Positions 1-62,126 of a DNA stretch of 62,126 nt are shown piece by piece. The position numbers and the translations under genes are program-made. The number at the start of each line of letters is the position of its first letter. Position 1 is the first letter of the stretch. This DNA is from Sporisorium sorghi. Its lineage: Eukaryota; Basidiomycota; Ustilaginomycetes; Ustilaginales; Ustilaginaceae. The stretch covers positions 1-62,126 of the forward strand of contig JALCCG010000118.1 in NCBI GenBank assembly GCA_023212695.1, in the 5' to 3' direction. The notes beneath the pieces are model-generated. The model was not told the DNA's origin, searched no databases, and was given only the letters and a program-made list of their open reading frames with translations.

Positions 1-77
1 CCTAACCCTAACCCTAACCCTAACCCTAACCCTAACCCTAACCCTAACCCTAACCCTAACCCTAACCCTAACCCTAA
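1..77. repeat. Telomere, (CCCTAA)n
   Basis: About thirteen perfect tandem CCCTAA units open the window and stop at base 77, where unique sequence begins. Read toward the chromosome end this is TTAGGG, the vertebrate-type repeat also used by smut fungi. The C-rich strand running inward marks this as a left chromosome end. No subtelomeric satellite or helicase-type subtelomeric gene lies between the telomere and the first gene-like sequence. Confidence 0.97.
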
Positions 78-780
78 GACTGCAAGGTGCAGCATCTGTG
101 GTTGCGCAGTGCACGACTCGGCGACAAGTGGACGTTCCTGCCGCAGATCAAGACGCTGCGGACGCTCGATCTGCTCAACTCTGACGTTCCTGGTGAGTTG
201 CGCCCCCCTGCACTCTATCCGCTTTGCTCTCTGCCACCGTCTCCTGTCGATCACGCGCCGCACCTCGACGATGAAAGGCACGCTGATCCTGACGAGCAGC
301 GATTCACTGACCCTATCCACTCCTTTTTTTGGGCCTCGCGCGCAGAATCCATCGTCAAGCAGACCATCGAAGCCAACCCGTACCTCGAGTGGATCGACCT
401 GTCGAACTGCCACTCGATGCGCGTCACCACGCGCCGCAACGCGTTCGACTTGGTCCCAAACCCGTCCGCACCCGAGACGGATGCTTTTGCTTCACTCCGA
501 TGACGATTTCAAGTTCAATTGGGAACGGTGCAAGGTTCGTTAGCCATCGCGATGTCCCTCTGTATGTTTGGATGTGTGTGTGTGGCAGTGGAGCAATCTC
601 AATCTCGAGCGCCTTCAAACGGCACCCAAAGCAACACAACTCATGAGCAGCACGCACGAGAATGATGATGATGATGATGAAGAGCACAAGTGGAAATGTC
701 AGATGCGATTAACCATCGTCGCAGACATCCTCAATCACCGTCTCTATTCCGCGTGTGCGATACACAGACGAGCTCACTGA
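78..780 (+). pseudogene. Telomere-truncated LRR-like gene remnant
   Basis: Reading from base 87, one frame gives a leucine-rich-repeat-like segment (LRTLDLLNSDVP). An apparent 153-nt GT-AG intron (193-345) follows, then EANPYLEWIDLSNCHSMR. LxxLxLxxS and LEWIDLSNC resemble LRR/F-box (AMN1-like) repeats. After about base 470 the coherent reading moves to another frame (SDDDFKFNWERCK, to about 532). It appears to splice at the strong acceptor ending at base 594 into WSNLNLERLQTAPKATQLM and an acidic run, with a stop at 780. The upstream half is absent because the telomere starts at once, and the frame change suggests decay or a sequencing indel. The 5' truncation is seen directly; the family call is weak and the exon joins are inferred. 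Confidence 0.4.
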
Positions 781-1070
781 ATTACGCACCTTCAGCACAC
801 ACAAACGCACACAGACACACACGACGGCAAGCAGAGACACAGCAAACACAGAAGGGAGAAGAAACGAAAGTGGAAATTTCAACGCTCTCTGACAGCAGAA
901 ACGACAGAGTTACTTGAAAGAAAGTGAGGATGAATGCTAGCCATCGAGGTGCATCAAGCTTGCATCGATTGATCGAGCGACACGAGGGGAACACACGGAT
1001 GAGGAAAAGGGGTTTTGAAAAGGGGAGAAGAGGGAGAAATGAAGAGAGAATCTGAACGCGAAGAGGCTCC

Positions 1071-4000
1071 TCACTGAGCAGAGCCGCCATCGCCGCCATC
1101 GCCACCGTTGTCGACGTGCAAGTCGAGCTCGGGGTCGACCTGACCACCAGCACCACCAGCGCCAGCATCAGCTTTGCGCAGCTTGTCGACGCCCGCAGCA
1201 GCACCTCCATTGGTATCAGCAGTCGTTGCGCCGACGCTGTTCTTGGACTCGCGCACCATCTGCTGCATCTTGGCATGCTGCATCACCTCGGTCGCCTCCT
1301 CCTTGTCGTGCGCCAACTCGGCGAAATGCTCGCGAAGCACCTCGACGTCTTGCTCGTCGTATACGCCAGAGGCCTCGGCGACCTGCTCAAGTGCGTCGGG
1401 ATCGTGCGAGAGCTGGTCGCACACAGCCATGAAGTCGGCCAACTCGTCGTCGGTGGGCTGGTACAGCTTCGACGACGAGAGCAGGCTCGACTTGTCGACC
1501 GTGATGAAGCCGGGACGAGTGCCACCGATTGACGGATCGTTGCGGTGAACGTCGTTCTCGTCCCCGCTGAAGATCCTCTCGAACAGATGCTGACGAACAG
1601 GACCCTCGATCAGCTCGCGCTTGATCCAACCGTGGCCGAGGTCGCGCTTCTGCACAGCGGGCTTCTCGGCACCATCATTCTTCTGATCAACTGGCGCGAG
1701 TCTTTCCAAAAACCGGTCCAGCGAAGCTTCGAGTCTCGTCTTGAGCTGCTCCTTAGTCAACTCCTTGCAGTCATGAGCCCTTGTGAGATCGTCCGACCAC
1801 AGATGGCAAGCCATGCCTCCCTCCAGCGCTGGGACGCAAAAGAGCCCGTCGGTGTCCGTGTTGATGTTGCACGTGCCCGAGCGGAAGACATCCTCCAGTT
1901 CGGCGGCGTACCACGCTTGCATTGTCTTCAAATGCGAGGCCTTGGCGTCTTGGCATCGCTCAGGACCCATGTAGCAATGACCGTGGCTGCAGGTGGCCCC
2001 GTCTTCACGGCAAGTGACCCTGGGATCCGGTCCGAAGTCGGTGAACTTGGATGCAATTCGAGCGGCTTCCTTATGGACTTGCTCGTGGGTCATTGGCACA
2101 CCGTTGATCAGGGCAGTCTCGGGCTTTGCCTTAGCGTCAGAGCCGGAAACGTCGCGCTTGGACAGGTCCTCGATGGAGCCAAACTCGAGCGCACGCTTGA
2201 CCAGGGCTTGGCGGACGTCACGCTTCTCCTTATTCGAAATGCTGCCCTTGCCGTCACCGTCGCGAGCCGCAGCGTCGTCAACGTTAACGTCGGCCGCACC
2301 CGGAGCATACATGTCCTGCAAAGCTCCCTTGAGTCTATCCCTGAGCTGCTTCCCCTTCAACGGCTTGCAATTGCGGTTGGAACTTCCGTCGTCCAGCCAC
2401 AGCGAGCACACGCCCGATTCGTTGCACTGACTTTCGTCGTTGTCGGCAGCAGAAGCAGCATCGCACGAACCAGAAGACAACACCACGTTCAACATGATGC
2501 TGAGCGCATTTTGCAGCTGCAGCTTCTGGTCGTCCGAATACGCGATGCAGCCTGGGGTGGACAAAGAGCAGTACTCATCGCGACAGGTCGAAGAGCCCTC
2601 GGCGCAGATGCCCGAGTCCTCGGTACTGTAAGCGGCAACCTGTTGGGCGATCAGATCGGCTTGCTGGGCAACTTGCGGCTGCGTCATTTCCACGTCGACC
2701 AAGGCAGTGTTGGATCTGTGCTCGTGCGAAATGGCGGCGTAAGGCTTCGACTTGACGTTATGGTCAAGGTCCGACAGTGCTCGCTTGAAGAGATCGTAAT
2801 CGAAGCTGCGCTTCTGCAGAGGGCGCTTCGCAGCACCGTCGTCCTTGTTCCTGTGCTTGGCCGAGCTGCGAGCACCAGCCTTTTCCGGGGCTCTGGCATA
2901 GAGTTCATCACGCAGCTTGTTGTAGTCAGCCTCCAGCCTCGCGTTGGCCTGCTCCGAGGTCATCGTATGGCACTTGTGGTCCCTCTTTCCAGGCTGCGGC
3001 CACAGCTTGCACCTGCCCGACTTGCTGCAGTTGCGGCTGTCCGTATGACGACTAGGATGGCAGACGCCAGATTTGAAGACTCTTCTGAAGAGTCTCGAGA
3101 ACTCGTGGAAGTACTCGGCCTGGAACTTGGCCGACCAAGGGATGCAGTCAGGAGTTCCGATGTCGCAGTCCTCCTCGCGACACTTGGACGAGCCGTGCTT
3201 GCAGTGCCCCTTCTCGAAAATCTCCGTGATGAGCTGCTTGGCGGTCTTGTCGGCAAGGATAATGACCTGGTCCTCGGTCATGCGCACTCCATTGAACAGG
3301 GCAGTCTCGGACTGCTCGTCTGAAGGCGCCATTGATCGCTTGCGCAACCAGCCCTTCTCCGCATCGGCCTCGAGCTGGTTGATCACAAACATCGTGTCAT
3401 AGGCAGCCTCGAGCCACCTTTGGAATTGCTTCGAGGTCGGCTCGGCACAAGCGTGATCGCGAGTACCATCGGACGACCACAGCTTGCAACGGCCGGTGGG
3501 AAGGCAGCCGCTGTGGCTGTGGCTGGGATTGCAAGTGCCCGAAGTCATCACCGACCTGTAGATGGACAGGAACTTGAGGTAAGCGTCGTGCTTGACCTTG
3601 TCCGAGTAAGCGATGCATCCAGGCTTGCCGAGATCGCAAAACTCGGTGCGACAGGTCGACGACTTTGGATCACAGTAACCGACGCCGTCGAACTCGTAAG
3701 TGTTGGCATACTTGGCAGCCTTATCGGCGAGGACGTAGACGTGCTTCAAGGTCAGCTTGACACCGTGGAAAGTGGCAGTGTTGTCATCCTCGTCGGAAGA
3801 CGTCGCTCGCTTGAACAGATGGTGGTCGAGATTGCGCTTCTGCCGAGGGCGCCTTTCAGCACCGGCACCAGCACCAGCCTCCGCGTCAGCACCAGCATCG
3901 GCACCAGGCGTGTTGGTAGCAAACTTGTCGTCCATTTCAGCCTCGAGCCTCGACTGAACCTCTTCAGAGTCCAACTGCGTGCAGTGGTGGTCGCGCTCGC

Positions 4001-7000
4001 CATTTACCCAGAGCTGGCACTGCCCGAACTTGTCACAGTTGACGCTCTCGCCGTCGTTAGCAGCAGCAGCAGCGGCGGCGGCGGCTCGAGCGTTGCAAGT
4101 ACCTGACTTGAAGACCCGCCTGTAGACGGCCGCAAACTTGTGCTCGTACTCGTCGATCACCTCTTCCGGATACGCAATGCACCCAGGCGTACCGAGCTCG
4201 CACGACTCTCCGTAGCAGGTCGACGAGTTTTCATCGCAGTAGCCGAGCTTGTAGAAGGCAAGAGCGACGGCTTGCGAGGCGGCTGAATCGGCAAGCTTGT
4301 TGACTTGTTCCTCGGTCATCTTGACGCCGTGGAACTCGGAAGTCTCGGGATGCTCGTGCTCGGAAGAGGACGATACGTCGTGCTTGATCTTATGCTTGTT
4401 CGAGCCAACGGCCCACGGGGTCGCACTGACGCCTAGTTCCTCCAAGGTCACGAGCAGCCTGTGATGGAACTGCCGTTTGGTGAGCTGCGCGCAGGCTGTA
4501 TCGCGCGTGCCATCGCCAATCCACAACATGCATCGACCTGAAGCGTCGCAGTTGCCGCTCTCCTTGCCAGAAGCAGGAGGGCAAGCGCCGGTGAAGAACG
4601 CCTCCGAGTACGCCATGACATACTTGTCCTCGATCGCCGCAGCCTCTACTTCCGTGAAGGGACGGCAGCCCGGAACGCCGAGAAAGCACTCATGGTTCCG
4701 GCAAGTCTCGGACTCCTCGCCGCAGTGACCAGCGATCTGGACGGCAAGATCGGTGGCATGTGCGGCAGCCTTCAAGACATGGTCAGAAAGCTGTTCTTGA
4801 GTCATCTTGACACCGGCGATCTCGACAGTCTCACTGTCCAAAGAGGAAGAGTACGAGGGAACGTTGCGTTTTGTCTCGGTGTCAGAGTTGCGGTGGGCGG
4901 GCAACGTGGACTTGACAGTGTTGTCCGAGGAGGAAGTCGATCCGTCGCGCTTCACCTTATCTCCAGCGACATGGCTCCCGGAAGCGAAACGAGCGCTGGA
5001 TAGGGCTCGCTCGATCAAGCCGGAGTCGACCTTGCCATTGACGTCCTGCACGGGTTCTGTGCCGGCCTTGCCCTCGCCCTCGCCCTCGCCAGCAGTCTTC
5101 CAGTCGTCGTCGTTTTGACGATCGATCTTGGCCCCCTCGCTCCTGAATACTGCAAAGGCGGTGGTGTTGTCAGCGAACGCTGTGCATCCTTGATCGAGCT
5201 GGCCGTCGATGGTCCACAGCTTGCAAAGACCTTGCGCGTTGCATGTGACGCTGTCCTTGGCAAAAGGATCGCACGTGCCACGAAGATAAGCGTTGGTGAA
5301 CGCTGAAGTTATGCGCTCCAGGAGTCGATCGAGGTCCTTTTGCGTGAGTATTGTGCATCCAGGAGTGTGTTCCTCGCAGGGCTCCTGGCAGTTCGGGGCA
5401 TCGTCTACACAGTTACCGCCCAACCTGAAAAATTTGATATACGACTTGGCATCAACGACGGCTTTCTGAGCCAGCTGCTGAGCCGTCTTCCTTTCGCCCA
5501 GAAACTCTACAGTGCCGGAAACGATGTCGCCCGGCGACGGAACGTACTTGGGCATGTCGGTATTGGACACCACACTGCTCGAAGCCAGATATGTGTCAGC
5601 TTCGAAAGGCGGATACATCGAGAGAAGGATATAGGCGCCGTTGGAAGGATAGTTGTCGGATGAAGCCTCTTCGCCGAGGTCGAACAGCGTCTGTATACCT
5701 CCTCGCAGCATTGATTGCAAGGATTCTGGCGGCAAGGGGTGGCAGACTTTACTGCGATCGCCGTTGTCGAGGAACACATGGCAATAGTTGTGTTCCGGGC
5801 ATATGCTCGAGCCCTGTTCACAAGGACCCCCGGAGGCGACCGTGTACAGGAAGAGAAACAAGTAGGCTTGATACTCCTCCTTGTCCTTCTCTGTGAAAGT
5901 CTTGCAGTCGGGCGTCTTGAGCCTGCAGAGTAGCTTGGTGCAAACGGAAGAACCTTTAGCGCAAACTCCGTAATTGAGAACGTCCATTTCGGCGGCGACG
6001 GTAGCGATTCTCTTGATCGTAGCGTTGAACTGCTGCTGTGTGATGCCTTCGCCGTAAACCTTGGATACGCTGCGGTGCTCGTCCTTGGAGCAGGACTTGC
6101 TTGGCTGGTCTGCGAGTAATTCAACGAAACGGTCGGGTTGGAAGACGTATTGAATGTGATCATCCATCCTTTCCTCGGGACTGCGTACTAGACATTCGTT
6201 CTGGAATACGCCCTCTTCGTCGATACGTTGGCATAAGCCGTCGTTTCGACACAAGGGCGATTTTCCTTCGATGCAGGGATCGCATTTGCCAGGCACCATG
6301 TACCACCAGAAAGCCTTCTTGATCCTGTCGATCTTGGCTTGCTTCTGTTTGCTAGTGGAGGGATTGCACTTGTGCTTTGGCGTTAAGCCAAACATACATT
6401 CTCCATTTTGGCAAAAGGGGCCGTCATCGTCACACTGGCCCACTCCGTCGATTTGCTGAGCAGCAGCTTGATCGAGCTGCCTTTTGATTGCTTCCAATTT
6501 GACTTGCCAATCGCCATGAGACGGCTCGACGTTGCTAACACCAGCACCGCCGACTGGCTGAACACCGGCATTCACGGGTGCGGATCCGCTCTTGACGGGC
6601 TTGGAAGCGTCTTGAGGCCAGGTAGCAGCGTCGCCAGAAGAAGGAACAGAGCGTTTGCCGAACGTGCGAGGAACCTTTTTGGCCTGAGTGTCGGGAGACG
6701 AGGCGGCGGGCTTCAGGTCGTTGGCATCTTTGCCTTTGACGTTGTCGACAAAGTCGTAGCTACCATCCGGCTGAGGTCGAAGCTTGGAGAAGAGTTCCAT
6801 GGCTTCCTGCTTGTCGAGCTGCTCGCAGCCTACGGCCTGATCCACGTTTCCGTAACACTGCCAGTAGTCGCAGTAGCCGTTGTCGCTGCAGGACGCATTG
6901 AGAGGCGAGGGCTTGCACTTGCCAAGCGTGGATACCTTGAGGACGAGCTGCTTGGTCAGAGCCGAAAGTTGGCGTTTCTCCTCGTCCGTGTATTCAGTGC

Positions 7001-7548
7001 AGCCAGCGGCGTCGAGAGAACAGCTGTAGTGATGACAAGAAGGCGACTCGGGACCAGGACAGTGACCGGTGGTGGCGAATTGTTGGGCCAACTGTTTGTC
7101 GAGCAAGTCGCATAGGACCGATTCGTACCTCTTCTTGTACTCGGAGGGCGCGCCCTCGTCGTCGTCGGGGTAGAGCGAGCGGCGATGCTTGGGGTGGTCG
7201 CCGCCGCCACCGTTGCCAGGACCTAGGCCGGGCGAAGGAAGATCGGGGATGAAGTTGCCCTGACCGCCCTGACCGCCCTGACCGCCCTGACCATTGCCTT
7301 CGTCGCGGGAAATGAGAGCTTGAGGATGATTGTCGATAAAGCGACGCGCGAGGTATGCAGCTTGCTCACCGCCTGCATTGAAAGAAGCAAAGCAACTCGA
7401 TTAGTCACGCGCACATCACGTCTGCAGTCAAGTCGGAGGGTGGGAGGGAAAAGGGAGAGAGAGGCTTACCATTGACAATAGCGGCGGCCGAAGCCGCGGA
7501 CGCTATGCCGAGAGCGGCGAAAAGAAAAGAGTGATGGAGTTTCACCAT
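1071..7548 (-). CDS. Giant secreted cysteine-rich repeat polyprotein with Kex2 sites
   Basis: Two exons (7548-7470, then 7372-1071; intron 7373-7469) encode 2126 residues. The ATG at 7548 starts a signal peptide (MVKLHHSFLFAALGIASAASA), followed by a GGQ-repeat stretch. Ten units of about 105-120 residues follow, at roughly residues 115-215, 313-420, 468-570, 650-756, 878-990, 1040-1160, 1228-1335, 1385-1495, 1584-1695 and 1782-1895. Units 2-10 have eight cysteines and unit 1 has nine. Typical signatures are GVKMTEEQ, SSTC, LGTPGCIAYS, SGTCN, G-C-LW and RDHxC. Linkers hold many KR dibasic sites. The tail is acidic and Gly-rich. I recognise no known family; the architecture suggests secretion and Kex2 cutting into cysteine-stabilised modules, possibly plant-facing or cell-wall. 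A TATA-like box lies about 66 nt upstream of the ATG. The ORF is intact over 6 kb, so it is under selection. Function unknown. Confidence 0.9.
1617..3839 (-). repeat. Four KR-X7-KR peptide cassettes in the polyprotein linkers
   Basis: Four linkers each contain two KR dibasic sites exactly seven residues apart, at bases 3807-3839 (NLDHHLF), 2781-2813 (SFDYDLF), 2193-2225 (DVRQALV) and 1617-1649 (DLGHGWI). The shared pattern is [NSD]-[LFV]-x3-[LW]-[FVI]-KR-[AE]. A degenerate fifth copy (GLIERAL, about 4994-5014) has ER in place of KR. Equal spacing and hydrophobic positions 2, 6 and 7 make chance unlikely. The layout recalls Kex2-processed fungal peptide precursors (ustiloxin or pheromone type). 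Release of these peptides is inferred. Confidence 0.7.
1737..7091 (-). repeat. Ten-unit protein-coding tandem repeat, eight- to nine-cysteine modules
   Basis: The coding repeat lies inside the giant polyprotein. Each unit reads: MTxxQ helix, C-x6-7-C-x4-C-x6-C, a roughly 30-residue amphipathic helix, SGTC, a variable loop, C-x5-C-x-LW, then C and a further helix. The second cysteine pair is less regular. Unit 1 carries one extra cysteine. Units 5-10 (bases about 1737-4820) share the LGTPGC, GTC and RDHxC signatures. Units 1-4 (about 5180-7091) keep the cysteine spacing but little else. The DNA is diverged, so these are old duplications rather than a recent array. Confidence 0.85.
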
Positions 7549-8407
7549 CTTCGAAAAGGTGTAGCGATTCGAGTTGGGGGAGAGAGAAGCGGGGCAAGCG
7601 GGAAGGTTCTGCTGTATATATACCTTTAGCAGCAGCGAGGAGAAGAGGAGTTTGAAAATGAAGTCGTCCCACCTTGGCTGCTCTCGTCCCAGTGGCGGCA
7701 CACACACGCACAGTCGCCGCCACTGCCGAGAGCAGCTGGACCACAGGTCGTGGAAATAGGAGTGCCAGATGCTGCCACCAGTCGACCTGATGAAGAGTCG
7801 AGAGTTTCCTCGTCAACAATGATCGCAAATTGGGTGGGACGACATACAAATGAAGCCACTGTGCTCGTTTCAGCCAGGTGGGACCATGGAGTGAATGGCG
7901 AGATGAGATGGGTGGCCGCGTGTGGGCAAAAACGTTGGCAACGTTGCTGCTCTGGTTGCCAGGGAATGTGTTCGTCCTCTCGCTCGTCGAAAGAGACACA
8001 GCGGATGTGCCACCAGGCTCGCGCTCGAATGGAGGGCGTCGACTTGATCCCCTTGATCCACCTCCCTCAGCAGCAAAGAGACAAAGCCTGGAGTCGAGTG
8101 GGTCCAACGGGACTTGTGGCGGACGACATTGAGCGGGAGAATGGCCGTTGCCTCGTCGAGGTCTCGCCGAGGACGGAATGAAGGCGGCCACCGTCGTCCC
8201 ATTTTACATGGATCCGGCTGGCTGTGCTCAGTCGTCACCCACTTTCAACTCTGGCTTTCTCGCACTCTCGCTCTCGCTCTCGCACAACAAATGAGAAAAT
8301 CTCTCGGCCGCTCGTCGCAGAGTGTGTGGGTGCGTGGGTGGATTGGGTGGGATAGTGAGCCCGAATGTGTTTGTGTGCATTGTGATGAAGCGAAGTCGCA
8401 AGACAGG
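7549..8407. other. Intergenic: polyprotein promoter and EMC2 3' end
   Basis: This 859-nt stretch is the promoter of the polyprotein gene and the 3' flank of EMC2, since both genes are on the minus strand. Overlapping ORFs on both strands show no conserved motif or plausible splice signals. Apart from the TATA-like box I see nothing in it. Confidence 0.5.
7614..7622 (-). promoter_or_regulatory. TATA-like box of the polyprotein gene
   Basis: On the minus strand the sequence TATATATAC sits about 66 nt upstream of the ATG at 7548. No other TATA-like run is present in the proximal upstream region. TATA-type promoters are often found on regulated genes, which fits a secreted accessory protein; that part is inference. 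Confidence 0.45.
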
Positions 8408-9456
8408 TCAGGCAGCTAGCACGGCGCGTGCAGCATCCCTGAGATGCTTTGCAGGCACGGCTTGTGGGGTATATACCTTGTTGAGGAGGAGATTGGTGAC
8501 GAGCTCGTCGATCTGTTTCACCTTGGGCTGGTCGATCGTGTCTTCTGCTGCCGAGTTCTTTGACGATGGAGGCGGTGTTGCAATCAGTGCGGTGGTGACC
8601 TACGAGGAGCGTGGAAAACAAACAGAGCGTGGTCAGTCTCGGTGGCAGTTGAGGGCCCGATGGTTGTGGGCGTGGGGGGTGTGCTTACCATCTTGGTGCC
8701 CCACAGAGCGCGTAGCCATGGACCCCGAGCAGCGGTTTGGTTGGAGCTGGATGGCTCGTCGGTGGCGCCTCGATCGCTCTGACACAGCTCCAACACCCTC
8801 AAGTAGGCCTTGTAGGCCTTGGTGACGTCGCCGTTGGTGTAGAGCGTCTCTGCGTACTTCAGGTGGAAGAAGCCGTTCTGTGGAATCTGGAGCAGCACCT
8901 CTTCGAGCGCAAAGGCAGATTGAGCGTAGAGACCTTGATTGGCATACACTTCTGCGAGCTCCTGCCATGCTTCGGGATCGTTGTAGAAGGTGTCGAGGTG
9001 AGCATTGAGTGCCTCCGCGGTGCGTTTGGTGTCGCCGGTGGATTTGATGGCGGCGATCCTTCGACGAGAAAGAATGAGTGAGGTCTGTTCCTTTACGAGA
9101 GCGTGTTCGTATAGTTCGATGGCGTCCTCGAGTTTGCCTTGACCCTCGAGGAGCATTCCTTGCAATGAAGTGACACGTTGAGAGCTGGGGAAACGGGAGG
9201 TCAAGCGAGAGATGCACAGCTCTGCGAGATCGAAGCGGGCCAACTCGATGGCAGCGATGGCGACTTGTTCGAGGATGGACCAGAGATCTTCGCTGGGAAG
9301 GGAGGAGAGACCGCCTTTGGTGATGACAAGTTCGCCGTATTCGACCGTCTTGTGCGGTGCTCGAATGGGACGACGTCGTTGCTCAGCCAACCACTGCGCA
9401 GCCGCCTTGGCATCCGTCTCGGGATTGCCCGACACTTGGAAATGCGCAGTCGCCAT
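8408..9456 (-). CDS. EMC2: ER membrane protein complex subunit 2 (EMC2/TTC35)
   Basis: Two exons (9456-8689 and 8599-8408, 89-nt intron) give 319 residues. EMC2 is the cytosolic TPR scaffold of the ER membrane complex, which inserts tail-anchored and multispan proteins. The product has helical TPR pairs through the middle, including the family-typical segments LQGMLLEGQGKLEDAIELYE, DPEAWQELAEVYANQGLY and FHLKYAETLYTNGD. The length is close to the roughly 300 residues usual for the family. The start at 9456 (MATAHFQVSG) was chosen over an upstream in-frame ATG because the upstream extension is low-complexity Ser/Thr. The second exon ends DELVTNLLLNK followed by a short tail. It is divergent from the next gene across 424 nt. 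Confidence 0.88.
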
Positions 9457-9880
9457 CTTGTTGTGTGATTGAGCGTGACGATCGGGACCTTGAACTGGGG
9501 CGTAGCGTGGGAATGTGATGGAGACAGAGAGAGAGAGAGAGATAGAGGATGTGATTGTTGTTGGCAATCACAATTGGAGCGAGAGAGTTGCGGATGATCC
9601 GAGCGTCTCGCGAAGAAGGCGAAAAAAGTCACAGACATCGACACGCTCACGCCCAGCTGCGCATTTTTTTGCAAATTGTTAGATTGTCCTCTGCTCTGTC
9701 CCGATCCTAAGGCGGATCCGATCCGACTCGGAAGCGACCTTTTCGAGCCAATTTCGCATTTGACGCGAATCCACAGCTCGACATCATCGACTCTTTTGCT
9801 TGCTTGACCATCGCTCTATCGCCCTTTCCGACACACGCTCACTCACATCTTCCAGCTCAGCGCTACAGCATACGATCGAA
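9457..9880. other. Divergent promoter between EMC2 and the 82-residue membrane protein gene
   Basis: This 424-nt head-to-head intergenic region contains a short GA repeat (about 9524-9541) and no supported gene. It presumably serves both flanking transcripts. Confidence 0.5.
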
Positions 9881-10549
9881 ATGGTGCGCATCAACTCGCT
9901 CAGCACGAAATTACGCACACGACGAACGACCGTTGACTGACTGATTGCCTTTCGTTGCTCGACCCACGCCATGTTTCTCAAAAGGGAGCCGGTCCACGAT
10001 ACCCTTACCCCAAGGAGGTGTGGTCGCCAGCAGGTGGCTGGTGGACTCGGTGAGTTGCTGCTCTGCTCCTCTCTCTGCAGACCGTCGTACCGATCTCGAA
10101 GCACATCGTCCACTGACCATTCCACGCTTGCTCTCATGCTTGCACTCGATCACAGCCCGAACAACTGGGTCTCGAATACCGCTGTCTGCGCCGTCGGCAT
10201 CGCTCTTGCAACATACGGCGTCTGGACGTACAGCGCTGACCGAGAGGTATGCACCGAGACGCAAGCTCTCGGACCCAACAAGCAGCCTAGATACTGACAC
10301 CCACACGCTCCCTCGTCGTGCCTCGCATCACACCCAACAGTGGAGACACAACGCACCCACCAAGCCCATCCCCTCCATGAAGGTAAGTTGCAGACCACAA
10401 CAGTCTTTCAAGGGAGAAGTTGGAGCGAACGAGCAAGCTGACATATTTCCCGGATTCCATACTGCTCTTCAACATCTCGATTCGATGTGGACGCAACATA
10501 GTGGGCAAGGCAGTTCAAGGAAGGCGAGCTCTCGGTCAAGGAGCCTTGA
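9881..10549 (+). CDS. Small single-pass membrane protein, five exons
   Basis: Exons 9881-9883, 9985-10049, 10156-10246, 10341-10382 and 10502-10549 join in frame to 82 residues, beginning MGAGPRYPYPKEVWSPAGGWW. A hydrophobic segment (TAVCAVGIALATYGVWTY) follows, then SADREWRHNAPTKPIPSMKW and a charged tail. All junctions are GT-AG and all phases close. The first exon is only the ATG. The aromatic N-terminus, single membrane span and SADRE-x-R motif resemble a family of small fungal proteins that I believe is mitochondrial (respiratory-subunit-like), but I cannot name it. The gene is too fragmented for ORF scanning. Exon structure confidence is good; function is open. Confidence 0.7.
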
Positions 10550-10962
10550 ATTCAAGCAAAGCAGCAGATCTGTGCTTCTTGTACGTCTCGGCCCAATACA
10601 ATCCATCTCTACGATTCTCCTTCGATGCTTGGTGCAAATTGCTCGCTTCGACTGTGACGCACGACTGTTCAGACCGACTGAGGATTAGCGGGCAATCTGA
10701 GGGCAATGCTCTCACAGGCTGCGGTGAAGACGACAGACGGAACTATCCCCTCAGCTCTTTAACCAATAACATCGACACGCAGCTCGGCATGGCCGACACG
10801 GGTCACGGAAGGTGAAGATGCGTTCGAGACAGTTGGGTATTGCGATTTCACCGAAAAGCACTGAGAAAGTTTTAGGGAGACAGAACAAGTTGCTCCACAA
10901 GGTATACGCTGTTCCAAAAGAGACGAGGCAAGAGCCAAAGATGCACTTGACCATACGCTCCA
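10550..10962. other. Convergent intergenic region
   Basis: This 413-nt gap lies between the 3' ends of the small membrane protein gene and the TIM-like gene. Open frames here have no recognisable content. I see no gene. Confidence 0.5.
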
Positions 10963-11796
10963 TCACTTGGTCCCGGCGATCTCCTTGACGGTATCGATAA
11001 ACGCCTGCGGCCGATGGGCGAATCGGCCCAAAAACAGCCCATCGACGCCTTCTCGGATCTTGGCAAACAGACCCGGGCCCGCGCTGCCACCGTACAGGAT
11101 GCGCAACGAAGCATCCGTCCTGCCCTTGTCCGAGTCCACATACTCCTTGTTATACCTCCTCCTGAGCGCCTTTGTGATCTTGACCACGTACTCTGGCGAG
11201 GCGGGTTCGGACTTGCCGATCGCCCACACCGGTTCGTACGCCAGCACGACCTCTGCCTCCCTCTGCATCGCTTCCAACGCGGGACGGATCTGGCGCCAGC
11301 ACTCTTCCACGACCATCTCCACGTCGCTGATGGACAGGTCGTCGATGTTCCTCGGCTTCGACACCTCGCCGATGCAAATGAGGGGGACCATGCCGTTCTT
11401 GGCGATGGCGGCGGCCTTGTTGGCCACGTCCTCGTCGGTCTCGCCGAAATAGCGCCTGCGTTCGGCGTGTCCGATCTCGACGAACTTGACGCCGACTTGC
11501 GAAAGCACTTTGGGCGACACTTCGCCAGTGAACGCGCCAAAGTCTTGCGAATGCACGTCCTGCGCCCCTAGCAACAGCGGCGAGTTAGCGGCTATAATTT
11601 GCGACGCCACCGAGGTGAGCGTGATGAAGTCCGGGATGACGAAGACATCGGTGGGTTGGGCTAGGCTCGGCAGGCTCGAGGCGAGCAGCGAGATCGACTC
11701 GTCCAGGTAGGTTTTTGTCTTGGCAATGTCAAAGTACATTTTGAACGAGACGCCGACAAGCGGTCGTCGTGCTGACGAAGAGGCGCTGCTCGTCAT
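10963..11796 (-). CDS. Triosephosphate-isomerase-like sugar-phosphate isomerase (TIM2/EryH type)
   Basis: A 277-residue TIM barrel in a single exon. The catalytic Lys (VSFKMY), His (IGHAERR) and Glu (YEPVWAIG) and the phosphate loop (YGGSAGPG) are present. The usual NWKMN is changed to SFKMY, and loop 6 reads GKSEPASPEYV instead of the GTGKTATPE type of glycolytic TIM. This combination fits the second class of TIM-like proteins, such as EryH. In bacteria EryH converts L-erythrulose-1-phosphate to D-erythrulose-4-phosphate and is paired with an RpiB-like enzyme. The head-to-head neighbour at 12675 is exactly such an RpiB-like enzyme. The glycolytic TIM would be elsewhere in the genome. Substrate assignment is inferred from context. 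Confidence 0.85.
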   Translation of the reverse strand: MTSSASSSARRPLVGVSFKMYFDIAKTKTYLDESISLLASSLPSLAQPTDVFVIPDFITLTSVASQIIAANSPLLLGAQDVHSQDFGAFTGEVSPKVLSQVGVKFVEIGHAERRRYFGETDEDVANKAAAIAKNGMVPLICIGEVSKPRNIDDLSISDVEMVVEECWRQIRPALEAMQREAEVVLAYEPVWAIGKSEPASPEYVVKITKALRRRYNKEYVDSDKGRTDASLRILYGGSAGPGLFAKIREGVDGLFLGRFAHRPQAFIDTVKEIAGTK

Positions 11797-12674
11797 GGTT
11801 GCGAATCTGGGTTCGGAACGGCCTTAACTTGGTGTGTTAGGATAGCAAAAGAGAGTGACGGAAGGTAATTCGAGGTCGTCGGGTGATGATCGTGATGATA
11901 ACGAGGAAGGATCGACGTCGCTACTATTGACCAAAATGGACGCGGAATTGCGGGGAGAGGAGAGCGTGAATCGCAATCAGCCGCCTTCTTTCTCGCTGCT
12001 CAGCAATCGGAAATTCCGCAACAAGCTGATGCTTTCTTCAAGCGTCACTTTTCTCAGAAGGTCATCATCTCAGCTGACCACCTTCGACCCAGTCAGCCAC
12101 ATCGAAGCTGCCATCAATCCCAGCACACTCTCTCAATGATGGCCATGTCCCACAGCCAGAAACGTGCTTGGCGGCGAGAACAAAGTGGAGCTTGAGCTTT
12201 GATTACAAAATTGGACAAACCTTCAAATGTCGGCAAATTCAGCTGAATACAAAATTTGTTTCGTTGACGCTGCATTCCCCCGCGAATCTTGCCAGGCTGC
12301 AGCGTCATTCTCACTCACTCTCTCTCTCTCTCTCTCTCACACACACTCTCTCCACGGGGCGGAAACGCCGAGGACTCCATTGGAAAGAAGAGGTTCGAGC
12401 CTGCGAGCTGCGTGAGAGAAACTTCGGCTTTACGGGCAACGTGCAGTCGAGCGGAAGCTGCGGGAAGAGGATCGACTGTTCGTGTGTGGCGTAAGGGAGT
12501 TGCTTCCACGCTCGGATCAGCCGGTGACTTTCTTTTTTGTCCTGTGGCTCGAGTGTCGAAGGTCGAAGCGTCAAGGTGGTCGTATACGAAGCATCTTCGA
12601 CTTCTGTCTTGAATCTGCACCACCAACCACCACTTCTACTCGTACCTCCCAAACCAACTCACAACGCAAACACA
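11797..12674. other. Divergent promoter of the TIM-like/RpiB-like pair
   Basis: This 878-nt head-to-head intergenic region has a CT/CA-rich stretch at about 12308-12352. A 94-residue open frame at 11855-12139 has no recognisable features and I do not call it. The region probably co-regulates both isomerase genes. Confidence 0.5.
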
Positions 12675-13160
12675 ATGTCTGCCCCTCAGCTCAAGTGGAA
12701 GATCGCATTCGGCTGCGACGAAGCCGGTGTCGACTACAAGAACGCACTCATCAAGGACTTCCAGAACGATCCTCGCGTCGAGTCGGTCGTCGACGTCGGT
12801 GTGCCCTCCAACGCCGACAAGACGGCGTACCCTCACGTCGCTGTCACTGCTGCTCGCAAGGTGGCCAGCGGCGAAGTCGACCGTGCGCTGCTCATCTGCG
12901 GTACCGGTCTGGGTGTCGCCATCGCCGCCAACAAGGTCAACGGCGTGCGTGCTGTGACTGCACACGACTCGTACTCGGTCGAGCGTGCGATCCTGTCCAA
13001 CGACGCCCAGGTGCTCTGCATGGGCCAGCGTGTCGTAGGTCTCGAGCTCGCCCGGAAGCTGGCCAAGGAGTGGCTCGGATACAAGTTCGACACCTCGAGC
13101 GCCTCGGCTGCCAAGGTGCAGGCCATCTGCTCGTACGAGGGTGTTGCTGACAAGCAGTAG
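12675..13160 (+). CDS. RpiB/LacAB-family sugar-phosphate isomerase (LerI/EryI-like)
   Basis: A 161-residue single-exon protein. The ATG at 12675 ([18 protein letters not shown]) was preferred over an upstream in-frame start because the family fold begins right there ([10 protein letters not shown]). The catalytic cysteine lies in [14 protein letters not shown], followed by [16 protein letters not shown] and [10 protein letters not shown], all diagnostic of RpiB-type aldose-ketose isomerases. The related bacterial EryI/LerI enzymes convert D-erythrulose-4-phosphate to D-erythrose-4-phosphate. The divergent TIM-like neighbour supports that role over ribose-5-phosphate isomerase. In fungi ribose-5-phosphate isomerisation is normally done by unrelated RpiA. 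The protein looks cytosolic. The exact substrate is inferred. Confidence 0.88.
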
Positions 13161-13730
13161 GGGCCATTCGCTTATTCTTCAAAGCTTGTAACAGGTGACG
13201 ATGTCCCTCGACTCACGCCTGCCACACTCTCAGATCGCTTCTCGCCACCAATTGCTCCCTTAGCTGTCTTGACAGCCCAAATAGATATCCTCGAGTTCAA
13301 TTTGCCTTCGATCGTGTGTAACGCAGCCCTTTTGAATGATGCGTGAGCTGTGTGGCTTGCAGTCGAGAGTGCACATCGTACGTTGTCATCGTCGTTGGCC
13401 ACAGCAACTGCTCGCCAACGCCATCGCCTTTTTTTTTCTGAGAGTGTGACACCATCCATTGCTAACAATTATAGAAAAATCCGCGGCCATCTCCACACGC
13501 TGTCTTGAGGTGAGTGTTGCTCTGCAAGCCCAAATTATTATTTTTTTTTTCAGCTCTTTTCTTCTCGTCTGCCAAATTTTGATTCTTTTCAGGGTTCCGT
13601 TCAAAAAAGGGCTTCGACGGCTGTTCCGACTTCGTTGACCTCTTCTTCTCAACTCATCACATCCATCACATCCCCTCTTGGCGTTGCCTTTCATCGATCG
13701 GTAGCATTCCGTCGCAGCAACACGGCCAAA
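13161..13730. other. Intergenic with probable 5'-UTR intron of SYO1
   Basis: Tandem-gene spacer of 570 nt. A GTGAGT donor near 13511 and an acceptor after a T-rich tract near 13592 suggest a 5'-UTR intron of the downstream gene. Short poly(T) tracts lie at about 13429 and 13540. No coding sequence is supported. Confidence 0.45.
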
Positions 13731-16700
13731 ATGCCCAAATCAGGATTCGATCCGCAGCGCCATCAGCGCAAACTGCATCGTCACAATCCTCTCTCCAAAT
13801 CCACCCCAGCTTCGGCGAGCAGCAGCGCTCAAGCGTCTCCCTCGTCGGTCTCTTCCGCCACTCTCGATGCGCTTCAACAGGCCAACAAGATCGCCAGTGG
13901 CAGTGCATCCAACTCAGCTTCCAGCAAAACAGCAACAGCGACGACGCCGGCCAACGATATCGTTCCTCTGCTCGCCAACCTCCCAGCGCCTGACAATGCT
14001 GATGCTGCTGCTACTGCAACAGCCTCGATCAACCTCGCCGACAAGGTCTGGTCGCTCGCTTCGGTATCCTTGCTCCTCACTGCCAGCCCCACCCAGTCGG
14101 CTGCCGAAGTCAAACATCACCGCAAGCTCTTGCTCTCTCACAACCTCGTAGGCAGGCTCCTCCTCGCCCTCCAGTCTCACACCGAGGTCGATGTCAGGCG
14201 TGAAGCAAGCGGTGCTCTTCGCAACCTCTGCGTCGACTCGGGCATCGATGTCCGCAACGAAGTCGTCAACAAGGGGGGTGTACCTGCCATCCTCTCGGCC
14301 ATGCGATGGGCAAGCAATGCGCTCGGATTCGATGCCAGCTCCAGCACAAACCCTTCCGTCTCGTTCGTCGACGATGCGCCCACTCGGGAGCAAGACCTCG
14401 AGGCCAAAAAGGCGCTTCTCTCAAAACCGCTCGACAAGATGAACAAGAAGGAAAAGCGACATGCCACCAAACTCGCAGCTGCGCTTGGAAAGACGCTCGA
14501 ACAAGTTGCTGGCCACGGCCTCTCAGCTGAGGATGAACACAAGCTCGTCTCGTCCAGCCACGATTCTGCCAGCAACGATGCTGCCAGCAACGACGCCATG
14601 ATGGACAGTTCTGCTGCTCCCGCCGCTTCATCTCGCAAGGGCGAGCCTTTCCTCGGTCTGGATTCCAACACTCGCAAGGGCCTCATCGAGATGGCAGAGA
14701 ACCTCGTCACCGTGGTGTGGTGCTTGTGCGAGTCGGGCGACAAGGCGTTCGCCAAGCTCGTATCTTGGAAATGGCTCGATCAGGACATCGTCGGTGCCGG
14801 TGCTGTCAACGACGAGCTCAGCGGTCAAGGTCTGGCGTCTTGGCTCTCGTCTGCCATTGCCCTCGGTTCAAGAGCTGCTTCAGTGCTTTCCACGGCTGGC
14901 GCTGATGGATCTCGTGCCTCGTCTTACCTCGCACACGGCTCGGTAGCGGCAGAGACTCTCGGTGTTCTATCCAACGAAGAGCTTTCCCTCCTGCTCGATC
15001 TCGCACTGGCTTCTGGTAATGCTCTTTGTGCATTGACCGACGGCGGTGAGGCCGACTTTGTCGATGGTCTGCTTTCACGCAAGTCTGTCGTCCCACCTCC
15101 TAAGGCATCCAAGAAGAAAGGTGCAAAGCCCGCCCCTGCCGCTGTGCCACAAGCGACTCCCGTCGCTCAATCGCTCGAGGAACAACCAGCTTCCGCCACG
15201 CGCTGCCTCGCTGCCATCCAGACCGCCTTGACCCTCCTCGAAGCGTGCGTCCAGACCGATCAGTCCAACATCGATAAGCTCAAACGCTACATCCTCTCGC
15301 AAACCACCATGCTCGGCGTCCTCTCTGCCGGCATCTTCCGCAACATTGCTGCTGCCGTCGACACCAAAGCGGCTACAGCTGCTTCACGTTCCAAGTCGTC
15401 GTCGCGCAAGAACGCCGGTGGTGCTGCTACACTTACTTCGTCCAACATCTTTGTGCCTACTTGGTCGTCACCGGCGAATGGCAGCGGTGCTGGGGCGGAA
15501 GGCATTTCGCTGAAAAAGTACGAGGAGAGCGTCATCCTGCCCACACTGACCCGTCTGCTGTCGAGCGTCGACATGACCAAGCTCGCACACGACCTGGACG
15601 GACGCGGTGATGTCAGCGAGGCTGTATCGCTCGATTCCAACGCAAAGGATGGGCTGGACGAGTCGGCGCTTCGAGCAAAGATGCAGGGCAAAGCCGAGGA
15701 AACGGCACAGACGCTTATGCTTGCGCTCGAAGTGCTCGCCGAGATGGCCGGCAGTCTCGATTCGCGCGCCGCCGGCGGGTTGGCGGAGGAAGACGACGAA
15801 GACGAGTGGTTGGAAGACCTGGATGCCGATGATGAAGAGGCGGACGACGAGGATATGGACATGGAGATGGGCGGGGACGACGATGGCCAAGACGGAGCGG
15901 GAGCAGAGGACGAGATGGACGCGATGGCCGCCAAGGACGACGACGACATGGGTGTTGCCGGCGCATCCACGACCAACGGCGATACGTTTGCCGACGCAGT
16001 CAAGCGTAGCGGCACGTTGCCGTTCGAAGCATACGCTCCCATGCTGTCGTCCATCTTTACCGCTTCGACACCTTCGCTCGCCAGCGCTCTCCTGATGCTC
16101 GCTCGACCCTTTGAAGCTTCATTCCCTTCGCTCACTTCGGCCGGCGACGCTGCCGACAAGGCTGCGTCGGGACTGCTGCGCGGACTGCACCTGCGCTCGC
16201 TCTCGGTGCTCAACAACTTGCTGCTTCGACTGGCGACGTTCTCGCCTCCCCCACCTTCTCAGCCCGCTACGGATCCCAAGGTGCAACGCCGCATCGCCGC
16301 CTTCCGCAGCTGGACACAGGGTGCGTCGCAAAAGAGCACGCTCGATGAGGTGTGGAAGAGCCTGTTCGAGATCGCCAAGGGTTGTGCTAGCGTTCCTGCT
16401 GTCGCTAATGCCGGGGCTGGGATCCTCAAGGCTGCTGCAGACGACGGGGTGGTTGAAAGCGCCGGATCTAGCGGCAACGCTGCTGTTGGAGGAGGTATGG
16501 GCGAGGGTGGTGATGGGTTGAGCATGGTCGAGACGTGCATCGGAACCATGTGGTCTGTTGCTCGCCTGTTCGAAGGCTCTGTTGAACTCTCCCCCACCGG
16601 CACCGCTTCCATTCCCGTCTCGAGCCCGGAAGCTACATCCTCAGAGATCGTCTCCGCCCTCGTCTCGGGCTACACCTCGGCGACCACCGACGTGATGCGC

Positions 16701-17087
16701 GTCAAATGCATCCTCCTCCTCTCGACCATCGCGCGCTCGCCCACGGTCTCGATCGAACTCAACGCCTACATCGGCCATTTCCTCGTCTCGATCCTCGAAG
16801 CCATCCCCGACCACCCTTCCTCCTCCAACTCCGGTACGACGGCAGAGAGCATGCTCGCCGCGATCAACGGCATCATCGACACCTATGCCGACGAGACGAG
16901 CCACTACGACGCGACGGCGTTCCGCGGTGCGAATCTGCTGGGCAGAATTCGGCTGACCGTGTTCAAGTGCAAGGCGCTCGCGAGACAGGTGGATCGCAGA
17001 AAGCAGATCTCGCTGCGTGCGAGCGCGGAGGAGGCGTTGGAGAATCTGCAGGGCTTCGTGCAGTATCGGCAGAGTTTGCGTTTTTGA
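13731..17087 (+). CDS. SYO1: Ribosomal-protein symportin Syo1/HEATR3 homolog
   Basis: A 1118-residue ARM/HEAT-repeat protein in one exon. The ATG at 13731 gives MPKSGFDPQRHQRKLHRHNP. Such a basic N-terminus is characteristic of Syo1/HEATR3, which co-imports uL18 and uL5 and assembles the 5S RNP. The N-terminal ARM repeat is clear (REASGALRNLCVDSGIDVRNEVVNKG). A long acidic loop (about residues 685-745, rich in D and E) matches the family's acidic insertion, used to shield ribosomal protein. The C-terminal helices end in a QFVQYRQSLRF-like segment. The protein is longer than yeast Syo1 (about 620) and human HEATR3 (about 680) because of Ala/Ser-rich insertions. It acts between cytosol and nucleus. 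Confidence 0.85.
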   Translation: MPKSGFDPQRHQRKLHRHNPLSKSTPASASSSAQASPSSVSSATLDALQQANKIASGSASNSASSKTATATTPANDIVPLLANLPAPDNADAAATATASINLADKVWSLASVSLLLTASPTQSAAEVKHHRKLLLSHNLVGRLLLALQSHTEVDVRREASGALRNLCVDSGIDVRNEVVNKGGVPAILSAMRWASNALGFDASSSTNPSVSFVDDAPTREQDLEAKKALLSKPLDKMNKKEKRHATKLAAALGKTLEQVAGHGLSAEDEHKLVSSSHDSASNDAASNDAMMDSSAAPAASSRKGEPFLGLDSNTRKGLIEMAENLVTVVWCLCESGDKAFAKLVSWKWLDQDIVGAGAVNDELSGQGLASWLSSAIALGSRAASVLSTAGADGSRASSYLAHGSVAAETLGVLSNEELSLLLDLALASGNALCALTDGGEADFVDGLLSRKSVVPPPKASKKKGAKPAPAAVPQATPVAQSLEEQPASATRCLAAIQTALTLLEACVQTDQSNIDKLKRYILSQTTMLGVLSAGIFRNIAAAVDTKAATAASRSKSSSRKNAGGAATLTSSNIFVPTWSSPANGSGAGAEGISLKKYEESVILPTLTRLLSSVDMTKLAHDLDGRGDVSEAVSLDSNAKDGLDESALRAKMQGKAEETAQTLMLALEVLAEMAGSLDSRAAGGLAEEDDEDEWLEDLDADDEEADDEDMDMEMGGDDDGQDGAGAEDEMDAMAAKDDDDMGVAGASTTNGDTFADAVKRSGTLPFEAYAPMLSSIFTASTPSLASALLMLARPFEASFPSLTSAGDAADKAASGLLRGLHLRSLSVLNNLLLRLATFSPPPPSQPATDPKVQRRIAAFRSWTQGASQKSTLDEVWKSLFEIAKGCASVPAVANAGAGILKAAADDGVVESAGSSGNAAVGGGMGEGGDGLSMVETCIGTMWSVARLFEGSVELSPTGTASIPVSSPEATSSEIVSALVSGYTSATTDVMRVKCILLLSTIARSPTVSIELNAYIGHFLVSILEAIPDHPSSSNSGTTAESMLAAINGIIDTYADETSHYDATAFRGANLLGRIRLTVFKCKALARQVDRRKQISLRASAEEALENLQGFVQYRQSLRF

Positions 17088-17333
17088 AAGCGAGAAACGT
17101 TGGAGGGTCTTGGCTCTTTCGACGGCTACAAGTAATTTATCATGTCTTTGAGAGTTTCTTCAGCTGTGTTCGTCTCGACTGTGGTTGTAACAGCGTGTGT
17201 GTGTGAGAGCTGCAGGTTGAAGGAGACGTGAGAGTGAGAGCGAGGCTGTGAGGCGTCGATCCAATGCTCGAAGACCCACCTCCATCTTAATATTCTGTAT
17301 CTATTCGATAGTGACTCGGCCAAACATGAATCA

Positions 17334-17435
17334 GCATTGATAGTGTAGGGGTATCATGAGTCGTTGCCACTCATCGCTCGTCTAGAGCGTGACTACCGAT
17401 TCGACTCGACCGGGGTTCGAGTCCCCGTCAATGCA
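17334..17435 (+). tRNA. tRNA-Gly(GCC) with 31-nt intron
   Basis: The acceptor stem GCATTGA/TCAATGC closes perfectly with discriminator A at 17435. The anticodon arm is AGTCG-TTGCCA/T-CGACT with anticodon GCC at 17366-17368. The intron (17370-17400) sits canonically one base 3' of the anticodon. Choosing this boundary restores a fully paired stem and a four-base variable loop (CGAC). The T arm is CGGGG-TTCGAGT-CCCCG. T-runs follow at once as a Pol III terminator. An A+T-rich TATA-like element lies about 40 nt upstream. Confidence 0.93.
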
Positions 17436-17439
17436 TTTC

Positions 17440-17462
17440 TTTTTGCGCTTTTTTTTTTTTCC
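17440..17462 (+). terminator. Pol III terminator of tRNA-Gly
   Basis: A T5 run and then a T14 run begin five bases after the tRNA 3' end. This is the usual RNA polymerase III stop signal. Confidence 0.8.
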
Positions 17463-17997
17463 TTCTCCGTCGTGGTATGTGTTTCGACTTGTCCGTAGCT
17501 GAAGCTTTGTTGGAGGTGGGATGAGAGGGACTGCTGTGCAGAGAGAGACGTGAGTATGTGCATAGAAGGTCGTGTGGCTGTCCGGGACGGATGGTTGTGG
17601 AGCAGCGTCACGGATCGGGAGCTGTGAAAGGGACCCCTGTCTCTCTTTCTAAACAAAGTGTTTTGGGAACACGGGAGCACGCCAAGACCTCACCGGCAAC
17701 ACAGACACTTGAACAGCTTGCAAGGTTTGCAATCACAGCCGGAGACGCACACTTGCCATCACAGGCGGTCGAGACCATCGTTTTGCAGTCGCTTTTGTAA
17801 GACGTGCGTAGCATTCGTGGGCGTGCACGCGGGGTATGTGTGTACGTACAGCTTTTGCATGTTCGCGAATCGACTCGATGAGCCCATGCTTGGTAGGGCG
17901 TCCTTGTCTTGCCAGTGTCGAGCGGCCAGCTGCGCGTTGCTGTTGTCGTGAGTAGTACCACCGCTCCTTGATACCAGCGATGGGCGAAGGCGATACT
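17463..17997. other. Intergenic between tRNA-Gly and HUB1 3' end
   Basis: 535 nt with no supported coding sequence. The open frames here are short, lack motifs and overlap on both strands. It presumably holds the HUB1 3' UTR. Confidence 0.45.
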
Positions 17998-18504
17998 CTA
18001 GTGCATTTCGAACGAGAACCCCTGCGCATCGCAAACATCAAACATCCCTCAATCCTCGTCAGCATCGTCTCCCCCAATCCAGCGCAGCAGCGAAGGCGAG
18101 CACCTACATCAGCAATCTCGTAGTCAGCCAGCGTGATATGGTCCTTATACACGGTATACCACTTCTTGAGGATGATCTGTTCGAGCCCAAACGCAAGCAA
18201 CGGCGTGTCAGCGTCCTTTCTTTCCGGCTGTGACGTAGTTGGAAGCGGTCAAGGTGGGAGAAGGATGACGACGTACCTTTTGGGGCGGCGTGCCCGTCTG
18301 CGCAGCAATGAGCTTCTTCAGGTCGCCGATCGTGTCGTCCGGCGAGCACTTGACTCGCACTGTTTGAACGTCGCAGAGCGTGTGGATAGATTCGAGAGAA
18401 GACGTCAAAGTGTCAGCACCACATTACAAATGATAGTCAAGAAGTAGCTAATGCGCACCTTTGCGACCGAGACGATCGTTAGCGAGCACTTCGATCATCG
18501 GCAT
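17998..18504 (-). CDS. HUB1: Ubiquitin-like modifier Hub1 (UBL5)
   Basis: Four exons (18504-18459, 18359-18277, 18176-18108, 18021-17998) join in frame to 73 residues. Hub1 is a spliceosome-binding ubiquitin-like protein that modulates alternative splicing by binding HIND motifs of Snu66/Prp38. Near-invariant family segments are present: [53 protein letters not shown]. The C-terminus reads DGFSFEMH rather than the family's usual DGMNLELYY, so the terminal Tyr-Tyr is missing. Start could be the first ATG (MPMIEV) or the one two codons later. A tRNA-Cys lies 109 nt upstream on the same strand. Confidence 0.93.
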
Positions 18505-18596
18505 GGTTGATACGGTGGTGGTGGTGGTTGCGAAGGGACGAGGAAGTGTTGGTCTTGATGGCTTTTTTTTCCTCCACTTGTCTCCCGGTAAAACAG

Positions 18597-18612
18597 CAAA
18601 AAGAAAAAAAAG
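18597..18612 (-). terminator. Pol III terminator of tRNA-Cys
   Basis: On the minus strand a T8 run and a T5 run directly follow the tRNA-Cys discriminator. They separate it from the HUB1 start and presumably stop Pol III before HUB1. Confidence 0.75.
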
Positions 18613-18715
18613 AGTGGAAGGTGGGAATCGAACCCACGACCTCAAGATTTTTCCTGGGCGCCGTTCTTCACTAGATACGTTGCAATCTCACGCCAAACCA
18701 CTAAGCCTCTCCCAC
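18613..18715 (-). tRNA. tRNA-Cys(GCA) with 31-nt intron
   Basis: The minus-strand acceptor stem GTGGGAG/CTTCCAC carries discriminator U, the hallmark of tRNA-Cys. The anticodon loop TTGCAA carries GCA at 18683-18681. The intron (18679-18649) is placed one base after the anticodon, and the stem TGAGA/TCTTG closes with two G-U pairs. The T arm is GTGGG-TTCGATT-CCCAC. A TATATA element lies about 32-37 nt upstream (18747-18752). The gene sits in the HUB1 promoter. Confidence 0.9.
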
Positions 18716-19042
18716 TTTATGCCTCGGATGGCGCTAAAGTAGCCCTTATATAGCATGCATTGCAGTGAGAGACGAACGGCCCGATGTAGAAGTCTTCTTG
18801 GCATCTTGATCAACAGCAATTTGCGCAAGCAAAAAAAAAAAAAAAAATGCACGTGTGACAGCGGTCAAGGGCGCCAAAGATGTGGAGCGATAAGAAGACA
18901 TCGATGGACCAACATTTCTCTTTCTCAATCACAGAATCTCGCTTGACAACCGCTGTCGGCTGCTATCATCACGGCCATCATCATCAGCTCTTTCACCATC
19001 GGATATAGCGACAACACGTTGACAGACGCAAAGCTGTTCAGT
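18716..19042. other. Divergent spacer with A17 tract
   Basis: 327 nt between tRNA-Cys/HUB1 (minus) and the roadblock gene (plus). It contains the tRNA TATA element at 18747-18752 and an A17 homopolymer at 18831-18847. No gene seen. Confidence 0.5.
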
Positions 19043-19751
19043 ATGGTGAGTGTTCCGAAGTGCTGATGCTTCCGAAGAGTTGTACGGCTCGAAAGACTAA
19101 CGACACACTTGACCTCGTTGCTGCATCGCCCGCACACATACACAGACGGAATCCGAAGCAGCACACGTATCCATCGAAACGCCGACACCGCGGCCACTCT
19201 CTTCATCGCCGCTCTCGCCACATCGCAAATCACCCATGCCGCCGTGCTCGTCGTCAACATCCGCGCCACCCGCCGAGATCGAAGCGACACTGACACGGCT
19301 CTCGTCGCACCAGGGCGTGCTGGGCTGTCTGGTGCTGAGCCGTCATGACGGATTGGTGATACGAAGCGGCGGTCAGATGTTTGATCCGAGCGGACCGGGT
19401 GCCAAGCAGAGGGCCGAGATGCTCAAGAGCGTCACGAGGCTCGTCAAGAGTAGCGTCGAGAGTCTGGCGAGCGACATTCGCGCCATTGACGAGACGGTGA
19501 GTGCGCGATGCACAGGGCGACAAAGAGAATGACGATGCTGACTTGCTTTTGCGTCCGGCGACACAGGACGAGCTGGGATTCTTGAGAGTGCGCACGAAAA
19601 AGTACGAAATCATGATCACGCCCAACGACAAGTACCTCTTGGTCGTCTTGCAGGTATGTTTGCGACGGATACTCGATATACTGTTGGCTTGGACTCGGCT
19701 TACGCTTGCTCGTTTTGACCCACACAGGACCCAAATGCTGCCGCACAGTAG
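19043..19751 (+). CDS. Dynein light chain, roadblock/LC7 type
   Basis: Exons 19043-19045, 19146-19496, 19567-19653 and 19728-19751 give 154 residues. The roadblock fold occupies the last ~110 residues (EIEATLTRLSSHQGVLGCLV, HDGLVIRSGG, ELGFLRVRTKKYEIMITPN, YLLVVLQDPN). This light chain binds dynein intermediate chain in the cytoplasmic motor that moves nuclei and endosomes in hyphae. About 35 N-terminal residues (TESEAAHVSIETPTPRP...) rich in Ser/Pro precede the domain, making the protein longer than the usual ~96. The first exon is only ATG followed by GTGAGT. The alternative start at 19236 would omit this extension and needs no first intron. Confidence 0.87.
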
Positions 19752-19900
19752 CGCTTCAAGCGCCACTCACGGCGTCGACATTGCTGCATCATATATACCC
19801 GCCATTTGCTCTCGTTGTTTCTCTCTTGTTTGTACCTGCTCTCGGTCTCTGTTCTGTTCTCTCGCTGCAATCCATCATGACACACACTTGGCATTCGGCT

Positions 19901-20293
19901 TCAAATTTTTGTATTCGACTGATTCGGATCCTCTTCCGATTGCTGTTGTTGCAGCTTTTCGATCAATTGTTCTGCTGTGACACGATGTCGAAAGATTTCT
20001 GCTCTCGTCGGATCAGCCGCTTCGTTCCTTGTCGCCACACGTAGCCCGCAAATACACTCACCTCGATCATCCAGATGCAGCACCGGAATGTCGTACTGAT
20101 ACTTGCGCCGCCACGTGTGCACATCGGGCAACGAGTCGTCTCGAATGTTGAGCGTCGACAGCTGAATCGGCACTGTCGCAGAAGCTCTGGTGATTTCGTG
20201 CTTCATCACGTCGCACAGCTGACAGTCGGTGCCCGTGTACATTGTCAGTCGGAATGGCTGTTGCCGTGAAAGCAGTCGGAGCGTGGCGAGCAT
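19901..20293 (-). CDS. Glutaredoxin-like protein (DUF836, YDR286C/C5orf63 type)
   Basis: Two exons (20293-20062 and 19998-19901; 63-nt intron) encode 109 residues. A thioredoxin-fold motif is seen: MYTGTDCQLCDVMKHEI with a CxxC pair, then a cis-Pro segment (YDIPVLHLDD) and REIFRHRVTAEQLIEKL. This matches the DUF836 glutaredoxin-like family. The start MLATLRLLSRQQPFRLT is Arg-rich and amphipathic, which suggests mitochondrial import. The intron is a multiple of three, so an unspliced reading also stays open. I chose splicing because it restores the short VLHLDD-x-E-x-RHR spacing of the family. Redox partner unknown. Confidence 0.8.
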   Translation of the reverse strand: MLATLRLLSRQQPFRLTMYTGTDCQLCDVMKHEITRASATVPIQLSTLNIRDDSLPDVHTWRRKYQYDIPVLHLDDRGECICGLRVATRNEAADPTRAEIFRHRVTAEQLIEKLQQQQSEEDPNQSNTKI

Positions 20294-20484
20294 TGTGATT
20301 GAAGACAGAGAAGAGAAGCAAGAGAGGATGCCGAGCAAAACGTCATGTTGGGGGAGAAAGAGGACTCTCGGATGTCGGATGCGCCCGGCATTTAACGATT
20401 TTGGACCCTTGTTTTTTTTTGGTCTCTTTCTTGTCTACCTTCTCGCCATCATCAACACCATCCACCCATCCATCTCTAGAGAAC

Positions 20485-23400
20485 ATGTCGGAACCAGGCT
20501 CATCTTCACCTGCTGCAGCGCCACAAGATGCGCAGCGCAAACGCAAACGATCCATTCAGCAAGATGACGGTCAAGATGCTGCGCGTCCCAATCCGAACAA
20601 CAATTATCCAACCGCTTCGCAAGAGATGGCCCGTGTCTACATCGACATGCCCGAACCATCCTCCTCTGCGATGGCTGCTTGCCACGCTGCACAGAACCCG
20701 TCTTCCAGTCAGCTCGACTCGCAGTTCTCGCTGGGAGGCTCGCTTTTCATGAGCGATACTCCCACTCAGTCGCAAGCTCAACAGCATGAACCTTTGAGCG
20801 CATCTGAGTATGTGCCCTCCACGCAAGCTCCAGACCAGTCAGGATCGAGCTCTTCCGCTCCTACAGCAGCAGAAGTCGAGGCGTTAGCAGCTTCAGCAGC
20901 AGCTTTGCGGCCTCTACCTTCCATCTCGACGCGAGTGTTCGAGCCCTATCTGGACGACACTACGGGCATGGATCTCGAACAGGCCGAGACCAGCGTTGCT
21001 AGAAGGGAACAGCAACGCGCACATACACAGCTAGACAACTCTTCCCCCGTCGAGTCCTTCTCTCCTTCAGACGCTCAAGCGCAGCAGCCTGTCACCATAA
21101 GACCTGAAGACGTCCCCCGCATCGGCTCTTGGATCTTGCCTCCGCTTACCGCAGAGAACAGCAACCCCAATGCTCCCGACTATGCGAGCCAAGAGGTGCT
21201 CAGTCAGATTCCGCTCGCTATCGGCGAGGATGGGCCCATTGATCCGCAAGATCTTTTGCGAGAGTTGGCTGCCTCTCAGTCGTCGCCTGTGCAAAACTCA
21301 AATCGAGGCGCTCTTCGTAGACAACAAAAGGATCGACCAAGCGTCTCTCCTACCGCTGCTGCTGCTGCAATCGCCGCACCTCCTATACAGTCCACCCCTG
21401 CGTTTGCCCCAACCACTACGCGCGCACAGGTAGACGAGCAACCAGAGGCGTTACTTCCAAGCCAGCCGATCCCTTCCCAGCAGCAGGATGCGCCCTCGTC
21501 TACGCCTGCTCTTCCTCCACCTCCTACTGCTGCCACGCCGAGGCAAGAAGATGCCGCGTCCGCCATCGTTGCATCCTCTGCATCTGCCGACTCTAGCAGC
21601 AGCTCGATCGGCTGGTCCACGCTGCCTCGCCCCGAGATCGTCCAACTCGTCCATTGTTCGCCCCACATCCCCGCCTTCCTCAAGGACGAGATCGAACGCT
21701 TTGTCCTGCGTGCCCATCGCTCTTCATCTTCATCGCCCAAGTCGCAGTCGTACCCACAGCGTGGATCGCCGCGGCGACGCTTCCGATCGCAGTCGCAGTC
21801 GCAATCCCAGTCCCAGTCCCAGTCGCAAAACGACGACTCGGAGACGCAGGAAGACGGGTTTCTGCGAACAAAAAAGCTCTGGTGCATGGATCTGCTCGTC
21901 TTCCCCGCTTCGTCGTCGTCGCAGTCCAGATCCACCGCTGTCGTCGCTGCTCTGGATGGCATCACGTCGCAAGTGGTGCACAGGCTGACCCAGCAGACGC
22001 AACAGTCGCAGGTCTCATCCGACTCGCACACCGCATCCAGCCGCGGCACAGTGGCGATCATCCTGCTGCTCGACACGGTCGAGGTGACGTTCGACGTGCA
22101 CGAGTTGCAAGAGTCGCTCGCGAGTGTGTTGAGAAACGACCGCAGGTACAGCGTCGATTTCGATGCCAACGGGCGCAAGTGGAACACTGCTGGCGGTGCG
22201 ACAAATGAAGATCAAGCTATTGCTGCTGGTGCTGCTGCTGTGACAGCCACGGCAAACGCTGGCAACGATCTCGAACAAGCACGTGCCGAAATCACCCAAC
22301 TGCAGCTACGCCTCGAAGCAGCCTCGCGCGAGATCGAGCTTCTCTCCTCGGCCAAACTCACCCTCGAAAAGGACCTGTCCGAGTCGCAAGCGCAGCACGA
22401 CTTTGTGCGCTCGCTCTACGACCGCGCCTCGGCCTCGGCATCCACTGCGCAAGCATCTGCCTCCACGGCTCTCGCGCGCGTCGAGCTGCTCGAGACCCAA
22501 CTCGACCAGGGCCTCGCCTTGCACTCCAGCATGCTGAACACCGCCGTGGAGCGGTGGAAGAAGCGCGTCAAGAAGCTGGAAGCCGAAAAGGCGTTTGCAG
22601 CGACGCAGCACGAGTTGACCGAGGAGAGCGATGTTCGGAGGAAGGCGGCGCTATGGGACGCGTACCAGGCCGAGGAGGAGGCGAGGGAGCGCATGCGGCT
22701 CGAGAGGATTCGCGTGCATGATGAGAAGCAGCGCGCGAGGAACCAGGCGGCCGAGGACGGGCTGGGTCCCTTCGCGCGCCCTGCTGCAGCACGAGAGCCG
22801 AGCCCCGTAGACGAGCTGGACGAACTCGCAGCACTGGCTCGAGAAGCACACGAGGCGGGGGACGATCTCGTCATTATCGACGACTCTGCTGCCCCTGCGG
22901 ATGGAAATGGTCGATCGCGTCGATCTCGTCGCACCGCTGCCCCCGCTGCTGCTACTGGAGAGGAAGAACGGCGGATAGGCCTAGGCAACTCGTCGAACCG
23001 CCCGCCGCCCTCGTCCGCCGTCGAGATGGCCGCCCAGGTGGAAGCCGCCAACCTGTCCTCGGCCAACGCTTTGCACGACTCGAGGCAGGACGTGGAGGAC
23101 CAGTTGGCGCTGTTCAACTCGCCTCCTCCTCCGCAAGATGGACAAGAAGCGACAGCAGCGCCACACGACGTGGCGATGGGCGACTTTGACGCTGCCCCAA
23201 GCACTACGCTCGTCGATATCTCGGTGGATGATCTGTTCAATACCGGTAATGCGGCGATGTCGTACCAGACGCACGACACGGCGGCACAGCAGAATGGTCA
23301 ACCTCAGCAGGAGGAGGTGGTGGCGCAGGATGGCTGGGGAGTGGCGATAAGCTCGGTCGATGTACCGGCTAGCTTTACGAGCGATAGCTTGTTGCTGTTC

Positions 23401-23508
23401 GACAATCGTCCCGATGCGACGCAAAGGGCAGCAGCGGCTACGCAGGGGAGTGCACAGGCTGGATCTGCTGCGGATACCGAGTCGTTTCAACCTCACACAC
23501 AGGCGTAA
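20485..23508 (+). CDS. Orphan coiled-coil protein, largely disordered
   Basis: A 1007-residue single-exon protein starting at MSEPGSSSPAAAPQ. Upstream in-frame codons lie within promoter-like sequence. Residues 1-375 are disordered (Ser/Gln/Ala/Pro-rich). A more ordered segment at about 380-565 (LPRPEIVQLVHCSPHIPAFL, KLWCMDLLVFPAS, TVAIILLLDTVEVTFDVHEL) is interrupted by a Gln-Ser repeat at about 435-448. A long coiled coil spans about 593-750 and ends in Glu/Arg-rich helix. The tail is disordered and acidic. I do not recognise the family. The basic RKRKR at the N-terminus could be a nuclear signal. It is head-to-head with the glutaredoxin-like gene (191 nt). Confidence 0.75.
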   Translation: MSEPGSSSPAAAPQDAQRKRKRSIQQDDGQDAARPNPNNNYPTASQEMARVYIDMPEPSSSAMAACHAAQNPSSSQLDSQFSLGGSLFMSDTPTQSQAQQHEPLSASEYVPSTQAPDQSGSSSSAPTAAEVEALAASAAALRPLPSISTRVFEPYLDDTTGMDLEQAETSVARREQQRAHTQLDNSSPVESFSPSDAQAQQPVTIRPEDVPRIGSWILPPLTAENSNPNAPDYASQEVLSQIPLAIGEDGPIDPQDLLRELAASQSSPVQNSNRGALRRQQKDRPSVSPTAAAAAIAAPPIQSTPAFAPTTTRAQVDEQPEALLPSQPIPSQQQDAPSSTPALPPPPTAATPRQEDAASAIVASSASADSSSSSIGWSTLPRPEIVQLVHCSPHIPAFLKDEIERFVLRAHRSSSSSPKSQSYPQRGSPRRRFRSQSQSQSQSQSQSQNDDSETQEDGFLRTKKLWCMDLLVFPASSSSQSRSTAVVAALDGITSQVVHRLTQQTQQSQVSSDSHTASSRGTVAIILLLDTVEVTFDVHELQESLASVLRNDRRYSVDFDANGRKWNTAGGATNEDQAIAAGAAAVTATANAGNDLEQARAEITQLQLRLEAASREIELLSSAKLTLEKDLSESQAQHDFVRSLYDRASASASTAQASASTALARVELLETQLDQGLALHSSMLNTAVERWKKRVKKLEAEKAFAATQHELTEESDVRRKAALWDAYQAEEEARERMRLERIRVHDEKQRARNQAAEDGLGPFARPAAAREPSPVDELDELAALAREAHEAGDDLVIIDDSAAPADGNGRSRRSRRTAAPAAATGEEERRIGLGNSSNRPPPSSAVEMAAQVEAANLSSANALHDSRQDVEDQLALFNSPPPPQDGQEATAAPHDVAMGDFDAAPSTTLVDISVDDLFNTGNAAMSYQTHDTAAQQNGQPQQEEVVAQDGWGVAISSVDVPASFTSDSLLLFDNRPDATQRAAAATQGSAQAGSAADTESFQPHTQA
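21788..21830 (+). repeat. Coding CAGTC(G/C) hexanucleotide repeat (Gln-Ser)n
   Basis: About seven tandem CAGTCG/CAGTCC units encode alternating Gln-Ser inside the coiled-coil orphan. They interrupt its one ordered N-terminal segment. Such a run is prone to length variation between strains. Confidence 0.8.
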
Positions 23509-23595
23509 TCCTCCTCGACGCTGCTCACTTTGAACAATGCCATACACACTGCCTACATTCGCTCTTGGAGCAAACTTGCATTTCTATCCTCTGCC

Positions 23596-24846
23596 CTACT
23601 TAGCCTTATCGCGCTGCGCACGGAACTCATCCACCCACTTCTTCTCCGCCTCGCCCTTGGGCACGACCACCAGACTCAGAATCCCGTCGCGCATCACCAG
23701 CCCATCTCTATCCCTGACCCCATCCTCGCCCTTCCCCGTATCCGCCTCCTTGAACGCCTGGTCCATCACCTGCCTCAGCGTCAGCTTCCTGCCCAGCTTC
23801 AGCAGCCGCTCCTTGCGCGTGGTGGCGTACACCTGCAGGTTGCCGTCCCAGTACTCGCGCGCCGTGTCCCAGGGCAGCGCGCCCAGCTGCTCCCGGGGGA
23901 ACATGGTCTCGAGGTACACCTGCAGCGTGGAGTCCTCGTGGAAGTCCGGGATGAAGTCGGACTGTGCGTGTTGTGGGTACACGAAGAACACGGGGAGGAT
24001 GAGGGGGGTGCGGATGAGGTCTGGCGGCGACCAGGGTTTGGTGAGTGGCAAGGTGGGGGGGGAGGAGGCGGGGAGGGAGGCGGGGTCGAAGTGCGCCGGC
24101 TGCGGGTTGTCCGGTGGTCGCGGGGTGGTTTCGAGCCACAGCCCGCGCACGAGGAGCGCCTGGTGCAGGGTTTTGGCGAGTAGGTCTTTGCGCCGCGCTC
24201 GCTCTGCTGCCTCGGTCTTTTTGCGTTCAACTTCGGCGAGTTTTTGTTCAGCTTTGGCTTTGAGCGCTGCGATCGCCGCGTTGTCCCGGTTGACGCTGAG
24301 GCCGTGCTCCGCGCAGTCGAGAGCGTCCTGGAACCGCTCCAGCGCGATCAGCGCGCGCGTGGCGCGGTAGTACGCCTTGTCACTCCGCTCGTTCAGCCCC
24401 AGCACCGCACTCGTATCCCGCAACGTAGCCCCGTAGTTCTGCAGCTCCAAATTGCACGCCGCTCGATTCGCATACAGCGTCTCCAACAAGCTCTTATCGT
24501 CTGGATGCGCATCGATCGCCTGCGTGTAAAACCCCAGCGCCTCGCGGTATCTTTTAGATTTGAAGTAGTCGTTGGCCTGCTGCTTGAAGTTGGAAGCGAC
24601 CTCGTCCGGGGTGCCGTCGAAAGCGAGGGACTGGAGCGCTGATAGGGCGGTGTCGGCGTCGTTGTCGGAAGGGAGGTCCTTCATGAAGAGGGGTACGGAA
24701 TCCCATGATTTCAGTGTGGACTCGAGGTCACGTGGGGTGTCGCCTTGGGCGTAGGTGAAGTCGCCGGAGCGAGGGGGTGGTTTGGGGAGGGGAGTTTTGG
24801 TGGATGTGCTGAGGGCGGGGTCGGGGATGGGTTCGATCACTGCCAT
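23596..24846 (-). CDS. CNS1: Hsp90 co-chaperone Cns1/TTC4
   Basis: A 416-residue protein in one exon. The ATG at 24846 (MAVIEPIPDP) was chosen; an upstream in-frame ATG would add a poly-Lys run translated from the promoter T tract. Three TPRs lie at about residues 80-195 (FKQQANDYFKSKRYREALGF, YANRAACNLELQNYGATLRD, AYYRATRALIALERFQDAL). The C-terminal wheel-like domain of TTC4/Cns1 follows (LPVFFVYPQHAQSDFI, FHEDSTLQVYLETMFP, LSLVVVPKGEAEKKW). Family members bridge Hsp90 and Hsp70 through the TPR clamp and, in yeast, support eEF2 folding. The protein is cytosolic. A T19 tract lies about 95 nt upstream of the start. Confidence 0.9.
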   Translation of the reverse strand: MAVIEPIPDPALSTSTKTPLPKPPPRSGDFTYAQGDTPRDLESTLKSWDSVPLFMKDLPSDNDADTALSALQSLAFDGTPDEVASNFKQQANDYFKSKRYREALGFYTQAIDAHPDDKSLLETLYANRAACNLELQNYGATLRDTSAVLGLNERSDKAYYRATRALIALERFQDALDCAEHGLSVNRDNAAIAALKAKAEQKLAEVERKKTEAAERARRKDLLAKTLHQALLVRGLWLETTPRPPDNPQPAHFDPASLPASSPPTLPLTKPWSPPDLIRTPLILPVFFVYPQHAQSDFIPDFHEDSTLQVYLETMFPREQLGALPWDTAREYWDGNLQVYATTRKERLLKLGRKLTLRQVMDQAFKEADTGKGEDGVRDRDGLVMRDGILSLVVVPKGEAEKKWVDEFRAQRDKAK

Positions 24847-24940
24847 GGTTGAAGTGGGTGTGTGTGGTGAGGACGGGGATGGAGGAAAGAGGGAGGATGG
24901 TGGTGAGAAGAAGTGTGGAGGAAGAAGAAAGCGGTAAAAC

Positions 24941-24959
24941 TTTTTTTTTTTTTTTTTTT
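24941..24959. repeat. T19 homopolymer
   Basis: A run of 19 T in the CNS1 promoter, about 95 nt from the start codon. Poly(dA:dT) of this length typically excludes nucleosomes. Confidence 0.9.
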
Positions 24960-25124
24960 CTCTTTGCCTCGTCCGAGTTCCGAGATGGAAGATTCTATTC
25001 TTGCTCACCATTCTCTCTCAAGTCACACCGATACACACTCTCTCTATCGAATCACACAAAAGTCAACATCGGCACTTCCGTATGCGTTCTTGCTCCTGTC
25101 TGCGATTCGCCCAAGTTGAGATTA

Positions 25125-25895
25125 CTACTTCCTCGCCTTTGGCATGGGGACAAACGCATCCAAAGGCGACTTGGACATCTCCCTTCTCGCCCTTTCACGC
25201 TCTGCATCCTCGTCATTCCTCTCTGCCCTTCTCGCCGCTCTCCTATCCATCGCCTGCTGCAGCGCTTGCGATACTGGTCCTTCACCAGCCGACGGTGTTG
25301 TCGAGTCGTCCGCGAGCTGCCCCTTCGCAGCCAGCCTCGCCCTACTCGCAGCCCAGACATCCTCGTCCGGCGTTCTCTCCTGCACCAACCTGCCCTCCTC
25401 CCCCACACCCTCGCTCTTGACCCTCTCCCCCTTCTGCTCCTCCACCCCCTCATCCAGCACCGTCGCGGTCGGCACCGCCCCTGCCGCCGCTGCGCTCTGC
25501 ACTAACCTTTGCGCCCTTTGCTTCGCCTCACTGTGCTCCTCCAACCTCACCCTTTGCTCCCTCTCTCCCCGCTCCCGATCCTCCACCGCCAGCCTTGCCG
25601 CGTTCGCCTGCGTCATCGCGATCCGCTCGCGGTCCCGCTGCAGCTCCTCGAGCGAGGGTGCGTCCCGTCGCGTGTGCCGCAGCCACATCACCCACTGCAC
25701 CGGGATCGAGCGCTGGTCGTAGTCCCCCAATTCGCGCTTCTCCGCCCATTGGATAGAGCGCCGTGTGTGCCGTGGATCCAAGGAGCCCGAGAGCGAGGGC
25801 AGCTCGAGGTAGGCGTTCCCCGCCAGGTCGTGGCCTTTGATGTATTTGGCTTTGCCGATGCGCAGCGCTCGGGCGAGGTTTTGCAACAGCCCCAT
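25125..25895 (-). CDS. NDUFAF2/NDUFA12-like complex I assembly factor
   Basis: A 256-residue single-exon protein starting MGLLQNLARALRIG. An upstream in-frame ATG at 26063 would add 56 residues without family similarity. The NDUFA12-fold core is at about residues 15-90: GHDLAGNAYLELPS, RHTRRSIQWAEKREL, DYDQRSIPVQWVMWLRH, RRDAPSLEEL. A long Glu/Arg-rich helical tail replaces the short C-terminus of the structural subunit NDUFA12. That points to NDUFAF2 (mimitin), the assembly factor that holds the NDUFA12 position during complex I assembly in mitochondria. The C-terminus ends SPLDAFVPMPKARK. It is divergent from CSE1. Confidence 0.82.
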   Translation of the reverse strand: MGLLQNLARALRIGKAKYIKGHDLAGNAYLELPSLSGSLDPRHTRRSIQWAEKRELGDYDQRSIPVQWVMWLRHTRRDAPSLEELQRDRERIAMTQANAARLAVEDRERGEREQRVRLEEHSEAKQRAQRLVQSAAAAGAVPTATVLDEGVEEQKGERVKSEGVGEEGRLVQERTPDEDVWAASRARLAAKGQLADDSTTPSAGEGPVSQALQQAMDRRAARRAERNDEDAERERARREMSKSPLDAFVPMPKARK

Positions 25896-26449
25896 TGTTG
25901 ATGCTGCTTGCGGTGGATGCTGAGTGAGATGCTGCGGTCGAATTCGATCCCGTGGACTGTGCCTGGGCTGAGATGTGATGGAGGAAGAGGGCGTTTGGAT
26001 GAATGTGATGCTGGTAGCGGCGTGAGAAAGGTGGTTGGTGGTCAACGTCGTCGGATCTTCCATTTCTCCTCCACTCGCTCGCTGACCAAGCCATGTCTTG
26101 AATTTCTCTCAAAAAATCCAGCAGAAAAATTGTGCACCAAAAAGAAAAGCTTTTTATCTTTTTCTCCCTTTCTCGTGCGTGATCGAATGAAAAAGAAAAA
26201 AAGAAAAAGAAAAAAAAAAAAAAGTGTTGTTCTCGTCGTTGTGGAGCTGCGAAGTGGAAAATCAATCAAATTTGAAGTGCAAAAAGAAAGTTGGTTTGAG
26301 CGCAAAGAGAGAGAGAAAGCGTGTGTTGCTCTTTTCTACCCTTTCTTCTTCTCAAACCATCACATCACGAGGACAGAAACTGAGCCTTTTGTCGGTCTCT
26401 TCTTCTTCTTCTCCACCACCACCACCATCCACGATCATCTCCCACAAAT
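25896..26449. other. Divergent promoter NDUFAF2-like/CSE1
   Basis: 554 nt with an interrupted A-rich tract (about 26188-26223) and CT-rich tracts near the CSE1 start. Frames that read through the A tract give Lys/Phe-rich nonsense. No gene supported. Confidence 0.5.
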
Positions 26450-29410
26450 ATGGCTTCACCATCAATAGATCACGTGCAGCTCGTCTGCAACCTCCTCGCC
26501 AAGACACTCGACCCCGTCGAACGCAAAAACGCAGAGGAACAGCTCAAACAGGCACAATCCCAACCAGGTTTCCTTCAGATTCTCATCGCCGTCATCCAAA
26601 ATGCGCTTATCCAGAGCAACGATGCTGTCCGACTCTCGGCAGCCATCAATCTCAAAAACATCTGCAAAACCGCGTGGGACCAGGAGTCCGCAGAAGAGTT
26701 GGCTTCCGATTTGCTAATCAACCCACAAGACAAGCTCGCTCTCAAACAGGACATCATCCCTCTGCTAGTCTCAATCTCCACCACCACAGACGGCAGACCT
26801 CCTGCCCCTACCAATGTTCGATCGCAGCTGGAAGAGGCCATCGCTCTTGTTGCAGAACGCGACTTCCCGCATGATTGGTCCAATCTCATGGACGACCTTG
26901 TGCCTAAACTCGCATCGCAAGACGATCAGCTCGTACTCGGTATCCTTCGCACAGCGCATACCATCTTTTACAGATGGAGAGCCGCCTTCCGCAGCGACGC
27001 GCTCTACAGCGAAATCAACTATGTCCTTGGCAAGTATGCTCTCCCGCATCTCGAGCTGCTCAAACGCACAGACCAGAGGCTGCTCGACCCGGCAACTCCT
27101 TCCGCCTCACTACCCGTTCTCGGCAGCATCCTCAACATGTCGCTTCAGGTGTTTTACGATCTTTCGAGTCAAGACTTGCCACCGCAATTCGAAGACAACA
27201 TGGCGCCGATTATGGAGATCCTCGCGCGTTGGATCTCGCAGTCCCGCCCGGAACTCGATCAGGATCCCGACGAGCCCTGCCCGTTGCAAGAGATCCGTAG
27301 CAGCATCTGTGAGATCGCCGAGCTCTATGCAAAGAGATACCTCGACGCTTTCTCTCAGCTGCCCATCTTCGTGCAGGCCATCTGGGAAATGTTGGGCTCA
27401 TGCACGCTTTCTCAAAAGTACGACGCGCTCGTCTCCAAAGCCGTCGGGTTCCTCTCGATTGTCGTCAGGATGGGCAGCTCGCGCGAGATGTTCCAGTCGA
27501 CAGAAACGCTCGAGCAGCTGTGCAGCGCCATCATCTTGCCCAACATTGCCATTCGCGAAGCAGACGAGGAGCTGTTCGAGGACAACCCCATCGAGTACAT
27601 TCGTCGCGATCTCGAGACCAGCATGGAGGCCGACACGCGAAGGAAGGCTGCTTCCGAGTTTTGCAGATCGCTCATGGAGTTCTTCGCTGCAGAGGTGACC
27701 AGCATCGTGTCGCGGTACATCATGCAGTATCTCGAGCAGTACCGAGCCGATCCACAGGCCAACTGGAAGCAGAAGGATACCGCCATCTACCTGCTCACAT
27801 CGATCGCCTCCAAGTCGTCTACGGCTCAGCACGGTGTCACGTCGACCAACGAGCTCGTTGATGTCGTCCAGTTCTTTTCGGACAATGTCTTTACCGATCT
27901 TCAGTCGAGCGCTGACGATTCGCCCAGTCCCATCTTGCAGGTGGACGCCATCAAGTACCTCCACACGTTCCGCAATCAGCTGACAAAGGAGCAGCTGGTC
28001 TCGGTGCTGCCGTTGCTGGTGCAGCATCTCGAGAGTTCGCAGTACGTCACCTGCTCGTACGCCTCGATCACCATCGAGCGTGTGCTGGCACTCAAGAAGG
28101 ACGGCAAGCTGCTGTTCACACCGCAAGACGTGCAGCCTTTTGCAGAGAACATCCTCATGGCGCTGTTCCGCAACATCGAGCGCGGTACCACACCCGAAAA
28201 GCTCGCCGAGAACGACTACCTCATGAAGTGCATGATGCGCATGCTCGCCACGGTGCGCGAAGCCATCGCACCGGCACACGCTGCGATCTTGGGACACCTG
28301 GCCAACATCCTGACCGAGATCAGCAAGAACCCGTCGAACCCTCGCTTCTCGCAGTTCCTGTTCGAGTCGATCTCGGCGCTGATCCGCTTCACCGTCGCCG
28401 CGCAGCCAGACAGCCTGGCCGCGTTCGAAGCGCAGCTCTTCCCGCCCTTCACCATGATCTTGAGCCAAGACGTCGCCGAGTTCCAGCCGTACGTCTTCCA
28501 GATCCTCTCGCAGATGCTCGAGCTGCACACGACCCAGGGTCTGCCCGAGGCGTACTCGTCGCTGCTCCCGCCCATCCTCACGCCCGCCTGCTGGGAGAAC
28601 CGCGGCAACGTGCCCGCGCTCGTGCGCCTCGTCCGCGCATTCTTAGCCAAAGACGCACCCCGAATCGTCGCGCAGGGTCAGCTCGCTGCGATGCTCGGCA
28701 TCTACCAGAAGCTCGTCTCTGCGCGTGTGACCGAAGTGTCGGCGCTCGAGCTGCTCGAGACGCTGTTCGAAGCCGTGCCTGCCCAAGCGCTGGACCAGTA
28801 CAAGCGCGCTGTGCTGACGCTGCTGCTGACGCGGCTGCAGCAGAGCAAGACGGACAAGCTGGTCAAGGGCACGATCCATTTGGTGGCGAGCATTGCGTTG
28901 ACGGATAAAGGGCCTGATTATGCGGTCGGGGCGTTCGAGGCGGTGCAGCCGGGGCTGTTTGCGCAGATTGCCGCCGGGGTGGTTGCGCCGGAGCTGGCCA
29001 ACGTGGCCGAGCGGCAAAAGAGGGTCGTAGCGGTCGGGTTCGGGTTGTTGCTGTGCCGCTCGGCGAGCATGCGCCACCAGCCTAATGCGGGTGTGCTGCC
29101 TGCACTGCTCTCGGCTCAACTCAAGCTCCTGCTCACCCCAAGCTCTGCGACAGCCACGCAGGACGAAGACCTGCTGTACGCCGACGAAGACAACACAGCG
29201 GCGGTGCAGTACCAGTCGAACTTCAGCAAGCTCGCTGCCTCGGAAACGGCCAAGTCGGACCCCACCCGCGCCGTGCTCCAGGGTAAGGAGCTCACGAACT
29301 GGTTCAGCGGCGTGCTGCAGCAGTGGAGCGCCGAGCTCGGCGAGCAGACCTGGCAGGGCGTGTGGAGCCAGGTCGATGCTAGCGTTAGGGCGGCTTGGGA
29401 GAGAGTGTGA
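26450..29410 (+). CDS. CSE1: Exportin-2/importin-alpha re-exporter Cse1
   Basis: A 986-residue single-exon karyopherin, close to yeast Cse1 (960). The N-terminal importin-beta domain reads RKNAEEQLKQAQSQPGFLQI, then RLSAAINLKNICKTAW, and FPHDWSNLMDDLVPKLAS. HEAT repeats run through to the C-terminus, including the Cse1-typical MLATVREAIAPAHAAILGHL, PRFSQFLFESISALIRF and QPYVFQILSQMLELHT. It returns importin-alpha to the cytoplasm with RanGTP. The start lies in a good context after a CACC-rich leader. There is no intron, which is notable for a gene of this size. Confidence 0.96.
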   Translation: MASPSIDHVQLVCNLLAKTLDPVERKNAEEQLKQAQSQPGFLQILIAVIQNALIQSNDAVRLSAAINLKNICKTAWDQESAEELASDLLINPQDKLALKQDIIPLLVSISTTTDGRPPAPTNVRSQLEEAIALVAERDFPHDWSNLMDDLVPKLASQDDQLVLGILRTAHTIFYRWRAAFRSDALYSEINYVLGKYALPHLELLKRTDQRLLDPATPSASLPVLGSILNMSLQVFYDLSSQDLPPQFEDNMAPIMEILARWISQSRPELDQDPDEPCPLQEIRSSICEIAELYAKRYLDAFSQLPIFVQAIWEMLGSCTLSQKYDALVSKAVGFLSIVVRMGSSREMFQSTETLEQLCSAIILPNIAIREADEELFEDNPIEYIRRDLETSMEADTRRKAASEFCRSLMEFFAAEVTSIVSRYIMQYLEQYRADPQANWKQKDTAIYLLTSIASKSSTAQHGVTSTNELVDVVQFFSDNVFTDLQSSADDSPSPILQVDAIKYLHTFRNQLTKEQLVSVLPLLVQHLESSQYVTCSYASITIERVLALKKDGKLLFTPQDVQPFAENILMALFRNIERGTTPEKLAENDYLMKCMMRMLATVREAIAPAHAAILGHLANILTEISKNPSNPRFSQFLFESISALIRFTVAAQPDSLAAFEAQLFPPFTMILSQDVAEFQPYVFQILSQMLELHTTQGLPEAYSSLLPPILTPACWENRGNVPALVRLVRAFLAKDAPRIVAQGQLAAMLGIYQKLVSARVTEVSALELLETLFEAVPAQALDQYKRAVLTLLLTRLQQSKTDKLVKGTIHLVASIALTDKGPDYAVGAFEAVQPGLFAQIAAGVVAPELANVAERQKRVVAVGFGLLLCRSASMRHQPNAGVLPALLSAQLKLLLTPSSATATQDEDLLYADEDNTAAVQYQSNFSKLAASETAKSDPTRAVLQGKELTNWFSGVLQQWSAELGEQTWQGVWSQVDASVRAAWERV

Positions 29411-29970
29411 AGCAGGCGTGGGTTGAAATGCATGGTTTTGTCTGACGTCGACTTTGTGTGTGTGTGTGTGTGTGTTTTTCTGGTGTGTGTGAGTGTGTCT
29501 TCGATGTTTCTCGGTCGAAATGGCCTCGTGGGTTTGGCGCTGACATCACACTGAGAGAGACTCATTCGCTGTGCAGACGCTTCGGAGGCGCACAGAGATG
29601 GACAGGTCGCCCTTGAAAGCCGCACAACAGCACAACGGGTCTCTCCCCCTCGCGCCCGTCTCTCGAGACGCAAACGCCCAATCAACCTTTGCACACTTGA
29701 CGCTTCTCTCTCTCCCCCTTCCTCTCTCACAGACCACAGAGACAGCAAGGCCTGCTCTTTCTCGGACCCAAAGGAGTGCGCGTGTCTTCAATGTCATTGC
29801 GTTGCTCTGTCGATGCTGTGCTGCCGCTGATGCTGCCGATGCTGACGCTGCCTGTGCGTGTGCTGATGCTGCGGCTGATGCTTGTACTGATGCAGATGCT
29901 TGTGCTGTGTTTGATGGTGCCGGTGCTATTGCAGATGCTGATGCGCGGACTAGTGAGAACACTGTTTGTT
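29411..29970. other. Convergent intergenic with low-complexity repeats
   Basis: 560 nt between the 3' ends of CSE1 and the Rad51 paralog. It contains a (GT)n tract at 29454-29475 and a degenerate GATGCT hexanucleotide tract at about 29815-29945. Translations of the latter (Ala-Asp on plus, Ala-Ser on minus) are low-complexity artefacts. No gene supported. Confidence 0.5.
29815..29945. repeat. Degenerate GATGCT hexanucleotide tract
   Basis: About 130 nt made mostly of GATGCT/GCTGAT-like units with substitutions. It lies just past the end of the Rad51-paralog gene, an old expanded microsatellite. Confidence 0.65.
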
Positions 29971-32217
29971 CTACGATGGCGTCAGTTGCGACTGCACCAG
30001 ATGGTCGATCGCCAACCAATCCTGGTCTTGCAGCGCCTCACCGAACAGATCTTCTTCCCCTTCCTCTTGCTCCTCTCGCTCTCCTGCTGACTGTGCATCC
30101 CGTACGCCATCCGACCCGCTAGCACGCTGTGGTTGGTCAATTGCGACACCTGCGCCAGCAGTCACCGTAGCATGCAGCGCTGAGGCGTATGGATCGAGAA
30201 CGTGCACCGCCCGACTCGGCGTAATCACGAACCGCAGCTGCCTCCCACTTTTGGCACCCGAGTCGAGCATCGAGGGACCGAAAGGGTTCATCACCACCGC
30301 TGCCTTGCGCACCGTCGTCATGCTCTGTTTTGCAGCCGTGCCTCCGTCTGGCGCTTCCCCTGTCACTCGTGTTGCTGCTGATGCTGTCGAATCTGCTGGC
30401 GGCTGCTCGGGCATACCCACCCTGCCTCGCGTCTTGGACAAGAACAGCCTGACATTGACCAAATTGCTCCATGTATGCCCCAGCTGTGCCGTGCGCGGGT
30501 GAAGCGTGTACAGCGGTCCGTCGTTCGCTCTGTTCTCCTCAACTGCACGTGCGCCGATCGCCTCCGCCAGCGTTGGCGGCACCGAGGCAAGCAGTCCGCT
30601 GACAAACGCGGATTGACTCGCATACTCCATCGCAGCGGGGTAGTCTGGCAGCGCTGCTGTTTCGGCCTGCGATGAACCGGCACTTCTCCCGCGCGCGGCA
30701 CGGGCAAACCGGATCCGATCCGCAGAATCAAACACGAACCGGCGCGCGATCTCCTTGTCGATGCCAAACGCATCGCTGACGTGGTTGAGCACCAGCACTG
30801 CCCTTCTGACTGATTTTGCGTCGTCGACAGCAAGCCGCTTGAGCGCATCCGCGATCTCGACGAGCATCTGGGACCGCTGCACGAGCGAGTCGATGTTGCT
30901 GGCTACGGGGTCTTCCTGAAACAGCGAGGGGAGGTTGTCCACCACGACAATGCCGATCTCTGGCGAAGCTGCTGATGCCGAAGACGCAGCCGACGATGAG
31001 AGTCGAGCCATCAACCCGGGCAAGCTGTACTTGAGAGCGTGCTCCAGCGCTTCCACGTCGGCTACACACGCAACGTGCAGATTGCGCAGCACTTGCTCGC
31101 GACCCAGCTCGTGGGCTCTTGCCAGCAGCACGTGGCGGTCGAGACTATCTTGCGAGGACTGGAAGTGATCTGGTGGATAGACGCGGTCGAAGCGCTCATT
31201 GATGGCAAAGCTGGCCAGTTCGAGGGCTCGATTGACGATGGAATGGGCGCCTCGCTCGCCACCCGACGTGATGTAGCACGCACCGAGCCCATCGCACGTG
31301 CCGTTGCTTGCTGTGGTCATGCCAAAGTCCTGTAGGATATCTCTTAGTGTGGATGCTTCGTTGAGATCTCGATCCGCGGCTGTTGGCACAGCATGGTCGT
31401 GATCATCCGCCGGTGGCAGAGGGGAAAAGCTTAGAGCAGCAAACGTGCATGCCTGGATAGCCAGCTGCGTCTTGCCAGAGCCGCTTTCGCCGACCAGTTC
31501 AGTGAGCACAGCAGAGCGGAACCCACCGCCGAGCAGCTCGTCAAGCTCTGCAGCGCCACTCGAAAGTGTATGACGTTCGCGACCGAAAGAAAGCACGTCC
31601 CTAGCCACAGTCGGCCGAATTGTGTCGTGGTTCAAGGCGGGATGAAGTTGCTCGTGCTGTTGCTCATCGTCGTCATCGAGGTGCGCAGCCTGCCCGCGAC
31701 GGAAAGTTGACGACGGCTCGACATCGTCGTGCATCATGACATCAGAAGCAGCGTCTGCGTCGCTACTCGAATCAGAATCCGAGTCGTATACGAATCGTTG
31801 CACGCCAGGAAAGTTGCCATCGTACCCTTGCGTCGGAGGCACTATGGACGAAGACGGGACCCTCGCGTCGTTGACCTGGTCGCCTTGGCCCTGGTCGCTG
31901 CTCGAGTCGGACGCATCAGCTGCTGAATCGGCGTCATTGCCATCAGCAGCAGCATCGAACAGCGTCGGGTCGTCGATGGTTCCGACGGGTTGCTTGCCGT
32001 TGAGCGCGTCGAGCACCGAGACGGGAGGTGGTGCTGATGCGGTGGCGACTTGAAGTATGAGTAGATCGATATCTGCTTGGGAGATCCGAAGCGCCTGCTG
32101 GAGCTGCTGCGGTTGGCTGAGCAGAATTTCGTCGACGCTGATCAGCTTTGCTCTTCGACAGCACGCCTTGATGCGCTTCGAGATCCATGGCACATCGGCT
32201 ATTGCGAGGCTGGACAT
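29971..32217 (-). CDS. rec2: Rad51 paralog, Rec2/XRCC3-type recombination protein
   Basis: A RecA-fold protein of 748 residues from the ATG at 32217, or 784 from an in-frame ATG at 32325. The inner start is favoured because MSSLAIADVPWISKRIKACC aligns with the XRCC3 N-terminal helical domain. Walker A is GESGSGKTQLA (Lys about residue 249), preceded by AAELDELLGGGF. Walker B is IGIVVVDNLPSL. RRAVLVLNHVSDAF and WSNLVNVRLFLSKTR match paralog core strands. Length and Walker position resemble Ustilago maydis Rec2 (781 residues, from memory), which works with Brh2 and Rad51 in recombinational repair. An acidic Asp/Ser insertion (about 95-200) separates the N-domain from the ATPase. The exact symbol is less certain than the family. 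Confidence 0.78.
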   Translation of the reverse strand: MSSLAIADVPWISKRIKACCRRAKLISVDEILLSQPQQLQQALRISQADIDLLILQVATASAPPPVSVLDALNGKQPVGTIDDPTLFDAAADGNDADSAADASDSSSDQGQGDQVNDARVPSSSIVPPTQGYDGNFPGVQRFVYDSDSDSSSDADAASDVMMHDDVEPSSTFRRGQAAHLDDDDEQQHEQLHPALNHDTIRPTVARDVLSFGRERHTLSSGAAELDELLGGGFRSAVLTELVGESGSGKTQLAIQACTFAALSFSPLPPADDHDHAVPTAADRDLNEASTLRDILQDFGMTTASNGTCDGLGACYITSGGERGAHSIVNRALELASFAINERFDRVYPPDHFQSSQDSLDRHVLLARAHELGREQVLRNLHVACVADVEALEHALKYSLPGLMARLSSSAASSASAASPEIGIVVVDNLPSLFQEDPVASNIDSLVQRSQMLVEIADALKRLAVDDAKSVRRAVLVLNHVSDAFGIDKEIARRFVFDSADRIRFARAARGRSAGSSQAETAALPDYPAAMEYASQSAFVSGLLASVPPTLAEAIGARAVEENRANDGPLYTLHPRTAQLGHTWSNLVNVRLFLSKTRGRVGMPEQPPADSTASAATRVTGEAPDGGTAAKQSMTTVRKAAVVMNPFGPSMLDSGAKSGRQLRFVITPSRAVHVLDPYASALHATVTAGAGVAIDQPQRASGSDGVRDAQSAGEREEQEEGEEDLFGEALQDQDWLAIDHLVQSQLTPS

Positions 32218-33956
32218 GGTGTGGTGGTCAGCAGCAAGCCAACCGTTGAAGCCATCGTAGCTTTGTGACAAGGCAGCGGCGATGAATGATGATGGACGAC
32301 GGAACGACCGAAAGGTGTTGCTCATTCACAGTGGCGTGTGATTTCAAAGCCGAGTTGTGGCGCAGCAAAGTTGAGAAGTGAGAGGTGTTGTTGGTCTCTG
32401 TCACTTTCCCCCTCTAATTTACGCGAATCGCGTCTCGACGCCGCGGATCGGAAGTGATACCGAGATCGGGACAAGGCAAATCGGATTCAAGTCAAGAGGG
32501 CCTGGCGAGTTCATTGCAGCGGGCGGAGACGCCGGCATTGCTTGCTTTGCATCGCTGACGTTTGACGGACGGCGGGAATCCGTCGACGAAAGAGAGAGAG
32601 AATGCAGATCACATTGACTCTTTCCGCTGTCACTTGTCAGAGGAAAGGAGAGGCAGCATTGTTTGCTCGACTGCAGCAAAGAGACAAGAAGACCACGACC
32701 TGCGGCGGAATGCAAAGCGTGCCAGCCCGAGCAGCGTCGTCGGATTGAGCAGGCGAGCGAGCAAAGCCAACGAGAGCTGCCCAGCCTCGGCGACAGCTGA
32801 AACACGCCCGCAGGTCTGACATGAACACGTATAGAACCCTGTCACAGTGTACAGGCGCGCGTGTTGGGCCTGGGCACAGAAGAACGACCCTTTTTTGGGT
32901 CGGACATCCCGAGGTCTCGGGGCTCGCCGAACGTTTCGCAAGAGTCTGAAGGAATCGACTCCTCAAGCCGAGAAGCTGTACAAAACGAGACTCTCCGAGC
33001 CACACATACAGCAAGTGAAGAAAAGGTCGCGTTTCTAAACTGCTTCGGAAAGAGAACACGCCTTGCTTCCTGCCACGTTGCTCGATGCTCCTGGCTGCTC
33101 CCGACGGTATCTTTTTTAGACTCTGTGTTTGCGCCGGCTGCAGGGGAGGCAATAACCAACGCAGAGCAACAACAGCAACAACAGCAGCAGTAGCAGTAGA
33201 CTCACTCGGAAGCTTGCCCTCGTTCTGAGCTGTCACACAGACCCGTGTCTAAGCATCAGGCGGCTTCAGCTGGCTGCCATGCGAAGCAACGTGCCGTCCG
33301 ACGCTCTCCGCCTTCACGCTCTCTGTCGCGCTGCTCGCCACACACAGCCGAAGATCTTCTTCTCTCTGCTGCTGTGTTGCATTTGTAATGAAAATCCTTC
33401 ACACAGCCAAAAGTGACACTTTTTCTTTGGTCTCTGGGATTCCGAGGGTTGGTTTTGATTTTGAAGGAGAGCAGCTGCACACGCGCAAAGTGCAGCAAAC
33501 TAATGAAAATATAACACTTGCTGGCGAAAACTTGGACACCGCGCTAGTGCCTTGTTGGATTGTGTGGCGCGCGTCGATCCGCCTCTTTCTCTCTCTCTCT
33601 CTCTCTCTCTCTTTTTGCGCGATTTCATAGTTTTTACGGCCATCTTCTCTTCTCGGATTGGCCGTCGAGTCGAAATCTTGAGCGTGGGCATGCGTACTGC
33701 GTGTGTGTGTGTGTGTCTTGCACTGTCGCTCGGTCGCACTAAGACTGGCTGGCACATTGTCGCTCTTCGCAAGCTGCTTGACTTTTGCCTCTGCGGGCGC
33801 GCCCTCTCAGACATTCTGTTCTGGTTGTCCAACACCTTGATCATCATCATCATCTGCATTTCAATCCCTTTCCTCTCCACCACCACCTACACTCGCGTCT
33901 CGCTCAACTCGGTCGTCCCGCTCCTCCTCCTCTCCCTACATCCTCAAAACACAACC
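32218..33956. other. Large divergent intergenic region
   Basis: 1739 nt between the Rad51 paralog (minus) and UGM (plus). Short ORFs on both strands overlap and carry no motifs. It contains CAA/CAG repeats (about 33168-33198) and a (CT)n tract (about 33588-33613) near the UGM leader. I see no gene; a non-coding RNA or long 5' UTR is possible. Confidence 0.45.
33588..33613. repeat. (CT)n microsatellite
   Basis: About twelve CT units in the UGM upstream region. Pyrimidine-rich tracts like this recur before several genes in the window and may be promoter elements. Confidence 0.85.
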
Positions 33957-35556
<1,600 letters not shown>

Positions 35557-36222
35557 AGCTGGATCTGAAGGTTCTTGTAGCAGCAGGAGGCGGTGTTTCA
35601 CACGCTGTCCGCTGGTCTCAATGCCTCTTGGGTGCGCTGCTGCTGCTGCTGCTGCTGCTCTTCTCACCGCTCGCCATCTTTTTGGGGGGGTCAAAAGGAT
35701 GAGATTGACGCTCAGAGATGCGCGGTTGTACATTTGTCCATGACGCTGCCCAAATATATATCATATTAGACGGAATGCATTGTCGATGTTGGATCGTTGC
35801 TTTGCCCTAGCCTGTGCCCATAGATGAGACAGGGTCGCCCTCTCTTAAGAATCGATACTGATGCTGAACGATTTCGAGTGCGAGATGGTGTGACGCTCCC
35901 GATGGGATCGACATGCATTGAAGAGCGCTGTCAGGGCGAATCCTCGGCAAGATTAAGGGAGAGCGGAGAGCGGAGAGCCGTGGGGGATTGGCAATTCCAC
36001 GAAGCAGGGGAAAGCGTGGAGAACGGCAAGCGTCCAATTGATTGGCTCCTCTCTGTGCCTTTTTCTTCTTGCTGTTGTCGAAAAATTGGAGCTCCGTTGC
36101 AAAGGCACAAATGCATAACGTTAACGAAATTCCACCGATCCACCGCCTGCAGTGCCTTTCTTTCCTTCTGCCCTTTCCCGCCCCCAGACCTGCCAAGACG
36201 GGATCGCCGACATTTGCACTTG

Positions 36223-36250
36223 GCAGCAGCAGCAGCAGCAGCAGCAGCAG
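36223..36250. repeat. (CAG)9 trinucleotide repeat
   Basis: A perfect CAG/GCA run in non-coding sequence between UGM and hexokinase. Confidence 0.9.
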
Positions 36251-36527
36251 TATCCTTCGAAATGATGCTTTTTCGGGATGGAAAGTGACAAAGTGGCTGA
36301 CTGGTTGGCTGGATGGCTTTGGCTGCCACTCACCTTTGATGAGCATGGCCCGAAAAAATCAGAGGAGCAGCAAGCCAGTCATGCGAATCGGCGCTGTTTC
36401 CGAAAATTAGTTAGTGAAAGAAAGAATGAGTGAGCATGGCAAACGCAGCAGTTGATCAGTGCACCTTCTTTTGACGCCAGAAGAGGAGAAAAAGTGGCGC
36501 GTTGCTGCTGCTGCTGCTGCTTTTTTG

Positions 36528-36528
36528 G

Positions 36529-36573
<45 letters not shown>
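36528..36573. repeat. A46 homopolymer
   Basis: An uninterrupted run of 46 A in the hexokinase promoter, about 340 nt before the ATG. It is the longest homopolymer in the window and likely length-variable. Exact length is at risk of sequencing error. Confidence 0.9.
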
Positions 36574-36576
<3 letters not shown>

Positions 36577-36913
36577 ACCCTGAACTTCTCTCTGTCTATC
36601 ACTCACTCGTCTTCTCTTCTTCCACCACCATTTTTCTCTTGTCACTTTCCTTTCTCGATCGTCGTCTCGCCCATTCACACACGAGACAACAACAGCAAAG
36701 AAGAGTCAGCCCCAGCGTAAGTGGCGAATTCCTCAATCGATGTGGCGCCTTTGCTTCGGAGGACGGTCGTCGTTGCTTTATCATCGCTCGCTCACACCTC
36801 TCACTCATTCACTCTTCCAACAGTCCGCATCCAAGCAAGCACGCTCTGCTCTTTCTATCTGCTTCCCTCCCCCTCCACGCTGACGGCTTCAGCGCCCCGT
36901 TCCTTCATCGAAA

Positions 36914-38826
36914 ATGTCGTTCTCCTCTGACAAGAACAGCCGCCGCGGCTCCATCTCGCTCGCCAGCAAGCGTCGCGGCTCTGGTACCGAGAAGCTCGAG
37001 ACTCACGTAAGTCGCCTTTCTCTCATCCCTTCACGACGACTCGCCATTCAAAAAGGCGTCCATCAGCATCTTTAGCTGCTGCCACCATCAGACGACATCG
37101 TACCTGCTCAGCACCATCCGCCGCAGCAGCAAACGAACCGCTCTCGTATTGGCAGGTTTCTTTCGGCAACAGCATCAACATCAGCATCTGTGACTGCTTC
37201 ATCGGCATCTCTTTCAGTCTCGAAATGGCTGCTGCTGCGGCCGTCGCCAACTACCTCTTGCCCTCCTCCTCTTCCGTCTCCAAAATGTCTCATCTCGTCG
37301 ACTCTGGCATCTCGTGTGTCGAGCAGGCCTTGCTGACGCTCAACCCCTACCGCCAACCTTCGTTGATCAAACAGATCGCCTCGTGGCACACCAGCTCCCA
37401 CAAGCACGAGGACAACCCGCATGCACACGAGGAGCAGCTCAAGCTCTCCTACGAGCGCTTCGAAAAGCTCTTCACCATCACCCCGCAGCGTCTGCGCATG
37501 ATCGTCGACCGCTTCGTCGGCGTGCTCGAGGAAGGTCTCCAAAAGCCCGGCCAGACCGTGCCCATGCTGCCCGCCTACGTCTTTGGCTGGCCCACCGGTG
37601 ACGAGGCCGGCTCTTACTTGGCCCTCGACCTCGGCGGCACCAACCTGCGTGTCTGCCACGTCGTGCTCAAGGGCGCAGGAAAGTTCGAGATCACCCAGTC
37701 CAAGTTCCGTCTCACCGAGGAACAGAAGCAGACCGAAGGCCAGAAGTTGTTCGACTTTTGCGCAGACTGCTTGGCCACCTTCATCAAGGACCACTTTGGC
37801 GATAGCAACGGCGACGTCATCCTCGAAGAGGAGCTGGCGCTCGGATTCACCTTCAGCTACCCCATGGAGCAGGACAAGATCGACCACGGCAAGCTCATGC
37901 GATGGACAAAGGGCTTTGGCAACCCCAACACCGAGGGCCGCGACTGCGCTGCCATGTTCCGCGAGTCGCTCGACAAGTTCAAGCTGCCCATCAAGATGGT
38001 TTCGATCATCAACGACACGACCGGTACGCTCATCGCCTCGAACTACGTCAATCGCGACACGCGCATCGCGTGCATCTTCGGCACGGGCTGTAACGCCGCC
38101 TACATGGAGCACATGAAGGACATCCCCAAGATCAAGCACCTCGGCCTGCCCGACGACGAGGAGATGGCCATCAACTGCGAATACGGCGCATTCGACTCGT
38201 TCAAGCACGAGCACATGGCCGAGATCCGCACCAAGTACGACGAGCACATCGACCTGCACTCGAACAAGCCGCACGAGCAGTCGTACGAAAAGATGATTGC
38301 CGGTCTGTACCTTGGCGAGCTGTTCCGACTGTGCATCTGCGACTTGATCGACGAAGGAACGCTCTTCTTGGGACAGAACACGTACAAGCTGGAAAAGGCG
38401 TATGCATTCGACACGGCCTTCTTGTCGTTGATCGAGTCGGACCCGACGGACGAGCTGCTCACGGTGACCGGACTGTTTACGCACTTTTTCGGCATCGACA
38501 CTACGATCGAGGAGAGGCAATTCTTCCGCAAGCTGGCCAAGCTGATCGGCACACGATCGGCGCGTCTGAGCTCGTGCGGTATTGCTGCGCTGGTGACCAA
38601 GATGGGCTACTTGGAGAAGGGGTGTGGTGTGGGTGCCGACGGATCGCTGTACTCGAAATACCCCGGTTTCGCCGACCGACTTCACCAGGCGCTCGAGGAC
38701 ATCTTTGGCGAGAAGGGCCGCAACATCCGCACGTACCAGGCCGAGGATGGATCGGGAGTGGGCTCTGCCATCATTGCGGCCATGACCAAGGCGCGCAAGG
38801 AGGAGGGCAAGTATGCCGAGGTGTAA
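36914..38826 (+). CDS. Hexokinase
   Basis: The catalytic body lies in one exon ending at 38826. Phosphate-1 loop LDLGGTNLRVCHV, sugar-binding LGFTFSYPMEQ, catalytic Asp in SIINDTTGTLIAS, adenosine loop GTGCNAAYME and GVGADGSLYSKYPGF are all present. It phosphorylates hexoses at the entry to glycolysis in the cytosol. The 5' end is uncertain. A good coding exon at 36914-37006 (MSFSSDKNSRRGSISLASKR) has a GTAAGT donor. In-frame joining needs the acceptor at 37155, giving 587 residues. Otherwise translation starts at 37225 (MAAAAAVANYLLP) or 37285, giving 533 or fewer. The N-terminus is longer than usual (about 490) in either case. Confidence 0.92.
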
Positions 38827-39911
38827 GGCAAGAACAAAAGGCAACAAAGTGTGACAAGCCTCCTTGTGGTGATGTGGTTGTTTGTTTGCATCAATCGCAG
38901 TTAATGTTTCTCCATGGTCTGCCAAGTGTGTATTGCTTTTGCTGGACCGCGGCTGTGAGTTGTTGCTTTGGCGCGGCCAGACACGACAATGGGCTTCAGA
39001 TGAGCGGCGCCTATTATACTCGTCGGCCATGCTCTGTCAGTGAGTAAGTGGCAGGCAGTCGGCTCACAGCATGCAGCCGCAGTCACCGATCGTCAGGCTG
39101 TCTTTTCGGCTGAACCGGAGGCGGAGTAGAAATTCTTCTTTTGAGTGTTGGTCGGTGCTTTTTTGCGGAAGTTGCAGCCGAGCGCGAGAAAGAGAGAGCG
39201 AGAAGGAGAGGGAAAAGATTGCCGATGAGTGAGGCTCTGAGAGAGAGAGAGAGAGGAGAGTGGCCGGCAATGTGTCAAATTTGCGGAGAAGTCGCCGGTT
39301 TGCAGGGCGCGATTTTCCCCCGCTCTCTCTTTCTCTCTCACACTCGAGCGCCTCTCTCTTTCACACACACACACTTTGCATCATCAGATGATGGGCAAGC
39401 TCGGCCATTTGTGTAGGTGCGACGGCCATTGCTTGCTGTGATCTCGACCTCGAGTGTGTTAAGGTTGTTGCTTGCGGTGGACGTTGCATTCATTTCGTCG
39501 TTGACCGTGGCAGATGACGCAGGTTGCGGGTGGTCGCCCGGCAATCTCAACCTCACGTCGGCATTCTACTCGTCATTTTTTGGCCGAAATTGGAGAGAGA
39601 AAAAAAAAGAAAAAAAAAAAAAAAAAAAAGTCACACAGCGCACCCACAGTGTGTGTGACACAGAGGTGCATCGGAAGAAACGCAGATGACCGGTGGCGCC
39701 TGTGATCTTTGCGTGTGATGTTGCTGGTGGTCCCTCCTTTCGGTGTATCCGCCTCGCTCGCTCAGCCACTCGATTGAACAGTCAACGCTCGCCGTCTCGC
39801 GCTCACGACTCAGCTTTCTCTCTCTATATAAACTGGCTCTGCTTCCGGAAATCTTTGCTCCCATTCCACCATCCCTTCTTCTATCAGACAAGTGTCACTT
39901 TCACCATCAAA
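38827..39911. other. Intergenic: hexokinase 3' end and aldo-keto reductase promoter
   Basis: 1085 nt containing GA-rich stretches (about 39181-39260), an A-rich tract (39600-39629) and a TATATAAA box at 39825-39832. Short ORFs lack motifs. No gene supported. Confidence 0.5.
39825..39832 (+). promoter_or_regulatory. TATA box of the aldo-keto reductase gene
   Basis: TATATAAA lies 80 nt upstream of the split start codon. A CT-rich stretch directly precedes it. Strong TATA plus extreme codon bias suggest a highly expressed, regulated gene. Confidence 0.6.
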
Positions 39912-41054
39912 ATGTAAGTAGCACCGAGGACACCACCACTGCTCGTCATCATCTCTCTTCTGCCTTGCTGACAATCGTCGTCTCCTTGTTCACAGGCCCA
40001 CCACTCACTTCAAGCTCAACTCTGGCGCTTCCATCCCTTCTGTCGGTCTCGGTACCTGGCAGTCCCCCAAGGGTGAGGTGCGTGATGCTGTTTGCCACGC
40101 CCTCAAGTCCGGCTACCGTCACATTGGTGAGTTTGCTTTTCTTTCCACGATGGCAACGCTCTTTTTGCAAACTGAGAGCTGATTCTGATTTCTGCTATAT
40201 CGCTCATAGACTGCGCCTGGGGCTACCAGAACGAGGACGAGGTCGGCGAGGGTATCAGGAACTCTGGCGTGCCCCGCGAGGACATCTGGATCACCTCCAA
40301 GCTCTTCGAGTTCCACCACAACCACGTTCGTCAGGCTTGCCAGGACACGCTCGACAAGCTCGGCGTAAAGTACCTCGACCTCTACCTCATGCACTGGAAC
40401 ATCGCCTTTGTCCCCGAGGACGTCCCCGCCGGTCAGCTGCCCCGCAACTCTAAAAAGGATCCCGCTACCGGCAAGCACCTCCTCGACCTCGAGACTTCCG
40501 AGAACTTCGTCAAGGTTTGGGCCGAGCTCGAGAAGCTCGTCGACGAGGGCCTCGTCAAGAACATCGGTATCTCCAACTTCTCCATTCGCCGCACCAAGGA
40601 GCTGCTCAAGTCTTGCCGCATCAAGCCCGTCGTCAACCAGGTCGAGCTCTCGTTCACCTTCCCCCAGCCCGAGCTCGTCGCTTGGCTCAAGAAGCAGGAC
40701 ATTCTCCCGCAGGCTTACTCGCCTCTCGGATCCACCGGTGCCAGCCAGGCTTCCCTCAGCGTCGTCGACAACATTGCCAAGAAGCACGGCGTCCAGGGTG
40801 CCAACGTGCTCATCTCGTGGCAGGTCGCTCGTGGCTGCAACCCCCTGCCCAAGTCGGTCACCCCCGCGCGTATCGAGAACAACATCAAGCTCATCGACCT
40901 CTCGCCCGAGGAGCTCGACGAGCTCGAGAAGGGCGCCCTTGCACAGACCCCCAAGAAGGTCTGCGACCAGTCCGACCTTGTCGTCCCCTCGTACGACATT
41001 TTCGAGGCTAACCACCCTACCAACAACGACAAGGTGCAGGCTGCTCAGGCTTAA
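39912..41054 (+). CDS. Aldo-keto reductase (aldose/erythrose reductase-like)
   Basis: Three exons (39912-39913, 39996-40126, 40210-41054) give 325 residues. The first exon contributes only the AT of the start codon; the intron splits ATG between T and G. AKR signatures are present: [21 protein letters not shown] (catalytic Asp and Tyr), [14 protein letters not shown] (Lys), [11 protein letters not shown] (His), [14 protein letters not shown], and [15 protein letters not shown] (NADPH site). It reduces sugar aldehydes to polyols. The [11 protein letters not shown] context resembles fungal erythrose reductases and xylose reductases. In smuts an erythrose reductase would make erythritol for mannosylerythritol lipids. 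Substrate is inferred. It follows UGM and hexokinase on the same strand. Confidence 0.9.
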
Positions 41055-42659
41055 TTACAACAGCCAAAACAAAAACACTGTCCATCTTGGGTTTCGATGC
41101 TTTACATTTACTCTCAATGTCACCGCCCAAACAATAAAAGCGTGCAACATCCCAGATCGATTCTTTGGCGGCTTGAAGAGTGCGTCAAGCGAGGAATGCT
41201 GACAGCGGCTAGTCCACTGCTCAATGATCAGTCGTGTTTGTTGCAGCGTGCGGTTCGGAATGTTTTTATTGTGTGCGACTGCCGTCGTCATTGTCTCCAC
41301 CCCTCGAAAGGGAGCAAAGTCGGTGACGTTGATGGTCGTCACATAGCAACACCAGGTGGGGGCCAACCATCGGCTTTGGGTTACAATGGATGCGTGCCAA
41401 GAGTCGCACGAGGCGAGTGACCACCATGCCAGCAGGAATAGGCGCAACGACAGGCTTGCAGTCCAGCTCTCTGTGTGTGTCTCTCTCGGCGACCGCCGCT
41501 CTGTCCGAAAACCGAGCGAACACCGAGACGACCGATCCAATCCACTGGATACGCATTGTTCGGACACATGCCCTCCGTCCCTGAGCAAAACGACAATGAG
41601 CTCTGCAAAAGCGTCCTTGCTTGGGCTCTGGCTCTCCTGCCAACTTATTGTTTCCTGCAGTTCGGCGTTTTTGCCTCCTGTTTCATTCCGAGCCTGAAAA
41701 AAAAGGTTCTCTGAGCCAAGTTTTGAGGCGACTTTCAAAGCCGAAACGGTGTGTCGTGTGACATGTCGCCATACATAGACGGCGAGCAAAAACCGCAACG
41801 AGTGAGCAACTAGGCTTGGTGCTTTCAAGAGAAGAGACGCTGGACGGTGGTGGTGGTAACTTCTGGCCACTCAAGGCGACGATCGGCACCGTCGTCTTCC
41901 AGCTCGAAAGATTTGGAGCAACCACACCCCACACTGCCTACATACAAAAAGCATAGGATCCACTCACCTTTCCACCCTTTTCTAACCCTTAAACCTCCCA
42001 CTCTTTCACCGCTCCTGCCCACGGCTCAGCTGAACGCCTGTACGGCACCACAATCTTGCTGCACAGCACGCAGCACGCAGCCATTTCTCCGACGCAAGTC
42101 GTCTCTGAAATCCTATTCTCTCTCACGCGTACGTGCGCGTTGGCTTTGCACCTTCATAGCGCAACCTTTTTTCTTTCTTCAAGAGATCATATGAAGAGGC
42201 CCTCTCACTCTTTTGCAACCCGGCTGGCTTGCTTTGCTTAACCACTTGATGTCATTCCACCCTTGTTGTTTTTGCCTCTCGGTGCACCGAATAGGCAATC
42301 GTGCATACGGCATGCATAACACGTATCACACACCGCATTCTTGTGCGTGTGTACTTTTTTGGCGGCTTCTTGGTTCAGTCACATTAAGCCCTCTCTCCCA
42401 TTTTTTGCTTCGAGCAGATCGGACCACACAGCGGCGGGTCACATTAACAAGGGCCTGCATCGAGAGCCGCATTGCTGTTGTTGCTTGGGACCTGAAAAAA
42501 AGACGAGTTCGGTAAGTTAAGGTCAGTGCATATGATGCTGTAGCAGCAGGACCTATTCCTTACCAAAGAGCCTCTCACGCCCTCGCCTTTTCCTTCTCAC
42601 ATCTTCGTCGCCTCTGTCCCTTCCTCCATTCCCAGCCAAGAGTCGTTCGTGACCAAGGC
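41055..42659. other. Large intergenic region, no supported gene
   Basis: 1605 nt. The longest open frame (minus, 41055-41870) ends exactly opposite the reductase stop, has no conserved motif and reads as Ser/Arg/Leu-rich noise. Pyrimidine-rich sequence precedes the next gene. A cryptic spliced gene cannot be ruled out. Confidence 0.4.
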
Positions 42660-45600
42660 ATGATGCCGTCGCAGGGCCATGCCCAACCGTACATTGACGT
42701 ACGCACCCTCCAGTCTCCCGTGCTCCGTCAAGTAGCGCTACCGTGTATGCAAGATACTCCGCCCTATACGCCCCGCTCAAAATCGCTCGACTTGCTCCGT
42801 TCCGATGCGGCGACACCCGTCAATGCACGCAACTCGCTCGACACCCTCTCCACCCTCAAAGGGCATCGGATCTCGAGTCCCATCTTCCTCAACAGCAGCA
42901 TCGGCGTCAAGCCCCTCCCTCAAGAACCTCGCCACCTTGACAGCCCAACAATCCATGAAGCGGAGCACGAGCAAGAAGATGTCGACTCGTTCGCATCCCG
43001 CCCTGCTGCAGATCAGGGCCACAAAGCTGCTGACAGTGCCAAAGTGAGAGCGTCGACCATGCCGCGCCACATGATGGGAGCAAGGACGGTGGACAACGCT
43101 CTGCAGCCCAAGACGCCCAGCCGTCGTCAGATGTCGTCGTCGGACAACCTGCTCAAGAGCAAGTTCAGCATGTCGCCCGTCCAGCCGTCGAAGCGGTCCA
43201 AAGCTCGAAACTCGGAAGATCGCATCTATGCCACCGTCGCTACCCAACGGTTGCCCGAAGGCGTAATGAACCAGGACAATGCCCGTTCGGCGTTGGGCAA
43301 CTGGTCCCACTCCCTAGGCATGGCGGCTAGGAAGCTGCAGAAGAGCGCTCTGCCCAGAAAGGCGTCCGACGAAAGCTACCAAGCAACGCTAGAAGTGCAT
43401 CGAGAGATCAACGAGACGCCCGCCGTCACTCCAGAAAAAGCCAAGAGCTCGTTGAGGAGCGCGACGAGCCTCGCTTCCATTCGAAGGTTCATCACGCCGT
43501 CGAGGCGAACGAGGAAGGTGTCGAGTACGCGTGGCCTTGCAGCGTCTCGACGCGCCATGCTGACGGTGGACGATGTCGTCGTCGAGCGTTTCGCTGCTTC
43601 GTCGTCCAAAGGCAGCGACGAAGGTGGTGGCTGGATCGATGCCGACGGACGTGCTAGTCGCGACGGTCTCTCGCGTACCCACTGCGAGGCCGTGGAACTG
43701 GCCGAGGCTTCCGTCTGCAACGCTTACCTCGTTGTACCACATCCCGCAACTGCCCGCTCCTCGAGAAAGGGTAAGAAGCAGGCAGAGCGTGACAGTGTTG
43801 CTCTCCGCCGTCGGGCTCCACTCTCGCCCGACTTCTACGAGCCTCCTGCGCAGCAGCGGCTGCCGGAGCAAGAGATCTCCGAAGCCCTCGAGAAAGGTCT
43901 GGAACATCAACAGCGTTCTTCAACCCCCATGCCACCTATCAAAGCCGACTCTGTCCCGCAAGCAGAGCCGGCGGTTGAGGTGGTTGGCGCAGAGGACATC
44001 AAAGCGGCCGCCGCGCCTGGTCCTGGCCCTTCGAAGCTCAAGACACTGCAATTGCTCGCCAGACGGCCCTTCAACGCGTTCGGCAAAAAGATGCGAGAGA
44101 TGGAAAAGTCGTGGTGGCCATCTCGCGGTTCGCAGGACCTCGCGCGTAGATCAGAAGCTGTCCCCGAACCTGACCACACCAACTGCGAAGTGCAGACGCA
44201 GCCGGTAAGACGCAGTGAGGACCTGCTCTCCCGCGCCTCTCCGCGCTTATGCGACTCGATGACGATGGCGCAGAAAAGCCGCAGCGTCGAGCTGGACCGC
44301 ATCCAGCTGCCGTCCAAAGTGGTACCGCTGCGATCTTCCGCGGGTGTTGGCTACAAGCGACGACCGACGATCCCGGACGCGTTCGCGAAGCCTCCTCCCC
44401 ATCCGCCTCCTCCGACGAAAGAGCTTCCTCTTCGTCCAGACGCTCAACAGGGCTCAGTGAAACAGCCACCAGGTGTTCAGACGCCGCGTATCTCGGATCA
44501 GAGACATCCTTGGATGAAGCAGCTGCAGCTTCCCGCCGCGTCCCGACCTACTGCACTTGGCACAGCCGTTGCGGCAGATCCCGGAGCTAGGCAGATCTGG
44601 CCAAAGATGGACGTGGAAGAAGTCGTGGCTCAGCAGCGCAACATCATCATCCCCTCCGTGTCGTTGACGGCTGCGAGCGTCGCCTTGAGTCAGCACGTTG
44701 TTCCGACCAGGCAGTCGCCTCGTCGTCCACCCGCGTCGCTGCTCGGTCAGTCGCTCCCTATCCCGCCTCGCAGCGGTCGCAGTCGAGCCAGCACGATCAG
44801 CTCGCAAAGCTCGACTACCTCGTCACCCTCCGGAAAAGTGATTGTCTCCCGCCGATCATACGGCCAGCGCCTGCGCTCGCCGAGCACGACGAGGGAGGAT
44901 ACGGGCAGCATCCGGTCGGTGGGCACCTCGATTCTGTTCACCGAATCGCCCCCGGGCTCGCCGGGGATGCGCAAGCTCATGGCGCCGTACTACGTCACGC
45001 GGTCGCCCAGTTCGGTGCGGGTGCGGAGTCCGCCCACGACGGTGCTTCTGCCAAAATATTCGCCTCGCCGAGCGGGGAAGGCGGGCACGCTGCGCAGGAT
45101 GCCCTCTGCTGCGTTTACGGATGACGACTCGGATATGGGCGAGGAGCAGGAGTGGATGGACGAGGGACCCGACAGCGCTTCGACTGGGATGTACGAGGGA
45201 AGTGGATATCGAGCTCGACTCGAAGATGGATACCCAGCCATCCGACCTGGATTCCTCGAGATGAGCGAGGCGACACAGACGCTCTCGAACCTCGTCAAGA
45301 CGTTCTCTGGCTCTTCAGGGTCTCTCAGCCTGCACTCGTCACCCTACAAGCAGAAGACCGACACGCCAGACCGACACGTCACGGGCACCCCACGCGGGCT
45401 GTACGGCATCATGGAAGCCGACGAGCAGAGCTTCGCGCGACCTTCCCCGCCACACCAGCACCAACATCATCTCACCTCTCCCGCACGCCAACGCCTGATC
45501 AGCATCGCGAGCCTGGTATCCACCGAGGCCAACTCGAGCTTCGAAGACTCCGAGGAGCTGCAGCGCTTGCTCGATAGCATCATGGCCGCGGACCTTGGAG

Positions 45601-46106
45601 GCGGGGGAGGCAGCTACGATACGTCGGGCTCGAGGGATATGGCGCTGCTGTCGCCGTTTGGATCGCCTGTGGAGTACAAGGATTCGAGGACGGGGGACAA
45701 GCGCGCGTCGGCGGAGGTGAGGAAGGAGAAGGAGGATACGCCGAAGCGGGGAGCGGGAGATCTGCCGCCGCCGCCGAAGTTTCTGTTGAATGATCGGCCG
45801 ATCTCGCCGCCGGACTCGAGCTGGATGAGCGATCATACGCATGGTGGTTGTGTGTCGGTTGCGGGCGAGGAGGGGGATGTAGAAGGTGGGAGAAGTGCGT
45901 ATGGTCTTGCGGAGGCGAACTCGTCGGCGTTGAGGGAGAGCATCCTCTCGCCAGCACCTGCGGCGGTACAGCAAGCTGCAGCGACTCAAGCAGCGTTTCG
46001 CATGGGTGCAAAGGGCTGGCCAAAACCGCCGCCGACGGCGACGCACGACGACTCGGGCTACGCTTCGTTCTCAATTCTCGAGAGTTACGGCGTGCCGCAA
46101 TCTTAG
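42660..46106 (+). CDS. Orphan, Ser/Pro-rich disordered protein
   Basis: A 1148-residue single-exon ORF starting MMPSQGHAQPYIDVRTL. The composition is strongly disordered and basic, with many SP/TP sites (TPPYTPRSKSLDLLRS, SPPGSPGMRKLM, SPRRAGK), suggesting regulation by proline-directed kinases. A Pro-rich KPPPHPPPPTKELPLRP-like stretch could bind SH3 domains. One acidic patch (FTDDDSDMGEEQEWMDEG) and a SEATQTLSNLVKTFSG helix lie in the C-terminal third, followed by an LISIASLVSTEANSSF/SEELQRLLDSIM helix. I do not recognise the family. The layout (basic disordered scaffold, late short helices) resembles cell-polarity or septation adaptors, but that is only a guess. ORF size and codon use support it as real. 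Confidence 0.75.
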   Translation: MMPSQGHAQPYIDVRTLQSPVLRQVALPCMQDTPPYTPRSKSLDLLRSDAATPVNARNSLDTLSTLKGHRISSPIFLNSSIGVKPLPQEPRHLDSPTIHEAEHEQEDVDSFASRPAADQGHKAADSAKVRASTMPRHMMGARTVDNALQPKTPSRRQMSSSDNLLKSKFSMSPVQPSKRSKARNSEDRIYATVATQRLPEGVMNQDNARSALGNWSHSLGMAARKLQKSALPRKASDESYQATLEVHREINETPAVTPEKAKSSLRSATSLASIRRFITPSRRTRKVSSTRGLAASRRAMLTVDDVVVERFAASSSKGSDEGGGWIDADGRASRDGLSRTHCEAVELAEASVCNAYLVVPHPATARSSRKGKKQAERDSVALRRRAPLSPDFYEPPAQQRLPEQEISEALEKGLEHQQRSSTPMPPIKADSVPQAEPAVEVVGAEDIKAAAAPGPGPSKLKTLQLLARRPFNAFGKKMREMEKSWWPSRGSQDLARRSEAVPEPDHTNCEVQTQPVRRSEDLLSRASPRLCDSMTMAQKSRSVELDRIQLPSKVVPLRSSAGVGYKRRPTIPDAFAKPPPHPPPPTKELPLRPDAQQGSVKQPPGVQTPRISDQRHPWMKQLQLPAASRPTALGTAVAADPGARQIWPKMDVEEVVAQQRNIIIPSVSLTAASVALSQHVVPTRQSPRRPPASLLGQSLPIPPRSGRSRASTISSQSSTTSSPSGKVIVSRRSYGQRLRSPSTTREDTGSIRSVGTSILFTESPPGSPGMRKLMAPYYVTRSPSSVRVRSPPTTVLLPKYSPRRAGKAGTLRRMPSAAFTDDDSDMGEEQEWMDEGPDSASTGMYEGSGYRARLEDGYPAIRPGFLEMSEATQTLSNLVKTFSGSSGSLSLHSSPYKQKTDTPDRHVTGTPRGLYGIMEADEQSFARPSPPHQHQHHLTSPARQRLISIASLVSTEANSSFEDSEELQRLLDSIMAADLGGGGGSYDTSGSRDMALLSPFGSPVEYKDSRTGDKRASAEVRKEKEDTPKRGAGDLPPPPKFLLNDRPISPPDSSWMSDHTHGGCVSVAGEEGDVEGGRSAYGLAEANSSALRESILSPAPAAVQQAAATQAAFRMGAKGWPKPPPTATHDDSGYASFSILESYGVPQS

Positions 46107-46554
46107 GTCGCAGGCACGCTGTGTTGAAATGGGTTTCTAATTTATGATGATGGCGTTCCACTGCTCCCTATACACTGTTAGTCGCTTGAAGATTTCATTG
46201 TGTGAAGGAAGATTCGAGTGTTTTTTGAGTGACGTGTGTGAGGCGGAGGACAGGCTGTTCCTATGTGCGAGCATGGATGGATACGAATTGAGCGCGTACA
46301 AGGAAGTGACTCTTCGGCGATGAGAAGCTGTCCTCGTGCTTGTTTAGTCAACGAAGCTCGATCGACTCAGCTCAGGTGAATGGTGAGCGTAGCGTCGCAC
46401 GTCGTACTAGTGGACAGGAACATGGCAGCAGAGACTGAGATTGTCCAGAATCTTGTCCTGCCTACCTCAACCTCGTCGTCATGGTCGTCGTCATAGTCGG
46501 CGCGCCAAGACCATCACGAGGTCTGGCCGAGGCTTCAGACCGAGATGGCATCAT

Positions 46555-46695
46555 GGATGAAGTCTCTTGCCCAAGACCAAAGCTTTCGTTTCTCCACCGC
46601 GCTGACAAGTTGTGCTCATCAGCTGATAAGTCACCCGGTAATCCCTGTTCCTGTGGAAGCAACGCTGAACTGCACAAAGACGTTCCAGAAGGCGA
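46555..46695 (-). repeat. Inverted diverged repeat, copy A
   Basis: The reverse complement of this segment aligns to 47211-47335. Shared blocks include CTTCTGGAACG-CTTTGTGCAG, CGGGTGACTT and GGGCAAGA, ending near ATGATG. Both copies read SGTxLC...LL...GDLxAD in one frame. Too diverged for a recent transposon; origin unknown. Confidence 0.6.
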
Positions 46696-47210
46696 GGAAC
46701 TAGATCTGCCCCCCGTTCCTTTCTGGTGAGTACAACTACGATGTCTAGGTGTGATCGAGCGGACCTTGAGTCTCTCGCCGGGTGAGGCATGAAGATAGCT
46801 TCGAGGTGCGGAGGTCGTTCGATTGTCGGGTCGGAGTCGAGCTTGTGCGACGAAGTGACTGCGACGCCCAGCTGTCCTCCAATGACCGAGCTGACCAGCC
46901 TCCTCTTTGATGGTGTGCATGTGACTAGTGGCTGTGAGAACACGTGTCTTGGTGGCGAGCAAAGTACCGTCAGAGCGTTCGCAAGCTGTGAGCCGCCGAC
47001 ACGTGATGCTTCCTTTGTCTCTCTCTCGGTGACATCTGGACGATGTCACCATTGCCCATCGACCTGCCTTTGGGCGCCCTAGCTCACCTCGTCTCTTGGT
47101 GCACAGATCGACGCAGGCCCGTGGCGGGTGACGGACCGCAAGTCCTCACTGGCAATCAACGTGACCTCTGTCCCACGTCGGGGGCTTGGCCGATCAGGAA
47201 TGTCGCCTGT

Positions 47211-47335
47211 TCGTCTTCTGGAACGCCTTTGTGCAGGCTGGGTCTCCTTTCGCTGGCACGGAGATCATCGGGTGACTTGTTGGCTGATGCCATCGCTTTT
47301 GAGCTCAGGGGCAAGACGCTCAGAACAATGATGTA
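47211..47335 (+). repeat. Inverted diverged repeat, copy B
   Basis: Plus-sense partner of 46555-46695, about 515 nt away in the opposite orientation. The shared coding-like motif (SSSGTPLCRLGLLSL / GDLLAD) suggests both derive from a once-coding sequence. Confidence 0.6.
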
Positions 47336-47346
47336 GGCGTAAGTTA

Positions 47347-48340
47347 GACAAGCGAGAGCAAGACTTCATGGCTCATCCGCAGCCAACCGTCGATCACGAT
47401 CCAATGCTCGTCGATCTGGAGAGGCAACTTTGTAAAATCACCACTCTTTCGTGCACTTGACTCGATCTGATTGACACTTTCGCGTTCTTCGAGATTTCGA
47501 CAAAGATTTTTCCTTGTTTTCACGGCCTTTTGGCGGAGTTGCAAACATTGATGAAAGAAAAAATCTCGGCAAATCACTCACTTCGACACGATTTGGGGTT
47601 CTTAGCAGCTTGAGCGCTTTGTCTTCGTCCATTTGTGAGCCTTAAAGCAGCAGAATGGTGTAAGTCCCGGGATTGTGAATGTGTGGAACGCGAGGCGACT
47701 CGTTCTTGAATGATTTCGTTGACGGATCTGTACCAGAAATCCATTTGTTTAGCAGCAGACTGCGATGATTCTTTGATGGGCCTAATCAGCAAATAATCAG
47801 TCTTCTGGAACGGCGAAGAAAGACTCATTCATCAAAAGTGCACGAAGAAATATAAAGTTACTAAGAAATTATGGTCACAAAAATCATTTTTTGTCACTTT
47901 TCGCGTAACCTCTCGCTTTGTCCTTCAAAAAGGATCGCACGAAGTCATTTTCGAGGCTAAACCAGTGTGATTGACAATTTGTAACTTGTGCGCTTTTAAT
48001 GGATTCATCGTTGGGCTCAGAGCTTCGTGACTGTCGCTCTCTGTTCTCGAAGGTGAAATTTCGAGGATAGAAATGCCATGATTGCTGCTGATAGTTATGT
48101 GCCAATTTGCCTTTTTCGGTGTCGGAGATTGCCTTCCTTTCAGTTCTGATTTGCGATTGATTCCGATGTGATTCGAAACAATGTTGTGAAAATGATGTTT
48201 GTATCACTTTGACTGGCACTCACCGCTGTCAGATGGTCATTTTGAGGCCATCCAGGCCCTAAGCCGACGAAAAGTTGTTTACAGATTCGCGATTGCGTTT
48301 CGCCCTGTCGACACGCCTGATTCCACTTTCCACCCGTCAC
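47347..48340 (-). pseudogene. Possible cryptic intron-rich gene or gene relic
   Basis: On the minus strand a frame from an ATG at 48340 (MTGGKWNQACRQGETQ...KQLFVGLGPGWPQNDHLTA) runs into a perfect GTGAGT donor at about 48224. Further protein-like blocks follow: a 111-residue frame (48219-47884), MDFWYRSVNEIIQERVASRS (in 47828-47574), and MDEDKALKLLRTPNRVE ending at a second GTGAGT (about 47581). Last is LEERESVNQIESSARKSGDFT...IDGWLRMSHEVLLSLV, which stops near 47347. I could not close one reading frame across all of them. It is head-to-head with the JmjC gene (99 nt). It may be a real multi-exon gene or a decayed one; no family recognised. Confidence 0.3.
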
Positions 48341-48439
48341 TGTTGCAGCGGGTCACGTGTGAGAGTCGCGGGTTCCTCACGTTACTTGTCACCACCCTTG
48401 CTGTGCTCACACCATCTCAGCCCTCCCCGCGAGGCGGCC

Positions 48440-49276
48440 ATGCCCGTCAGACGATTAGCATCGCTGCTCAGTGGACTCTCTGTACCTCGATTCGTAAGCG
48501 GCTTCCAGCTGCCTGGACGACCAGGTCACTTCCAATGTCTCCTCACATCCAAACCATCGGCGGACAAGGTCGTGTGGCCAGCCTTGACGGCATGGTCTTC
48601 TGTCGGCGCTGATGGTCAAGAGACGCTCGAAGGGCTCAGACGGCCGGAGACAGCCGACCTGATCGTGCCGGTCGAGATCTCGCAGCAGAACGTGGGCTAC
48701 AATGCAGGTGGCAGCAAGTGGGATCGCATCGAGATGCCGTTTCCCCTCTTCCTCGATGCCTTCATCCAACGCAAGATACCCTGGTCGAGCGGAGGCGAGG
48801 AGCAGCCGGTGGGCTACCTGGCACAGTTTGATCTGCTAGCCAAAGCTCCCGGTCTAGCTGACGAGGCTCCCGGACTTCCGCACACACGAGCAGGACCCAA
48901 AGGCGCACAAGAACAATGGCGCAGCAACGTCTGGATCGGACCGGCAGGCACCTATACCCCTCTACATCGCGATCCTTACGAGAACATGTTTGGCCAGGTG
49001 GTCGGTCGGAAGCGAGTCCACCTGTTTGCGCCGGATCTGGCGCCGTACCTCTACATCAACCAGAGCGGAGTGCAGCGAAACACGTCCGCTGTAGCTTCCG
49101 AGCAAGAGCTCCTGGCTCCATCTCAAGATCGCCCCCTGCTCTCCACCGCTCTTGCCTCCGAGAACGCCTTCGTTGCCGAGCTGGGTCCAGGCGATGTGCT
49201 GTACATCCCGCAGGGCTGGTACCATTGCGTACAGAGCTTGAGCACGAGCGCAAGCGTCAATTTTTGGTACCTGTGA
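48440..49276 (+). CDS. JmjC/cupin-8 domain Fe(II)/2-oxoglutarate oxygenase-like protein
   Basis: A 278-residue single-exon protein starting MPVRRLASLLSGL. The C-terminal half is a JmjC domain. GPAGTYTPLHRDPYENMF supplies the HxD iron ligands (His-Arg-Asp), KRVHLFAPDL follows, then GDVLYIPQGWYHCVQSL with the distal His, and SVNFWYL. The fold matches small JMJD5/JMJD7/TYW5-type hydroxylases, which modify proteins or tRNA rather than bearing chromatin-reader domains. No other domain is present. The N-terminal 20 residues are weakly amphipathic. Substrate unknown. Confidence 0.87.
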   Translation: MPVRRLASLLSGLSVPRFVSGFQLPGRPGHFQCLLTSKPSADKVVWPALTAWSSVGADGQETLEGLRRPETADLIVPVEISQQNVGYNAGGSKWDRIEMPFPLFLDAFIQRKIPWSSGGEEQPVGYLAQFDLLAKAPGLADEAPGLPHTRAGPKGAQEQWRSNVWIGPAGTYTPLHRDPYENMFGQVVGRKRVHLFAPDLAPYLYINQSGVQRNTSAVASEQELLAPSQDRPLLSTALASENAFVAELGPGDVLYIPQGWYHCVQSLSTSASVNFWYL

Positions 49277-49856
49277 AAGCGGGATGGCAGCTATTTGTCC
49301 ACAATCTTGAATGAAAAAGGCGCTGGTTGAATGTTCAATGTCGATTCACTGCGTGCATGATAGGTTGGCCCCATTTGGCAGCCCTTGAGACCGACAGAAT
49401 CCAGAGGGCCACACTGCTTCCCATGAAGAGGGCGACGTTGAACATGAAGTTGCTTGCTGCTTCCATTCATCGCATCAACAAAGTACCTTCTCACTGCGTT
49501 GGAGAGACTGAGAGCTTGGCGGAAGAGCTCCGTGCGCACGCAATGAAGAGGCGCCCGAAGGTGGGGTAAGCAACGGAAAAATGTGCATGGCCGAAATTGG
49601 CCGGTCCAAATGAAAGCACAGATGTCAACACGTCCCGAGGCGCGATACGGTAAAGCCATTCATGACACAAGGTGAAAGATCCCTAGTAATACAAAGCAAA
49701 GAAAGCAGAAGAGCGTGGGGTGACAGGAAGCCATTGATGGCGCTTGACCGTTTGGCGGTAAGGCCGCATCGTAGGTCTTCCCACGTGGTGAAACGACCAA
49801 GATTAATATGCAACACGATGGATCGGACGCGGAAGGGAAGATAGGAAGCCGGGGCT
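49277..49856. other. Convergent intergenic region
   Basis: 580 nt between the 3' ends of the JmjC gene and the permease gene. Only short motif-free frames. No gene seen. Confidence 0.5.
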
Positions 49857-51596
49857 TCACATCAACCAGTCCCAAATGCGTTGAAGAGTAGAACGGGTCT
49901 GCTGAGACTCCTTGATCTTCTCGGCCTCCTCGTTCTCGTCGATCTGCCTGCGACCAGTGTCAAAGTCCATCTGAGAGAGGCTGACGAATTTGGTCTTGTG
50001 GTAGAACTTCCACCCGAGCCACATGACGAGGAAAAGGGGAATGCAGATGTAGGTGGTGACGAAGCTGCTCGTGCTCCACTGGCCGTTGATGAAGACGGTG
50101 AAGCCGGCGAACAGAAGCACGAGGGAGAGGAAGAAGATACCAAAGTAGGTGAGGTATGGCTGGAAAGGAGCAGTGTACGGAAGGGTACTACGAGGGATCC
50201 CGTGGAACTTGAGACCATGGTAGAAGCGGGCGTAAGTCGAGAGGATAACGACCCAGGCGATGATGATCGAGATAGCTGATACGTCGTAGAGGTACTCGAA
50301 GGCCTGCTCTGCACCGCCTGCTCCACAGGACATGTAGGCGAGGGGAGCAAAGAGCGAGGTTACGACGAGAGACCAGACGGGAAGACCGTTTTTGGTGCAT
50401 TTGCGAAGGAACGCGGGCGCCTTGTGCTCGAGAGCAAGCGCGTAAATGGTCCTGGACGCTGCGTAGAGGTCACTGTTGGCCGCGGACCACGTTGTCACGA
50501 TCAACACGGCATTCACCAAGGAAGGTAGGACCTTGATGCCTGCGTTCGATACGGCCAGGACGAAGGGAGAGGCGCTAGCGTCGCTGCTACCGTTGAGCAG
50601 GCGTGGATCATTGTAAGGGACGACAAGGCCGACCATGAAGATACCCAAGACGTAAAAGAGCAGGATCCTCCAGAAGACGCGCTTGATAGCCTTGGGGACG
50701 TTCTTTCGAGGGTTCTCGGCCTCTCCTACCGCTACTCCAATGATCTCGGTTCCCGCAAAGCTAAATGCTGAGGCAACGAAGACGTTCCAGAAGGCAAGGA
50801 AGCGACCGAAAGCACCGCCGATTCCTCCAACGGGCTTGCCGGTAACGGGGTCGGGGCTCCAGAAGAGCTGCGCCATGGGGCCAGGGTCTTTCCAGTAGCG
50901 GAAACCGATACGATCGCCGCGAGGACCGCCGCCGAGGTCGATGACGAGCGAGACGATGATGAGGATGATGATGGCAAGGACCTTGATCAAGCAGAACCAG
51001 AATTCGGTCTCGCCGTAGTACTTGACGCCGAGAGCGTTGACGCCGATGACGAGAACGATGAGGATCGAAATCCAGACGGCAGGATTGATGGACTGGTTGG
51101 TGTCCCAGTACTGGATAAGGATGGCGGAGGCGGAGATTTCTGTTGGGATAGTAATGGCGTAGGAATACCAGTAGTTCCAACCAAGGGCAAAGCCGAGACT
51201 TGGGTCGAGGAAACGGGTGGCGTGGTGAGTGAAGCCTCCGGGAACGGCCAAGAGGGTGCTGACCTCGCCGAGAGCAATCATCATCGAGTAGACAACAATG
51301 CCCATGATCATGTAGGCAAGAAGGGTGCTAACGGGACCCGCGTCGGCGAGGGATCCACCGAGACCGACAAAGAGACCAGTACCGATCGTGCCGCCCAACG
51401 CAATCATCGAGAGATGCCTTTGTTTGAGGTTGCGCTGAACGGTGCCATCCGGAGAATCCTCGTCGAGGCCGAGGCGGCCGAGGGCTGCGGCATCTTCGTC
51501 GGAGTAGCCCTTCTCAGCGTTGTCGGTAGAAGGGATGGAGCTCTTCTCCAGGTCGGGAGAGGCGGCGCTGACGGCCTGTACATCCATAGAAGCCAT
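49857..51596 (-). CDS. Amino-acid permease (YAT family, APC superfamily)
   Basis: A 579-residue, twelve-span transporter from the ATG at 51596 (MASMDVQAVS); in-frame upstream codons read through promoter sequence. The first helix carries the family signature (QRHLSMIALGGTIGTGLFVG). Further YAT features are ALGEVSTLLAVPGGF, FALGWNYWYSYAITIPTEIS, FSFAGTEIIGVAVGEAENPRK and VTTWSAANSDLYAASRTIY. It imports amino acids by proton symport at the plasma membrane. Specificity cannot be read from the sequence. The acidic N-terminal tail has Lys residues suited to ubiquitin-dependent endocytosis. The C-terminus ends RSTLQRIWDWLM. Confidence 0.95.
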   Translation of the reverse strand: MASMDVQAVSAASPDLEKSSIPSTDNAEKGYSDEDAAALGRLGLDEDSPDGTVQRNLKQRHLSMIALGGTIGTGLFVGLGGSLADAGPVSTLLAYMIMGIVVYSMMIALGEVSTLLAVPGGFTHHATRFLDPSLGFALGWNYWYSYAITIPTEISASAILIQYWDTNQSINPAVWISILIVLVIGVNALGVKYYGETEFWFCLIKVLAIIILIIVSLVIDLGGGPRGDRIGFRYWKDPGPMAQLFWSPDPVTGKPVGGIGGAFGRFLAFWNVFVASAFSFAGTEIIGVAVGEAENPRKNVPKAIKRVFWRILLFYVLGIFMVGLVVPYNDPRLLNGSSDASASPFVLAVSNAGIKVLPSLVNAVLIVTTWSAANSDLYAASRTIYALALEHKAPAFLRKCTKNGLPVWSLVVTSLFAPLAYMSCGAGGAEQAFEYLYDVSAISIIIAWVVILSTYARFYHGLKFHGIPRSTLPYTAPFQPYLTYFGIFFLSLVLLFAGFTVFINGQWSTSSFVTTYICIPLFLVMWLGWKFYHKTKFVSLSQMDFDTGRRQIDENEEAEKIKESQQTRSTLQRIWDWLM

Positions 51597-53296
51597 CGTG
51601 TCGTACTGGCACCAGGCAGCGGCTTGGCTGGATGATTCAATGTAGGGAGAGCGAAGATGGATGCGGCGGGGAAGGAACGCTGGAAGTGACTGGCTGCTAT
51701 AAGTAAACGATTGGCTCACGGAGCAAGCTCGAGGGGACCAATCGTTGTTCCCGTTGCAATCGCTCGAGGTCAAAAAGTTTTGCGCAGGAGAGGAGCCGCA
51801 AATTTTGACAGCTCCTCTGAATTTTTCTTTCCGACGTGAAAAATCAAGCACAAAAGTGTCCAAGACCGCACTTGCGGCGGTATCTCCGAACGATCCCTCC
51901 ACCCTGCGATTCTCATCCTTCATCGTGTCTTGCACTCGCTCACACTCCAACCAGATGCAGTTCATGAGCTTGACAGCCCACACACAGAGTCAAAGACAAA
52001 TGATGAATGACAGGGGCATAGGGCAATAAAGGGCCGCACCGAGGGCGGAAAGGCGAAAGGGCGAAAGGGCAAAGCGCGGCGCATTGAGCACGGATCTTTG
52101 AGGATCAATTTCCCCTCTCTTGCCTCGATTCGGAAGCCCCGGCCGCGCCTGATTGTAGGCTCAAGCGACTCTTGATTAAGCTCACAAGGCTTTTGCAAAT
52201 AGCTGATGCAGGAGTCCCATTGGACTTTGATAAGGGAAAATGCAAGAGTGGGCTCGCCGACCGTCGAGTGGCGAGGATCGACCTCTTGATATCCCACGAG
52301 ATCACAGTGGGGCGTAGTCGGGCCGGGCCAGAATTTGTGTGGCGGCTGTGAACAGATCACACGACCGCATACAGTACGAGAGCAACAGCCGAGGTGATTG
52401 GATGCTCGCTTGCTTGGCTCGCTTGGCTCTGACTCGAGGCTTCGAATCAGCTTTCGAATCAACGAATCGAATTCGTTCGGTCGGCCCACGAGAGAAAAAG
52501 TTTTCGGATGCGTCCGATGGACTGCAACTCAGACTGAAATTAGGTTCTTTTTTTTTGCTCCACTTGGGAGAGGTGTGACTCTGACGAAGCGAGGCGCTGT
52601 GTTTCCATAGGAAAGGTCAAGTTTTGCCGCGGTCTAAGAATCAAATGAGCGGCTGTCCAAGATGGAAGGAAAATAAATAAATAAATAAATAAATAAATAA
52701 ATTGGTCCAGGAAGTTCACCGAAGCCCGTTCAGACCGACGACACGACCGAAGATCTTCGTCTAGAAAAAAAATTGTCCGATTGACCGACCAGCAACCTTG
52801 CTTCCCTCTTGTTGAGGCGTGACTCAAGTCGGCCCGTCTTCGAGTCTTCCAGTTGATCGACGTTCATTTGGCTTCAGTTTCGAATTCGTGTCTCCAAACG
52901 CACTTACATGCAGTTGAACCTCTACAGTATCCGCTGCCGTTTTTCTCCCCTCTTCAACCTCTCCGCAATGCAGGCGTCTCAGGAACAATCCAAGCCCGGC
53001 AGTCTCGGCAGGCCTTGCATGGTATTTGTGAGCATGACTGCAGAACACTAAAGGATAGGCAGAGTGCCAAGCTCAGCGGTTTGGCCGTGCTTTCTGCAAC
53101 AAAGGCACATCAAGCATTTTCTTGACCCTGGAAGATGTGTGATGATTACATAATCGCAAAAGCTCAGCTCCACTTCCTTTCGGACCCTGCATTGTGCATT
53201 TCCGCTCAACAAGGGCTTTCGTTCACGACCATCACTCCCCTTTGGTCTACACACGAAAAACAGCTGGCAACAGCCGGGCGCTATTGTCTTCCCGAT
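51597..53296. other. Large divergent intergenic region
   Basis: 1700 nt between the permease (minus) and the G-patch gene (plus). It contains a (TAAA)n microsatellite (52671-52702) and clustered TCGAATC elements (about 52440-52475). ORFs here, including a 175-residue minus-strand one (51962-52489), show no motifs. A long nitrogen-regulated permease promoter is plausible. Confidence 0.45.
52671..52702. repeat. (TAAA)n microsatellite
   Basis: About eight perfect TAAA units in the intergenic region upstream of the G-patch gene. Likely length-variable. Confidence 0.9.
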
Positions 53297-54535
53297 ATGG
53301 CCGTTGACTCAAAAGAGCAGCGGTCAAGGTCATCCACCAGGCCTCGGGCCTTCGACGACTCGGACGATGAAGAGACAATCCATAACGAGGAGATTGTCTC
53401 GTACGATCGCGATGGCGCCAGAGGCAGCAAACCAGCACCTAGACCTGCTGCTCCGCGTGTCATCCCCGTCGCATCCAATCTCGACTGGCGTCAGGATCGC
53501 AAGCAGCGTCTAGGCATGGCATCCAACCTCCAGTCTCTTGGTCCTCTCGTGTCGATGCGCCGGGCCGGTTCCTCTGCTGTGCCCGGTTCGGCTCCCGCTA
53601 CTCATACAAACGGCGATGCCGACAGCGATGCTATCAACACGGAAGCACAGAAAAGCGGGCTTGAAATTCGAAAGTCGAAATTGCGATCGGAGGACCCGCC
53701 GCGAGAAGCTACCGATTCGGAAGTTGCCGATACCTCGCCCACCCCGAAAGCAGCTTCGGACGAGGTGGGCACGGACCAGGAAGCCCTTAAAGCTCTTCTA
53801 GCAGGCGAGGGCATCGGGAGTGCCCGCACAGGAGAGCCTTTGGTGATTCACCAAGAGACAGAAACCGAGCTGCTCCAACACGACATCGACTCGCGGCCCG
53901 AAGCGCCCACGCTGGATGACTACGCTGCTACACCCATCGACCAATTCGGCATGGCGCTTCTGCGTGGAATGGGGTGGAAAGAGGGTATGGGCGCTGGAAA
54001 AGGTGGGAAAGGACCTCAGCAGGCAGCTGAACCCAAAAAGCGCGCAGCCTTGCTCGGTCTCGGCGCCAAGGAAAGGCCTACGGGATCGTCGAGCTTCCCG
54101 ATGCCCTCGTCCTCGTCACGTAACCATCGGCCGAAAGACAAGCGCGATTACAGATACGTTCCTGTCGCCAAGAACGAGCCTTCTTCTTCTTCCAATGGAC
54201 GCTCTGAAACATCGGACCATAGGTCACGCGAGGACAGACATGCCGAACCACGCTCAAGCGGTGGCGCCTCCTCTTCCCGCGACCATCACAGAAGGGACAA
54301 AGACGACCGAGGCTCGAGTCACTCACGCTCTTCACATCGACAGCGCTCGAGGAGTCCTTCAAGAAGTCAGGATCACGCACGAGATCGGTACCGCGACCGT
54401 CCGAGGGACGACAGAGACAGAGACAGGGACAAAGGCAGCGGCGAACGGCGCTTGCACGGGTCATCAAGATCGGATCGCGATCGCAGATCTGACCGTGACC
54501 GAGATGATAGGCGGAGCAGGGATTATCGGTGCTGA
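53297..54535 (+). CDS. SPP2: Spp2/GPKOW (MOS2) G-patch pre-mRNA splicing factor
   Basis: A 412-residue protein from ATG 53297 (MAVDSKEQRSRSS). Upstream in-frame sequence lacks conservation-like content. The Spp2-type G-patch is at about residues 212-240 (TPIDQFGMALLRGMGWKEG then GMGAGKGGKG), followed by LLGLGAKERPTG, which is diagnostic for Spp2/GPKOW. These proteins activate the DEAH helicase Prp2/DHX16 at the first catalytic step. An N-terminal PRVIPVASNLDWRQDRKQRL segment also fits the family. The C-terminus is an Arg/Asp/Ser-rich RS-like tail (RDRYRDRPRDDRDRDRD) ending RSRDYRC. Nuclear. Confidence 0.9.
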   Translation: MAVDSKEQRSRSSTRPRAFDDSDDEETIHNEEIVSYDRDGARGSKPAPRPAAPRVIPVASNLDWRQDRKQRLGMASNLQSLGPLVSMRRAGSSAVPGSAPATHTNGDADSDAINTEAQKSGLEIRKSKLRSEDPPREATDSEVADTSPTPKAASDEVGTDQEALKALLAGEGIGSARTGEPLVIHQETETELLQHDIDSRPEAPTLDDYAATPIDQFGMALLRGMGWKEGMGAGKGGKGPQQAAEPKKRAALLGLGAKERPTGSSSFPMPSSSSRNHRPKDKRDYRYVPVAKNEPSSSSNGRSETSDHRSREDRHAEPRSSGGASSSRDHHRRDKDDRGSSHSRSSHRQRSRSPSRSQDHARDRYRDRPRDDRDRDRDKGSGERRLHGSSRSDRDRRSDRDRDDRRSRDYRC

Positions 54536-54828
54536 AGCACATACACTTTTTCTACATCATCATAATGTACTATCACCTGGAGCATGCCAATTGCGAACCG
54601 TGTATACCCAGCTAAGGAGAGGGAGAGAAAGAGAGCGACCCTGTTTGGGAATGCGGCTGGGCGAGACGCGCGACACGCCTGCTTCTTCATTTCGCACAAA
54701 AACACCGTTGCGGTGTCTGACTTGATTGCCGCGATCTTCCTGCCCGCATGCATGCACACCACGTCAGGGTTCAATGTCGCCTCGCCCTTATCGTGCACCC
54801 ACCACCACCATCCCGACACAGCTACAGT

Positions 54829-55948
54829 ATGATCCAGAATACTCTCGCCCTCGCTTCGATCGGCGACAAGCTCGAATTCTGGTCACGGTCTCCGCTGCAT
54901 CCTACGCTGCTGCCCATGGGGGCTCTGGCGCTCGTACATGCCGCCAGAGTGAGCCATGCTACTCGACAGGTCGCCGGTAGCCACAAGTGCCGCCTAACGG
55001 TGTGGCAGGGGTTCCTGTTGAACCAGATCCTTATGTTTGGTGGTGTGGTGGTCAGTGGTCTGTTGTTGGGGATTCCGTCTCCGCTGCTGGTGGGCTGGCC
55101 TGTGGTGGTGCTGTATGGAGGGATGCATGTGATGCTCGATGTGTCGGAGGCTGGGAAGATGATGCTGCGGGTGCAGGATTGGGAGTTCGTTGGCATGTTG
55201 TAAGTCGAACAGGTGCTGCGTCTGTGAAGTCTTCAAGGTTGCGTCGTGGCTGACTATTGTTCTTCTCCGTACTTAGCACGGACCTCTCTTTCGCGCTGCT
55301 CGATGGCGTCCTTCGAGCAGAAGGCATCATCGACCTCGGCGTCGAGCCTGTAAGTCCTTCCACCTTGCCGCTGCACGCTCTAGCCGCGATAGACTAAGCT
55401 GACTCCTCTTTCCCTCCACCGTACGTTGCACTGGTCCATCATTGTAGGTCCTGCGACACGCCTCGCCCCAAGTCTCGACCTCGCTCTTCGCCGCGCTGCT
55501 CAACGCGGCCATCGTCGGCGGCGGTGTGCCGCTGCTCATCGACATGTTCAAGCTCGACTCTCCCACGGGCGAGTGGGGGCTGCGCACTCCCGCTTGGGCT
55601 AGGCATCCGCTCAGGGGCACCAACGACGCTCTCAGCGCGACCCTGCTCGCGTTCGTCTACTTGACACTCTCTGGTTCGACTGGGGTACAGCTGCCGCTCG
55701 TTGCCAGCGTGGTCGAGACGGCGGGGCTGAGCAAGTTGAGCAGCAGAGACGTGCGTACATTCTGCTCGCTCCTGCTAGGCGCGATTCTGCTCGCTGAGAA
55801 GGCGACTGTGCTTTCCTTGACCACGAGCCCGTCGTCGAAGCCTCCTGCTGCTTTGAGCTCTTGCGCCGTCGCTGCTGCTGCGGCGCGAAAGTCAACCGCA
55901 ACCAACGGCGGCAAGAATCGCAAACAGACTTCACGCAAACAGCAATGA
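54829..55948 (+). CDS. Multispan membrane protein, possibly TRIC-like
   Basis: Exons 54829-55199, 55277-55349 and 55448-55948 join in frame to 314 residues. Several hydrophobic helices are seen (LLPMGALALVHAARV, WQGFLLNQILMFGGVVVSGL, GWPVVVLYGGMHVML, LFAALLNAAIVGGGVPLLI, ALSATLLAFVYLTLSG, TFCSLLLGAILLAEK). The tail is basic and Lys-rich (NGGKNRKQTSRKQQ). Helix order, Gly-rich third and sixth helices and the basic tail recall trimeric intracellular cation (TRIC) channels, but I cannot see a decisive motif. It is probably an ER or organelle membrane protein. Splice junctions are clean. It converges on TAPT1 with 87 nt between stops. Confidence 0.7.
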
Positions 55949-56035
55949 ACGTGACCACTCTCACGACTCTCTGCGCCTGTTCTGCTTTCCACTTCGTCTT
56001 CATAGGCTCAGAAATGACGTTCTGATTGCAAAATT

Positions 56036-59000
56036 CTACCAAATGCGCGAGCGAACCATATTGTACCGACTGACCTCCATGAGCGAATTCTCCTTCTTGC
56101 TCTTCTGCTCCTGCGGCTTATCTTTCTCCTTTGCCGCTGCTGGCAGCACATGCGTGCCGTCGAGCTTGATGTGGATCGCATCGTCGTCCGGCTTATCGAT
56201 GAATTGCGCCAGCGACTTGTCGTAGCTCCTCTCGTCCTTGTTTGTGCCGATGGGCGCTCGGTCTCTCGCATTGAGATTCTCCTCGTTTTCCCGCTCGTGC
56301 ATTGTGGCGTAGCGGTGCGAAGCAAAGCTGACCAAGTTGGTGCCCAGGAGCAGTTTGATAGCCACCAGAAAAGCCCATGCGATGACGAGCGTGAGCGCCC
56401 ACGCCGAGCCTCGCACAAAAAGGTCGAGGGCGCGCACCCAGTCATTGTCGATATCACTGGCACCGAGTTTGCGCGCGACGACGCCGATCCAGCCCGTCTC
56501 CGAGATGCGCGGACTGACGGGTGCGATGCACTCGTCAATGTGGCTGTCATCGCCGATCATACCGATGATCTGTAGAATGAGACGGACGAGCAGACACGCC
56601 AGCGGCAGCGCGGCAAAGCCGAGACGTCGACTGATGATGGGGCTCTGGTCGACAAAGGTGTGCTTCCGGCTGCTTTCTTTTGTGGATGGTCCACCCACGA
56701 CCAAGTCGCGGCAGAGCACGTCCATGAATCGGCCGTACACGGCGGGACGGATGTGGTTGAACTTGGTGATGAAGGCATGCTTGAGCCAGTCGACGATGCA
56801 TTCGCTTGCCAACACGATGCAGACTGGCGTGAGCACTGTCTCGAGCAGACTGAGACTGGGGAAGACGGTGAAACTGGCGGGCAGCGGACTTGCCGAAGGC
56901 TCGAGCGATCCGCCGGACAGCTCGATAAGGTTGCGAAGTCCAATAGCCGAAAGCATGAAGGTGAGCTGGAAACGCTCGACAATGTCGGCGCACGTCATCT
57001 GGAAGACGTTTTCCTTTTCAAATTTTTTGAAGACGCTCGACTTGATCTCTACAAACTGATTCGAGAGCAGTAGAGTCAGCAGCGCATTGTCGTAGCTGTT
57101 GATGGCAACGTTGAGCGTGACAAGCTGGTAAAAGAGGACCAGCGTGTGCGCGAGCACGTAGCAGAGACTGAGGCAGAAGAAGCCAATGGGTCGAAGATAC
57201 GGCTGCTTGCCGTTCTTACGACGCGCCAGCGTGCTGCGAGAGAAGAGCGAGTCGAGGAGATCCTGTCCGAAACTGCAGCAGAGACGGTCTGCGATCTCGA
57301 GCACGTTGAAGATGACGGAAAGCTTGACCACGTCCTGGCCTCGGACCGAGTGATACATCTTACTTGCGTCGGTGATGCGCGAGAGGATGACGCAGCTGAG
57401 GACGATGAGGAGCATCTTGAGAATGTCGCACTTGTGTGACGAGTGCAGATATCTCTTCTGGCCTCCAAGGATCCACCTAGCACTGTTGCCGAGCCAGGTC
57501 CACATGGCAACACCAAATCGGAGCGGCAGGATGGTAAAGGTGTAGAGGAACGAGTCGAGGCAGACGACGAAGCCAAACATGATGATCTTCTCCATCCAAA
57601 ATGGAATCGAGATAAAGTTGGTGACCCTCTCCCATTTCATCTCTTGCGTGGCATCAAAGTCGGTGGCGAGGACTTCTTCCTTGAGATAGTCCCAGAGGCT
57701 AAAAGGAGTGGTGTCCTGGCGGATTGGTGCGGCAGCAACATCCGGAATGGACAGCATGTCTTTGCTTGCTTGCTCTTGGGCCTCGGCTATGTGCTGCTGC
57801 TCCTGCTTGAATGCTTGGCTGGATATCGCGTCTTCGTGTAGTGTAGCGAGACTCAGCCTAGGGGTCATGTAGGCTTCGGAGGGCTCGTGCAGTTCGTTGT
57901 CGATAATCAAAGGGGATGGTGCTAGATCTTGTTGAGACCTTCGATATCGGAGGCCATTCTGATCCAAGCTGCCGTTGCCGGGACTTCGCACGGGGGAAGG
58001 CATCAAAAGGGCGGAAGGGGAAAGCGGCGAGGATTTGGCGCGGGGCGAGAGGAGGGGACGAGCAAGCTGCTCGGCTGCAGCCCCGTTGGTTTGTGACCCA
58101 AGAGTCCTACCGTTGGGCGATTTTGGATCTGCGATCAAGCCTTTTGGTGTTGAGAATGCTTCCTCGTCCTTGAAATGCTGACCATTCTCAGAAAAGTCTG
58201 GAGGCTCCTGTTTGACTTTGATTGAGTCGGGCGAATGGATGTCGGCGACGTCGGCAGTGTCCTTGGTCTCGGTTCCTGAGTCGAGGTCGTATCGCAATCC
58301 ATTAGCCCGGCCTCGGGCATTGACACTGTCGATGCGCTCGGCAAGATGAGGCTGGTAGTAAGAATCGCGCGGATGTGTGTGACTGTCTGAATCGTAGGGA
58401 GACGCGGGTGGACTGACAGACGCGTGGTCTCTCTCGACTGGCGACGCGGTGCCCAGCTCCTCGGATGATGGTGAAGATGCAAAAGACGACAAGCCGGATA
58501 GGAGCAGAGCACGACGGCTTTTGCGGTACTGCTGCGTGGCCTCTCGGTATGCGCGTCGATGCATCTTGAGCTCTTCAGCATCTGCATCGTCAGAAAAGTC
58601 GGAGGCGGAATCTTCGTAGGCGGGACCCTCGTAGACGATGTTTCCGTGTTCATCCATGAGGATGCTGTCCTCTTCATCTTCCCACACGTCGTCGTCATCC
58701 TCAGCTGCTGACGTTGCGGCGTTTCCATTGTGTGGCCGGATATCTGCAGGTCCTACTGTAGACTCTCGGGAGTGCGAATGTAAGAGTTGCTCCTCCGAAG
58801 AGAGCTCAGGCGACTCCGCACCGTCCGTCTCGATAGATTCTGGTGGCTCATCGTTGGTGATCGATCGATCGCCTCCGACCTTTGATGGTGGAGATGAGAG
58901 GTGCAAGTTGCCATCCAAGCCAATCTCCTTCTCTCGGCGTAATGTCTCTTGGCTGAGTCGCTTGGAACGACTCGAATCGGAACTGTTGCGATGATTCGAG

Positions 59001-59080
59001 GCAATCGAAGTGTCGTGTGAGGCACCTGACGAGTCGTCGGAAGCTGGCAGCTGTATGCCGCTCAGGTCGTCGGCCTTCAT
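56036..59080 (-). CDS. TAPT1/Emp65 family ER membrane protein
   Basis: A 1014-residue single-exon protein starting MKADDLSGIQLP. The first ~470 residues are Ser/Asp-rich and disordered. The DUF747/TAPT1 core follows: FSLWDYLKEEVLATDFDATQ, WERVTNFISIPFWMEKI, HKCDILKMLLIVLSCVI, MYHSVRGQDVVKLSVIFN, EIADRLCCSFGQDLLDSLF, VFKKFEKENVFQMTCADIVE. Multiple membrane spans run to the C-terminus. Yeast Emp65 with Slp1 protects soluble ER proteins from degradation; TAPT1 is linked to cilia in animals. The C-terminal residues after MEV may instead be spliced, since a GTCAGT donor-like site occurs there. Divergent from the carnosine N-methyltransferase-type gene (370 nt). Confidence 0.92.
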   Translation of the reverse strand: MKADDLSGIQLPASDDSSGASHDTSIASNHRNSSDSSRSKRLSQETLRREKEIGLDGNLHLSSPPSKVGGDRSITNDEPPESIETDGAESPELSSEEQLLHSHSRESTVGPADIRPHNGNAATSAAEDDDDVWEDEEDSILMDEHGNIVYEGPAYEDSASDFSDDADAEELKMHRRAYREATQQYRKSRRALLLSGLSSFASSPSSEELGTASPVERDHASVSPPASPYDSDSHTHPRDSYYQPHLAERIDSVNARGRANGLRYDLDSGTETKDTADVADIHSPDSIKVKQEPPDFSENGQHFKDEEAFSTPKGLIADPKSPNGRTLGSQTNGAAAEQLARPLLSPRAKSSPLSPSALLMPSPVRSPGNGSLDQNGLRYRRSQQDLAPSPLIIDNELHEPSEAYMTPRLSLATLHEDAISSQAFKQEQQHIAEAQEQASKDMLSIPDVAAAPIRQDTTPFSLWDYLKEEVLATDFDATQEMKWERVTNFISIPFWMEKIIMFGFVVCLDSFLYTFTILPLRFGVAMWTWLGNSARWILGGQKRYLHSSHKCDILKMLLIVLSCVILSRITDASKMYHSVRGQDVVKLSVIFNVLEIADRLCCSFGQDLLDSLFSRSTLARRKNGKQPYLRPIGFFCLSLCYVLAHTLVLFYQLVTLNVAINSYDNALLTLLLSNQFVEIKSSVFKKFEKENVFQMTCADIVERFQLTFMLSAIGLRNLIELSGGSLEPSASPLPASFTVFPSLSLLETVLTPVCIVLASECIVDWLKHAFITKFNHIRPAVYGRFMDVLCRDLVVGGPSTKESSRKHTFVDQSPIISRRLGFAALPLACLLVRLILQIIGMIGDDSHIDECIAPVSPRISETGWIGVVARKLGASDIDNDWVRALDLFVRGSAWALTLVIAWAFLVAIKLLLGTNLVSFASHRYATMHERENEENLNARDRAPIGTNKDERSYDKSLAQFIDKPDDDAIHIKLDGTHVLPAAAKEKDKPQEQKSKKENSLMEVSRYNMVRSRIW

Positions 59081-59450
59081 CCGAGATGAGTCATGTGCGT
59101 GTGAGTGTGTGATGTTGATTGTGAAGGTAAAGGCTGAAGCTCCAAAGGAAGGCGACGCTCTTGAAAGGACCCTTCATGTGTGATTTTGTGGAGGCGCCAG
59201 GGTGTCATCTGGAAGCCACGAGCGAATGCTTCTTTTTGCGGAAGTCGGATCTGCTGCTTGCTCCTTCGTTATCTCGAAAGCTTCTTAAATTTGTAGGACA
59301 GCCTGCGAACAATGGCGAGAGCCAAGAAGAAAGCCACTCTATCTGCACGAGATAAAGGTCTGATTGCTGCGTCTTCCACGTCGACTACCCTTCTCACCAT
59401 TTTCCCCTCTGCATTCATTCGGGCAATCCAGCCCTCAAAAGCCGTCGGCA

Positions 59451-60840
59451 ATGGAAGCGGCAGCTACACCACACGAGGACGAAGAGCAGCGTCTGGAGAG
59501 GCTGCATTTCGCCAACGTGCTCAAGGCGTTTGACGACTATCTGCCCTACTGCTTATCAGCCAACGATGCACGTCGTCGTTCCTACTTTTCGCTTCCAATG
59601 GCGCATCAGCAGCTTCTCGCCGAGATCGGACAACCACTATCGCTACCGGAGCTGCCGAACGGATCGTCACAGCCGACGCGCTCGCGCGGATTCAAGGCAA
59701 GACTGGACGAAATCGATGACCGGATACGCCGAAATGCTGACTTGCTCTCGCTCATCGCCGACGAGTCACGAGGATTTCTCGGCCCAGATGTGTATGGCGA
59801 CGAAGAGGATGCAGCCGCGACCGAAGATTCCCAAGCGGGCCACGAAGCAGGAAACGGTATCAATGGCAGCAGCAGCACTAGCAGCGGTAGCAATTCAAAG
59901 GGCGGTCGCAAGCGCAGAAAGATTTCGGGTCACGAGATCGACAAGATCCAGAGCACGCTCAAGCAATTCGTACGCGACTGGAGCCGAGAAGGCGAGCCAG
60001 AGCGTTCTGCCGTCTACGGTCCTTTGATGGATGCAGTGGCCAGACGATACGGACAGATTGCCTTCAAGGACCGCGGACATGTTCGCATCCTCGTGCCCGG
60101 TGCAGGACTTGGTCGACTCGCATTCGAATACGCAGCGCAGGGCTACTCGTGTCAGGGCAACGAGTTCAGCTTCTACATGCTGCTCGCTTCGCACTACATT
60201 CTCAACAAGTCGAGTCAGGCAGACGAGCACATTATCTACCCGTTCGTACACTCATCCAGCAACTGGAGGACCGCAGACGACATGCTGCGACCCATCCGCA
60301 TCCCCGATGTCTTGCCCTCGTCGCTTCCGCAAACGAGCGAATTCAGCATGGTAGCCGGCGAGTTCTGCGAGGTCTACTCGAAACCGGACGAGAAGCGAGC
60401 ATGGCACGTCGTGGCCACCTGCTTCTTCATCGATACGGCCAAGAACGTGCTGCGCTACCTCGAGACCTTGAACCACCTGCTGCCTGTGGGCGGACACTGG
60501 ATCAACGCAGGGCCGCTGCTGTGGCATTTTGAAAACTCGGGCAACTCTCGCGGCGGTGCGGGCGACAGCCTGAGCATCGAGCTCACCCTCGACGAGCTGA
60601 TCCAACTCTTGCCCCAAATGGGCTTTGAGCTCGAGGTGAGTCCAACGCTGAATCAATCTGTCGAGCCTGATTGTTGGCATGATGCTGACGCTTTTTTTTT
60701 CCCTTTGTCGACAGGAACGTCGCGAGCTTTCACCCACACCGTATACGGGTATGCTCAACGGTATGCTGCAGTACCACTATCTGCCCGAATTCTTTGTATG
60801 TCGCAAAGTGCGAGACGTCGAGGCGGCACCGGTTGTCTAG
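59451..60840 (+). CDS. Carnosine N-methyltransferase family (N2227-like)
   Basis: Two exons (59451-60635 and 60715-60840; 79-nt intron) encode 436 residues. SAM-binding and family blocks are present: RILVPGAGLGRLAFEYAAQG, YSCQGNEFSFYMLLASHYIL, FSMVAGEFCEVYS, WHVVATCFFIDTAKNVLRYL, GGHWINAGPLLWHF and the C-terminal ERRELSPTPYTGMLN. Members methylate the histidine of carnosine-like dipeptides and, in yeast (YNL092W), related targets. The ATG at 59451 (MEAAATPHEDEEQRL) begins just before the family helix. A 732-residue unspliced frame runs through the intron into the antisense of the SOD gene and is not real. Tail-to-tail with SOD, 86 nt apart. Confidence 0.92.
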
Positions 60841-60926
60841 CAATACACGAGAGGAAACGATTTTGCATTTCCGTCATTCAGATCCCTCGCGATGAATTGG
60901 ATTACACGATTGAGACCGGCGTTGGC

Positions 60927-61547
60927 TTAGACGTGAGCCTTGGCGTCGGTCTGGGCAGCCTTGAAGCGCTCCTCGGCCTCCTTGAAGTTGATGACCGACC
61001 AGATGTTCTTGAAGTAGTCAGCCTTGACGTTCTTGTACTGGAGGTAGAAAGCGTGCTCCCAAGCGTCAACACCAATGATGGGGTGGTGCGAAATGAGAGG
61101 GTCCTGGTCCTTGGTGGTGACCACCTCGAGCTTCGAGTTCTTGGGGTTGAAGCCGAGCCAGCCCCAGCCGGAGCCCTGGATGGTGGCGATGGTAGCGTTG
61201 AAGGTGGACTTGAGGTTGTCGAGCGAGCCAAAGTCACGCTCGACGGCCTGCTTGAAGGGGCCATCCTGAAGCTGTCCACCGCCCTGGCTGGCGGGGGCCA
61301 GGTTCTTCCAGAAGAGCGAGTGGTTGATGTGGCCACCACCGTTGAACTTGATGGCGCTCTGCAGCTCGATCTGCTTGCGAACGTCGTTGCACGAGATGGC
61401 CGAGTTGTAGGCCTTGATGGCGTTGTTGAGGTTGGTGACGTAAAGCTGGTGGTGCTTGGTGTGGTGGATGGTCATGATCTCCTCGGAGATGGCGGGCTCG
61501 AGCGCATTGTAAGCGTAAGGGAGCGGGGGAAGAGTGTGCTCAGACAT
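60927..61547 (-). CDS. Manganese superoxide dismutase, no mitochondrial presequence
   Basis: A 206-residue protein starting directly at the mature fold ([18 protein letters not shown]). Metal ligands are present: His in [13 protein letters not shown], His in [14 protein letters not shown], Asp and His in [13 protein letters not shown]. The Gln in DQDPL is the position characteristic of Mn enzymes. It dismutates superoxide to peroxide and oxygen. Without an N-terminal targeting extension it is predicted cytosolic, like Candida SOD3. A second, mitochondrial copy would be expected elsewhere. A TTTAAATAC element lies about 115 nt upstream and a (GGT)n tract between. Codon bias indicates high expression. 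Confidence 0.95.
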
Positions 61548-62050
61548 GATGGGCTAGATTGAGTGTTGCTGTGTGTGTGATGGTGGTGGTGGTGGTGGTG
61601 GTGGTGTGAATATGAGATGGTGGTGGTGACGCAAGGTAACGACGGAGCAGACGACTGAGCGTATTTAAGGTATTGTGTGAAAACGCCGTGGCGAACGAGC
61701 CAACACTCTTCTTTGCGCTCTGCCACGATGAGAAGCTTTTCTCAGCTGTGACTGCAACTCTCTATCTCCGTTTTTGGAATGCGTGATTTGAGCGGGTGAG
61801 CACTTGATCCAGCGTCCTCAGCGGCTCCTCCGGCTTTTCCGCGCGTGGCAGGCTGCGAAAGAGGCGAGACGGGCCAAAACAAAAAAAAACAAAAAAAAAA
61901 AAAAAAAAAAAAAACCGAAATTCTGGCAGCTTCGGTGCTGCTCGATCATTGCGCAGCGGTTACGCCATCCTCGACTGGCCCGTGCTCAATTGATGGGCAA
62001 CAAAGGTGCAGTAATTATATATGCAACGTCCGGCGAAACAAGACATACAA
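61548..62050. other. Intergenic: SOD promoter and tRNA-Gly upstream region
   Basis: 503 nt with a (GGT)n tract (61580-61605), A-rich runs (about 61880-61913) and a TATATAT element (62016-62022) about 29-35 nt before the tRNA. No protein gene seen. Confidence 0.5.
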
Positions 62051-62126
62051 GCATTGATAGTGTAGGGGTATCATGAGTCGTTGCCACTCATCGCTCGTCT
62101 AGAGCGTGACTACCGATTCGACTCGA
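62051..62126 (+). tRNA. tRNA-Gly(GCC), second copy, cut by window end
   Basis: The 76 bases are identical to 17334-17409, including the acceptor 5' strand, anticodon GCC and the same 31-nt intron. The T arm and acceptor 3' strand lie beyond the window. Flanking sequences differ from the first copy, so this is a dispersed gene copy rather than a segmental duplication. Confidence 0.9.

What the first reader, a model, noticed from the sequence alone, without database searches (positions are those of the whole stretch)
1071..7548. Undescribed telomere-proximal secreted polyprotein with ten cysteine-rich modules
A 2126-residue ORF with signal peptide, ten repeated modules (nine with eight cysteines, the first with nine) separated by linkers with KR sites matches no family I know. 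It is the first intact gene from the telomere, a position fungi often use for host-interaction genes. If Kex2 cuts at the linkers, one mRNA would yield many small disulfide-rich proteins.
Basis: partly seen in the sequence, partly recalled or inferred. Interest (0 to 1): 0.9.

Follow-up and report, generated by a model that had tools for sequence, protein, structure and literature searches.

The report
Smut-fungus precursor of ten cysteine-rich modules
A gene next to a chromosome end of what is probably a smut fungus encodes one long, apparently secreted chain of ten related cysteine-rich units of no known family; the chain looks built to be cut by the fungus's own Kex2 protease into several folded proteins, so a single gene could supply a small set of extracellular proteins.

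Summary
A two-exon minus-strand gene (7548..1071), first in from a telomere, encodes 2126 residues with a signal-peptide-like start and ten modules sharing eight cysteines (nine in the cores of modules 1 and 2). The searches found relatives only in Sporisorium, with 7, 6 and 3 modules. Pfam, NCBIfam and PDB sequence searches give no family. One module predicts with high confidence (pLDDT 93.6, pTM 0.82) without a significant PDB match, so its fold may be new. KR dipeptides outside modules are four- to six-fold enriched in the three proteins tested; 18 of 38 have leucine at P4, the Kex2 preference. Two linkers modelled, with five KR sites, are predicted disordered; the genome has a Kex2. KR is present at 6 of 6 and 5 of 5 inter-module junctions in two relatives but 6 of 9 here, so seven cysteine-rich products (17.5-61.9 kDa), not ten, are expected. 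Two formae speciales of S. reilianum differ by an exact in-frame three-module event. Best reading: a Kex2-cut polyprotein of folded disulfide-rich proteins, probably acting outside the cell at the plant interface. Secretion, cleavage and function are inferred, not shown.

The parts
7470..7548 (-). Exon 1, with signal-peptide-like start (aa 1-21 = 7548..7486)
   Evidence: N-terminus closely similar in three homologues; no signal-peptide predictor was run
7373..7469 (-). 97-nt intron (GTAAGC...CAG)
   Evidence: homologue proteins continue across the junction
1071..7372 (-). Exon 2, stop codon at 1073..1071
7341..7346 (-). Conserved LARR|F dibasic site (aa 36-37), possible pro-peptide cut
   Evidence: present in 4 of 4 proteins
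6741..7169 (-). Module 1 (aa 95-237)
   Evidence: groups with R1 and G1
6651..6656 (-). Linker 1-2 KR (aa 266-267)
   Evidence: same VPRTFGKR in S. reilianum
6108..6542 (-). Module 2, very divergent (aa 304-448)
5658..6071 (-). Module 3, divergent (aa 461-598)
5100..5519 (-). Module 4, divergent (aa 645-784)
4866..4952 (-). Linker 4-5 with KR sites (aa 834 and 861)
4407..4832 (-). Module 5 (aa 874-1015)
   Evidence: groups with G3
4380..4385 (-). Junction 5-6: KH where the G and R homologues have KR
   Evidence: sequences of the junctions compared by eye
3897..4346 (-). Module 6 (aa 1036-1185)
3807..3839 (-). Linker 6-7 KR-X7-KR (aa 1205-1215)
3363..3782 (-). Module 7 (aa 1224-1363), the one modelled alone
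3336..3341 (-). Linker 7-8 KR (aa 1371-1372, LRKR)
2886..3311 (-). Module 8 (aa 1381-1522)
2781..2828 (-). Linker 8-9 KR sites (aa 1542-1557), includes KR-X7-KR
2283..2714 (-). Module 9 (aa 1580-1723)
2154..2225 (-). Linker 9-10 KR sites (aa 1743-1766), includes KR-X7-KR; predicted disordered
1683..2120 (-). Module 10 (aa 1778-1923)
1617..1649 (-). Linker to C-terminal tail, KR-X7-KR (aa 1935-1945); predicted disordered
1248..1466 (-). Conserved helical C-terminal domain (about aa 1996-2068)
1..77 (+). Telomere array, CCTAAC x 12.8

Best explanation
The gene encodes a secreted polyprotein. After signal-peptide removal, the fungus's Kex2 cuts at KR sites in flexible linkers and releases folded, disulfide-rich proteins of one new family: modules 1, 7, 8, 9 and 10 alone (17.5-24.8 kDa), 5-6 as a pair (37.0 kDa), 2-4 as a triplet (61.9 kDa), plus a helical tail (19.2 kDa) and short linker peptides. 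They most likely act outside the cell as diverged binders of plant or competitor extracellular proteins, and module number changes by recombination between modules. Shown here by computation: gene structure, modules and their conservation, KR enrichment and LxKR form outside modules, predicted fold of one module and disorder of two linkers, a Kex2-type gene in the genome, module-number differences between relatives. Inferred: secretion, the disulfides, actual cleavage, stability of the fragments, the recombination mechanism and every statement on function.
For: KR outside modules: 14, 15 and 9 observed against 3.4, 2.6 and 1.7 after shuffling in the window protein, S. graminicola and S. reilianum SRZ2, with the reverse dipeptide RK only 2, 2 and 1. 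Leucine at P4 in 18 of 38 such sites, against 6.5% Leu background and 11 of 140 at the same offset from other basic residues outside modules; inside modules 3 of 16. P4 Leu is the stated Kex2 preference (PMC8528282, part 1 of 3 read). KR at 6 of 6 inter-module junctions in S. graminicola and 5 of 5 in S. reilianum SRZ2. In the model of modules 9-10 plus tail the two linkers, which hold all five KR sites of that piece, have ten-residue mean pLDDT 25-43, the modules 53-83 and the tail helices 67-86. Module 7 with the 23-module alignment: pLDDT 93.6, pTM 0.82. Open frame with subtilase and convertase P domains elsewhere in the genome. Eight Cys invariant in 23 of 23 modules.
Against: Three of nine junctions here lack KR (2-3, 3-4, 5-6) and P0003 lacks it at one of two. 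KR also occurs inside modules (16 in the three proteins, several as KRDxxC before the last Cys), and in S. graminicola modules it is slightly above shuffles too (6 against 2.7, P 0.04), so cutting might also nick modules. Leucine is nearly as common two residues after the cut (16 of 38) as at P4 (18 of 38), so it is not specific to P4; linkers are homologous, so the counts are not independent. Low pLDDT in the linkers may partly reflect the thin alignment (9 rows), and the last 58 residues of the tail are low too. No expression, secretome or proteomic evidence was available. S. graminicola, which has the gene, belongs to the former Pseudozyma, described as without a known parasitic stage.
Confidence: 0.6

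Rival explanations
1. An uncut beads-on-a-string protein: the modules stay joined and act together on the hyphal surface or cell wall, as a multivalent binder or shield, in the way of Rsp3 or polyhydrophobins.
For: Three of nine junctions here and one of two in P0003 lack KR. The C-terminal tail is conserved in 4 of 4 proteins, as if the whole chain mattered. Rsp3 of U. maydis is described as predicted non-processed, repetitive, hypha-bound and variable in length (PMC5923269, abstract and passages).
Against: KR enrichment and LxKR form outside modules, KR at every junction in two relatives, and predicted disorder of two linkers.
Confidence: 0.24
2. The active products are short linker peptides (7-residue cores in KR-X7-KR, such as NLDHHLF or SFDYDLF), as in KEPs, and the Cys modules are carriers.
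For: Exact 9-residue KR spacing in 4 of 7 adjacent KR pairs here (random mean 0.24, P 5e-5) and 2 of 8 in S. graminicola (random mean 0.32, P 0.04).
Against: 0 of 3 pairs in S. reilianum SRZ2 have that spacing (5, 13 and 12 instead), and one S. graminicola linker has NP where the second KR would be. The peptides differ from each other, while the modules keep all eight Cys in 23 of 23.
Confidence: 0.08
3. A secreted protein of the yeast stage or of the cell wall, cut or not, with no role in host interaction (this can be true together with the best explanation's processing part).
For: Present in S. graminicola, a yeast known as a glycolipid producer (PMC6797523, start of abstract in the listing; PMC10262431, passages).
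Against: Only Sporisorium relatives turned up (none more in 27); divergence is high (39-42% identity over 54-60% of the query) and module number differs between formae speciales. Former Pseudozyma yeasts are reported to keep effector sets (passages).
Confidence: 0.3

Closest known systems
Unnamed Sporisorium homologues: S. graminicola EX895_002457 (P0001), S. reilianum SRZ2 conserved hypothetical protein (P0002), S. reilianum f. sp. reilianum SRS1_14168 (P0003)
   Same: Same signal start, LARR site, modules, KR linkers and C-terminal tail
   Different: 7, 6 and 3 modules instead of 10; KR at 6 of 6, 5 of 5 and 1 of 2 inter-module junctions instead of 6 of 9
KEX2-processed repeat proteins (KEPs), e.g. 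Rep1 of U. maydis
   Same: One precursor with repeated units and KR sites between them
   Different: The products named there are short peptides (Rep1 37 aa, alpha pheromones 9-24 aa; PMC6339444, passages). Here each unit is a predicted folded eight-Cys domain of about 140 residues
[quoted passage not shown] SnTox3
   Same: Kex2 cut beside a folded secreted domain (PMC8528282, part 1 of 3)
   Different: An N-terminal pro-domain is removed from one protein; not many modules from one chain
Rsp3 of U. maydis
   Same: Smut secreted repeat protein with a Cys-rich region and length polymorphism (PMC5923269, abstract and passages)
   Different: Predicted non-processed; one Cys-rich region followed by an array of several other repeat types
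Polyhydrophobins (Claviceps TH1, CPPH1)
   Same: Several fungal eight-Cys domains in one chain (PMC12375992, passages)
   Different: Hydrophobin pattern with adjacent Cys (recalled); no module here has CC; Gly/Asp-rich linkers, and whether proteases cut them is left open in that paper
Potato type II inhibitor precursors (Nicotiana)
   Same: Tandem disulfide-bonded domains with linkers removed by proteolysis (PMC2259423, passages): the closest in principle
   Different: A plant family; no Pfam match here

Membership tests
KEX2-processed repeat protein (KEP, pipeline of PMC6339444, section 24 read) | Signal peptide by SignalP, no transmembrane segment by TMHMM | tested here: inconclusive
   Typical signal-peptide look by eye, similar in three relatives; no predictor was run
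KEX2-processed repeat protein (KEP, pipeline of PMC6339444, section 24 read) | At least four fragments after cutting at KR/RR | tested here: met
   21 fragments after cutting at every KR
KEX2-processed repeat protein (KEP, pipeline of PMC6339444, section 24 read) | At least three similar fragments by their motif procedure | not tested
   iupac2meme/FIMO was not run; cutting only at KR outside modules leaves modules 1, 7, 8, 9 and 10 each in a fragment of its own
KEX2-processed repeat protein (KEP, pipeline of PMC6339444, section 24 read) | Repeats fill at least 15% of the chain | tested here: met
   Modules fill 1430 of 2126 residues by my boundaries, not by their motif size
KEX2-processed repeat protein (KEP, pipeline of PMC6339444, section 24 read) | Actually cut by Kex2 | not testable with these tools
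   Needs proteomics or an in vitro digest
Hydrophobin | Eight Cys with adjacent CC pairs (pattern recalled) | tested here: not met
   CC doublet in 0 of 23 modules
Hydrophobin, CFEM, Kazal, Pin-II and other Pfam families | Match to the Pfam model | tested here: not met
   0 families for exon 2 (2099 of 2126 aa) at E 1. 11 families each matched by 1 of 23 modules, best E 0.0036 (ORC6); the Cys-rich ones were ADAM_CR (0.17) and Notch (0.31); the four named here were not among them
Any solved fold | Significant structural match | tested here: inconclusive
K2PP effector | N-terminal pro-domain ending at a Kex2 site | tested here: inconclusive
   LARR|F at aa 36-37 in 4 of 4 proteins; cutting not tested

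The most novel reading that the evidence does not exclude
A third class of Kex2-matured fungal secreted proteins: one gene acts as a cassette of folded domains of a new fold, cut apart into a cocktail of diverged, disulfide-rich proteins; recombination between modules adds, removes and fuses domains, and gain or loss of single KR sites decides whether neighbours are released alone or as pairs and triplets. Differences in the cassette between formae speciales on different hosts would make it a host-adaptation device.
Probability: 0.33. Interest if true: 0.82.

Novelty: new variant of a known kind. Interest (0 to 1): 0.65.

Why it matters
A review sorts Kex2-processed fungal effectors into precursors of short peptides and single proteins that lose a pro-domain (PMC8528282, part 1 of 3). 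A chain giving many folded disulfide-rich proteins would join the two classes and explain how one gene delivers several extracellular proteins together. The two S. reilianum formae speciales carry a 6-module and a 3-module version that differ by an exact in-frame event, which makes the link between module number and host testable. The module may also be a fold without a solved relative.

Tried and rejected
Known family by sequence: Pfam and NCBIfam on exon 2, PDB sequences on exon 2 and on the module alignment, and Pfam on each of 23 modules gave no convincing family. Single-module relatives: the 23-module alignment against 5.8 billion proteins gave none at E 0.1 among 347 candidates. That search needs shared 5-residue words and limits length; one search did not list P0001 although it is within the length limits, so distant relatives can be missed. 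Absence from U. maydis and other smuts is therefore not claimed. Second locus in this genome: a module query at E 10 hit only this gene, 8 of its 10 modules; exon 2 as query hit only itself. Known fold: Foldseek against PDB and viral models and VIA-align on its candidates gave only weak matches; so did Foldseek for the low-confidence second model, mean pLDDT 56.4. Disulfide pairing: no model coordinates were laid in the Python box, so no connectivity is given. Binding surface: identity by segment over 13 module pairs that I picked runs from 0.49 to 0.61 (0.40 to 0.58 without Cys), lowest in the C5-C6 loop, too flat to name a site. The phage collection held nothing. C-terminal tail: only a weak Pfam hit (Mog1, E 0.06, below cut-off).

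Literature: the two locus tags occur in 0 papers of the library (one search also showed none in the 15 listed of 32). Listings (7 to 25 titles each, often of many more) showed no paper on such a protein; only open-access papers are held, and supplements could not be searched. Seen of each paper: PMC6339444 passages and section 24; PMC8528282 part 1 of 3; PMC5923269, PMC12375992, PMC2259423, PMC10262431, PMC4466345, PMC5811872 and PMC7329392 passages only; PMC6797523 start of abstract in a listing.
Full report
What is there. The window is the first 62,126 bases of contig C26 of a 23.17-Mb, 469-contig genome and begins with 12.8 CCTAAC telomere units. The gene is on the minus strand: exon 1 7548..7470, a 97-nt GT-AG intron, exon 2 7372..1071, giving 2126 residues. 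The homologues are continuous over the splice point. The three relatives found are all Sporisorium proteins, so the organism is most likely a smut of the Ustilaginaceae; no call names the species.

Modules. Ten stretches share eight cysteines. I counted ten modules here, seven in S. graminicola (P0001) and six in S. reilianum SRZ2 (P0002), 23 in all. Residues between the Cys over the 23: 6-7, 3-5, 6-9, 27 (always), 6-19, 5-9, 11-14, mostly 6-4-6-27-x-5-12. The eight Cys and one Gly are invariant in 23 of 23. Modules 1 and 2 have one extra Cys inside the core. Predicted pI is 4.1-6.3 in 20 of 23 and 7.7, 7.7 and 8.6 in the others. In a tree of the 23 modules, three forks pass the tool's support mark: W1 with R1 (99/92), W5 with G3 (98/97), W10 with G7 (100/100). 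Weaker are W6 with G4 (94/82), W7 with G5 (83/84), W8 with R5 (84/77), and W9 with W3 next to G6. Eight of 20 inner branches are below the tool's line. So several modules were probably already distinct before these species parted. Modules 2, 3 and 4 have very long end branches (2.3-5.1) and their places are unsure.

Kex2 sites. Boundaries were set from Cys positions alone (36 residues before the first, 28 after the eighth). Outside modules (linkers, N-terminal stretch and C-terminal tail) KR occurs 14, 15 and 9 times in the three proteins, against 3.4, 2.6 and 1.7 after shuffling each stretch, 0 of 5000 shuffles as high in each; RK occurs 2, 2 and 1 times. Inside modules KR occurs 6, 6 and 4 times against 3.8, 2.7 and 2.0 (P 0.18, 0.04, 0.14). 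Of the 38 outside sites, 18 have leucine at P4 (background 6.5%, binomial 4e-12, overstated because linkers are related; in the window protein alone 6 of 14, P 7e-5). At the same offset from other basic residues outside modules it is 11 of 140, and at KR inside modules 3 of 16. Leucine is also common at P2' (16 of 38), so the preference is not confined to P4. A review gives Arg at P1, Lys preferred at P2 and Leu preferred at P4 for Kex2 (PMC8528282, part 1 of 3). The genome has one hit for the convertase P domain, in an open frame of 1037 residues with a subtilase domain.

Junction by junction. KR lies at 6 of 6 inter-module junctions in S. graminicola, 5 of 5 in S. reilianum SRZ2, 6 of 9 in the window protein and 1 of 2 in P0003; all four proteins have it before the C-terminal tail. 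At the junction before module 6 (R3, G4) the window protein reads KH and P0003 KP where the other two read KR. A digest at the KR sites outside modules plus the conserved LARR site predicts cysteine-rich products with modules 1; 2-3-4; 5-6; 7; 8; 9; 10 (24.8, 61.9, 37.0, 17.5, 19.4, 19.8 and 18.8 kDa) and a 19.2-kDa tail. If Kex2 cut at every KR, some module cores would be split (those of modules 1 and 8 here); whether folded modules protect those sites is unknown.

Module turnover. P0002 (SRZ2; f. sp. zeae by recall) and P0003 (f. sp. reilianum) agree at 735 of 764 aligned residues and differ by one 492-residue gap and one single-residue gap. The large gap spans the distance from the eighth Cys of module 3 to that of module 6 and leaves a module 3/6 fusion. 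Recombination between homologous module ends explains this simply. Which version is ancestral was not tested, and an assembly error in repeats cannot be excluded.

Linker peptides. In 4 of 7 adjacent KR pairs here the spacing is exactly nine (random mean 0.24, P 5e-5), in 2 of 8 in S. graminicola (P 0.04) and in 0 of 3 in S. reilianum SRZ2. The released 7-mers are unlike each other. I treat them as probable cut-out spacers, with a small chance of being active peptides.

How it most likely works. Inference throughout: secretion, folding of each module with up to four disulfides, Kex2 cuts in exposed linkers, release of a set of diverged extracellular proteins. What they bind is unknown. I favour plant extracellular defence proteins or competing microbes, from the telomere-proximal position here, the narrow distribution seen, fast divergence and module turnover. 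None of these is decisive, and the presence in the former Pseudozyma S. graminicola leaves a non-host role open. Position near a telomere in the relatives was not tested.

Comparison with known kinds. It meets two KEP criteria (fragment number, share of length by my boundaries), but the KEP motif step was not run, and the KEP products named in the passages I saw are short peptides. It shares multiple eight-Cys domains with polyhydrophobins but lacks CC pairs. In principle it works most like the potato type II inhibitor precursors of Nicotiana, with no evidence of kinship. I therefore call it a new variant of a known kind. No paper on it was found; the two locus tags occur in none of the library's papers.

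Noticed in passing
window 78-503: Coding-looking fragment directly abutting the telomere array; single copy in the assembly and its longest frame (87-500) has no Pfam match. It may be the end of a gene cut off by the chromosome end.
   Followed up: partly
P0002 (aa 536-1028) versus P0003 (aa 536); not window coordinates: Two S. reilianum proteins from different formae speciales differ by an exact in-frame 492-residue, three-module event with fusion of modules 3 and 6; elsewhere 735 of 764 residues agree.
   Followed up: partly
window 4380-4385 and the matching place in P0003: The junction before module 6 (R3, G4) lacks KR in two proteins in different ways (KH here, KP in P0003) and has it in the other two.
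   Followed up: partly
window 3807-3839, 2781-2828, 2154-2225, 1617-1649: KR pairs exactly nine residues apart in four linkers, more than chance here but absent in S. reilianum SRZ2.
   Followed up: partly
window 1617-6656, linkers; also P0001 and P0002: Leucine is common two residues after the KR sites outside modules (16 of 38), about as much as at P4; unexplained.
   Followed up: no
window 7615-7622: TATATATA 67-74 bases before the start codon on the minus strand, possibly a TATA box; not tested.
   Followed up: no
window 8584-54535: Of ten ORFs scanned with Pfam (one of them the telomere-side fragment), eight match, to mostly housekeeping-type families (EMC2-like TPR, TIM, SYO1-like, Cns1/TTC4, NDUFA12, Rad51, Cupin_8, G-patch), so ordinary genes seem to start about 8.5 kb from the telomere.
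   Followed up: partly
window 18613-18715: A tRNA on the minus strand, the only Rfam match at gathering score in the window.
   Followed up: no
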